From contig JAPHRE010000075.1 in the NCBI GenBank assembly GCA_026195905.1, forward strand, positions 1 to 32,862: a stretch of 32,862 bases of DNA, read 5' to 3'. A program made the position numbers and the translations under genes. The notes beneath the pieces were generated by a model. It was given only the letters and a program-made list of their open reading frames with translations, made no database searches and had not been told where the DNA came from. The DNA comes from Pseudopelagicola sp. GTDB taxonomy: Bacteria; Pseudomonadota; Alphaproteobacteria; Rhodobacterales; Rhodobacteraceae. Below are positions 1 to 32,862 of the stretch, one piece after another; position 1 is the stretch's first letter, and each line of letters starts with the position of its first letter.

Positions 1-120
1 AAGGTGGAACAAGCATATGCGCGCAGCGATCTCTTCGAGCGCCGCAGAGAGCTCATGGAAGCATGGGGGCGGTTTGTATCCGGCAGGTCTGGGCAGGTGG
101 TTGAGATGGTGCGCGCATGA
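1..120 (+). CDS. Tyrosine-type site-specific integrase, C-terminal end (partial)
   Basis: The first 39 codons of the window form an open frame that enters from the left edge and stops with TGA at 118-120. It reads KVEQAYARSDLFERRR and continues ELMEAWGRF, the characteristic tail that follows the catalytic tyrosine in P4-like tyrosine recombinases (AYxRSDLFExRRxLMxxWA). The catalytic Arg/His/Tyr residues lie outside the window, so activity cannot be judged. The stop codon overlaps the ATG of the next gene (ATGA), suggesting translational coupling. The family catalyses integration and excision of genomic islands or prophages at tRNA genes. Its presence marks the left 5 kb as mobile or formerly mobile DNA. 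The identification rests on a short tail, so confidence is moderate. Confidence 0.72.
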   Translation, partial: KVEQAYARSDLFERRRELMEAWGRFVSGRSGQVVEMVRA

Positions 121-743
121 ATTTGGTGGTCCGCATAGCTGAAACGCTGAGACTATCTGATTTCTGGGTTCCGGAGTCACCAGATGAAGCCTTTGAGGAA
201 ATGCTCTTTCTTCTCGCTTGGATACTACTGGAAGAGAACAAAAGCTCTCCCGAGAACGACAGGCATATTTCTGGATTAGCTGAGTTGACCACTCAGGTTT
301 CCACCCTGACGCTTTATTTAACCAGATTTTCGACCCGCTTTGTAGAATTATCCAAGCGGCGGTCCATCAGGAGTCTCGTGAGACTCGATCATGAACTCTC
401 ACCGGAAGAAAGGCTGTTGATTGCTGGCATATTGCAACTCCCCGAGCCACAAAAGAGCAAGCCGCAACTAGCACGAAATGTTGTCATAATACTTACTGTA
501 GCCCTAGGTATCCAAACTGGTAGGCGCGCGACTCAAGGAGCGAGCTCACCTAACAAAGACAAGGACGACCGGAGCGCCTGTGGAAGAATCTCGCACGATT
601 TGCGCTGTCGTTTTGGCAGAGCTGTGTCTACAGCGAGCCTGCAAAAAACTTGGGACAAAAGAAAACAGCACCTAAATGATGCTGGCTTCCCCCCTGACGA
701 CGTTAACGACTTCTTACGAATGCTAGCAAAATCAGAGGGTTAG
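117..743 (+). CDS. Hypothetical protein coupled to the integrase
   Basis: A 208-residue open frame starts with ATG overlapping the integrase stop (ATGA). I recognise no family. The N-terminal half (about residues 20-110) is leucine-rich and looks alpha-helical, with one hydrophobic stretch around AFEEMLFLLAWILL. A second hydrophobic patch (NVVIILTVALGIQT, about residues 121-134) could be a membrane segment or a buried helix. The C-terminal third is basic and polar. Codon use and base composition are less GC-rich than the core genes to the right, as expected for acquired DNA. Its position directly behind the integrase suggests an element-specific accessory role, but no function can be assigned from sequence alone. 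Confidence 0.6.
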   Translation: MNLVVRIAETLRLSDFWVPESPDEAFEEMLFLLAWILLEENKSSPENDRHISGLAELTTQVSTLTLYLTRFSTRFVELSKRRSIRSLVRLDHELSPEERLLIAGILQLPEPQKSKPQLARNVVIILTVALGIQTGRRATQGASSPNKDKDDRSACGRISHDLRCRFGRAVSTASLQKTWDKRKQHLNDAGFPPDDVNDFLRMLAKSEG

Positions 744-826
744 AAAAGTTTTGGTAACTTTTCCGATGAATTGACAGACACAGGTAACTCTAAGCAGACC
801 ACCTTAAACCAATTGAGGATGGTCAC

Positions 827-1012
827 ATGAGCCACAAATACGAAAAGCAAATGCTGAACGTCGAGGAAGTCGCAACCCTTCTTGGACTCGGCGTCTCCAC
901 CGTTTGGGCACACGCCAAAGCTGGCAAGCTCCCTGCCCCTATCAAGATCGGTCGAGCGTCTCGTTGGCGCAAGGCCGACATCGAGGGGATCTACCAAGGC
1001 GATGCTGCATAA
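827..1012 (+). CDS. AlpA/excisionase-like helix-turn-helix regulator
   Basis: This 61-residue protein has the AlpA/MerR-like DNA-binding fold used by phage and island regulators. LNVEEVATLLGLGVSTVWAH (about residues 14-33) is the helix-turn-helix, followed by the wing segment with KLPAPIKIGRASRWRKADI, where the RWRK...I pattern is typical of AlpA proteins. A GAGGA ribosome-binding site precedes the ATG at good spacing. AlpA-type proteins activate integrase expression or act as excisionases, in keeping with the integrase gene a few hundred bases upstream. It is full length for the family (about 60-70 residues). A hairpin terminator-like structure follows immediately. The exact role (activator or excision factor) is inferred from context. 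Confidence 0.86.
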   Translation: MSHKYEKQMLNVEEVATLLGLGVSTVWAHAKAGKLPAPIKIGRASRWRKADIEGIYQGDAA

Positions 1013-1017
1013 CAAAA

Positions 1018-1039
1018 CCCCCGCCAGGCTGGGCGGGGG
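1018..1039 (+). terminator. GC-rich hairpin after the AlpA-like gene
   Basis: An 8-bp perfect stem, CCCCCGCC (1018-1025) with GGCGGGGG (1032-1039) around a 6-nt loop, begins 5 bases after the AlpA-like stop codon. No clear T run follows, so it may be a weak or factor-assisted terminator. Confidence 0.45.
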
Positions 1040-1118
1040 AGGCAATTCTATAGATCGTTGAGGGACGATTTATGGATAGTTGATCCTGCTCTCTGGCGCA
1101 ATGTCGGAGAATCTTCAA

Positions 1119-1253
1119 ATGAACTACACGGTTAAACCAGCCGGTCTGGGGTGGTGTATTTCTCACTCTGGATCAGTGATTTGCTACGTTCGCAGCGCAC
1201 GCATAGCTAGTCGCGTTTGGCAGGCCCTCAACAACTTGGAGCAGCCGGAATGA
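1119..1253 (+). CDS. Small hypothetical protein coupled to the downstream HTH gene
   Basis: A 44-residue open frame begins MNYTVKPAGLGWCISHSG and ends NNLEQPE. Its TGA (1251-1253) overlaps the ATG at 1250 of the next gene as ATGA, the same coupling arrangement seen between the integrase and the following gene. A GGAG at 1106-1109 lies 9 bases before ATG 1119; an in-frame ATG at 1101 is possible but lacks a Shine-Dalgarno. The protein has two cysteines, and its pattern (GWCIS...GSVICYV...AS.VWQALN) resembles a beta hairpin followed by a helix. No family is recognised. The coupling and the ribosome-binding site are the evidence that it is real. Confidence 0.45.
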   Translation: MNYTVKPAGLGWCISHSGSVICYVRSARIASRVWQALNNLEQPE

Positions 1254-1699
1254 CGACGCGGAGGACAAAGCGTCGCGCAGGGTACACCAAAATTCCAAAT
1301 ACGCTGTTTCAAGTTGTCATGCTTCCTGGCAACCCACCCCGAGCGATCACAACTGACGAAAAATTCCTGCTTATCTACTTCGCAAGCCAGTCGTCGGAAT
1401 GGGCAAACCGGCGAGATTTCATACTTGAGCAACTCGGGTGGGGAGAAGAAAAATATGACCGAGTGAGGAAACGTTTGGTTGAACATGGCATTTTGGCAAC
1501 CGAGCAAGTGTACAAAAATGGGAAAAGAGCCGGAACCAAAGTCAGCGTGAACTGGCAGTTTCTCAACCCCGAAAACCAAGGTTTAGAAAAACCACTACAC
1601 CCCGAAAACCAAGGCCCTGAAAATCAGGGTGATATAAGTAGAACAACCTTTAAGGGGCGCTCAACCTCAGACGTTGTTGATGATGATGACCGTTTCTAG
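1250..1699 (+). CDS. Winged-helix / replication-initiator-like protein
   Basis: 149 residues from ATG 1250, chosen over an upstream TTG at 1217 because a GGAG motif sits 8 bases before it and because it overlaps the preceding small gene's stop. The N-terminus TKIPNTLFQ, the segment ITTDEKFLLIYFASQSSEWANR and then EEKYDRVRKRLVEHGILATE resemble the helix-turn-helix domain of phage, plasmid and island replication proteins, in which fast-growing, DNA-reading helices are followed by a KAGTKVSVNW-like wing. The C-terminal 40 residues are low complexity, with a repeated PENQG motif and an acidic VVDDDDRF end. This could be a replication or transcription regulator of the mobile element; the family call is tentative. 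Confidence 0.62.
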   Translation: MTTRRTKRRAGYTKIPNTLFQVVMLPGNPPRAITTDEKFLLIYFASQSSEWANRRDFILEQLGWGEEKYDRVRKRLVEHGILATEQVYKNGKRAGTKVSVNWQFLNPENQGLEKPLHPENQGPENQGDISRTTFKGRSTSDVVDDDDRF

Positions 1700-2566
1700 G
1701 CGCTCATGGCAACCTAGCGCCGAAAGTCTCGACGCATCGAGCGTTGATAGGGCCGGAATCTGCTTAGAAAGGACGGCCAGAACGGTATCTCCGAGAAACT
1801 TGCTTGGTTTGCGAACCCAATGCTAGGCAGAACCAGATTTGGGCGCTCCAACTGAAAGGCAGTCAATACCGGATAGGTCAGGACATTTGCTTAGAAGCGC
1901 GCCGTTCAAAGGTTACTCTATCCGCGCGAGGCGAACACAAGCTGCTCTCTGCTGTCAATTACCTTGCAGAAAGGGTCACGGCTGAAGGATGCCTCAAATA
2001 CTGCACGCAGAAGCTCCCTCACATCGCTCGCAGCACCTGACCCGCCAAATGCCCTCATGCCACCTCAAGGCGGCCCTCAGCGGCTCTCAGGCGCGCTCCA
2101 CTAGCTTGATGCAGTCGCAGTAAGATGCCCCGCCCGCAAGGAACACCACAAAAACCCTCCAAATCGCGCTCAATGTAGCTCTAAACCTTGAAAACATAGC
2201 CCGTTCATAAGGTGTTCATTCTTTCAGGCAGTTTTCACTCGTCCAACTTTGAAGCGCATATGAACCCTTGAGGGGGCCTCCTGTCCCTCTCAATTCTCTT
2301 CTGCATGGTTGTGAGACCGCAATCGACCCAAACCGGCCAGCGGTCGCAACGTCGCGATAAGGTTAAGATGACTAAGACAGTTCAGTACCAAACATTCGAT
2401 AGCGGGATCGATCTCTACGGCCTTCTTGGGATTATCACCTACGTCGTACCGGATGTGCGCCTAAGTTCTGTGGTCCAGCCCGATCGGACGATCTCTGCTG
2501 GTGGCGGCCTGCGCTCGCGCGCTGGGTTGCGAAATAGCTGAATGCCGATACCATCGTCTCGGCACA
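1700..2566. other. Long intergenic stretch without a convincing gene
   Basis: No open frame here has a good start and recognisable content. Plus-strand frames at 1804-2040 and 2305-2541 lack family resemblance, though the second has an internal ATG (2368) with a weak AAGG upstream. A minus-strand frame at 1918-2058 (46 codons) has GAGG four bases before its ATG and a plausible helical composition, but nothing else in its favour. The stretch could be decayed element DNA or a replication or att region. I saw no clear direct repeats or tRNA fragment. Confidence 0.5.
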
Positions 2567-2581
2567 ATGCGTGGTGAGGAA

Positions 2582-4024
2582 ATGCGACTTCTTGGTTTTT
2601 GTCAGATAATTGTTTTCTTGGTTGGGCTTTCCGTTCCCGCCCAGTCACAGCAGTTTGAAAGGTTGCTTAGAGACTTCGACAGCAACGCTTTGACGCAAGC
2701 TGATAAACGTTTCTTGCAAACTGCGCTTGCTTTCGAAGGCCATTACATAGGTCTGCTGGACGGGGCATGGGGGCGACTGAGCCAAAGCGCGATGGAGCAA
2801 TATTCGCGGCGTGAGTACGGCACAGTCTCTGAAGATTGGCATATGGCGATGCTGGCCTATGGCTTCTTTAGCAACTGGAGTGAGAGCGGGTGGGGGATAG
2901 AGTATTTTCCGAATCTGGGACTATCGTTCCTGATCCCAAAGGAAGCCGTAGTCATTGATCCACCGAGCGAATACTTCGCAAATTTAGTCCACACAAAAAG
3001 CTCTCTGTCGATATCGACAGGCGTTCACCGAACAGAAACTGCCGCGCGCTTCCATGAATTCACTCTGTCGGAGGCTAGTCGCACAACGGATCCTTACGTT
3101 GTGCGAAAGGACGGGCTGGCTGTCACGAGCATCATCAAACCGGATGGTTCTGCCCTCTATACCCGATCCGACTTCGTAAACGGGACATGGTCGACCATTA
3201 TGCTGTCCGCAAATCGCAATGACGCCAACGTCCTTGGCGCGGTGTCTTCGAGCATACAAAAAGGTTACGCTCCACCAATTATCTTCACTCAAGGCGGTCA
3301 CCTGGAAAACATTCTAAAACAGACAAATGAACTGTTGGCCGCAATGGAGCGCGAAGAAGAGAAACCAGAAGAGCAGCGGGCAGCTAGAACACCTCCGCAA
3401 ACTAAGGGAGGCGGCCAGGGCTCTCAAGGTTCAGGCTTTTTTGTTTCGGATCAGGGGCACGTGCTGACGAATGCCCATGTCGTACAAACTTGTAGTCGCT
3501 TCACCGTGGATGGGGAAAGCGCGACGCTTGTCGGGCAGTCCACAACATTTGACTTAGCACTACTGAAAGCGGAGTTACCAAAGGGTAAGACATTTGCCCG
3601 CTTCTCACCCTCTCCTCCGCAACTCAATTCGGATGTGACGGCTGTGGGTTTTCCCTATTCAGGGTTGCTTGGTGGGCTAAACGTTACACGCGGGGCCATT
3701 TCTGCATTGCAGGGCCTCGGTGGGGACGAGACGACACTACAGATTTCCGCACCAATTCAATCAGGCAACTCCGGCGGTCCATTGCTGAGAGAAGATGGTG
3801 AAGTGGTTGGCGTCGTTGTTTCAAAGCTCGACGCCAAATTGGTTTCTGAAGTTTTGGGAGATGTCCCTCAGAATGTTAATTTTGCTGTTCGGGGCGAAAT
3901 TGCGAAGCTATTCCTCTCCCAAAATGGTGTCGATCCAGTCAACGGGGAAACTGACCTACCTCTTGATGGGGTGACGCTGGCGAGACAAGCGCAGACTTTT
4001 ACGGTGCAAATCGTCTGCGAATGA
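2582..4024 (+). CDS. Secreted trypsin-like serine protease with N-terminal peptidoglycan-binding-like domain
   Basis: 480 residues from ATG 2582; an ATG at 2567 in the same frame is an alternative. The chosen start gives a signal peptide (MRLLGFCQIIVFLVGLSV then PAQSQQ), so the protein should reach the periplasm. Residues about 51-77 (FEGHYIGLLDGAWGRLSQ) match the repeat pattern of peptidoglycan-binding domains (G.YxGxxDGxxGxxS). After a less familiar middle region and a Glu/Lys-rich linker, residues about 285-445 form a chymotrypsin-fold S1C protease with His299 (TNAHVV), Asp324 (FDLALLK) and Ser397 (SGNSGGPLL). There is no PDZ domain, unlike DegP/HtrA. It stands alone in the accessory segment. 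Target and role are unknown; envelope quality control and bacterial competition are both possible. Confidence 0.85.
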   Translation: MRLLGFCQIIVFLVGLSVPAQSQQFERLLRDFDSNALTQADKRFLQTALAFEGHYIGLLDGAWGRLSQSAMEQYSRREYGTVSEDWHMAMLAYGFFSNWSESGWGIEYFPNLGLSFLIPKEAVVIDPPSEYFANLVHTKSSLSISTGVHRTETAARFHEFTLSEASRTTDPYVVRKDGLAVTSIIKPDGSALYTRSDFVNGTWSTIMLSANRNDANVLGAVSSSIQKGYAPPIIFTQGGHLENILKQTNELLAAMEREEEKPEEQRAARTPPQTKGGGQGSQGSGFFVSDQGHVLTNAHVVQTCSRFTVDGESATLVGQSTTFDLALLKAELPKGKTFARFSPSPPQLNSDVTAVGFPYSGLLGGLNVTRGAISALQGLGGDETTLQISAPIQSGNSGGPLLREDGEVVGVVVSKLDAKLVSEVLGDVPQNVNFAVRGEIAKLFLSQNGVDPVNGETDLPLDGVTLARQAQTFTVQIVCE

Positions 4025-4064
4025 CTAGCCCTCACGTCCGAGTGAAATGGTAAATCAACAACCT

Positions 4065-4508
4065 TCACACGTCGCGGCAAACGGGCGTCTCAATCTGAAC
4101 AACCTCAGAACCGGGAGGGACATACTCATACCCGGCGCCCTGCTGACGAGCGTCCACATGTACCGATACTTGAGGCGCTTTGCCATCGCCCGCCAAGAAT
4201 TCAACCATGCGTGCCCGGATCGTTTCAGACTTGGCGTTCTGCATGAGATCTAGAGCAACTTCGAAAGCACGAGCCTTGAAGACCGCACGACTTGCTTCAA
4301 CCTCGGCGACAAAGGCCCCCTGCACCTGCCGCATATGCTCCTGGACAGCAGGCCGCTTGAGGGCTTTGGCGAAGCCTGTCTTGGACATACCGGCTAGCTC
4401 TGCGGCTTTGGCGATCGAAGCGCCTTGCTTGACACGAGCTTCAACAGCAGAACGAACCTTGGAAGATATCCGTGGTGGGGGTGACGGAAGGGAATGCAGA
4501 TTTTTCAT
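4065..4508 (-). CDS. Phage terminase-small-subunit-like HTH protein
   Basis: 147 residues from ATG at 4508; an upstream in-frame ATG at 4646 would add 46 residues that look non-conserved, and neither start has a good Shine-Dalgarno. The segment SSKVRSAVEARVKQGASI, then AKAAELAGMSKTGFAKAL, is a helix-turn-helix of the kind found in small terminase subunits and other phage DNA-recognition proteins. It is followed by a long helical stretch (VEASRAVFKARAFEVALDL) and a Pro/Gly-rich tail. This architecture is common in Rhodobacteraceae prophage remnants. No large terminase or capsid gene lies nearby, so it is a remnant or a domesticated regulator. The family call is tentative. Confidence 0.58.
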   Translation of the reverse strand: MKNLHSLPSPPPRISSKVRSAVEARVKQGASIAKAAELAGMSKTGFAKALKRPAVQEHMRQVQGAFVAEVEASRAVFKARAFEVALDLMQNAKSETIRARMVEFLAGDGKAPQVSVHVDARQQGAGYEYVPPGSEVVQIETPVCRDV

Positions 4509-4900
4509 GCGCACATTTCTGCATAAGTCTGGCAATACCCAAATGCTCAATCTGTTTGGTATGCGCTCATCAAACCCGGAAACTGATAGTTTGAGGCTCT
4601 TGGCGACAGTATCGCCACCCAAATTAGTAAAAATTTTCAAACACATCCAAAGATGAAGTGCCGCGAGAGCATGGGTGGACTACCACCTGCGCGCGCCCGG
4701 TTTTTGCCCCCGCCCCCCTCCGTCGATCCGCCTGGAAAAGCGCAAGGGGGGGGCATTGAGGGGGTGGATAGGGCCGCCAACCTTGCGCTCGGAAACTACC
4801 GCGCACACCGCTTCACCGTCCCCCACTCGGGCCCAGCGCCCTCCCGCTGCTGAGGCGCACCAACAAGGCGCGCCTCTAACAATAGCTACTTCCGGCCTCT
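4509..4900. other. Non-coding gap with homopolymeric C and G tracts
   Basis: This 0.4 kb gap lies between two minus-strand phage-like genes. It contains a pyrimidine-rich CCCCCGCCCCCCTCC block near 4708 and an eight-G run near 4746 followed by GAGGGGG, which could pair imperfectly with each other. No open frame here looks genuine. The tracts are unlike the surrounding DNA. Confidence 0.45.
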
Positions 4901-5299
4901 CTATGCCGACAGGAACGCCAAACCAGCCTTGAGCACCTTAAACACATCACTATGCTGCTCGGACACAGGCTCAGTGATGTAAGTGCCGAGGTCAGCTTCC
5001 ATCCAACTCACTTGGGCAAGTAGCCCCTCCGGTGTTCTGGCCGGGGTGTTGCAAAGCAAAATACTCAACCGCTCCAACTCATCAAACAGAGCGGCCTCTT
5101 GCGGGGTGTCGTCTACCGCATCGGTGATTGCATCCCAAGCTTTCCTCCATTGCTCGTACCAAGTCACGTGTGGATCGACAGGACTGGCCGTTCCAGCACC
5201 AGCAACCGGCAGGCTCACTAAAGCCCCAAGGACGGCACGGCGTTTCATGCGTGAGTCCGGCTGGCATTCTGTGGCGACGGTTTCCTTCGGGTTCTGCAT
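4901..5299 (-). CDS. Small exported hypothetical protein
   Basis: 132 residues from the ATG at 5299, which has a strong GGAGAG ribosome-binding site. Residues 18-40 (MKRRAVLGALVSLPVAG then AGTASPV) form a twin-arginine-like signal or membrane anchor: two arginines, a hydrophobic core and a small-residue cleavage site, preceded by a 17-residue cytoplasmic extension. The mature part is acidic and helical, with several Trp (TWYEQWRKAWDAITDAV) and a hydrophobic C-terminus. Short Tat-like proteins of this shape are frequent in Rhodobacteraceae prophage regions, often beside terminase-like HTH genes as here. No enzymatic motif is visible and the function is unknown. Confidence 0.62.
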   Translation of the reverse strand: MQNPKETVATECQPDSRMKRRAVLGALVSLPVAGAGTASPVDPHVTWYEQWRKAWDAITDAVDDTPQEAALFDELERLSILLCNTPARTPEGLLAQVSWMEADLGTYITEPVSEQHSDVFKVLKAGLAFLSA

Positions 5300-5471
5300 T
5301 TCTTCTCTCCATATGTTTTGATTCGGGTGAGTTTCCCGGTTAGACAATCGGAGAAGTGAGAGAAGCCCCAATTTCCTCCACCCATTTTTCTCAGCGGTGG
5401 GAAGACTGGCGGGACAAGATACAGTACGACTGCATTATATCATTGTTATCAAGAGCTTAATGTGGGGGATG

Positions 5472-5548
5472 TGGTGGCGGTACAGGGACTTGAACCCCGG
5501 ACACGCGGATTATGATTCCGCTGCTCTAACCAACTGAGCTATACCGCC
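5472..5548 (-). tRNA. tRNA-Met (CAT), elongator
   Basis: 77 nt on the minus strand including an encoded CCA (5472-5474). The acceptor stem GGCGGTA pairs with TACCGCC, the D arm is AGCTCAGTTGGTTAGAGC, and the anticodon stem GCGGA/TCCGC encloses ATCATAA with anticodon CAT. The T arm is CGGGG TTCAAGT CCCTG with one G-T wobble. The anticodon arm matches the elongator tRNA-Met of alphaproteobacteria rather than initiator tRNA. A CAT-anticodon tRNA-Ile2 cannot be fully excluded, but the anticodon arm argues against it. Its 3' end faces the accessory segment to the left, the usual orientation for island integration. Confidence 0.94.
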
Positions 5549-5627
5549 TTAAGTGCAGAGCGATGTATGAGAAGCACCGCACGGGGTCAAGCGGAAAAAC
5601 CGCACTTTCGGCAAGTTTTCGAATGCC

Positions 5628-6635
5628 TCAGGTGGTGGTTGCCGAGAAGGCATGTGGTGAGCTTCCGAACCTCTCGCGGAAGCGCCGCGAGAATTGCGTT
5701 GCCGAGGTGAAACCACAGGCCATCGCGACTTCGCCGACGGGCAGGTCCGTCTCGGCCAGAAGGGCGCGGGCGCGTTGCAGGCGCAGGTCGATGAGATAGC
5801 GTTTCGGCGTGCGCCCCACATGATGCGCAAACAGGCGCTCCATCTGACGGCGCGACACACCGGCCCGCTCGGCAACCTCATCAAGGCTGATCTCCTGGTC
5901 GATTTCCTCGTCGAAAATCCGCACGATCTCAAGCAGCCGCGCATTGCGCGCACCCAAAGTTGCCGCGCGCGAGATCATTTGGCTATCGGCATCCGAGCGT
6001 TGCACGGAATGCAGGCACATATTGAGCACCGCTTGGCTCAGAATGGGGCCGTGGCGATCATAGATCAGCTTTAGAAACAAATCGGTCGCCGCCGCCCCGC
6101 CCCCGCAGGTCATGATCCGCCCATCCACGACATAAAGCTGTTCGCGCAGATCAAGTTCGGGATAGCTTTCGCGGAAAGGCACCTGATTTTCCCAATGCAG
6201 CGTCACGCCGCGGCCCTTGAGAATCCCGGCGCGCGCCAGCGTATATGCCCCGGTGCAAAGCCCGCCAACCGTGCGGCCCGTGCGCCATTGGTAGCGTATC
6301 CAGTCGGCGGCTTTCCGCGAGGCCGCCTTTTCCGGCTCGACCCCGGAACACACAAACACATGCGCGCCCGCAGGCGTATCGCCCAGCGCGGCATCAACCG
6401 AAATCTCGACCCCGTTGGAACATTGCACCGGCGCGCCGTCTTGCGACATGGTGGTCCAACGATAGAGCACCCGCCCCGTCAGTTGGTTGGCAATCCGCAA
6501 CGGTTCAATCGCGGCCGAAAAAGCCAACATCGACAGGTTTGGCAACAGGAGAAAGACAAAATGCTCGGCCTCGGTCGTAGCTTCTGGACCAAGCTCGACA
6601 TGCGCGACGCCCTTCGGGATCAACCCATCACTCAT
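5628..6635 (-). CDS. GlxA/CdhR-type transcriptional regulator (DJ-1/PfpI domain + AraC HTH)
   Basis: 335 residues from ATG 6635, chosen for its GGGGA ribosome-binding site and for matching the family N-terminus. Residues about 20-200 form a DJ-1/PfpI-like domain (HFVFLLLPNLSMLAF; GGLCTGAYTLARAG, with the nucleophile-elbow cysteine; VTLHWENQVPF; ITCGGG-like MTCGGGAAATD). Residues about 235-330 form the AraC-type double helix-turn-helix (ISLDEVAERAGVSRRQMERL; LPVGEVAMACGFTSATQFSR). This family includes CdhR, GbdR and ArgR, which sense carnitine, betaine or amino-acid metabolites. It lies 74 bp downstream of the LysR gene on the same strand and may be co-transcribed with it. Control of the divergent lipid operon is plausible but unproven. 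Confidence 0.93.
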   Translation of the reverse strand: MSDGLIPKGVAHVELGPEATTEAEHFVFLLLPNLSMLAFSAAIEPLRIANQLTGRVLYRWTTMSQDGAPVQCSNGVEISVDAALGDTPAGAHVFVCSGVEPEKAASRKAADWIRYQWRTGRTVGGLCTGAYTLARAGILKGRGVTLHWENQVPFRESYPELDLREQLYVVDGRIMTCGGGAAATDLFLKLIYDRHGPILSQAVLNMCLHSVQRSDADSQMISRAATLGARNARLLEIVRIFDEEIDQEISLDEVAERAGVSRRQMERLFAHHVGRTPKRYLIDLRLQRARALLAETDLPVGEVAMACGFTSATQFSRRFRERFGSSPHAFSATTT

Positions 6636-6709
6636 TTGTGTTCCCCGTGCTTCCGACGCGCTACGATACTGACTTTTAGCATCGCACGGCAAGCCAAGAG
6701 ATGCACCCG

Positions 6710-7633
6710 TCACGATATCTCGTGCAGGAGCACGCTCGCCGTGGGCGGATGCGCCCGAAGCGCGGCCCGAAACCAGCCCATCGCCCGCTCTGGTCCGCGT
6801 TGCGAGCGCGACGCAAGCACCATTGGCAACGGTGCACCCATGTCAAACTCAATGACCTCAAATCGGCGGCGAAACGCATGGCTTTGCACAAAGGAATCAA
6901 CCACCACGCCAAGCGCATCCGTGCGCTCGATAATCCCCGAGGCCATCGGGAAATTTTCAAGGATATGCAACTGGCGCACCGGATCGCCTTCAAGGTGCTC
7001 GAACACTTCAAGGAGCGGCCAGACATGCGGCCCCGACAGGTCCGGTGAGATAATCGGATAGCGCGCCAACTCTGCCGCCGACACAGGCCGCCCGCTCAGG
7101 GGATGCCCCTTGCGGGCAAACATCCGCGCCCGCAGCGGCGGTAGAGGCTCGGTCACAAACCCGGCCTCGCGCATAAGCCCGTGCTCTGGGGCGATCAAAG
7201 TATCAAGATCGCCCTGCCGCAAGAGCTGCATTCCGGTCTCGAAGGACACGCCGCGCAGATGCACGCGCACCTTTGGGTGTTGTAGAACAAGGTGGCGCAC
7301 GGCACGGTTCATCAAGCCCTCAAGCGAGGACGGCGCAATCGCGATCCGCAAAACCCGGTCACGTGTCTCGCGCCCACTTTGGGCATCGCTGACAAGTTGG
7401 TCCATATCCGACAGGATGCGCGCGGCGCGGTCGATAAACCCCCGCCCGGCCACCGTCGCCACGACCCCACGGGCACGGCGATCAAAGATCGCAAAGCCAA
7501 GCTCGGCCTCGATATCGGCCACCGCCTTGGTCACGGCGGATTGCGTAATATGAAGATCGCGCGCCGCCGCCGAGATCGCCCCGGCCCGATCCACCGCAAG
7601 CACATAGCGCAGTTTGGTCAAGTTCACTGTCAA
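6710..7633 (-). CDS. LysR-family transcriptional regulator
   Basis: 307 residues from TTG at 7633; GTG at 7627 would give MNLTKLRYV, the more typical LysR N-terminus, and neither has a strong Shine-Dalgarno. Residues about 5-62 are the winged helix-turn-helix (AGAISAAARDLHITQSAVTK, then LGFAIFDRRARGV). The rest is the periplasmic-binding-like effector domain (VLRIAIAPSS...; LDTLIAPEHG). The gene is divergent from the thiolase operon with about 100 bp between them, the classic layout for a LysR protein controlling its neighbour in response to a pathway intermediate. A T-N11-A palindrome lies at 7639-7653. The effector is probably an acyl-CoA or fatty-acid-derived molecule (inference). Confidence 0.93.
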   Translation of the reverse strand: MTVNLTKLRYVLAVDRAGAISAAARDLHITQSAVTKAVADIEAELGFAIFDRRARGVVATVAGRGFIDRAARILSDMDQLVSDAQSGRETRDRVLRIAIAPSSLEGLMNRAVRHLVLQHPKVRVHLRGVSFETGMQLLRQGDLDTLIAPEHGLMREAGFVTEPLPPLRARMFARKGHPLSGRPVSAAELARYPIISPDLSGPHVWPLLEVFEHLEGDPVRQLHILENFPMASGIIERTDALGVVVDSFVQSHAFRRRFEVIEFDMGAPLPMVLASRSQRGPERAMGWFRAALRAHPPTASVLLHEIS

Positions 7634-7638
7634 AACCC

Positions 7639-7653
7639 ATTCTAAAAATGAAT
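7639..7653. promoter_or_regulatory. Candidate LysR operator (T-N11-A palindrome)
   Basis: The sequence ATTC-TAAAAAT-GAAT is a 15-bp palindrome containing the T-N11-A signature of LysR binding sites. It lies 6 bp upstream of the LysR start and about 80 bp before the thiolase start. A related half site, GAATTT, occurs near 7670. Confidence 0.35.
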
Positions 7654-7735
7654 ACCTAGCGACAATATAGAATTTGCCAGATGGCTAAGCGCAACCCCAT
7701 ACTTACCGCGAAACAGGGATTCGGGGAGGAAACCC

Positions 7736-8917
7736 ATGACCAAGACTATCGTTGCCGGCGTCGGCATGATCAAATTCGCCAAACCCGGTGCATCCGACAA
7801 CTATGACAAGATGGGCGCCGACGCGATCCGCGCCGCGCTTGCGGATTCCGGCTTGTCTTATGATGACATTCAGCAGGCCTATGCGGGCTATGTCTATGGG
7901 GATTCAACCTGTGGCCAAAAGGCGCTCTATCATGTCGGCATGACGGGCATCCCGGTCATCAACGTCAACAACAACTGTTCCACCGGCTCGACCGCGCTTT
8001 TCCTTGCGCGCCAGGCCATTGAACACGGCATCGCCGATTGCGTTCTCGCGGTTGGGTTCGAACAGATGCAGCGCGGCGCGCTTCAGAGCCACTGGACCGA
8101 CCGCCCAACGCCGTTTGACGATTTCGACCATGAAACCGACGTCCTTGTCGGCAATTCCCAAGTGCCTCTGGCGCTGCGCTATTTCGGCGGTGCGGGCAAA
8201 AGCCACATGGAAAAACACGGCACAGAGCTGCGGGATTTTGCCAAAATCCGCGCCAAGGCCTCGCGCCATGCAGTCAACAACCCCCTTGCCCTTTTCAACA
8301 CCGAAGTCAGCGAAGACGAGGTGATGAATGCCCCCTCCGTTTGGGACGGTGTGATGACCCGGCTTATGGCCTGTCCGCCGACCTGTGGCGGCGCGGCGGC
8401 GATCCTGTGCTCGGAAGACTTTGCGCAGAAGCACAACATCCCGACCACCGTGTCAATCGCCGGTCAGGCGATGACGACCGATTACCCCTCGACCTTTGAT
8501 GCGCATGACATGATTCAGGTCGTGGGCTACGACATGACCGCCGCCGCCGCGCAGCAGGTGCAGGAACAATCCGGCATCAGCATCAAAGATGTGGACGTGG
8601 TCGAGCTGCACGATTGCTTCGCCCATAACGAGTTGATCACCTACGAGGGTCTTGGCCTCTGTCCCGAAGGCGGGGCGCAGAAGTTCATCGCCGATGGCGA
8701 CAATACCTATGGCGGCAAATACGTCACCAACCCCTCTGGCGGGCTTCTGTCCAAGGGGCATCCGCTCGGCGCGACCGGCCTTGCGCAATGCTATGAGTTG
8801 ACCCATCAATTGCGCGGCACCGCCGATAAACGTCAGGTCGAGGGCGCGCGCACCGCGCTACAGCATAACCTCGGCCTTGGCGGCGCCTGTGTCGTGACCC
8901 TTTATCAGGCGGCGTGA
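7736..8917 (+). CDS. SCP-x-type 3-ketoacyl-CoA thiolase (lipid-transfer protein/thiolase)
   Basis: 393 residues, a full thiolase domain. It is close in motif order to the thiolase half of animal sterol carrier protein x: VINVNNNCSTGSTALFLARQ with the nucleophilic Cys81, ELHDCFAHNELITYEGLGL with His292 and Cys294, GGLLSKGHPLGATGLAQC with His342, and a terminal LQHNLGLGGACVVTLY. SCP-x cleaves 3-keto-2-methylacyl-CoA, including pristanoyl and bile-acid intermediates, releasing propionyl-CoA. The catalytic Cys is present, unlike in Ltp2-type aldolases. It is the first gene of a six-gene operon; the next gene starts 3 bp after its stop. GGGGAGG precedes the start at good spacing. The cellular location is cytoplasmic. 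Substrate breadth is inferred from the family and neighbours. Confidence 0.93.
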   Translation: MTKTIVAGVGMIKFAKPGASDNYDKMGADAIRAALADSGLSYDDIQQAYAGYVYGDSTCGQKALYHVGMTGIPVINVNNNCSTGSTALFLARQAIEHGIADCVLAVGFEQMQRGALQSHWTDRPTPFDDFDHETDVLVGNSQVPLALRYFGGAGKSHMEKHGTELRDFAKIRAKASRHAVNNPLALFNTEVSEDEVMNAPSVWDGVMTRLMACPPTCGGAAAILCSEDFAQKHNIPTTVSIAGQAMTTDYPSTFDAHDMIQVVGYDMTAAAAQQVQEQSGISIKDVDVVELHDCFAHNELITYEGLGLCPEGGAQKFIADGDNTYGGKYVTNPSGGLLSKGHPLGATGLAQCYELTHQLRGTADKRQVEGARTALQHNLGLGGACVVTLYQAA

Positions 8918-8920
8918 CGC

Positions 8921-9388
8921 ATGGGGATTTTTGATAGAAGCACGGCGGGGCATGTGACCCCGCCCGTTGAGGTCACGCTTGAGCGCCGCGCGGTTGCGTT
9001 CTTTGCCGAGACTATTGGTGAAACCAACCCGATCCATTTCGACATCGACGCCGCCCGCGCCGCCGGACACCCGGACCTGGTCGCCCCCGCGACCTACCCC
9101 GTGGTTGTCGGCACCTTCGCGGGCAAAGAGGCCGAACGCAAAGGCGAGACCGATCTCATTGCCCTAATCAAGGCCGATATGCGCCACCTGCTGCATGGCA
9201 CCGAGAACTATACCTATCACGGGGCGCTCTATGCCGGGGAAACCGTCACTGTCGAGAACGAGATTCTCGGGTTCGTCGATGCCAAGGGCGGCAAACTTGA
9301 GATCGCGCAGATCGCCACCCGCATTACCCATCCCACCCGCGGCCTCCTTATCGAGGCGAAACGCGATCTCATTCACGTTCTGGGCTAA
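8921..9388 (+). CDS. MaoC-like hydratase, FAS1-type N-terminal domain protein
   Basis: 155 residues with a single hot-dog fold of the MaoC N-terminal (FAS1-like dehydratase) kind. The hydratase segment reads FAETIGETNPIHFD (about residues 27-40), keeping the Asn-Pro-x-His core but with Glu where active R-hydratases have Asp. AGHPDLVAPATYPVV follows, and a PTRGLLIEAKRDLIHVL end closes the domain. In heteromeric MaoC enzymes such as mycobacterial ChsH1-ChsH2, one subunit is degenerate and serves substrate binding; this gene and the next may form such a pair. It starts 3 bp after the thiolase stop. Role: hydration of 2-enoyl-CoA in beta-oxidation, probably as a partner subunit (inference). Confidence 0.85.
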   Translation: MGIFDRSTAGHVTPPVEVTLERRAVAFFAETIGETNPIHFDIDAARAAGHPDLVAPATYPVVVGTFAGKEAERKGETDLIALIKADMRHLLHGTENYTYHGALYAGETVTVENEILGFVDAKGGKLEIAQIATRITHPTRGLLIEAKRDLIHVLG

Positions 9389-9400
9389 GGAGGCACTGCG

Positions 9401-9817
9401 ATGACCATGACCCCCGCAACCGCCAAACCCGGCGATACCATCCCGCCGCTGACCTTTGGCCCGATCTCACGCACTACGCTGGCGCTCTATGCCGGGGCGT
9501 CGGGCGATCATAATCCGATCCATATTGACCTTGATTTCGCCAAGGGCGCAGGGTTCGACGATGTGTTCGCCCACGGGATGCTCTCAATGGCGCAGCTTGG
9601 CCGCCTGGTGACCGATTGGGCCGGACAGGACAAGCTGGCCGCGCTCTCAACCCGCTTTACCGCCATCACCCCCGTCAACGCGACCGTGACCTGCGAAGGC
9701 ACTGTGACCGATACCGTGGAGAAAGACGGCGAAACCCTTTTGAAACTCACCCTGTCGGCCACAATTGATGACGGAACCCAAACCCTGAAAGGTGAAGCGC
9801 TCGTACGCACCGCCTGA
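9401..9817 (+). CDS. MaoC-like (R)-specific enoyl-CoA hydratase
   Basis: 138 residues, the second single hot-dog MaoC protein. The full hydratase-2 signature is visible: LALYAGASGDHNPIHID (about residues 27-43), with the catalytic Asp and His, then DDVFAHGMLSMAQLGRL. An AAGGAGG ribosome-binding site lies 7 bp before the ATG, and 12 bp separate it from the previous gene. It corresponds to the hydratase-2 domain of peroxisomal multifunctional enzyme 2. The expected reaction is hydration of trans-2-enoyl-CoA to (3R)-hydroxyacyl-CoA, the form an SDR-type dehydrogenase, also encoded in this operon, would oxidise. It probably works as a dimer with itself or with the upstream MaoC protein. Confidence 0.9.
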   Translation: MTMTPATAKPGDTIPPLTFGPISRTTLALYAGASGDHNPIHIDLDFAKGAGFDDVFAHGMLSMAQLGRLVTDWAGQDKLAALSTRFTAITPVNATVTCEGTVTDTVEKDGETLLKLTLSATIDDGTQTLKGEALVRTA

Positions 9818-9830
9818 GGAGGAGAACACC

Positions 9831-10979
9831 GTGCCCAACCATCTCTGGATGCAGGAAGACCACAAAGCCTTTGCCGACACGGTGAGCCGCTTCTTTGCCG
9901 AGGAAATCACCCCCAACAAGGACACCTGGACCAAGGCTGGCACTATCCCCAAATCGCTTTGGCGCAAGGCCGGCGCGCTTGGCATCCTTGGCGCGACCTT
10001 CCCCGAGGAACATGGCGGCCTTGGCCTGTCGCGCCATTTCGACGCCGTGACCTTCCTTGAACAGACCCGCGCCGGCGATAGCGGCTGGGGCATTTCGGTG
10101 CATAATATCGCCGCGCATTACATTTCGTCTTTCGGCACCGAGGAACAAAAAGCCCGCTGGCTGCCTGATCTGGCCTCGGGCGAAAAGGTCGCCGCGATTG
10201 CAATGACCGAACCCGGCACCGGGTCGGACCTTCAGGCGGTCAAAACCACCGCCATCAAGGACGGTAATGAATACCTCATAAACGGCTCCAAGACCTTTAT
10301 CACCAATGGCGCAAGCGCCGACCTGATCGTCCTCGTCGCCAAGACCGACCCCAAGGCCAAGGGCCGCGGCGTGTCGCTCATCGTGGTCGAAACCGAAGGC
10401 CTCGAAGGCTTCTCCGTGGGTCGTCGCCTCAAGAAAATGGGCATGAAGCGCAACGATACCGCCGAGCTTGCCTTTGAGGATGTGCGCGTGCCGCTGACCA
10501 ACCTGCTTGGCAGCGAAGAGGGCCAGGGCTTTATCCAACTGATGAAGCAGCTCCCGTGGGAGCGCCTTATCCTTGGATTCATGGCGCTCGGCGCCTCGGA
10601 ATGTGCGCTTGAAATGACGCTGGAGTATGTGCGCGAGCGCAAGGCCTTCGGCCAGCGGATCATGGATTTCCAAAACACCCGCTTCAAACTCGCCGAAGCG
10701 GCGACCAAAATCGAACTGCTTGCCGCCTTTGTCGATCAATGCCTTGCCGAGCTTGAGACCGGCACCCTGACGCCGGAAAAGGCCGCAATGGCCAAATGGT
10801 GGGGCACACAGACCCAATGCGAGATCATCGACGAATGCCTCCAGCTTTTCGGCGGCTATGGCTACATGCAGGAATATCCGATTTCCGAACTCTATACCGA
10901 CGCAAGGGTTCAGAAAATCTATGGCGGCACCAATGAAATCATGAAGGAACTGATCGCGCGCGGTCTGGATACGGACTAA
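9831..10979 (+). CDS. Acyl-CoA dehydrogenase, LCAD type
   Basis: 382 residues from GTG 9831, preceded by GAGGAGGAGAAC; an in-frame ATG at 9792 overlaps the previous gene and is unlikely. Family motifs are AMTEPGTGSDLQAV, KTFITNGASADL, RKAFGQRIMDFQ, LQLFGGYGYMQEYP and, at the C-terminus, IYGGTNEIMKELIAR. The usual MCAD catalytic Glu (YEGT) is Gly here. Instead Glu244 in QLPWERL occupies the position used by long-chain and isovaleryl-CoA dehydrogenases, and the IYGGTNEIMKELIAR tail matches vertebrate LCAD. LCAD accepts branched-chain acyl-CoAs, in line with the thiolase and racemase in this operon. The enzyme would introduce the alpha,beta double bond and pass electrons to ETF through FAD. Confidence 0.95.
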   Translation: MPNHLWMQEDHKAFADTVSRFFAEEITPNKDTWTKAGTIPKSLWRKAGALGILGATFPEEHGGLGLSRHFDAVTFLEQTRAGDSGWGISVHNIAAHYISSFGTEEQKARWLPDLASGEKVAAIAMTEPGTGSDLQAVKTTAIKDGNEYLINGSKTFITNGASADLIVLVAKTDPKAKGRGVSLIVVETEGLEGFSVGRRLKKMGMKRNDTAELAFEDVRVPLTNLLGSEEGQGFIQLMKQLPWERLILGFMALGASECALEMTLEYVRERKAFGQRIMDFQNTRFKLAEAATKIELLAAFVDQCLAELETGTLTPEKAAMAKWWGTQTQCEIIDECLQLFGGYGYMQEYPISELYTDARVQKIYGGTNEIMKELIARGLDTD

Positions 10980-11001
10980 GCGCCGATCAAGGGAGAGAAC
11001 A

Positions 11002-11826
11002 ATGGGAAAACTTGACGGAAAAACAGCCTATATCACCGGCGCTGGCAACGGGATTGGCCGCGCGGTGGCGCTCAAACTCGCCTCGGAAGGGGCCAATGTC
11101 GTGGTCAACGACCTAGAGGCCGATCCGGCAATGGCCGTTGTCGAAGAAATCACCGGCATGGGCGGACATGCCATCGCCGTGCCCGGCTCTGTGACCGAAC
11201 CGGGGTTCGCCGAACGCTTTATCGGGGCGGGAGTCGAGAAATGGAACGCCATCGACATCATCGTCAACAACGCGGGCTACACATGGGATAGCCTGATCGG
11301 CCATATGACCGACGACCAGTTTGATGCCATGATGGATGTGCACCTCAAAGCGCCATTCCGCATCCTGCGCGCCGCGTCCGGCTTTATCAAAGGGGCCGCC
11401 ACGCAAGAGGCCGAAGCCGGACAAGAGGTCTTTCGCAAGGTGGTCAATATCTCGTCCATCGCGGGCACGTCGGGCAATGTCGGACAGGCCAATTACTCCT
11501 CGGCCAAATCCGCCGTGCTTGGCCTGACCAAGACGCTGGCCAAGGAATGGGGCCGCTACAAGGTCAACGTCAACTGCGTCGCCTTTGGCTATATCGAAAC
11601 CCGCCTGACCGAGGCCACGGACGAGAAGAAAACGATTACCGTCGATGGCAACGAGGTCGGCATCGGCATTCCCAAAAAGGTCGCCGGGGGCTTTGCCTCA
11701 ATGGTGCCGCTCGGGCGTCCTGGCACGCCGCAAGAGGCTGCCGATGGCGTCTATCTCTTCTGCTGCCCGGAATCGAACTATGTCTCGGGCCAGACCCTGA
11801 TCGTCGGCGGCGGTCTGACAGGATGA
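11002..11826 (+). CDS. SDR-family (3R)-hydroxyacyl-CoA dehydrogenase-like protein
   Basis: 274 residues of classical short-chain dehydrogenase. It has TGAGNGIG (residues 13-20) for the cofactor, VVVNDLE with Asp37 favouring NAD+, NNAG (89-92), Ser151/152 in NISSIAG, and the YSSAK pair Tyr165/Lys169. A longer than usual loop before the serine (GAATQEAEAGQEV) resembles the SDR half of peroxisomal multifunctional enzyme 2 and mycobacterial steroid side-chain dehydrogenases. GGGAGAG precedes the ATG. Its TGA overlaps the ATG of the racemase gene. In context it would oxidise the (3R)-hydroxyacyl-CoA made by the MaoC hydratase. A FabG-like reductase role is the alternative. Confidence 0.9.
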   Translation: MGKLDGKTAYITGAGNGIGRAVALKLASEGANVVVNDLEADPAMAVVEEITGMGGHAIAVPGSVTEPGFAERFIGAGVEKWNAIDIIVNNAGYTWDSLIGHMTDDQFDAMMDVHLKAPFRILRAASGFIKGAATQEAEAGQEVFRKVVNISSIAGTSGNVGQANYSSAKSAVLGLTKTLAKEWGRYKVNVNCVAFGYIETRLTEATDEKKTITVDGNEVGIGIPKKVAGGFASMVPLGRPGTPQEAADGVYLFCCPESNYVSGQTLIVGGGLTG

Positions 11827-12914
11827 GCGCGGGCATGCTTTCCGGGATCCGTATCGTCGAAATCGAAGGGCTTGGCCCCGGCCCCTTCGCCGCTATGACG
11901 CTGGCCGACCTTGGCGCAGATGTCATCGTGATTCATCGTAAAGGCAAATCCGGGCAAGTCACCGCCGAAGCCTCGCTTCTGGATCGGGGCAAACGCTCGA
12001 TCGCGCTTGACCTCAAAGACCCCGACGACATTGCCACGGCCAAGGCGCTCATCGCGCGCGCCGATGGCCTGATTGAGGGCTTTCGCCCCGGAGTCATGGA
12101 GCGTCTTGGCCTCGGCCCCGACGCCTGTCACGCCGAGAACCCTGCCCTTGTCTATGGCCGTATGACCGGCTGGGGACAGGACGGCCCGCGTGCCCATACG
12201 GCGGGCCATGACCTCAACTATATCGCCACCTCCGGCGCGCTGCATTACGCCTCGGAACCCGGCTCTCCTCCGATGACGCCTGCCACGCTTGTCGGAGATA
12301 TCGGCGGCGGGGCGCTCTATCTCATGGTGGGGATGCTCTCGGGCATCCTCAAAGCCCGCGCCACCGGCCAAGGCACGGTGGTCGACGCCGCCATCGTCGA
12401 TGGCTCGGCACATATGATGGGCCTCTTGATGGCGATCCGCCAATCGGGTCAACTGGTGGATGACCGGGGCCAGAGCCTTCTGGATGGGCCGCATTGGTCG
12501 CGCAGCTACCCTTGTGCCGATGGCGGCTATATCTCGGTGCAATGCCTCGAGCCGCAATTCTACGCGCTGTTTCTTGAAACCCTCGGCCTCTCGGACGATC
12601 CCGAGTTCAAACGCCAACTCGACAAGACGCTCTGGACCAAGCTTACCGCGCGGCTTGAGGATATCTTTGCCGCCGAACCCCGCAGCCATTGGGCCGCGCT
12701 CTTTGAAGGCTCCGACGCCTGCGTCGCGCCCGTGCTCTCACCGGGCGAGGCCGCGGCCGATCCGCATATGAGCGCGCGCGGCGTGTGGACGAACGCAAAC
12801 GACACCCTGCAACCGATGCCCGCGCCCCGCTTTGACGGTGTGACCGGGCCGCTCAATCCACCCTGCACACGCGGAGAACACAGCGACGAAATCCTCGCGG
12901 AACTGGGTCTCTAG
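11823..12914 (+). CDS. Alpha-methylacyl-CoA racemase (CoA-transferase family III fold)
   Basis: 363 residues from ATG 11823, which overlaps the SDR stop (ATGA); the open frame extends far upstream, but that part lies inside the SDR gene. Markers of the racemase branch of the CaiB/BaiF family are the N-terminal LSGIRIVEIEGLGPGPF, YGRMTGWGQDGP, His129 in AGHDLNYIA and Asp159 in VGDIGGGALYL, equivalent to the His/Asp acid-base pair of mycobacterial MCR and human AMACR. The family epimerises (2R)- to (2S)-methylacyl-CoA so that acyl-CoA dehydrogenase can act. It is the last gene of the operon, followed by a strong hairpin. A true CoA-transferase is unlikely because the racemase residues are intact. 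Confidence 0.93.
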   Translation: MSAGMLSGIRIVEIEGLGPGPFAAMTLADLGADVIVIHRKGKSGQVTAEASLLDRGKRSIALDLKDPDDIATAKALIARADGLIEGFRPGVMERLGLGPDACHAENPALVYGRMTGWGQDGPRAHTAGHDLNYIATSGALHYASEPGSPPMTPATLVGDIGGGALYLMVGMLSGILKARATGQGTVVDAAIVDGSAHMMGLLMAIRQSGQLVDDRGQSLLDGPHWSRSYPCADGGYISVQCLEPQFYALFLETLGLSDDPEFKRQLDKTLWTKLTARLEDIFAAEPRSHWAALFEGSDACVAPVLSPGEAAADPHMSARGVWTNANDTLQPMPAPRFDGVTGPLNPPCTRGEHSDEILAELGL

Positions 12915-12932
12915 CCCCCGCTTGTAAAGAAA

Positions 12933-12965
12933 ACGGCCCGAAATCCATCATAGATTTCGGGCCGT
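12933..12965. terminator. Bidirectional terminator between the racemase gene and hemE
   Basis: A perfect 13-bp stem, ACGGCCCGAAATC (12933-12945) and GATTTCGGGCCGT (12953-12965), with a 7-nt loop. It lies between convergent genes. On the minus strand it is followed by TTTTCTTT, so it is a good intrinsic terminator for hemE; for the plus operon the T run is weak. Confidence 0.85.
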
Positions 12966-12990
12966 AGGTCTCAATCATCAAAGCGCGCGT

Positions 12991-14025
12991 TTACTTGCCG
13001 CGCACCGTATCAATCATAAGCTGGACGTTTTCCGGGTCTGCATCCGGCGTAATGCCGTGGCCAAGGTTGAAGATATGCGGCCCCTTGCCAAGCGCGTTGA
13101 CGATGCGGCGCGTCTCGTCCACAAGCGCCTGCCCGCCCGTTACCATATGCGAGGATTTGAGGTTGCCCTGCACACAGCCATCAGGCTGCACATGCTCAGC
13201 CACCCATTCGGCGCTCACCGCATCATCCACGGCAACACAATCCGCGCCGGTCGCCTTGGCAAAGCCCTCATAGCGTTCGCCCGCGCCGCGCGGGAAGGAA
13301 ATAACCGGAATCCCCGGATGCTTTTCTTTCAGCGCGGCGATGATCTTCTTGGCCGGTTCAAGCGCGTATTTGTCGAAATCCGCCCCCTTGAGCGATCCGG
13401 CCCAGCTATCGAAAATCTTCACGACCTCGGCCCCCGCTTCGATCTGTTTGGACAGGTAATCAATCGTGCCCTCGGTCAACAGGTCCATGACCTGATCGAA
13501 AAGCGCCGGATTGCTATCCTTCAATGCATGCGCCGGCCCCTGATCCGGGGTGCCACGGCCCGCGATCATATAGGTCGCCACGGTCCAGGGCGCGCCGGCA
13601 AAGCCGATGAGTGTCGTCTCCTCAGGCAGGTCGCGCGACAGGATGCGCACCGTCTCATAGACCGGGTTGAGCGTCTCATGAAACGCGCTCGCGGGTTTGA
13701 GCTTGTCAAAATCTTCCTGGCTCTGGATCGTCGAAAGGCGTGGCCCCTCGCCGGTCACAAACCAAAGGTCCGCCCCAAGCGCCTGCGGCAGCAAAAGGAT
13801 ATCGGCAAACAGGATCGCCGCATCGAACCCATAGCGCCGGATCGGCTGAAGCGTGACTTCGGCCGCAAGCTCCGGGTTATAACACAGCGACAGGAAATCC
13901 CCGGCCTCGCCCCGCGTCGCGCGGTATTCCGGCAGGTAGCGGCCCGCCTGACGCATCATCCAGATCGGGGGCGTGTCGAGCGTCTCGCCCGCCAACGCGC
14001 GCAGAATTTTCTTGGTCGTAGCCAT
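12991..14025 (-). CDS. hemE: Uroporphyrinogen decarboxylase
   Basis: 344 residues from ATG 14025, preceded by GAGGAGAG; a longer frame to 14064 is not needed. HemE removes four carboxyl groups from uroporphyrinogen III to give coproporphyrinogen III in the cytoplasm. Recognisable family segments are [17 protein letters not shown] near the N-terminus with the substrate-binding arginines, [43 protein letters not shown] and the C-terminal FNLGHGI. Length is normal for the family. It is divergent from hemC with about 100 bp between, so both haem genes probably share a control region. HemF and hemN, which use its product, are also in this window. Confidence 0.98.
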
Positions 14026-14128
14026 GTGCGGTCTCTCCTCTTTGTCGACTGTAGGTCTCGCCACAGCGACGAGATGTCAAGCATGGATGACTTGAAAGGA
14101 CAACCTGCCGCGACTAAGAGGTTGAACC

Positions 14129-15088
14129 ATGACATTGACTCTGCCCTCCCCCGACTCGCCCCTCAAGATTGGCACCCGTGGTTCGCCGCTCGCCTTGGCA
14201 CAAGCCTTCGAGACGCGCCGCCGCCTGAAGGACGCCTTTGACCTTCCCGAGGACGCGTTCGAGATCGTCATTATCAAGACGACGGGCGACGATGCGGCGC
14301 TCATTGCCAAGGACAAACCGCTCAAGGACATCGGCGGCAAGGGTCTCTTTACCAAAGAGATCGAAGAAGACCTCCTGTCGGGCAAGATCGACATTGCGGT
14401 GCATTCCATGAAGGATATGCCCACGCTGCAGCCCGAGGGGCTTCTCCTGGAGACCTACCTGCCGCGCGAAGACACGCGCGATGCCTTCGTGTCACCAAGG
14501 TTCAAGACCCTTGCAGACCTGCCCCAAGGCGCTGTCGTCGGCACCTCGTCTCTGCGCCGTCGGGCACAGCTTTTGAACTATCGCCCAGACCTCAACGTCG
14601 TTGAATTCCGCGGCAATGTGCAGACCCGCCTGAAAAAGCTCGAAGCCGGGGTCGCGGACTGCACCTTCCTTGCGATGGCCGGTCTGCATCGGCTCGATAT
14701 GGCGCATGTGGCGGGATCTGCGATTGCCCCCGAAGAGATGCTTCCGGCCGTGGCCCAAGGCGCGATTGGCATTGAACGCCGCGCCGATGATAGCCGCACC
14801 GCACAGATGCTCGAAGCCATTCACGATACGCAAACGGGCCAACGGCTTGCCGCCGAGCGTGCCTTCCTTGCCGCGCTTGATGGGTCGTGCGAGACTCCGA
14901 TCGCCAGCTTGGCCGAGCTTGATGGCACAACTTTGCGTCTGCGGGGTCAGGTGCTGCGCCCCGATGGCTCCGAGAGCCTGGACGACGACCGCAGCGCCCC
15001 GATCGAAGATGGGGCCGCGCTTGGCCGCGAAATGGCCGAATCGCTTTTGGCGCGCGCGGGTGAGGGCTTTTTCGACTGGCGCAACTAA
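14129..15088 (+). CDS. hemC: Porphobilinogen deaminase (hydroxymethylbilane synthase)
   Basis: 319 residues; AAGAGG lies 7 bases before the ATG. The enzyme condenses four porphobilinogens to hydroxymethylbilane. Visible signatures are IGTRGSPLALAQ, the loop VHSMKDMPT with catalytic Asp96, GTSSLRRRAQL, EFRGNVQTRL and AVAQGAIGIE. Cys254 in LDGSCETPIA carries the dipyrromethane cofactor. Length is typical. It faces away from hemE, and the two start codons are about 100 bp apart. No gene for uroporphyrinogen III synthase follows directly; the next gene is an unrelated membrane protein, which differs from the common hemC-hemD pairing. Confidence 0.98.
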   Translation: MTLTLPSPDSPLKIGTRGSPLALAQAFETRRRLKDAFDLPEDAFEIVIIKTTGDDAALIAKDKPLKDIGGKGLFTKEIEEDLLSGKIDIAVHSMKDMPTLQPEGLLLETYLPREDTRDAFVSPRFKTLADLPQGAVVGTSSLRRRAQLLNYRPDLNVVEFRGNVQTRLKKLEAGVADCTFLAMAGLHRLDMAHVAGSAIAPEEMLPAVAQGAIGIERRADDSRTAQMLEAIHDTQTGQRLAAERAFLAALDGSCETPIASLAELDGTTLRLRGQVLRPDGSESLDDDRSAPIEDGAALGREMAESLLARAGEGFFDWRN

Positions 15089-15094
15089 AGACAT

Positions 15095-15123
15095 GCGGGA
15101 ATGCGCAACTCTCGCACTCCCGC
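15095..15123 (+). terminator. Hairpin after hemC
   Basis: An 11-bp stem with one mismatch, GCGGGAATGCG (15095-15105) and CGCACTCCCGC (15113-15123), with a 7-nt loop, 6 bp after the hemC stop. No T run follows, so it may rely on a protein factor or mainly protect the 3' end. Confidence 0.4.
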
Positions 15124-15277
15124 AAGGCGCGAACGCGATACTGTGCCAAGAATGCGGCGAAACGCCTCTCTTAGCCCCGATTTCATGAACAAACACCTAA
15201 TTTGCGCAAAATGATTACCTCATTTGCGACACTTTCCCTTGGCTTAATGCCTTGGAAACGTGTTCGGAGGGATGACC

Positions 15278-15838
15278 ATGAACGCAGCAATCAGCGACCT
15301 CTCCATAGGTCCGCCAAAGAAACGCAGTATCAAGGCCTCGCGCAGCAAGCAGAGCTATCGTGCGCGTGAAACCGAAGGCTATTTCCGCACCACAACCCAG
15401 AGCGAAGCGGTCCTGCGCTTTATCGGAATCGTGGTCGTGCTTGGTGCCTTCATCCAGTGGCTCCTGCCCCAAGACAACACCATCGAGATGATGATGACAA
15501 AGGTTGGCCTCGCCGTCGCCTTTTCGATCATCGGTCTTGCGTTCTTTACCGCGACCATGCGCGGCAATCGCTACGAGATCGCGCTCGACCCCACGAGCAA
15601 AACCCTGACGCTATCGCGCCTTGACCGACGCGACAATGTCCGCAAAACCAGACGCATAAAACTCAGCGATATCAAGAGCATCTATGTGCTCAAGAGCGAT
15701 GCGATCGGCACCCCCTCTAAGATGCGCATCCGCCTCAAGGCGCGGGACGAGGAAATCACGGCCCTACGCGGCCAGTATGATGATATCGAATTGATGCACC
15801 GCGCACTTTGCCGAAGTATCCGCCTGCTCAACGGCTAG
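15278..15838 (+). CDS. Hypothetical two-helix membrane protein
   Basis: 186 residues from ATG 15278, placed 6 bases after a GGAGGG motif; ATG 15272 and GTG 15260 are possible but overlap or precede that motif. The N-terminus is basic. Two transmembrane helices are visible at about residues 44-63 (EAVLRFIGIVVVLGAFIQW) and 73-93 (TKVGLAVAFSIIGLAFF). A soluble C-terminal domain of about 90 residues follows (YEIALDPTSKTLTLSRL...IKSIYVLKSD), with a beta-rich pattern reminiscent of PH-like membrane-associated domains. It appears to be a single-gene unit with its own upstream region. I do not recognise a named family, and the function is unknown. Confidence 0.82.
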   Translation: MNAAISDLSIGPPKKRSIKASRSKQSYRARETEGYFRTTTQSEAVLRFIGIVVVLGAFIQWLLPQDNTIEMMMTKVGLAVAFSIIGLAFFTATMRGNRYEIALDPTSKTLTLSRLDRRDNVRKTRRIKLSDIKSIYVLKSDAIGTPSKMRIRLKARDEEITALRGQYDDIELMHRALCRSIRLLNG

Positions 15839-15878
15839 GCCAATCGCAAAGCGGCGGACCGCCCCCCCGCTTGCGTCT

Positions 15879-16772
15879 TCAGACCCATTTCGCCATCGGT
15901 GGCAGGCTCATAAGCACCGCGTTGGCGTCATGCCCGGTCTCAAGGCCGAATTTCGTGCCCCGATCATAGACGAGATTATACTCGGCATAGAGACCACGGT
16001 GCACAAGCTGCGCATCCTTCTCGGCCGCGCCAAAGGCATCCACCCGCCGCTTTTCAACAAGCGGCGTGAAGGCGGGCAAAAACGCCTGACCAATATCCTT
16101 GATAAAGGCGAAATCCGCCTCCCAATCACCACTATTGTGGTCATCAAGGAAAATTCCGCCCACGCCGCGCGCCCGACCCCGGTGCGGGATATAAAAATAC
16201 TCATCCGCCCAGGCCTTCAATCGCGGGTAGTGCTCGGTGCCGTGGCGGTCGCAATGGGTCTTTTGCACGGCATGGAAATGCGCGGTGTCCTCGTCATATT
16301 CAAGGCAAGGGTTAAGGTCTGATCCCCCCCCGAACCACCATCCATGCGGGGTCCAGAACATGCGCGTGTTCATATGAACCGCCGGGCAATGCGGATTCTG
16401 CATATGCGCCACAAGGCTAATTCCGCTGGCCCAGAAACGCGGATCGTCCGTCATCCCCGGCAATCCCTTGCGCGCTGCCATCGCCGCCTGCGCGCGTGCG
16501 CCAAGCGTGCCATAGACGGTCGAGACGTTGACGCCGACCTTTTCAAACACCCGCCCGCCGCGCATCACAGACATCAGCCCACCTCCCGCATCCGATCCAT
16601 CCGCGCTGGCGCGCGTGGTCTCGGTCACATCGAACTGCCCTGCGGGCTGGTCCGCGAATGGGCCTGTGCTATGGCTCTGTTCAAGCGCCTCAAACGCGCC
16701 GACAATCTGATCCCGCAGCTCTCGAAACCATGCCGATGCGCGCGCTTTTTCAGTGTCCATCTGGTCGCTCAT
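15879..16772 (-). CDS. hemF: Oxygen-dependent coproporphyrinogen III oxidase
   Basis: 297 residues with GGGAGGGAAAG before the ATG, close to the 299 residues of the E. coli enzyme. HemF decarboxylates two propionates of coproporphyrinogen III to protoporphyrinogen IX using O2. Family segments are GGGLMSVMRGGRVFEKVGVN, HMQNPHCPAVHMNTRMF, WWFGGGSDLNPCLEYDED, RARGVGGIFLDDHNSG, and YAEYNLVYDRGTKFGLETG near the C-terminus, with the conserved His and Asp residues of the active site. It is last in a minus-strand run clpS-rsmC-SDR-hemF with gaps under 40 bp. It complements hemN at the right end of the window, which does the same step without oxygen. Confidence 0.98.
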   Translation of the reverse strand: MSDQMDTEKARASAWFRELRDQIVGAFEALEQSHSTGPFADQPAGQFDVTETTRASADGSDAGGGLMSVMRGGRVFEKVGVNVSTVYGTLGARAQAAMAARKGLPGMTDDPRFWASGISLVAHMQNPHCPAVHMNTRMFWTPHGWWFGGGSDLNPCLEYDEDTAHFHAVQKTHCDRHGTEHYPRLKAWADEYFYIPHRGRARGVGGIFLDDHNSGDWEADFAFIKDIGQAFLPAFTPLVEKRRVDAFGAAEKDAQLVHRGLYAEYNLVYDRGTKFGLETGHDANAVLMSLPPMAKWV

Positions 16773-16807
16773 CTTTCCCTCCCGCGATTTTTGTTATTGT
16801 CCGGGCG

Positions 16808-17611
16808 CTAGTGCGCCGGGGCCGCCACCGGATCAACAAGCGTGCGCCCGCCGTCCACGGTAATGATCTGCCCGGTCATAAAGCCCGACCCTTCCGAGGC
16901 AAGGTATTGCACCGCATCCGCCAATTCCCCCGGCCCGGCAATCCGGCCCAGCGGGGTATTGTCCTCGATGGTTTCGCGGAACTCCTGATTGTCCTTGAGC
17001 ACGTTCTTGAGGCTTGAGGACATCACCGACCCAAAGGCCACCGCGTTGACCCGGATCAAATTCGGCGCGAGCGCAACCGCCATCGCACGGGTCATCTGAT
17101 CCAGCGCCGCCGTCGACACCGAATAGGCCATGAGATCCGGGTGCGACCGACGCGAGGCAATCGACGACAGGTTGACGATTGCACCGGCCTGTTTGCGATT
17201 CTCTGTGCCTTCGGCCTGTTTGATCATCCGCCTGGCCACATATTGCGACAGGCGCAGCGCAGTCATGAGGTTTTGATCAAGCATCGTCTCAACCGATTTG
17301 TCATCGGGATCAAGCGCGTCGGAGCGGATCACCTGCCGACAGCCGTTGACGAGGATATCCACCGTATCAAACGCATCAATCGTCGCCGAAAGCAGGTTGG
17401 CAATGGTAAGTTTTTCACGCAGGTCGCCCGCGAAATACCGGATATTGCCGTCTTCCTTGTTCTCGCCAACCTCATCAACCAGACGTTGCTCGTCCATGTC
17501 GGCAAACATGACATTCGCGCCGTGATCGGCAAAGTGGCGGGCCACGGCGAGGCCAATGCCGTTCGCTGCGCCGGTCACGATGGCGGTTTTGCCTGCAATC
17601 GAGAAGGACAT
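16808..17611 (-). CDS. SDR-family protein lacking the catalytic lysine
   Basis: 267 residues; GGGAG lies 7 bases before the ATG. It has the Rossmann fold of a classical SDR: TGAANGIG (13-20), ADMDE with an acidic residue favouring NAD, and the C-terminal GQIITVDGG. The active site is unusual. The structural NNAG is NGCR (89-92), and in the YxxxK motif Tyr163 is followed by Thr167 instead of Lys (YSVST). Ser150 is kept. The nucleotide reading TATTCGGTGTCGACG confirms this. The gene sits between rsmC and hemF, with gaps of 37 and 35 bp. It may be a non-catalytic nucleotide-binding protein or use altered chemistry; the substrate is unknown. Confidence 0.88.
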   Translation of the reverse strand: MSFSIAGKTAIVTGAANGIGLAVARHFADHGANVMFADMDEQRLVDEVGENKEDGNIRYFAGDLREKLTIANLLSATIDAFDTVDILVNGCRQVIRSDALDPDDKSVETMLDQNLMTALRLSQYVARRMIKQAEGTENRKQAGAIVNLSSIASRRSHPDLMAYSVSTAALDQMTRAMAVALAPNLIRVNAVAFGSVMSSSLKNVLKDNQEFRETIEDNTPLGRIAGPGELADAVQYLASEGSGFMTGQIITVDGGRTLVDPVAAPAH

Positions 17612-17648
17612 GAAAAATCTCCCGTGATTCTGAGGGGAAGCTTACGCG

Positions 17649-18629
17649 CTATCCGCGCCGCACGCGAGACGGGCGCAGGGCATGAAGCACCTTGAATCGC
17701 CCGTCACCGGCGACTTCTTGCACAGCGCCAAACCGCGCCTGAAGCGCCGCTTCGTATGGCAAATGCCGGTTGGCAACAACCCAAAGCTGCCCCGTCGGGG
17801 CGAGCATACGCGCCGCCGCTGCGATAAAGGCCTCGCCAAGCGCCGGATCGGCCTTACGCCCGGCATGAAACGGCGGGTTCATCACAACCGCATCCATCCG
17901 CGCCCGTGGCTCCCATGTTGTGACATCGGCCCAGTGGAACGCGGCGCGCGGATCGGTGATATTTTCGCGCGCGCACTCAAGCGCCACGTGATCGGCCTCG
18001 ACAAGGTAGAGCGTCTCAACCGCCTCCCGTGTCAGGATATCTCGTGCAAGATACCCCCAGCCCGCGCCAAGATCGGCCACGTTGCGCCCCAGTTTGGCCG
18101 GAAGGGTTTGCGCCAATAGCTTTGAGGCCGGATCAACCCCGTCCGCCGAAAACACCCCCGCGCGTGTGACGAACCCGTCAACCTCTGTTGGGGCGGCATG
18201 CCAATCGGCAAAATCACCGCCCGCAAACCAGAACAGCTTGCCATGCGCCTTGGAGATCACACCGTCAATCTCGGCCCGCGCCTTACACGCCTTCAAAAGA
18301 CTATCGGCACCATCGGTCTTTTGACCATCCACAATCACCAGATCCGCCACCGCAACGGCGCGCGCAATGAGGTCGCGCGCCAGTTGCTTGGCGCGTGGAA
18401 GACAGACAATCGCCGCGCCATAGCGCCCCGTCTCGCGCACATCGCAGCTATAGCCCGCCCGTTTGAAGGCGTCATAATCAACACGGTTCGGTTGGATGAT
18501 TCGGACCCGATCCCGCGCAATGGCCCCAAGGTCGGCCCCCGCATGCGGCGCGAATACGGCGATATTGCCGCTTTCAGGCAGCTCCAGGCCATGCCCTTCA
18601 AGGGCCGATGTCAGACGGGTTTGGGACAT
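17649..18629 (-). CDS. rsmC: RsmC-like 16S rRNA (guanine-N2) methyltransferase
   Basis: 326 residues from ATG 18629 (GAGTGG upstream). It is a two-domain class I methyltransferase of the RsmC/RlmG type: an N-terminal degenerate methyltransferase-like domain (residues about 1-160), then the catalytic domain with the SAM-binding DLGAGWGYLA (186-195), an acidic LVEAD strand end and the substrate motif NPPF (251-254). RsmC methylates G1207 of 16S rRNA. The length agrees with the roughly 340-residue family. It is 25 bp downstream of clpS and 37 bp upstream of the SDR, suggesting one transcript. RlmG (23S rRNA) is a close relative, so the exact target base is not certain. Confidence 0.85.
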   Translation of the reverse strand: MSQTRLTSALEGHGLELPESGNIAVFAPHAGADLGAIARDRVRIIQPNRVDYDAFKRAGYSCDVRETGRYGAAIVCLPRAKQLARDLIARAVAVADLVIVDGQKTDGADSLLKACKARAEIDGVISKAHGKLFWFAGGDFADWHAAPTEVDGFVTRAGVFSADGVDPASKLLAQTLPAKLGRNVADLGAGWGYLARDILTREAVETLYLVEADHVALECARENITDPRAAFHWADVTTWEPRARMDAVVMNPPFHAGRKADPALGEAFIAAAARMLAPTGQLWVVANRHLPYEAALQARFGAVQEVAGDGRFKVLHALRPSRVRRG

Positions 18630-18654
18630 ATCCACTCGACGATCCGCGCGCGGA

Positions 18655-18993
18655 TCATTCCTTTTCCATAGTGCATTGCAGCGGATGTTGATGGCGACGG
18701 GCAAGATCCATCACCTGCGTGACCTTGGTTTCCGCGATCTCGTGGCTAAAGACCCCGACCACCGCAAGCCCCTTTTTATGCACCGTAAGCATGATCTCAA
18801 ACGCTTCGGCATGGGTCATGCCAAAGATCCGTTCGAGAATATGAACCACGAATTCCATCGGCGTGTAATCGTCGTTCAAAAGAAGAACCTTATAGAGCGG
18901 CGGGCGTTTGGTCTTGGCACGCGTCTTGAGCGCCACACCAAGATCGCCTTCATCGCCGTCGTTGGCAGACATATGAATCGGCTCGAAAATCAT
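18655..18993 (-). CDS. clpS: ATP-dependent Clp protease adaptor ClpS
   Basis: 112 residues from ATG 18993 (MIFEPIHM); starts at 19053 or 18972 are possible. The conserved adaptor core is complete: [20 protein letters not shown], then [19 protein letters not shown] and [20 protein letters not shown]. It contains the Asn-Asp-Asp-Tyr-Thr-Pro and His residues that form the pocket for N-terminal destabilising residues. ClpS binds the N-domain of ClpA and delivers N-end-rule substrates to ClpAP. The acidic flexible N-terminal segment (SANDGDEGD) is typical. In many alphaproteobacteria clpA lies nearby, but no clpA is visible here. It heads the minus-strand run through rsmC, SDR and hemF. Confidence 0.97.
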
Positions 18994-19092
18994 GGCTTGG
19001 CTGGGTGTGAATCCTGTTGTCGCTCTGAGCGATCTATATAACCTGTCCTGCACATGAGAAAAGAGCCTCTACAAAGGAAATCTACGAACATC

Positions 19093-19794
19093 ATGGCGCA
19101 GACCCTGACAACGATTGGTTTCGACGCGGATGATACGCTCTGGCACAACGAGCGGTTCTTCAAGGTGACACAGGATCATTTTGCCGATCTGCTGGCCGAT
19201 TATACCGATCGCGATCACCTGAACGACCGCCTTCTTGCCGCCGAAAAACGCAACCTTGGACACTATGGGTTTGGCATCAAGGGCTTTGTTCTGTCGATGA
19301 TCGAAACCGCGATTGAGGTCACGGACGAGGCCGTCCCCGCCTCTGTCATTGCCGAGCTTATGGCGGCAGGGCGCGACATGCTTCGTCACCCAATCGAGCT
19401 TTTGCCCCATGCCCGCGAAGCCATAGAGTCGCTCGCCTCGACGTATCGCATCCTTTTGATAACAAAAGGGGATCTTCTCGACCAAGAACGCAAACTTGCG
19501 CAATCTGGCCTTGGGGATCTGTTCGATGGGATCGAGATCGTCTCGCATAAAACCACCGCAACCTACGCCGATATTTTCGCCCGCCACGGCGAGAGCGCGG
19601 CGCGGTCTATGATGGTTGGCAACTCGCTGCGCTCTGATGTGATTCCGGCCATTCAGGCGGGCGGCTGGGGTGTGTATGTGCCGCATGAGCTGACATGGTC
19701 ACTGGAACAGGCCGCTGCTCCGCGCGAGGAACGCCGCTTTGCCGAACTTCCCTCTCTCGGAGAGCTTCACGATTTCGTGCGCAGCCTTGGGTGA
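19093..19794 (+). CDS. HAD-superfamily hydrolase
   Basis: 233 residues from ATG 19093; an upstream ATG at 19054 would add 13 basic residues, and neither has an ideally spaced Shine-Dalgarno. HAD motif I is FDADDTLW, with nucleophile Asp11 and acid/base Asp13. Motif II is the Thr in LLITKGD. The Lys of motif III lies further on, and motif IV is GNSLRSDVIPA. The helical cap of about 70 residues after motif I marks subfamily I. Such proteins are phosphatases for nucleotides, sugar phosphates or damaged metabolites; YjjG-like 5'-nucleotidase activity is one possibility. It is divergent from clpS. Confidence 0.88.
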   Translation: MAQTLTTIGFDADDTLWHNERFFKVTQDHFADLLADYTDRDHLNDRLLAAEKRNLGHYGFGIKGFVLSMIETAIEVTDEAVPASVIAELMAAGRDMLRHPIELLPHAREAIESLASTYRILLITKGDLLDQERKLAQSGLGDLFDGIEIVSHKTTATYADIFARHGESAARSMMVGNSLRSDVIPAIQAGGWGVYVPHELTWSLEQAAAPREERRFAELPSLGELHDFVRSLG

Positions 19795-19903
19795 CGATAC
19801 GTCACGCCCCCCCCTATCGCCCTTCTTGCGGCAATAAAACAACCACCCCCAACATGTAGGTGACATCTGCTCAACACCTATCTTCGGATAGAAAAGCTAT
19901 ACT

Positions 19904-19918
19904 TTAACGCGATTCTAA
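19904..19918 (+). promoter_or_regulatory. Candidate CtrA-like site upstream of the carboxypeptidase
   Basis: TTAA-N7-CTAA (19904-19918) differs by one base from the CtrA consensus TTAA-N7-TTAA and lies about 75 bp before the start of a cell-wall enzyme gene, a class often under CtrA control in alphaproteobacteria. A single near-match can occur by chance. Confidence 0.25.
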
Positions 19919-19993
19919 GCTGTGTTAGCGTCGTATCAAATAACAAAAGCCGAACCGGAAAACCGGCGGCACGAGGCAGTAAGGGCAGTCAAG

Positions 19994-21412
19994 TTGAAGG
20001 TTCGGCATCATCAGCCGGCTCGAATCGGGCTATTTGCAATCGTATCCTGTTTTTGGATGCTCGCTATGTCGGTCTCCGCCATAGCAGCGCCCTATGCGGC
20101 TATGGTCATAGACGCCCGAAGCGGCGAAGTCCTGCATTCGCGCAACGCCGATACCCGCCTGCATCCCGCCTCCCTTACCAAAATGATGACGCTCTACATC
20201 GTTTTTGAAGCGGTCAAAAACGGTGAGATTTCGCTTGATACCAACGTGCGGATTTCGCGGAACGCGGCCAGTGAACCGCCCTCCAAACTTGGACTGCGGG
20301 CCGGACAACGTATCAAACTGCGCTATCTGATTCGCGCAGCGGCGGTAAAATCCGCCAATGACGCCGCCACCGCCCTTGGCGAGGCCATCGAAGGCTCCGA
20401 AGCGAAATTCGCCCGCCGTATGAACCGCACCGCCCGCGCTCTTGGCATGTCCAACACGACCTTCAAGAACGCCCACGGCCTGACCGAGAACGGGCATATG
20501 TCGACGGCGCGTGACATGACGACCCTGGGTCGGCACCTACTCTATGATTATCCACAATATTATAATCTGTTCTCACGGCGCTCGACCCATGCCGGGATCA
20601 AAACCGTCTCGAACACCAACCGCCGCCTGCTTGCTGCCTATCGCGGCGCGGACGGGATCAAGACCGGCTATACACGCGCGGCCGGGTTCAACCTTGTGGC
20701 CTCCGCCGAGCGTGGCAGCGAACGGGTGATTGCGACGGTCTTTGGCGGCCGCTCCACCGCATCGCGCAACGCCAAGGTCGCCGAACTCCTTGATCTTGGG
20801 TTCCGGCGCGCTCCAAGCCGCGTCGCCCTGCGCAAACCAAGCCCGCCGCAATATAATGACAACGGTCTGCGCAAGGCTGGCAAGACGGTGCGCGTCGTGA
20901 CCGCCGTCTCCAAAAGCCTGCGCCCGATGCTGCGCCCCGCCCATATAGAAAAGCCCATTGCGCCCGCTGTTGCGCCTGTCGTCGTGGCCGAAACCACCCC
21001 AGACGCCACACCGCCCGCGCCCGAAACAACCGCAATCGTCGCCACCGCGCGCACCATCGAATACGATATCCAGTCGGCCCTGATCGAAGCGCGCGGCGCG
21101 GCCCCCGTCCCCGAAACCGCTGTGGACGAGGCGCTCGACACACCACAAGTCGTCACCCGCCTGTCGACCTCCGGTGGACGGCATTGGGGCATCAATGTCG
21201 GGCGCTATCCGTCCCGCTATGCCGCCGAAAAGGTGCTGTTGAAAACCGCGCTCACGGAGATGAGCACATTGGACGGCACCCTACGCAAAGTGGTGCGCGG
21301 CAACCGGGGCTTTGAGGCGAATTTCGTCGGCATGACCCGCGAAACCGCTGACCTAGCCTGCCGCCGCCTACAAGCCCGCCAGATCGCCTGCTTTACCATC
21401 GGCCCCTCCTGA
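19994..21412 (+). CDS. D-alanyl-D-alanine carboxypeptidase with C-terminal SPOR domain
   Basis: 472 residues from TTG 19994, chosen because TAAGGG lies 8 bases before it and it begins a good signal peptide (ARIGLFAIVSCFWMLAM then SVSAIAAPY). The PBP5/DacF-type serine peptidase S11 domain has all three motifs: Ser60-Leu-Thr-Lys63, Ser120-Ala-Asn and Lys223-Thr-Gly. A Pro/Ala-rich linker (about residues 310-385) follows, then a C-terminal SPOR-like domain (GRHWGINVGRYPSRYAAE...ACFTIGPS) that would bind denuded glycans at the septum. The enzyme trims the terminal D-Ala of peptidoglycan stem peptides in the periplasm. The S11-SPOR combination is recurrent in Rhodobacteraceae. A GTG at 19922 is an alternative start. 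Confidence 0.92.
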   Translation: MKVRHHQPARIGLFAIVSCFWMLAMSVSAIAAPYAAMVIDARSGEVLHSRNADTRLHPASLTKMMTLYIVFEAVKNGEISLDTNVRISRNAASEPPSKLGLRAGQRIKLRYLIRAAAVKSANDAATALGEAIEGSEAKFARRMNRTARALGMSNTTFKNAHGLTENGHMSTARDMTTLGRHLLYDYPQYYNLFSRRSTHAGIKTVSNTNRRLLAAYRGADGIKTGYTRAAGFNLVASAERGSERVIATVFGGRSTASRNAKVAELLDLGFRRAPSRVALRKPSPPQYNDNGLRKAGKTVRVVTAVSKSLRPMLRPAHIEKPIAPAVAPVVVAETTPDATPPAPETTAIVATARTIEYDIQSALIEARGAAPVPETAVDEALDTPQVVTRLSTSGGRHWGINVGRYPSRYAAEKVLLKTALTEMSTLDGTLRKVVRGNRGFEANFVGMTRETADLACRRLQARQIACFTIGPS

Positions 21413-21436
21413 CAATTGCGCACACAGACGCAAAAA

Positions 21437-21464
21437 AGGCGCCCCTCAAGGCGCCTATTTTTTT
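21437..21464. terminator. Bidirectional intrinsic terminator between the carboxypeptidase gene and ccoS
   Basis: A 7-bp stem, AGGCGCC (21437-21443) and GGCGCCT (21450-21456), is followed by ATTTTTTT on the plus strand and preceded by AAAAAA, so it has a T run on both strands. It lies between the convergent genes. Confidence 0.92.
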
Positions 21465-21480
21465 GTGCATCGCGTTGGGA

Positions 21481-21639
21481 TCACGGCTTGGGGTGGTCGT
21501 CCCATTCGTCGCTTAGAATCCGGCGCGCGTCACCCTCTGGATCGTCATACTGGTTCGATTTGACCGTGTAGACAAAGGCCAGAAGCCCAACGCCCCCAAG
21601 CAGGATAGAAATCGGGATCAGGTAAGAGAGAACTTGCAT
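21481..21639 (-). CDS. ccoS: cbb3-type cytochrome oxidase assembly protein CcoS
   Basis: 52 residues, MQVLSYLIPISILLGG at the start and DEWDDHPKP at the end. One N-terminal transmembrane helix (residues about 5-25) is followed by the short cytoplasmic tail SNQYDDPEGDARRIL that defines CcoS/FixS (the pattern GQFDDLEGPAxRIL in other species). It begins 8 bp after the ccoI stop and ends the ccoGHIS operon before a strong terminator. CcoS is needed for cofactor insertion, probably haem b or copper, into the catalytic subunit CcoN. Length is normal for the family (about 50-60 residues). Confidence 0.96.
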   Translation of the reverse strand: MQVLSYLIPISILLGGVGLLAFVYTVKSNQYDDPEGDARRILSDEWDDHPKP

Positions 21640-21647
21640 AAAACGAT

Positions 21648-23834
21648 TTACCTCAGGCGCAGCGCATTCAGCGAGACCGTAATCGAAGACGCCGACATGG
21701 CCAAGGCCGCAATCAACGGCGTCGCCAACCCCGCAACCGCCAACGGCACCGCGATGATGTTATAGATCGTCGCGATACGGAAATTCTCGCGGATGCGTTT
21801 GGTCGCGGCCCGCGCCGTCGTGACCGCATCGGCAATCGGGCTGAGGTCGCCGCCAAGAAGGACGATATCCGACGCCACCCGCGCGGCATCAAGCGCCGAA
21901 GCCGGGGAAATCGACACATGCGCCGCCGCAAGCGCCGCTGTATCATTGAGGCCATCGCCGACCATCAACACGCGCTTGCCCTCATTGGTCAGCGCCTGAA
22001 CCCGTGCGGCTTTATCCTCGGGAAGCGCCTCTGCGATCCATTTCTCGATCCCCAACCGCTCTGCCAGGGCTTCAACCGCGCCGGTGCTATCGCCCGACAC
22101 AAGAAGCACATCCTTGCCGCTATCAAGAAGCCCCTGCACGGCCTCTGCGGCCCCTTCGCGCAGGCTATCGCTAAAGGTAAAGGCCCGCACCTGCCCCTCG
22201 CCAAGCGACAGAAAAGCCGAGGTCTGGGCCAAAGGCTGCGCCCCGATCCATGCCGCACGGCCAAGCCGCACCAATGTGTCGCCGATGCGCCCCTGCGTGC
22301 CATAGCCCGGCACCTCTTCAATATCGCTGACCTGTGCCGGTTTGATCCCCGCCTCGCGCGCCGCATGGGTCAAGGCCGTGCTCAGCGGGTGCGATGATCC
22401 CATCGCAAGCGCCAAAGCAATCTCAAGATCGCGCCGGGCAAAATCGCCAAGGTTCTCAACCTGTGGCGTCCCCGCCGTGAGCGTCCCGGTCTTGTCGAAG
22501 ACGACCGTATCAATCTCTGCAAGTCGCTCCAAAGCGGTTGAATGTTTGATAAGCATACCGCGACGGAACAGCCGCCCCGAGGCCGCCGTTGTCACGGCAG
22601 GCACCGCAAGCCCAAGCGCACAGGGGCAGGTAATAATAAGAACCGCCGCCGCGATATTCAGCGCGGTGCGCATATCGAACGTGTAGAGATACCACCCCAC
22701 AAAGGCGAGCGCCGACAGGATATGCACCCCCGGCGCATAGAGCTTGGCCGCCTTATCCGCGAGCGATGTATACCGGCTGCGCCCGGATTCCGCGATCGCC
22801 ACAAGGTCGGCCATGCGATGCAGGCTCGTCTCCTCGCCCACCGCTGTGGCCCGAATGACCAAAGGCCCGGTGAGGTTGACCTCGCCCGCGCTGACGCCAA
22901 AGCCCGGCCCGGCAAAAACCGGCACGGTCTCGCCCGTCAAAAGCGAGCGATCCAACTCTGATTGCCCCTCGACAATCTCGCCATCAACCGGCATCCGCCC
23001 GCCCGGCCGCACAAGGATCATATCCCCCACGGCCAATTCGCTCACCTGCACGGTCTCTTCTTCACCATCGCGCACACGCACCGCGCGCGGCACCTCAAGC
23101 GCCGCAAGCTCCTCTGCCGCCGAGCGCGCCACGGCGCGGGTTCGGTGGTCAAGGTAACGCCCCGCCAATAGGAAAAACGTCAGCGCCAACGCGGCGTCGA
23201 AATAGGCATGTTCGCCCGAAAGCGAGGTCTCCCAAAGCGACGTTGCCACCGCCAGGATGATCGCCAAAACAATCGGCACATCCATATTGAGCCGCTTATG
23301 CTTGAGCGCCGACCATGCGTTGACATAGAACGGCTTGCCCGAAAACACGATGGTCGGCAGGGCAATCGCCGCCGAAATCCAATGGAACATATCGCGCGTC
23401 GCCGCTTCTGCGCCGGACCAGACCGAGACCGACAAAAGCATCACGTTCATCGACGCAAACCCGGCCACGGCAAGGCGCATCAAAAGATCCCGCCCCGCTT
23501 TGTCCGTCGCTGTGGACGAGAGCGTGCCCACATCCAGCTCATGCGCCTCATACCCGATCCGGTCCAGCACCGCGATAAGATCGGCGGCGGTGACGTCGTG
23601 ATCGGCTTCAACCGAGGCCCGCTTGAGCGTCAGGTTAACCCGCGCTGAATGCACCCCCGGCGCCTTGGCCAATTCCCGCTCGATCGCGGAAATACAGGCC
23701 GCGCAATGCACTGTCGGCACCGAAAGCGCGAGGCGCGCGTCCTTGTCTGCCGCTTGCTCTGCAAGGGCTTCTGCCGCGGGCGCGGCAGAACAGGCCGGAC
23801 AGGCCGATGCTTGCGGGCGCATCGCGGCAGTCAT
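21648..23834 (-). CDS. ccoI: Copper-exporting P1B-type ATPase CcoI (FixI)
   Basis: 728 residues. In order: an N-terminal CPAC pair (Cys12, Cys15), a heavy-metal-associated domain with CAAC (44-47), paired membrane helices, the actuator loop with TGE (300-302), the transmembrane metal site CPC (403-405), the phosphorylation site Asp447 in DKTGTLT, then MVGDGLNDTAAL and two final helices. CcoI supplies copper for the CuB centre of cbb3 oxidase through the membrane or periplasm and is distinct from CopA by context. It lies between ccoH (3 bp gap) and ccoS (8 bp gap), so all are one operon. R. sphaeroides calls the homologue RdxI. Confidence 0.96.
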   Translation of the reverse strand: MTAAMRPQASACPACSAAPAAEALAEQAADKDARLALSVPTVHCAACISAIERELAKAPGVHSARVNLTLKRASVEADHDVTAADLIAVLDRIGYEAHELDVGTLSSTATDKAGRDLLMRLAVAGFASMNVMLLSVSVWSGAEAATRDMFHWISAAIALPTIVFSGKPFYVNAWSALKHKRLNMDVPIVLAIILAVATSLWETSLSGEHAYFDAALALTFFLLAGRYLDHRTRAVARSAAEELAALEVPRAVRVRDGEEETVQVSELAVGDMILVRPGGRMPVDGEIVEGQSELDRSLLTGETVPVFAGPGFGVSAGEVNLTGPLVIRATAVGEETSLHRMADLVAIAESGRSRYTSLADKAAKLYAPGVHILSALAFVGWYLYTFDMRTALNIAAAVLIITCPCALGLAVPAVTTAASGRLFRRGMLIKHSTALERLAEIDTVVFDKTGTLTAGTPQVENLGDFARRDLEIALALAMGSSHPLSTALTHAAREAGIKPAQVSDIEEVPGYGTQGRIGDTLVRLGRAAWIGAQPLAQTSAFLSLGEGQVRAFTFSDSLREGAAEAVQGLLDSGKDVLLVSGDSTGAVEALAERLGIEKWIAEALPEDKAARVQALTNEGKRVLMVGDGLNDTAALAAAHVSISPASALDAARVASDIVLLGGDLSPIADAVTTARAATKRIRENFRIATIYNIIAVPLAVAGLATPLIAALAMSASSITVSLNALRLR

Positions 23835-23836
23835 CC

Positions 23837-24301
23837 TCAGCTATCCTTTTTGACGCGGAAGACGACCCGCTGAATGAACTCTGTGCCATCCGCTGTCGTC
23901 GCCTTCATCCGAATGTTCCAGTTCCCCCGGCCAAGCTCTACCGGCGCCACAAAGGCATTGCCGTCAAACTGAAAATCCGGGGTCACATCGTCTTTGATAT
24001 GGGTTGGACGCCCGACCACGGCGTCAAGGGTTTGCGGCTTTACCGCTCCGCCCTCTTCGTCCGTGATCGCAAGAACCAACATGCCGCCCGAATATTCGGC
24101 CTTCACATTCCAACCCAACGCCGTCTGCTCTTGCAGGCGGGTGTTGAACTCTTGACTTGCGACATAGGAATTCTTGACCTCTAGCCCCGGAAAGGTGCGC
24201 ACCGCCGAAACGGCAAGTGCGATATTCACCCCGATAATGATACCGAAAGCACCGACGAAGATCATCGCCACGTGCTTGCCGGTAAGTTTCTTCTCCGCCA
24301 T
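23837..24301 (-). CDS. ccoH: cbb3 oxidase assembly protein CcoH (FixH)
   Basis: 154 residues. One N-terminal transmembrane helix (GKHVAMIFVGAFGIIIGVNI, about residues 8-27) is followed by a periplasmic FixH domain with NSYVASQEFN, GWNVKAEYSGG and the end GRGNWNIRMKATTADG. The start codon overlaps the last base of ccoG, and its stop is 3 bp from ccoI. CcoH binds the assembling cbb3 complex and stabilises the CcoP and CcoNO subcomplexes in R. capsulatus. Length matches the family. Confidence 0.95.
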   Translation of the reverse strand: MAEKKLTGKHVAMIFVGAFGIIIGVNIALAVSAVRTFPGLEVKNSYVASQEFNTRLQEQTALGWNVKAEYSGGMLVLAITDEEGGAVKPQTLDAVVGRPTHIKDDVTPDFQFDGNAFVAPVELGRGNWNIRMKATTADGTEFIQRVVFRVKKDS

Positions 24302-25737
24302 CAGTTGGACCTTCCGTTAAATACGGTGTCTTTATACACGCGATCTGCGTTTGTGGTATCCTCAACCCACATACGGAAATCGGTGCGTTCGGAATGCGCC
24401 GCATCAGAATCCGGCGGGGCAAGGACATAGATCCGCTGAAGCTTCATCTCATCCGCAGGCACGGTCACGATGTCGCCGTCGGTCCCTTCAAGCCGCACCT
24501 CAAGCGCATCCGCACCGGTCACACTGATCTTGAACGGACGATCATCGCCATGTTTGTTGCGTAGCCGCACCTCATAGGTGTTGCGGATCGTGCCATCGGA
24601 CAGGGTCACGAAGGTCGGATTGCGCACCGGGGCAACCGTCAGATCAATATCCGAGCGCATGAACAGCGCCACGACAAGCCCAATCCCCACCAGCGACCAA
24701 AGGGTCGTGTAAAGAATGGTGCGCGGACGCAGAATATGCTTCCAGATGTTCTTGGGTGCATTGCCGGACCGCTCCGAGGCCTCATCCGAAAGCGCCATAT
24801 AGTCAATAAGACCACGCGGCTTGCCGACCTTCTCCATCATCTCGTCACAGGCATCAATGCAGAGCGCACAGGTGATGCATTCCAACTGTTGACCATCGCG
24901 GATGTCGATCCCCATCGGACAGACATTCACGCAGGCCATGCAATCAATACAATCGCCAAGCTCGGTATCATTGGTCCGTTTGCCTTTGCCGCGCGGCTCT
25001 CCGCGCCATTCACGATAGGCAACGGTGATGGTGTCTTCGTCCATCATCGCAGCCTGAATGCGCGGCCACGGGCAGGCGTAGATACAAATCTGTTCGCGCG
25101 CTATCCCACCAAAGAAAATCGTCGTGCCGGTCATCACGGCAATCGTGGTGTAGGCGATCGGGTGCGCGGTGCCCTTCACGAGATCAACCAAAAGCGTCGG
25201 CGCATCGGTGAAATAAAAGACCCACGCCCCGCCGGTCAAAGCGCCGATCACTACCCATGAAAGGTATTTCGTGATCCGTAGACGGATCTTGCGCATATCC
25301 CATTTCTTCTGACGGTGCAGACGCAGGCGCGCATTGCGGTCGCCCTCGATCCATCGCTCCACAAGGATGAACAGGTCGGTCCAGACGGTCTGCGGACAGG
25401 CATAGCCGCACCAGACACGCCCAAAGGCCGACGTAAACAAGAAAAGCCCAAGCCCGGCCATAATCAAAAGGCCCGCCACGAAATAGAATTCATGCGGCCA
25501 GATTTCGATCATGAAGAAATAAAATCGCCGGTTCGCAAGGTCAAGAAGGACCGCTTGGTCGGGAAGGCTCGGACCCCGATCCCACCGAATAAACGGGGTC
25601 AGGTAATATAGCCCAAGCATCAGCGCCATCAGATACCATTTCAGGTTCCGAAATTTACCGCTGACGCGTTTGGGGAAAACTGGCTCGCGGGCGGCATATA
25701 GGCCCGGTTCTTGGTCTGTAGTGCTCACAGGACTCAC
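24301..25737 (-). CDS. ccoG: Ferredoxin-type cbb3 assembly/Cu-reducing protein CcoG (FixG/RdxB)
   Basis: 478 residues from GTG 25737, with GTG 25728 as an alternative. It is an integral membrane protein with helices near residues 34-50, 82-103, 157-177, 195-212 and 340-360, the conserved VWCGYACPQTVW and CIYACPWPRIQ segments, and two cytoplasmic [4Fe-4S] motifs: Cys263/266/269/273 (CIDCMACVNVCP) and Cys287/290/293/297 (CITCALCIDACD). The C-terminal 110 residues form a periplasmic immunoglobulin-like domain. CcoG has been shown to reduce Cu(II) to Cu(I) for cbb3 assembly. It heads ccoGHIS and has an FNR box upstream at 25791-25804. Confidence 0.96.
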   Translation of the reverse strand: MSPVSTTDQEPGLYAAREPVFPKRVSGKFRNLKWYLMALMLGLYYLTPFIRWDRGPSLPDQAVLLDLANRRFYFFMIEIWPHEFYFVAGLLIMAGLGLFLFTSAFGRVWCGYACPQTVWTDLFILVERWIEGDRNARLRLHRQKKWDMRKIRLRITKYLSWVVIGALTGGAWVFYFTDAPTLLVDLVKGTAHPIAYTTIAVMTGTTIFFGGIAREQICIYACPWPRIQAAMMDEDTITVAYREWRGEPRGKGKRTNDTELGDCIDCMACVNVCPMGIDIRDGQQLECITCALCIDACDEMMEKVGKPRGLIDYMALSDEASERSGNAPKNIWKHILRPRTILYTTLWSLVGIGLVVALFMRSDIDLTVAPVRNPTFVTLSDGTIRNTYEVRLRNKHGDDRPFKISVTGADALEVRLEGTDGDIVTVPADEMKLQRIYVLAPPDSDAAHSERTDFRMWVEDTTNADRVYKDTVFNGRSN

Positions 25738-25790
25738 TCGCGCTTAAGATTGGCTACCTATCGTTCTGAACCCTACGCTCCGAACTGACT

Positions 25791-25804
25791 TTGATATGGG
25801 TCAA
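25791..25804 (-). promoter_or_regulatory. FNR/FnrL box upstream of ccoG
   Basis: TTGAT-ATGG-GTCAA has one departure from the consensus TTGAT-N4-ATCAA. Its centre is about 60 bp before the ccoG start codon; placed at -41.5 it predicts a start of transcription near 25756 on the minus strand, a 19-nt leader. It fits FnrL activation of ccoGHIS under low oxygen. Confidence 0.85.
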
Positions 25805-25927
25805 CATATTCACATATTAGGCATTTCAAATGCAGGTTTGTGAGAAATCCCCCTCACGAAACCGTGTTATTCCGTCGCACCGGCATGATTGCAATAATAT
25901 CCGCGGGTGATACCATATTCAGGGTAG

Positions 25928-25973
25928 GTGTCGGCTTTCCAGGAAACGCGCGAACAGGACGGAAAGCCGACAC
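25928..25973. repeat. Hairpin repeat, copy 1 (REP-like)
   Basis: Perfect 13-bp inverted arms, GTGTCGGCTTTCC (25928-25940) and GGAAAGCCGACAC (25961-25973), around a 20-nt loop containing CGCGCGAACA. A second, diverged copy lies at 26189-26230 with the same arm motif and a 20-nt loop sharing GCGCGAACA. A short minus-strand frame crosses it, but its coding potential is doubtful. Confidence 0.8.
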
Positions 25974-26082
25974 TCCTTGCCTCTCCGATAAATCGGCGGC
26001 AACCCGAAAGACTCTTCCTCATACAAGCGATGATTCCGAGCCGGTTATGGGCTGACCTTCCCAGATGCGCCGCGATGCTCCT

Positions 26083-26096
26083 TTGACCCAGATCAA
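26083..26096. promoter_or_regulatory. Orphan FNR/FnrL box in the ccoG-ccoP gap
   Basis: TTGAC-CCAG-ATCAA has one departure from the FNR consensus. It lies 346 bp upstream of the ccoG start and about 180 bp downstream of the ccoP stop, so neither flanking gene is at normal activation distance. It may serve an unannotated transcript in the gap or be a remote ccoG site. Confidence 0.6.
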
Positions 26097-26188
26097 ACTG
26101 GCCTATTTTTCCGTCCACAAAGGCGAGAAATCGCTCTCATTTACGCGCGAGACTCGGCAGAGCGGGTGCCCCTGCCGGACAAGAAAAA

Positions 26189-26230
26189 GCCGGCTTTCCG
26201 GGGAATGCGCGAACATAACGGAAAACCGGC
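26189..26230. repeat. Hairpin repeat, copy 2 (REP-like)
   Basis: Arms GCCGGCTTTCC (26189-26199) and GGAAAACCGGC (26220-26230), with one mismatch, flank a 20-nt loop GGGGAATGCGCGAACATAAC. Arm and loop align without gaps to the copy at 25928-25973, so the two are related elements, not two unrelated terminators. Confidence 0.78.
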
Positions 26231-26237
26231 GTTTGTG

Positions 26238-26259
26238 CCGGGGGCGTGGCCGCCCCCGG
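26238..26259. terminator. Hairpin downstream of ccoP
   Basis: A 9-bp stem, CCGGGGGCG (26238-26246) and CGCCCCCGG (26251-26259), with a 4-nt loop, 17 bp past the ccoP stop on the minus strand. There is no T run, but it probably ends or stabilises the ccoNOQP message. Confidence 0.6.
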
Positions 26260-26276
26260 ATATCTGTTAGGTGAGG

Positions 26277-27164
26277 TTACTCACCACCACCAAGCTGATG
26301 GACGTAGACCGCAACCGCACGAATTTGTGCTTCGGTCAGACGCCCCGCCTCAGAGGCCTCTTTCGACCACGGCGGCATAACGCCATAGCGGCTGTAGGTG
26401 ACGGTCTCTTTGAGGGCGTCGTAGTTGCCACCATAGAGCCAGATCGCATCGGTCAGGTTCGGCGCGCCTTGCATGCGGTCCCCTGTGCCGTCTTCTGCGT
26501 GACATGCGGAACATTCAGCATCGAAAATCTCCGCACCTGCCGAAACAAGCGACGCGTCATTCGGCGCTTGGCCCGAAAGGGTCATCACGTAGTTGACCAC
26601 CGAGTCGATCTCTTCCTCTGAGAGGTAATCATCCCCAAAGGCCGGCATCTCCGAGAAACGCGCATCGTCGTCGTCCTCGTTGCGGATACCGTGGCTGATC
26701 GTGGTGTGAATCGCCTCGATGTCCCCACCCCAGAGCCAGTCATTGTCGAGCAGGTTCGGATAGCCTTCCGCCCCCGCCGCACCAGACCCGTGGCACTGAG
26801 CACACCAAGTTTTGAAGACAGCAGAGCCAGCCGAAACCGCATAGCCCTGAAGTTCAGGGTCCGTGGTGATTTCCGTCAGCTCAGCAGCCTCAAGCTTGGC
26901 ATTGATCGGGCCAAGTTTTTCCTGCTGTTCGGCGATATCTTCCGCGACATTGCCGCGAGTCGAGAAGCCAAGAAGACCGGGTGTGGCCTCTTTGATTCCC
27001 GGCCATGCCGGATAGGCAATCGTATAGCCGATGGCCCAGATGATACAGACGTAGAAGATATAGACCCACCACTTCGGGAGCGGATTGTTATACTCTTCAA
27101 TGCCGTCCCAGGAATGGCCGGTCGTTTCGACCTCTTTTCCTTTTTGAACAGGTTTCTTACTCAT
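26277..27164 (-). CDS. ccoP: cbb3 oxidase subunit III, di-haem cytochrome c CcoP
   Basis: 295 residues. One N-terminal membrane helix (KWWVYIFYVCIIWAIGYTIA, about residues 31-50) follows the family segment HSWDGIEEYNNPLPKWW. Two periplasmic cytochrome c domains have the haem-binding motifs CAQCH (121-125) and CSACH (218-222) and axial Met in FSEMPAFG and VMPPW. CcoP passes electrons from soluble cytochrome c or c_y to CcoO. Its start overlaps the ccoQ stop by 4 bp (ATGA), with GGAGGCGAGG upstream. It is the last gene of ccoNOQP. Confidence 0.97.
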   Translation of the reverse strand: MSKKPVQKGKEVETTGHSWDGIEEYNNPLPKWWVYIFYVCIIWAIGYTIAYPAWPGIKEATPGLLGFSTRGNVAEDIAEQQEKLGPINAKLEAAELTEITTDPELQGYAVSAGSAVFKTWCAQCHGSGAAGAEGYPNLLDNDWLWGGDIEAIHTTISHGIRNEDDDDARFSEMPAFGDDYLSEEEIDSVVNYVMTLSGQAPNDASLVSAGAEIFDAECSACHAEDGTGDRMQGAPNLTDAIWLYGGNYDALKETVTYSRYGVMPPWSKEASEAGRLTEAQIRAVAVYVHQLGGGE

Positions 27165-27346
27165 GTCCTCGCCTCCTTATCCGTGGCGGGTTTGTCATCG
27201 TGCCGGAACGGGATGTCTGCCGTATCCTTGTATTCCTTCGAGGCGCCGGGGCGGAAAACCCAGATGATGACGCCTACGAAGAAAGCAAACAGGAATAGCA
27301 ACATCCAGCTGTCAGCGAACTGTCTTAGAAGGGAATATGTTTCCAT
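27161..27346 (-). CDS. ccoQ: cbb3 oxidase small subunit CcoQ
   Basis: 61 residues with one central membrane helix (WMLLFLFAFFVGVIIWVF) followed by the conserved RPGASKEYKDTADIPFRHDD, the hallmark of CcoQ (RPGxxxxxxDxAxIPF). TAGGAGG lies upstream of the ATG. CcoQ stabilises the interaction of CcoP with the CcoNO core and protects the oxidase from oxygen in R. sphaeroides. It overlaps ccoP by 4 bp and is 11 bp from ccoO. Confidence 0.96.
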   Translation of the reverse strand: METYSLLRQFADSWMLLFLFAFFVGVIIWVFRPGASKEYKDTADIPFRHDDKPATDKEART

Positions 27347-27357
27347 GTTCCGTCCTC

Positions 27358-28089
27358 CTAACGGCTCGCGTCGGGCGTGAAGGTCGAGAAGTCAACCAAG
27401 GTGCCGAGCATCTGAAGATAGGCGATCATCGCGTCCATCTCCGTGATTTCCGGCTGGCCGTCGAAGTTGCGCACAGTGACGCTATCTTCGCCATACCGCT
27501 CCAGCAGACCATCATAGTCGCTGTCGGGGTCGGCCTGGGCGATAAAGTCCGCCTGGGCGTTTTCGAGCATCTCGTCCGAGTAAGGCACACCGACCATAGA
27601 GTTGGTCTTGAGCACATCTTGGATGTATCTGCCGTCGATTTCCTTGTTCAGAAGGAAGCCATATTTCGGCATAACCGATTCCGGCACAACCGACTGCGGA
27701 TCACGCAGGTGGTCCACATGCCACTCACCCGAGTAACGGCCACCAACGCGGGCGAGGTCTGGCCCCGTCCGCTTGGAGCCCCACTGGAAGGGGTGGTCAT
27801 ACATGGACTCTGCAGCCAGCGAGTAGTGACCATAGCGTTCCACCTCATCGCGCATCGGGCGGATCATCTGCGAGTGGCAGACATAACAGCCTTCACGGAT
27901 ATAGATGTTGCGGCCCGCCATTTCGAGGGGCGTGTAAGGGCGCATGCCCTCCACTTCCTCAATGGTGTTTTCGAGCCAGAACAGCGGTGCAATCTGCACA
28001 ATGCCGCCTACGGTCACAACCAAAAAGCTGAAGATCAGCAGGAGGGTCGCGTTGGTCTCGAGGATTTTATGTTTATCGAGAATAGCCAT
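27358..28089 (-). CDS. ccoO: cbb3 oxidase subunit II, mono-haem cytochrome c CcoO
   Basis: 243 residues with an AAGGAGGG ribosome-binding site. One N-terminal membrane helix ([19 protein letters not shown], about residues 15-33), [18 protein letters not shown], and the haem site CYVCH (68-72) followed by SQMIRP. The later [12 protein letters not shown] supplies the axial Met. CcoO takes electrons from CcoP to the CcoN haem b centre. It lies 14 bp from the ccoN stop and 11 bp from ccoQ. Confidence 0.98.
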
Positions 28090-28103
28090 TGCTCCGGCCC
28101 TCC

Positions 28104-29702
28104 TTATTCAGCCGGGACTGCGGTCACGAGCGGCTCTTTGGCCGGCGCTTTCCGAACAGTCATCCAGAGATTGTAGCTCATGATGAGGCCACCAAGCAGG
28201 AACAGAAGCCCACCAGTTGCACGCACCACATACATCGGGAATTTCGCGGCCACGGTGTCAGCGAATGCGTTCACGAGGAAGCCATTGGCATCCACTTCGC
28301 GCCACATCAGGCCTTCCATGATACCCGTAACCCACATCGACGCGGCGTAAAGCACGATACCGATCGTGGCGAGCCAGAAGTGCCAGGACACAAGGCTGAG
28401 CGAATAGAGGCGCTCACGCTTCCAAAGCACCGGAACCAGATAGTAGAGAGCACCGAAGGTGATCATACCGTTCCAGCCAAGCGCACCAGAGTGCACGTGC
28501 CCGATGGTCCAGTCCGTGTAATGCGACAGCGAGTTCACCGCGCGGATCGACATCATCGGACCTTCGAAGGTCGACATGCCGTAGAAACCAACCGAGATAA
28601 CCATCATACGGATGATCGGGTCGGTGCGCAGCTTGTCCCATGCGCCCGAAAGGGTCATGAGGCCGTTGATCATACCGCCCCAGGACGGCATCCAGAGCAC
28701 GATCGAGAACACCATACCGAGGGTCGAGGCCCAATCCGGCAGCGCGGTGTAGTGCAGGTGGTGCGGGCCAGCCCAGATATAGATGAAGATCAGCGCCCAG
28801 AAGTGGATGATCGACAGCTTATAGGAAAAGACCGGACGTTCCGCCTGTTTCGGGATGAAATAATACATCATGCCGAGGAAGCCTGCGGTGAGGAAGAAGC
28901 CAACGGCGTTGTGGCCATACCACCACTGCGTCATGGCGTCCTGAACACCCGAGAAGACCTGAACCGATTTGGACCCGAAGAGCGAGACCGGGATCGACAG
29001 GTTGTTGACCACGTGCAACATCGCCACGGTGACAATGAACGACAGGTAGAACCAGTTGGCCACATAGATGTGCGGCTCTTTACGTTTCATGATCGTGCCA
29101 AGGTAAACCACAAGGTAAGCGACCCATACAATGGTCAGCCACAAGTCCACATACCATTCCGGCTCGGCGTATTCCTTCGACTGGGTTGCCCCAAGAACAT
29201 AGCCGGTTGCCGCCAGAACAATGAAAAACTGGTAGCCCCAGAATACGAAACTTGCCAAGCCACCGCCCCAGAGGCGCGCGGCGCTGGTGCGCTGCACGAC
29301 ATAGAACGACGTGGTGATGAGGCCGGTGCCGCCAAAGGCGAAAATCACCGCGCTGGTGTGCAGCGGGCGAAGACGACCAAAGTTCATATATCCCTGCGCC
29401 CATTCGAAATTGAGCTGCGGGAAAGCCAACTGATAGGCAATGGTCACGCCGACCAGAAAGCCGACCACACCCCAGAAGGCCGTGAGAATAACACCCATAC
29501 GAATGAGTCCATCATTGTACTCGTTCTGAGGTGCTACATTTTTGTCACCTACTTTGCGTAGATGGTAGATAAATAGCCCACCTGCGACCACCGCCACCAA
29601 GATGGCGTGAACCAGATAGGCCAGATCGCGTGCGTAGTTTGCTGCAATCAACGCCAGAAGCGTGACCAGAGCAAGCGCGATCAGCTTGATATAATTCAAC
29701 AT
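28104..29702 (-). CDS. ccoN: cbb3 oxidase subunit I, catalytic CcoN
   Basis: 532 residues from ATG 29702 (GAAGGGA 6 bp upstream); the open frame runs further 5' without a ribosome-binding site and through the FNR box region, so those codons are not used. A haem-copper oxidase with about 12-14 membrane helices, it shows the low-spin haem ligand region [14 protein letters not shown], the CuB/high-spin site [25 protein letters not shown], and [15 protein letters not shown] with its haem ligands. It reduces O2 to water at high affinity, letting the cell respire at low oxygen. It is the first gene of ccoNOQP, with a perfect FNR box at 29794-29807. Confidence 0.98.
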
Positions 29703-29793
29703 TTTGCGTCCCTTCGTCTTGCCGCCCGCGATTCTAACACGAAACGGCGGATTTAGACTGGGTTCCTTTTGGAACTCCCCCCCTTTTGGCGCA

Positions 29794-29807
29794 TTGATCT
29801 GCATCAA
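29794..29807. promoter_or_regulatory. Perfect FNR/FnrL box shared by ccoN and usp
   Basis: TTGAT-CTGC-ATCAA matches the consensus exactly. It lies almost midway between the ccoN and usp start codons (about 91 bp from each). A -41.5 placement predicts leaders of about 57 and 56 nt, so one site could activate both directions. Confidence 0.93.
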
Positions 29808-29897
29808 AGCAAGTAATTGTAAAATCGTCCCAATCATGGGGATAGGACACGGCACACGCGCTGCCGCACACGCAAACGCCATCCCACGGAGATTAAC

Positions 29898-30737
29898 ATG
29901 GCCTTCAAATCAATGCTCTCGGTCCTCACCGACCTGAGCCTCATGGACACCGTCCTGGCTCAGGGCATTGCGCTCGCCCGCGATGCAGATGCTCACTACG
30001 ACGCTCTGTGCCTTGGCGTCGATCGTAGTCAGACCGGCTATTACTACGCCGGTGCCAATGCGATGATCCTTCAAGAGACCCTGACCCGCGCCAAAACCGA
30101 AAGTCAGGAACTTGAGGAAAAGGCGATTGAAATTCTGCGCCCCTCGGGCGTGCGCTGGGGGGTCGAAACCGGCGTTGCCCAGATTGCCGACCTTGGCCGC
30201 CATGTTGCGGCTCATGCCCGGTTTTCCGATCTTGTGATCCTGCCGCGCCCCTATGGCGACAAAATCGGTGCGGAGATTGAGCCGACCATCGAGGCCGCGC
30301 TTTTCGAAGGTCAGGCACCCGTGCTCGTGGTGCCCACCGATAGAGCGCCGATGAGCACGCCCAAACATATTACCATCGGCTGGAACGAAAGCAGCGAGGC
30401 GCTGGTTGCGGTGCGCGCGGCCCTGCCCTTCCTGAAAACCGCCGATACGGTCCGCGTCGTCGTCATCGACCCGCCAACGCATGGCCCGAACCGGTCCGAT
30501 CCAGGCGGTCTGCTGTCGCAATTCCTCTCGCGCCACGGTGTGCGTGTGGAGATCGACGTGCTCTCCAAGACGTTGCCACGGGTCTCGGATGTGCTGATGC
30601 GCCACGCCAAGGATACCGAGGCCGATATGGTCGTCATGGGCGCTTATGGCCATTCGCGCTTCCGCGAAGCGATCCTCGGCGGTGCCACCCGCAACATGCT
30701 CGAACAGGCCGAGATTCCCGTCTTCATGGCGCATTGA
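29898..30737 (+). CDS. Tandem universal stress protein (UspA family)
   Basis: 279 residues, two Usp folds. The N-terminal half is less conserved; the C-terminal half (about residues 150-279) has [29 protein letters not shown], and the nucleotide-binding region [20 protein letters not shown] then [26 protein letters not shown] precedes the ATG. Such proteins protect cells during energy stress and low oxygen. In Rhodobacteraceae a usp gene beside ccoN is a conserved neighbour. It likely shares the FNR box with ccoN. A terminator follows at 30764. The exact biochemical role is unknown. Confidence 0.93.
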
Positions 30738-30763
30738 ACGCCATCGCCTCCTGCAAAACGAAC

Positions 30764-30788
30764 AAAGCCGCCCATTGGGCGGCTTTTT
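30764..30788 (+). terminator. Intrinsic terminator after usp
   Basis: A perfect 10-bp stem, AAAGCCGCCC (30764-30773) and GGGCGGCTTT (30777-30786), with a 3-nt loop and trailing Ts. It lies between usp (plus) and fnrL (minus) and may also serve fnrL. Confidence 0.9.
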
Positions 30789-30815
30789 CAATCCCGACAT
30801 TGCGCCAAGGACCAG

Positions 30816-31568
30816 TCAGGCCATAAGCCCGCCATCATTGTCATCCCCGGCTTCCTCAAGAAGCCGCCCGAGATCGGGAATGGTCACGTGGCGCTTGCCT
30901 TCAAGATGGATCACCCCGTCCCGCTTGAGCGCCGACATCTGGCGACTCACCGTCTCAAGCGTCAGCCCGAGGTAATCCGCCATCGCCTCCCGCGTCAGCG
31001 GCAGATCAAAGACCAGCGGCCCCTTGGTTCCGGCAAGTTTCAGCGTCGCATCGCGCCGGGCGATGATCGACAGGAGCGAGGCAATCTTTTCCCGCGCCGT
31101 CTTACGGCCCAGAACAAGCATCCATTCCCGTGCCGCGTCCAACTCATCAAGCGTCATCTCAAGCAGGCGCTGCGCGATATGCGGCGTTTCAAGCATCATC
31201 CGCTCAAACGGTTTTTTGCGGAAACAGCACATTACAAGCTCTGTGGTGGCAACCACATCATAGGCCGCTGCGTCGCGCCCCGGACGGCCGACAAAATCGC
31301 TCGGCAGCAGAAGGCCGACCATCTGCGTGCGCCCGTCCTCCATCGTCTGGGTCAGCGAGGCAATCCCCGACACCACCGAGCCGACGAAATCCATCTGGTC
31401 GCCGGACCAGACAACCGTCTGACCCGCCTCGAAAGTGCGGTAATATTTGACTTCCTCGAGAGCTTCGAGTTCGTCGGCTTCACATCGCGCACAAACCGCC
31501 CGATGACGAATCGGACAATCATCGCAATGCTGCGTGTGTTGGCTTAACTGGTCGTTTGGCATTTTCAT
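30816..31568 (-). CDS. fnrL: FnrL oxygen-sensing Crp/Fnr regulator
   Basis: 250 residues from ATG 31568; ATG 31562 is an alternative. The N-terminal cysteines Cys15, Cys18, Cys26 (with Cys29) and Cys114/115 are candidates for the [4Fe-4S] ligands that sense O2. A cyclic-nucleotide-binding-like beta-roll follows, then a long dimerisation helix (RLLEMTLDELDAAREWMLVLGRK region) and the helix-turn-helix TREAMADYLGLTLETVSRQM, whose Glu-x-x-Ser-Arg recognises TTGAT. When oxygen is low it activates ccoNOQP, ccoGHIS, hemN and photosynthesis genes in related species. An FNR box lies 9 bp upstream of its start, suggesting autoregulation. Confidence 0.97.
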   Translation of the reverse strand: MKMPNDQLSQHTQHCDDCPIRHRAVCARCEADELEALEEVKYYRTFEAGQTVVWSGDQMDFVGSVVSGIASLTQTMEDGRTQMVGLLLPSDFVGRPGRDAAAYDVVATTELVMCCFRKKPFERMMLETPHIAQRLLEMTLDELDAAREWMLVLGRKTAREKIASLLSIIARRDATLKLAGTKGPLVFDLPLTREAMADYLGLTLETVSRQMSALKRDGVIHLEGKRHVTIPDLGRLLEEAGDDNDGGLMA

Positions 31569-31576
31569 GTTCGCGC

Positions 31577-31590
31577 TTGATCTGGGTCAA
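31577..31590. promoter_or_regulatory. FNR/FnrL box between fnrL and hemN
   Basis: TTGAT-CTGG-GTCAA, one departure from consensus. It is 8 bp upstream of the fnrL start and 36 bp upstream of the hemN start. For hemN, -41.5 placement puts transcription start near 31625, at the start codon. For fnrL it cannot be an activating -41.5 site and more likely represses. Confidence 0.85.
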
Positions 31591-31626
31591 GGATACCCCT
31601 GCCCCAATGCTCTTAAGCGTAATCTT

Positions 31627-32862
31627 ATGGAAACGAAAACTCAATTGGCAAAGCTGGGCCTTTTTGACGCAAAAGTGCCGCGTTATACAAGTTACCCAAC
31701 GGCCCCGCACTTTAAGAACAACGTGACGCCGGATCTCTTTGGTGAATGGATCTCCGCGATCAAAGGTGATTCGCAGATATCTCTTTATGTGCACGTGCCC
31801 TTCTGCCGCCGCCTCTGCTGGTTCTGCGCTTGTCGAACCCAGGGCACCACGAGCGCCTCTCCTGTAGCTGCCTACGTCGAGACGCTGAAACAGGAACTCC
31901 AGATTCTCAAGGCGCATCTACCGTCCGGTGTGACCCTGTCGCGCCTGCATTGGGGCGGCGGAACGCCAACCTTGCTTGAACCGGGCATGATGGAAGACCT
32001 CGCCGGGGCTATTTTCGATGTCGCGCCGATGGCCGCAGACGGGGAATTCTCTGTCGAGATTGACCCCTGCGAAATCGACGACGCGCGCCTTGCCGTGCTG
32101 TCAAAATCCGGCATGAACCGCGCTTCGATCGGGGTGCAGGATTTCGACGAGGAAATCCAAAAAGTCATTGGCCGCATCCAGAGCTACGAGATCACCAAGG
32201 ACGCCGTTGACATGATCCGCGCCCACGGCGTCCATAGCCTCAATGCCGATATCCTCTATGGCCTGCCACATCAGAATCAGGCCCGCATTACCGAAAGCGT
32301 GCAGAAACTCCTCTCGCTCTCGCCGGATCGCGTCGCGCTCTATGGCTATGCGCATGTGCCCTGGATGGCCAAGCGCCAACAGTTGATCCCCTCCGAGGCG
32401 CTCCCGACGCCCGAAGAACGGCTCGACCTCTTTGAAACCGCCCGCAAACTCTTTGTCTGGGACAATTACAACGAAATCGGCATCGACCACTTTGCCACCA
32501 AGGAAGACGGCCTGTCCGTCGCCCTCGACAACGGCACCTTGCGCCGCAACTTCCAAGGCTACACCGACGACACCTCCGAGGTTTTGATTGGCGTCGGCGC
32601 ATCGTCCATCTCGCGCTTCCCACAAGGCTACGCCCAAAACGCCCCCGCCACCTCGGCCCACACAGGCCGTATTCGCGATGGCAATTTCACCACCACACGC
32701 GGCCACGCCTTCACCAAAGAAGACAAGCTGCGCGGGCGGATGATCGAGATGCTCATGTGCGACTTCCGCACCGACAACGCCGAGCTGATGGAGGTCTTCG
32801 ATCTGACCCCGGCCCGCCTGCAAGCCCTCTATCAACCGCTGATCCAGGAATTCGCGGATATG
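31627..32862 (+). CDS. hemN: Oxygen-independent coproporphyrinogen III oxidase (partial, runs off the window)
   Basis: 412 codons from ATG 31627 with no stop before the window ends; the family is about 450-460 residues, so some 40-50 are missing. It is a radical SAM enzyme: RYTSYPTAPHF near the N-terminus, the iron-sulphur motif Cys60-x3-Cys64-x2-Cys67 (with Cys69), HWGGGTPTLL, and IGVQDFDEEIQ and ADILYGLPHQ further on, then IGIDHFAT. It decarboxylates coproporphyrinogen III without oxygen, so it serves haem and possibly bacteriochlorophyll synthesis under low O2. No clear Shine-Dalgarno precedes the ATG. The FNR box at 31577 and divergent fnrL suggest FnrL activation. Confidence 0.96.
   Translation, partial: METKTQLAKLGLFDAKVPRYTSYPTAPHFKNNVTPDLFGEWISAIKGDSQISLYVHVPFCRRLCWFCACRTQGTTSASPVAAYVETLKQELQILKAHLPSGVTLSRLHWGGGTPTLLEPGMMEDLAGAIFDVAPMAADGEFSVEIDPCEIDDARLAVLSKSGMNRASIGVQDFDEEIQKVIGRIQSYEITKDAVDMIRAHGVHSLNADILYGLPHQNQARITESVQKLLSLSPDRVALYGYAHVPWMAKRQQLIPSEALPTPEERLDLFETARKLFVWDNYNEIGIDHFATKEDGLSVALDNGTLRRNFQGYTDDTSEVLIGVGASSISRFPQGYAQNAPATSAHTGRIRDGNFTTTRGHAFTKEDKLRGRMIEMLMCDFRTDNAELMEVFDLTPARLQALYQPLIQEFADM

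Follow-up and report, generated by a model that had tools for sequence, protein, structure and literature searches.

The six genes packed between positions 7736 and 12914 of the window (the whole 32,862-nucleotide stretch analysed) probably constitute an inducible operon for the catabolism of acyl-CoAs that bear a 2-methyl (or other 2-alkyl) branch and would be degraded through a (3R)-hydroxy intermediate to propionyl-CoA. In animals, 2-methyl-branched-chain β-oxidation is largely peroxisomal and relies on AMACR, ACOX2/3, MFE-2 and SCP-x; gene families, catalytic residues and cross-phylum synteny support a racemase-containing β-oxidation operon that is expected to act in a like manner. As the original prediction stated, the six genes are tightly packed and all lie on the + strand, with intergenic gaps of 3, 12, 13, 22 and −4 bases. 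They encode an SCP2-type (SCP-x thiolase-domain-like) 3-oxoacyl-CoA thiolase (7736-8917); MaoC1, a HadA/ChsH-like hot-dog protein (8921-9388); MaoC2, the predicted HadB-like catalytic subunit of an (R)-enoyl-CoA hydratase (9401-9817); an acyl-CoA dehydrogenase (ACAD) of the LCAD/IVD type (9831-10979), with a GTG start behind GAGGAGGAG; an SDR that is presumably a (3R)-hydroxyacyl-CoA dehydrogenase (11002-11826); and a predicted 2-methylacyl-CoA racemase of the AMACR/MCR type (11823-12914). The corresponding Pfam/profile families are thiolase, FAS1_DH_region, MaoC_dehydratas, Acyl-CoA_dh, adh_short and CoA_transf_3, and judged by sequence the families for all five activities are present in one unit. 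The racemase would equilibrate the 2R and 2S thioesters, the dehydrogenase would form the 2-enoyl-CoA and deliver electrons to ETF, the MaoC1-MaoC2 pair, with MaoC2 as its catalytic member, would hydrate this product to the (3R)-hydroxyacyl-CoA, the SDR would oxidise the latter with NAD, and the thiolase would cleave the 2-methyl-3-oxoacyl-CoA into propionyl-CoA and a chain three carbons shorter. The presumed substrate is a branched acid, either aliphatic or isoprenoid, and its activation would fall to a ligase encoded outside the operon.

Expression is probably inducible and under the control of a LysR-type regulator (6710-7633, − strand). Of the divergent regulators originally proposed, the LysR gene is indeed divergent, whereas the GbdR/GlxA-like AraC gene (5628-6713, − strand; 312.7 bits to GbdR, below the cut-off of 480) lies behind it, overlapping by 4 bases, and has an uncertain link to the operon; the former occurs in 12/20 related loci and the latter in 5/20, some contigs ending nearby. 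An alignment, judged by eye, that sets the window against 22 related upstream regions delineates a promoter region shared with LysR (7639-7703, + strand), comprising an inverted repeat ATTC-N7-GAAT at 7639-7653, a conserved GAATTTG at 7670-7676 and a −10-like box, CATACT, at 7698-7703; a promoter scan gave no more sites than shuffled sequence. Between the operon and hemE lies a terminator-like stem-loop of 15 pairs (12933-12965, − strand) whose T-rich tail is on the − strand, the terminator scan as a whole being at about shuffle level (7 terminator-like sites against a mean of 5.0 in shuffles).

The last gene had been called an AMACR-type racemase with intact His129 and Asp159, and this is borne out: both residues, together with Glu243, are found in 73/73 relatives at at least 42% identity (H 75, D 82 and E 75 over all 82 aligned rows), the bases of MCR being, according to PMC8142540, the His126/Glu241 pair and Asp156. 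The identity of a class III CoA-transferase is ruled out by these catalytic bases and by the scores (E=3e-101 to Mycobacterium tuberculosis MCR, 1x74, versus 3.1e-33 to the best such transferase). In the actinobacterial Mcr-dependent catabolism of isoprenoids and rubber, Mcr is reportedly required for methyl-branched isoprenoids, mcr mutants being said to lose growth on these and on rubber (PMC8538451); the racemase here is of the same MCR type but, unlike in that system, is encoded by the final gene of a defined operon of six, and the host is a marine alphaproteobacterium, a roseobacter of the Shimia group. AMACR orthologues (E<=1e-110) are widespread, occurring in 67/295 family genomes, and in 6/20 fetched AMACR loci the gene adjoins hemE while the other five are missing, so that it may have a separate role of its own. 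In an alternative that we regard as unlikely, AMACR is just such an older hemE neighbour and the operon performs generic (R)-specific β-oxidation of straight-chain acyl-CoAs; MaoC and FabG-like enzymes do serve straight-chain metabolism as well, and 19/80 thiolase loci hold thiolase-MaoC1-MaoC2-SDR without close ACAD and AMACR. This is opposed by the renewed pairing of AMACR with an SCP2-type thiolase, with no hemE annotated there, in Massilia and relatives and on Rhodococcus and Cupriavidus plasmids, and by a dehydrogenase helix-G Glu as in LCAD.

The plasmids in question, from Rhodococcus sp. AQ5-07, R. pyridinivorans YC-JH2 (pRJH3) and Cupriavidus oxalaticus T2, carry six-gene sets of the same families at 31-62% identity, with the thiolase, racemase, MaoC2, SDR and helix-G residues kept in 3/3. 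They differ from the operon in having an acyl-CoA ligase gene near each set (3/3, annotated as long-chain acyl-CoA ligases), TetR-type regulators and lipase or hydrolase genes near both Rhodococcus sets, and Phe at the position of the dehydrogenase's Trp86; enoyl-CoA hydratase genes lie near two of the three, and the annotation shown for these sets names no substrate. There is no ligase, transporter or ETF gene within the six-gene operon, and the earlier statement that no ligase lies nearby is true of the six genes and the scanned neighbours, but ligases adjoin the same genes in other genomes. Thiolase-ACAD-AMACR without the other three genes recurs in 22/80 named thiolase loci, 20 of these in Massilia, while MaoC1 and MaoC2 adjoin the thiolase in 38/80. 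The plasmid sets with the same residues and the sub-modules recurring in other Proteobacteria thus indicate that the gene set is not a matter of local chance. A wider proposal, to which we give somewhat less than an even chance, is that the six genes form a self-contained, horizontally spread pathway for 2-alkyl-branched acids in Alpha- and Betaproteobacteria and Rhodococcus, built from thiolase-dehydrogenase-racemase and thiolase-HadAB-like-SDR sub-modules and serving isoprenoid acids as well as synthetic ones such as 2-ethylhexanoate. Several features of the distribution count against the branched-chain reading itself: the number of family genomes with AMACR compared with the 5/295 that have a close MaoC1 (at least 52% identity), a genome (G282) in which MaoC1-MaoC2-ACAD-AMACR is kept but neither a thiolase match (E<=1e-30) nor a close SDR is present, the lack of a close SDR in two genomes of the genus, and 15/80 thiolase loci with none of the five partners.

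The thiolase, present in 25/25 searched genomes of the genus, matches the profile PRK08256 'lipid-transfer protein' (682 bits; cut-off 436) and the structure of a type-1 SCP2-thiolase (6hsj; E=1.7e-138), and the catalytic residues originally reported as intact, Cys81, His292 and His342, are each found in 100/100 rows of an alignment that includes the query and in which some genomes were entered twice (Cys294 in 99/100). The nucleophilic Cys, the HDCF motif (His292/Cys294) and the C-terminal His in SKGHPLG are all present. The steroid aldolases Ltp2/Sal, which act with a DUF35 partner, share the SCP-2-thiolase-like fold but are described as having neither the thiolase Cys nor HDCF (PMC12329534); Cys81, HDCF and the lack of a DUF35 domain in the operon rule out this identity and mark the enzyme, by its residues, as a thiolase. 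Pfam detects no SCP2 lipid-binding domain in the operon. Of the 25 genomes of the genus, only G000, G297 and G301 are listed with a thiolase paralogue (71-72%), which the operon can therefore do without.

In animal peroxisomes the step assigned here to the dehydrogenase is carried out by an oxidase, LCAD being mitochondrial. The description of this protein as LCAD-type is upheld in that its nearest structure is human LCAD (8w0t; E=8.3e-110) and that the catalytic helix-G Glu, Glu291 in LCAD (PMC11153573), is kept as Glu244 in 58/58 relatives at at least 45% identity (70/75 rows overall). It does not extend to Pro132 of LCAD, which is reported to unwind helix E and is linked to a sterol-sized pocket able to fit THC-CoA (PMC11153573): Trp86 takes its place here. 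The Trp is found in 25/25 close orthologues (at least 75% identity), and the 58 relatives have W 27, F 27, T 2, S 1 and P 1 at this position. A role in sterol or bile-acid side-chain degradation, with the operon trimming C8 or C5 side chains in the way that bile-acid synthesis uses AMACR, MFE-2 and SCP-x, is very unlikely, even though SCP2-type thiolase and AMACR perform this chemistry in animals, the human LCAD pocket can hold THC-CoA and a Hydrogenophaga relative of the module has PimC/PimD-like paired dehydrogenases. The original suggestion of sterol side chains as substrate is weakened by Trp86, the absence of the enlarged-pocket proline speaking against the bulkiest substrates too, by the thiolase residues and missing DUF35 domain, and by the lack of any KshA (PF19298) match in a genome that is 97.4% complete, a weak control in that none of 14 control genomes exceeded the cut-off. 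As to the phytanate branch, the draft genome has no PhyH (PF05721) match (control positive in 1/14), and the animal phytanate route was thus not found.

A short-chain branched route, for instance for 2-methylbutyryl-CoA from isoleucine or alloisoleucine, would follow the identical order of dehydrogenase, hydratase, SDR and 2-methyl-3-oxoacyl thiolase, and AMACR could make either enantiomer usable. It is highly improbable, given a dehydrogenase nearest to human LCAD, plasmid relatives adjoining genes annotated as long-chain ligases, and a genus-wide thiolase combined with a rare close MaoC1, unlike a core amino-acid route.

The expected MFE-2 hydratase-2 identity of the hydratase did not hold: MaoC1 has no match to MFE-2_hydrat-2_N (PF22622), FAS1_DH_region being matched instead, and the enzyme appears to be a split HadA/HadB-like pair in which the catalytic dyad is kept in MaoC2 alone. 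Asp36 and His41 of MaoC2 are found in 60/60 rows, while MaoC1 has Glu34 in place of the catalytic Asp, a position that is never Asp in 61 rows, with position 39 being H in 31 and Y in 30. The top structural matches of the AlphaFold2 model of MaoC1 (pLDDT 95.3) are chains of HadBD and HadAB, and MaoC1, presumably the non-catalytic partner, would form a heterodimer with MaoC2, the modelling here being single-chain. The arrangement resembles the HadA-HadB (3R)-hydroxyacyl-ACP dehydratase and the ChsH1-ChsH2 hydratase, in which adjacent genes likewise encode a non-catalytic and a catalytic hot-dog protein, but MaoC1 is only 16-21% identical to those Had and ChsH chains, context points to CoA thioesters in catabolism, and no DUF35 domain is present. 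A scan of viral contigs for MaoC1 relatives returned none. A fused PF22622 protein is encoded elsewhere in the genome (L018, 6200-7057).

For the SDR (Ser152/Tyr165/Lys169), 'MFE-2-like' proved too specific, as FabG-type reductases outscore human MFE-2 in the profile comparison (7sub, 207.9 bits versus 144.3 for 1zbq); the top score there, 274.7 bits, belongs to 2et6, an MFE-2 entry from a fungus, but this has two SDR domains, which in single-query comparison reach about 100 bits each versus 152.7 for 7sub. Asp37, kept in 63/63 rows, suggests NAD as cofactor. A synthetic direction, reversed β-oxidation making branched hydroxyacyl or acyl groups, is extremely improbable: HadAB- and FabG-like parts serve synthesis elsewhere, but the dehydrogenase is FAD-dependent, the SDR is of the NAD type, ligases lie beside relatives and the six genes include no synthase, carrier protein or thioesterase.

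Branched-chain catabolism by this operon would have in common with the animal peroxisomal route a racemase and an SCP2-type thiolase of the same families, catalytic residues included, as well as the presumed (3R)-hydroxy intermediate and propionyl-CoA product, but would differ in its use of a dehydrogenase, a split HadAB-like hydratase, a separate FabG-like SDR, a thiolase for which Pfam detects no SCP2 lipid-binding domain, and a single operon. The two methylmalonyl-CoA mutase family matches in the genome count in favour of this reading. Candidate substrates are branched acids, isoprenoid acids and synthetic ones such as 2-ethylhexanoate. Gordonia GONU grows on 2-ethylhexanoate by β-oxidation (PMC10333787); the main text of that paper does not contain the terms acyl-CoA dehydrogenase, enoyl-CoA, CoA ligase, MaoC or racemase. 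Among the titles and abstract openings listed in searches of open-licence papers, none concerned the six-gene operon. If the reading is correct, the operon would provide a gene signature for the way in which marine and soil bacteria process methyl-branched acids, whether these come from isoprenoids, from the side chain of chlorophyll or from branched pollutants, and would give a bacterial equivalent of the human peroxisomal pathway that is easier to study.

Two further loci of the same genome were examined as possible parts of the pathway: C42 (L017), with a thiolase (72%), an SDR (61%) and carboxylase-type genes, and C79 (L018/L019), with a branched-chain-type ABC transporter, a ligase, dehydrogenases and CoA-transferases. 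The Pseudosulfitobacter plasmid pSMR1-4 has a cluster to which the C42 pair and L019 show DNA matches, L018 matching it only weakly, by translation.

The six genes form a compact operon at 7736-12914 on the forward strand, with intergenic gaps of 3, 12, 13, 22 and -4 bases, and encode in order a thiolase (7736-8917), MaoC1 (8921-9388), MaoC2 (9401-9817), an acyl-CoA dehydrogenase (ACAD, 9831-10979), an SDR (11002-11826) and a 2-methylacyl-CoA racemase (AMACR, 11823-12914), assigned by Pfam/NCBIfam to thiolase, FAS1_DH_region, MaoC_dehydratas, acyl-CoA dehydrogenase, SDR and CoA_transf_3, respectively. The ACAD start is best placed at the GTG at 9831, directly preceded by the ribosome-site-like GAGGAGGAG. 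The thiolase belongs to NCBIfam PRK08256 “lipid-transfer protein” (682 bits against a cut-off of 436); among the matches listed, its nearest relatives come from a Rhodobacteraceae MAG (93%) and from the genus Shimia, namely S. thalassica (91%) and further members such as S. sagamensis (85%). The enzyme kinds are known; the arrangement is new. The best-supported account of the operon is a pathway in which the racemase would be followed by the dehydrogenase, an (R)-hydratase, a (3R)-hydroxyacyl-CoA dehydrogenase and a 2-methyl-tolerant thiolase, whose proposed step would yield propionyl-CoA.

Thiolase residues C81, H292 and H342 are present in 100/100 aligned rows (the rows come from loci, and some genomes appear twice). 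In AMACR, H129, D159 and E243 correspond to the catalytic His126/Asp156/Glu241 described for MCR (PMC8142540); they are found in 75, 82 and 75 of 82 rows, respectively, and all three are kept in 73/73 relatives at at least 42% identity. With a profile of 25 SDR orthologues, FabG-type structures reach 207.9 bits, against 144.3 for human MFE-2 (1zbq); the top score (274.7 bits) goes to a fungal MFE-2 entry, but that entry has two SDR domains, each scoring about 100 bits with a single query. Asp37, at the NAD site, is present in 63/63 rows and, as in SDRs generally, suggests NAD as the cofactor.

The hydratase step would fall to the two MaoC proteins together. While D36/H41 of MaoC2 are found in 60/60 rows, MaoC1 is without a conserved dyad, since across 61 rows its position 34 is E (36), A (9), Q (9) or L (7) and never D, and its position 39 is either H (31) or Y (30). 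The AlphaFold2 model of MaoC1 (pLDDT 95.3) has chains of the HadBD and HadAB dehydratases as its top structural matches, and the MaoC1 profile search returns double MaoC proteins and Had subunits; MaoC1 and MaoC2 are thus predicted to form a heterodimer, the model itself being of MaoC1 as a single chain.

The six-gene set is not a product of chance. The thiolase is present at at least 79% identity in 25/25 Shimia-group genomes searched, host included, and 14 loci were fetched from the 24 genomes other than the host. Thiolase, MaoC1 and MaoC2 each occur in 14/14 of these loci, ACAD and AMACR in 13 (the remaining contig ends), the SDR in 11 (it is missing from two, and one contig ends) and hemE nearby in 11. 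The two genomes whose locus lacks the SDR have no close copy of it at another site (best 35 and 37% identity). Across the family, MaoC1 is found in 15/295 genomes at E<=0.001 and in five at at least 52% identity, three of these outside the genus, and the thiolase in 22/385 genomes of the class at E<=1e-150. One further locus (L064) carries MaoC1-MaoC2-ACAD-AMACR adjoining hemE, in a genome (G282) without an SCP2-type thiolase match at E<=1e-30.

An AMACR orthologue (E<=1e-110) is present in 67/295 family genomes. Among 20 AMACR loci fetched out of 68 matches, six from other Rhodobacteraceae (L179, L181, L182, L185, L188, L191) have AMACR adjoining hemE without the other five genes, and several more have AMACR alone at other places; the racemase is therefore commoner than the operon, whose remaining five genes may have been added to it at the hemE site or may have disappeared elsewhere.

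The complete set was sought around the best 80 of 571 confirmed thiolase loci in named genomes, a partner being counted if its hit lay within 6 kb of the thiolase, on the same strand and above set identities; sampling of genomes was uneven and some contigs were short. All five partners accompany the thiolase in 11 loci, each in Rhodobacteraceae. The others carry MaoC1+MaoC2+SDR only (19), ACAD+AMACR only (22), MaoC1+MaoC2+SDR+ACAD (4), MaoC1+MaoC2 (3), ACAD (2), single cases of other kinds (4) or none of the five (15). The thiolase-ACAD-AMACR loci represent roughly one lineage, as 20 of the 22 are from Massilia, with one each from Telluria and Undibacterium. An acyl-CoA ligase-type gene lies near the module in Bradyrhizobium, Emcibacter, another alphaproteobacterium and Hydrogenophaga. 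At locus L180, the genes after MaoC1-MaoC2-SDR encode a branched-chain-type ABC transporter, a ligase, a binding protein and AMACR (70%); upstream, at 2095-2480 of this locus (genome G189), an SCP2-type thiolase gene is seemingly internally deleted, which may reflect real decay or assembly.

Relatives are also plasmid-borne in other groups, with 80 plasmid records matching the thiolase (E<=1e-150) and 25 matching MaoC2 (E<=1e-25), of which one and four, respectively, were opened. The Rhodococcus sp. AQ5-07 plasmid has, in order, thiolase (62%), MaoC1 (35%), MaoC2 (53%), SDR (61%), ACAD (51%) and AMACR (48%), beyond which lie genes for a long-chain acyl-CoA ligase and a hydrolase; on pRJH3 of R. 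pyridinivorans the first five are consecutive and AMACR (45%) is separated from them by four genes, with ligases and a lipase-family gene present; in Cupriavidus oxalaticus T2, all six are contiguous (31-62% identity), with ligases present. All three sets keep the Cys/His/His of the thiolase, the His/Asp/Glu of the racemase, the Asp/His of MaoC2, the Asp/Ser/Tyr/Lys of the SDR and the Glu of the dehydrogenase; in their MaoC1, Tyr replaces His39 and position 34 is never Asp. Because gene set and residues are kept at such distance, the comparison supports the six genes being one functional unit. The Rhodococcus sp. ZPP plasmid has thiolase, MaoC1, MaoC2 and SDRs, and no AMACR was found within the stretch viewed.

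The original prediction proposed peroxisomal-like 2-methyl-branched β-oxidation of phytol/pristanate, isoprenoid or sterol side chains; the operon is real and conserved and bears this prediction out in part, with the sterol option faring poorly. The best solved relative of ACAD is human LCAD (E 8.3e-110), whose helix-G Glu is retained as Glu244. In LCAD, Pro132 is linked to room for branched and sterol substrates (PMC11153573); the aligned ACAD residue is Trp86, so a sterol-sized pocket through the Pro132 mechanism is not indicated. This position is W in 25/25 relatives at at least 75% identity; at at least 45% identity (58 relatives) it is W in 27, F in 27, T in 2, S in 1 and P in 1, and the three plasmid sets have Phe. 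Judged from alignment, Trp86 is the main result against sterols, and it also limits the bulk of branched chain that may be assumed. The host draft genome (3.06 Mb, 97.4% complete) gave no match to KshA, for which the control set was likewise without a match above cut-off, and none to PhyH; it has two matches to the methylmalonyl-CoA mutase family.

Isoprenoid-type and synthetic 2-alkyl acids are both candidate substrates, with sterols ranked low. According to older work cited in PMC8538451, mcr mutants can no longer grow on rubber or on methyl-branched isoprenoids. Growth of Gordonia GONU on 2-ethylhexanoate proceeds via β-oxidation, as demonstrated using an inhibitor (PMC10333787); neither racemase, MaoC or lipid-transfer nor acyl-CoA dehydrogenase, enoyl-CoA or CoA ligase turned up as a term in that paper's main text, and that this operon type performs the degradation is conjecture.

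Upstream, the LysR gene (6710-7633, reverse strand) is divergent from the operon. An alignment of upstream regions shows the inverted repeat ATTCC-N5-GGAAT (ATTC-N7-GAAT at 7639-7653 in the window), TTGAATTTG and a CATACT-like box in the window and in most loci that have a LysR gene; the loci without a LysR hit (L055, L056, L058, L061, L067, L081, L087) mostly have a different upstream sequence; the repeat is a putative LysR binding site. A tRNA-Met (cat) gene lies at 5472-5548 on the reverse strand, downstream of the AraC regulator (5628-6713, reverse strand).

Elsewhere in the host genome, a second SCP2-type thiolase (72%) and SDR (61%) pair (locus L017, contig C42, 7203-9239) adjoins what appear from translations to be carboxylase-type genes, an enoyl-CoA hydratase-type gene and a dehydrogenase; the pair shares 77% DNA identity across 2 kb with Pseudosulfitobacter plasmid pSMR1-4. 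A big catabolic cluster on contig C79 (loci L018/L019) comprises a branched-chain-type ABC transporter, an AMP-binding ligase, several dehydrogenases, CoA-transferases and a fused MFE-2-type hydratase (L018, 6200-7057); the L019 part shares about 71% DNA identity with pSMR1-4, where an alkane 1-monooxygenase is annotated near the matching stretch.
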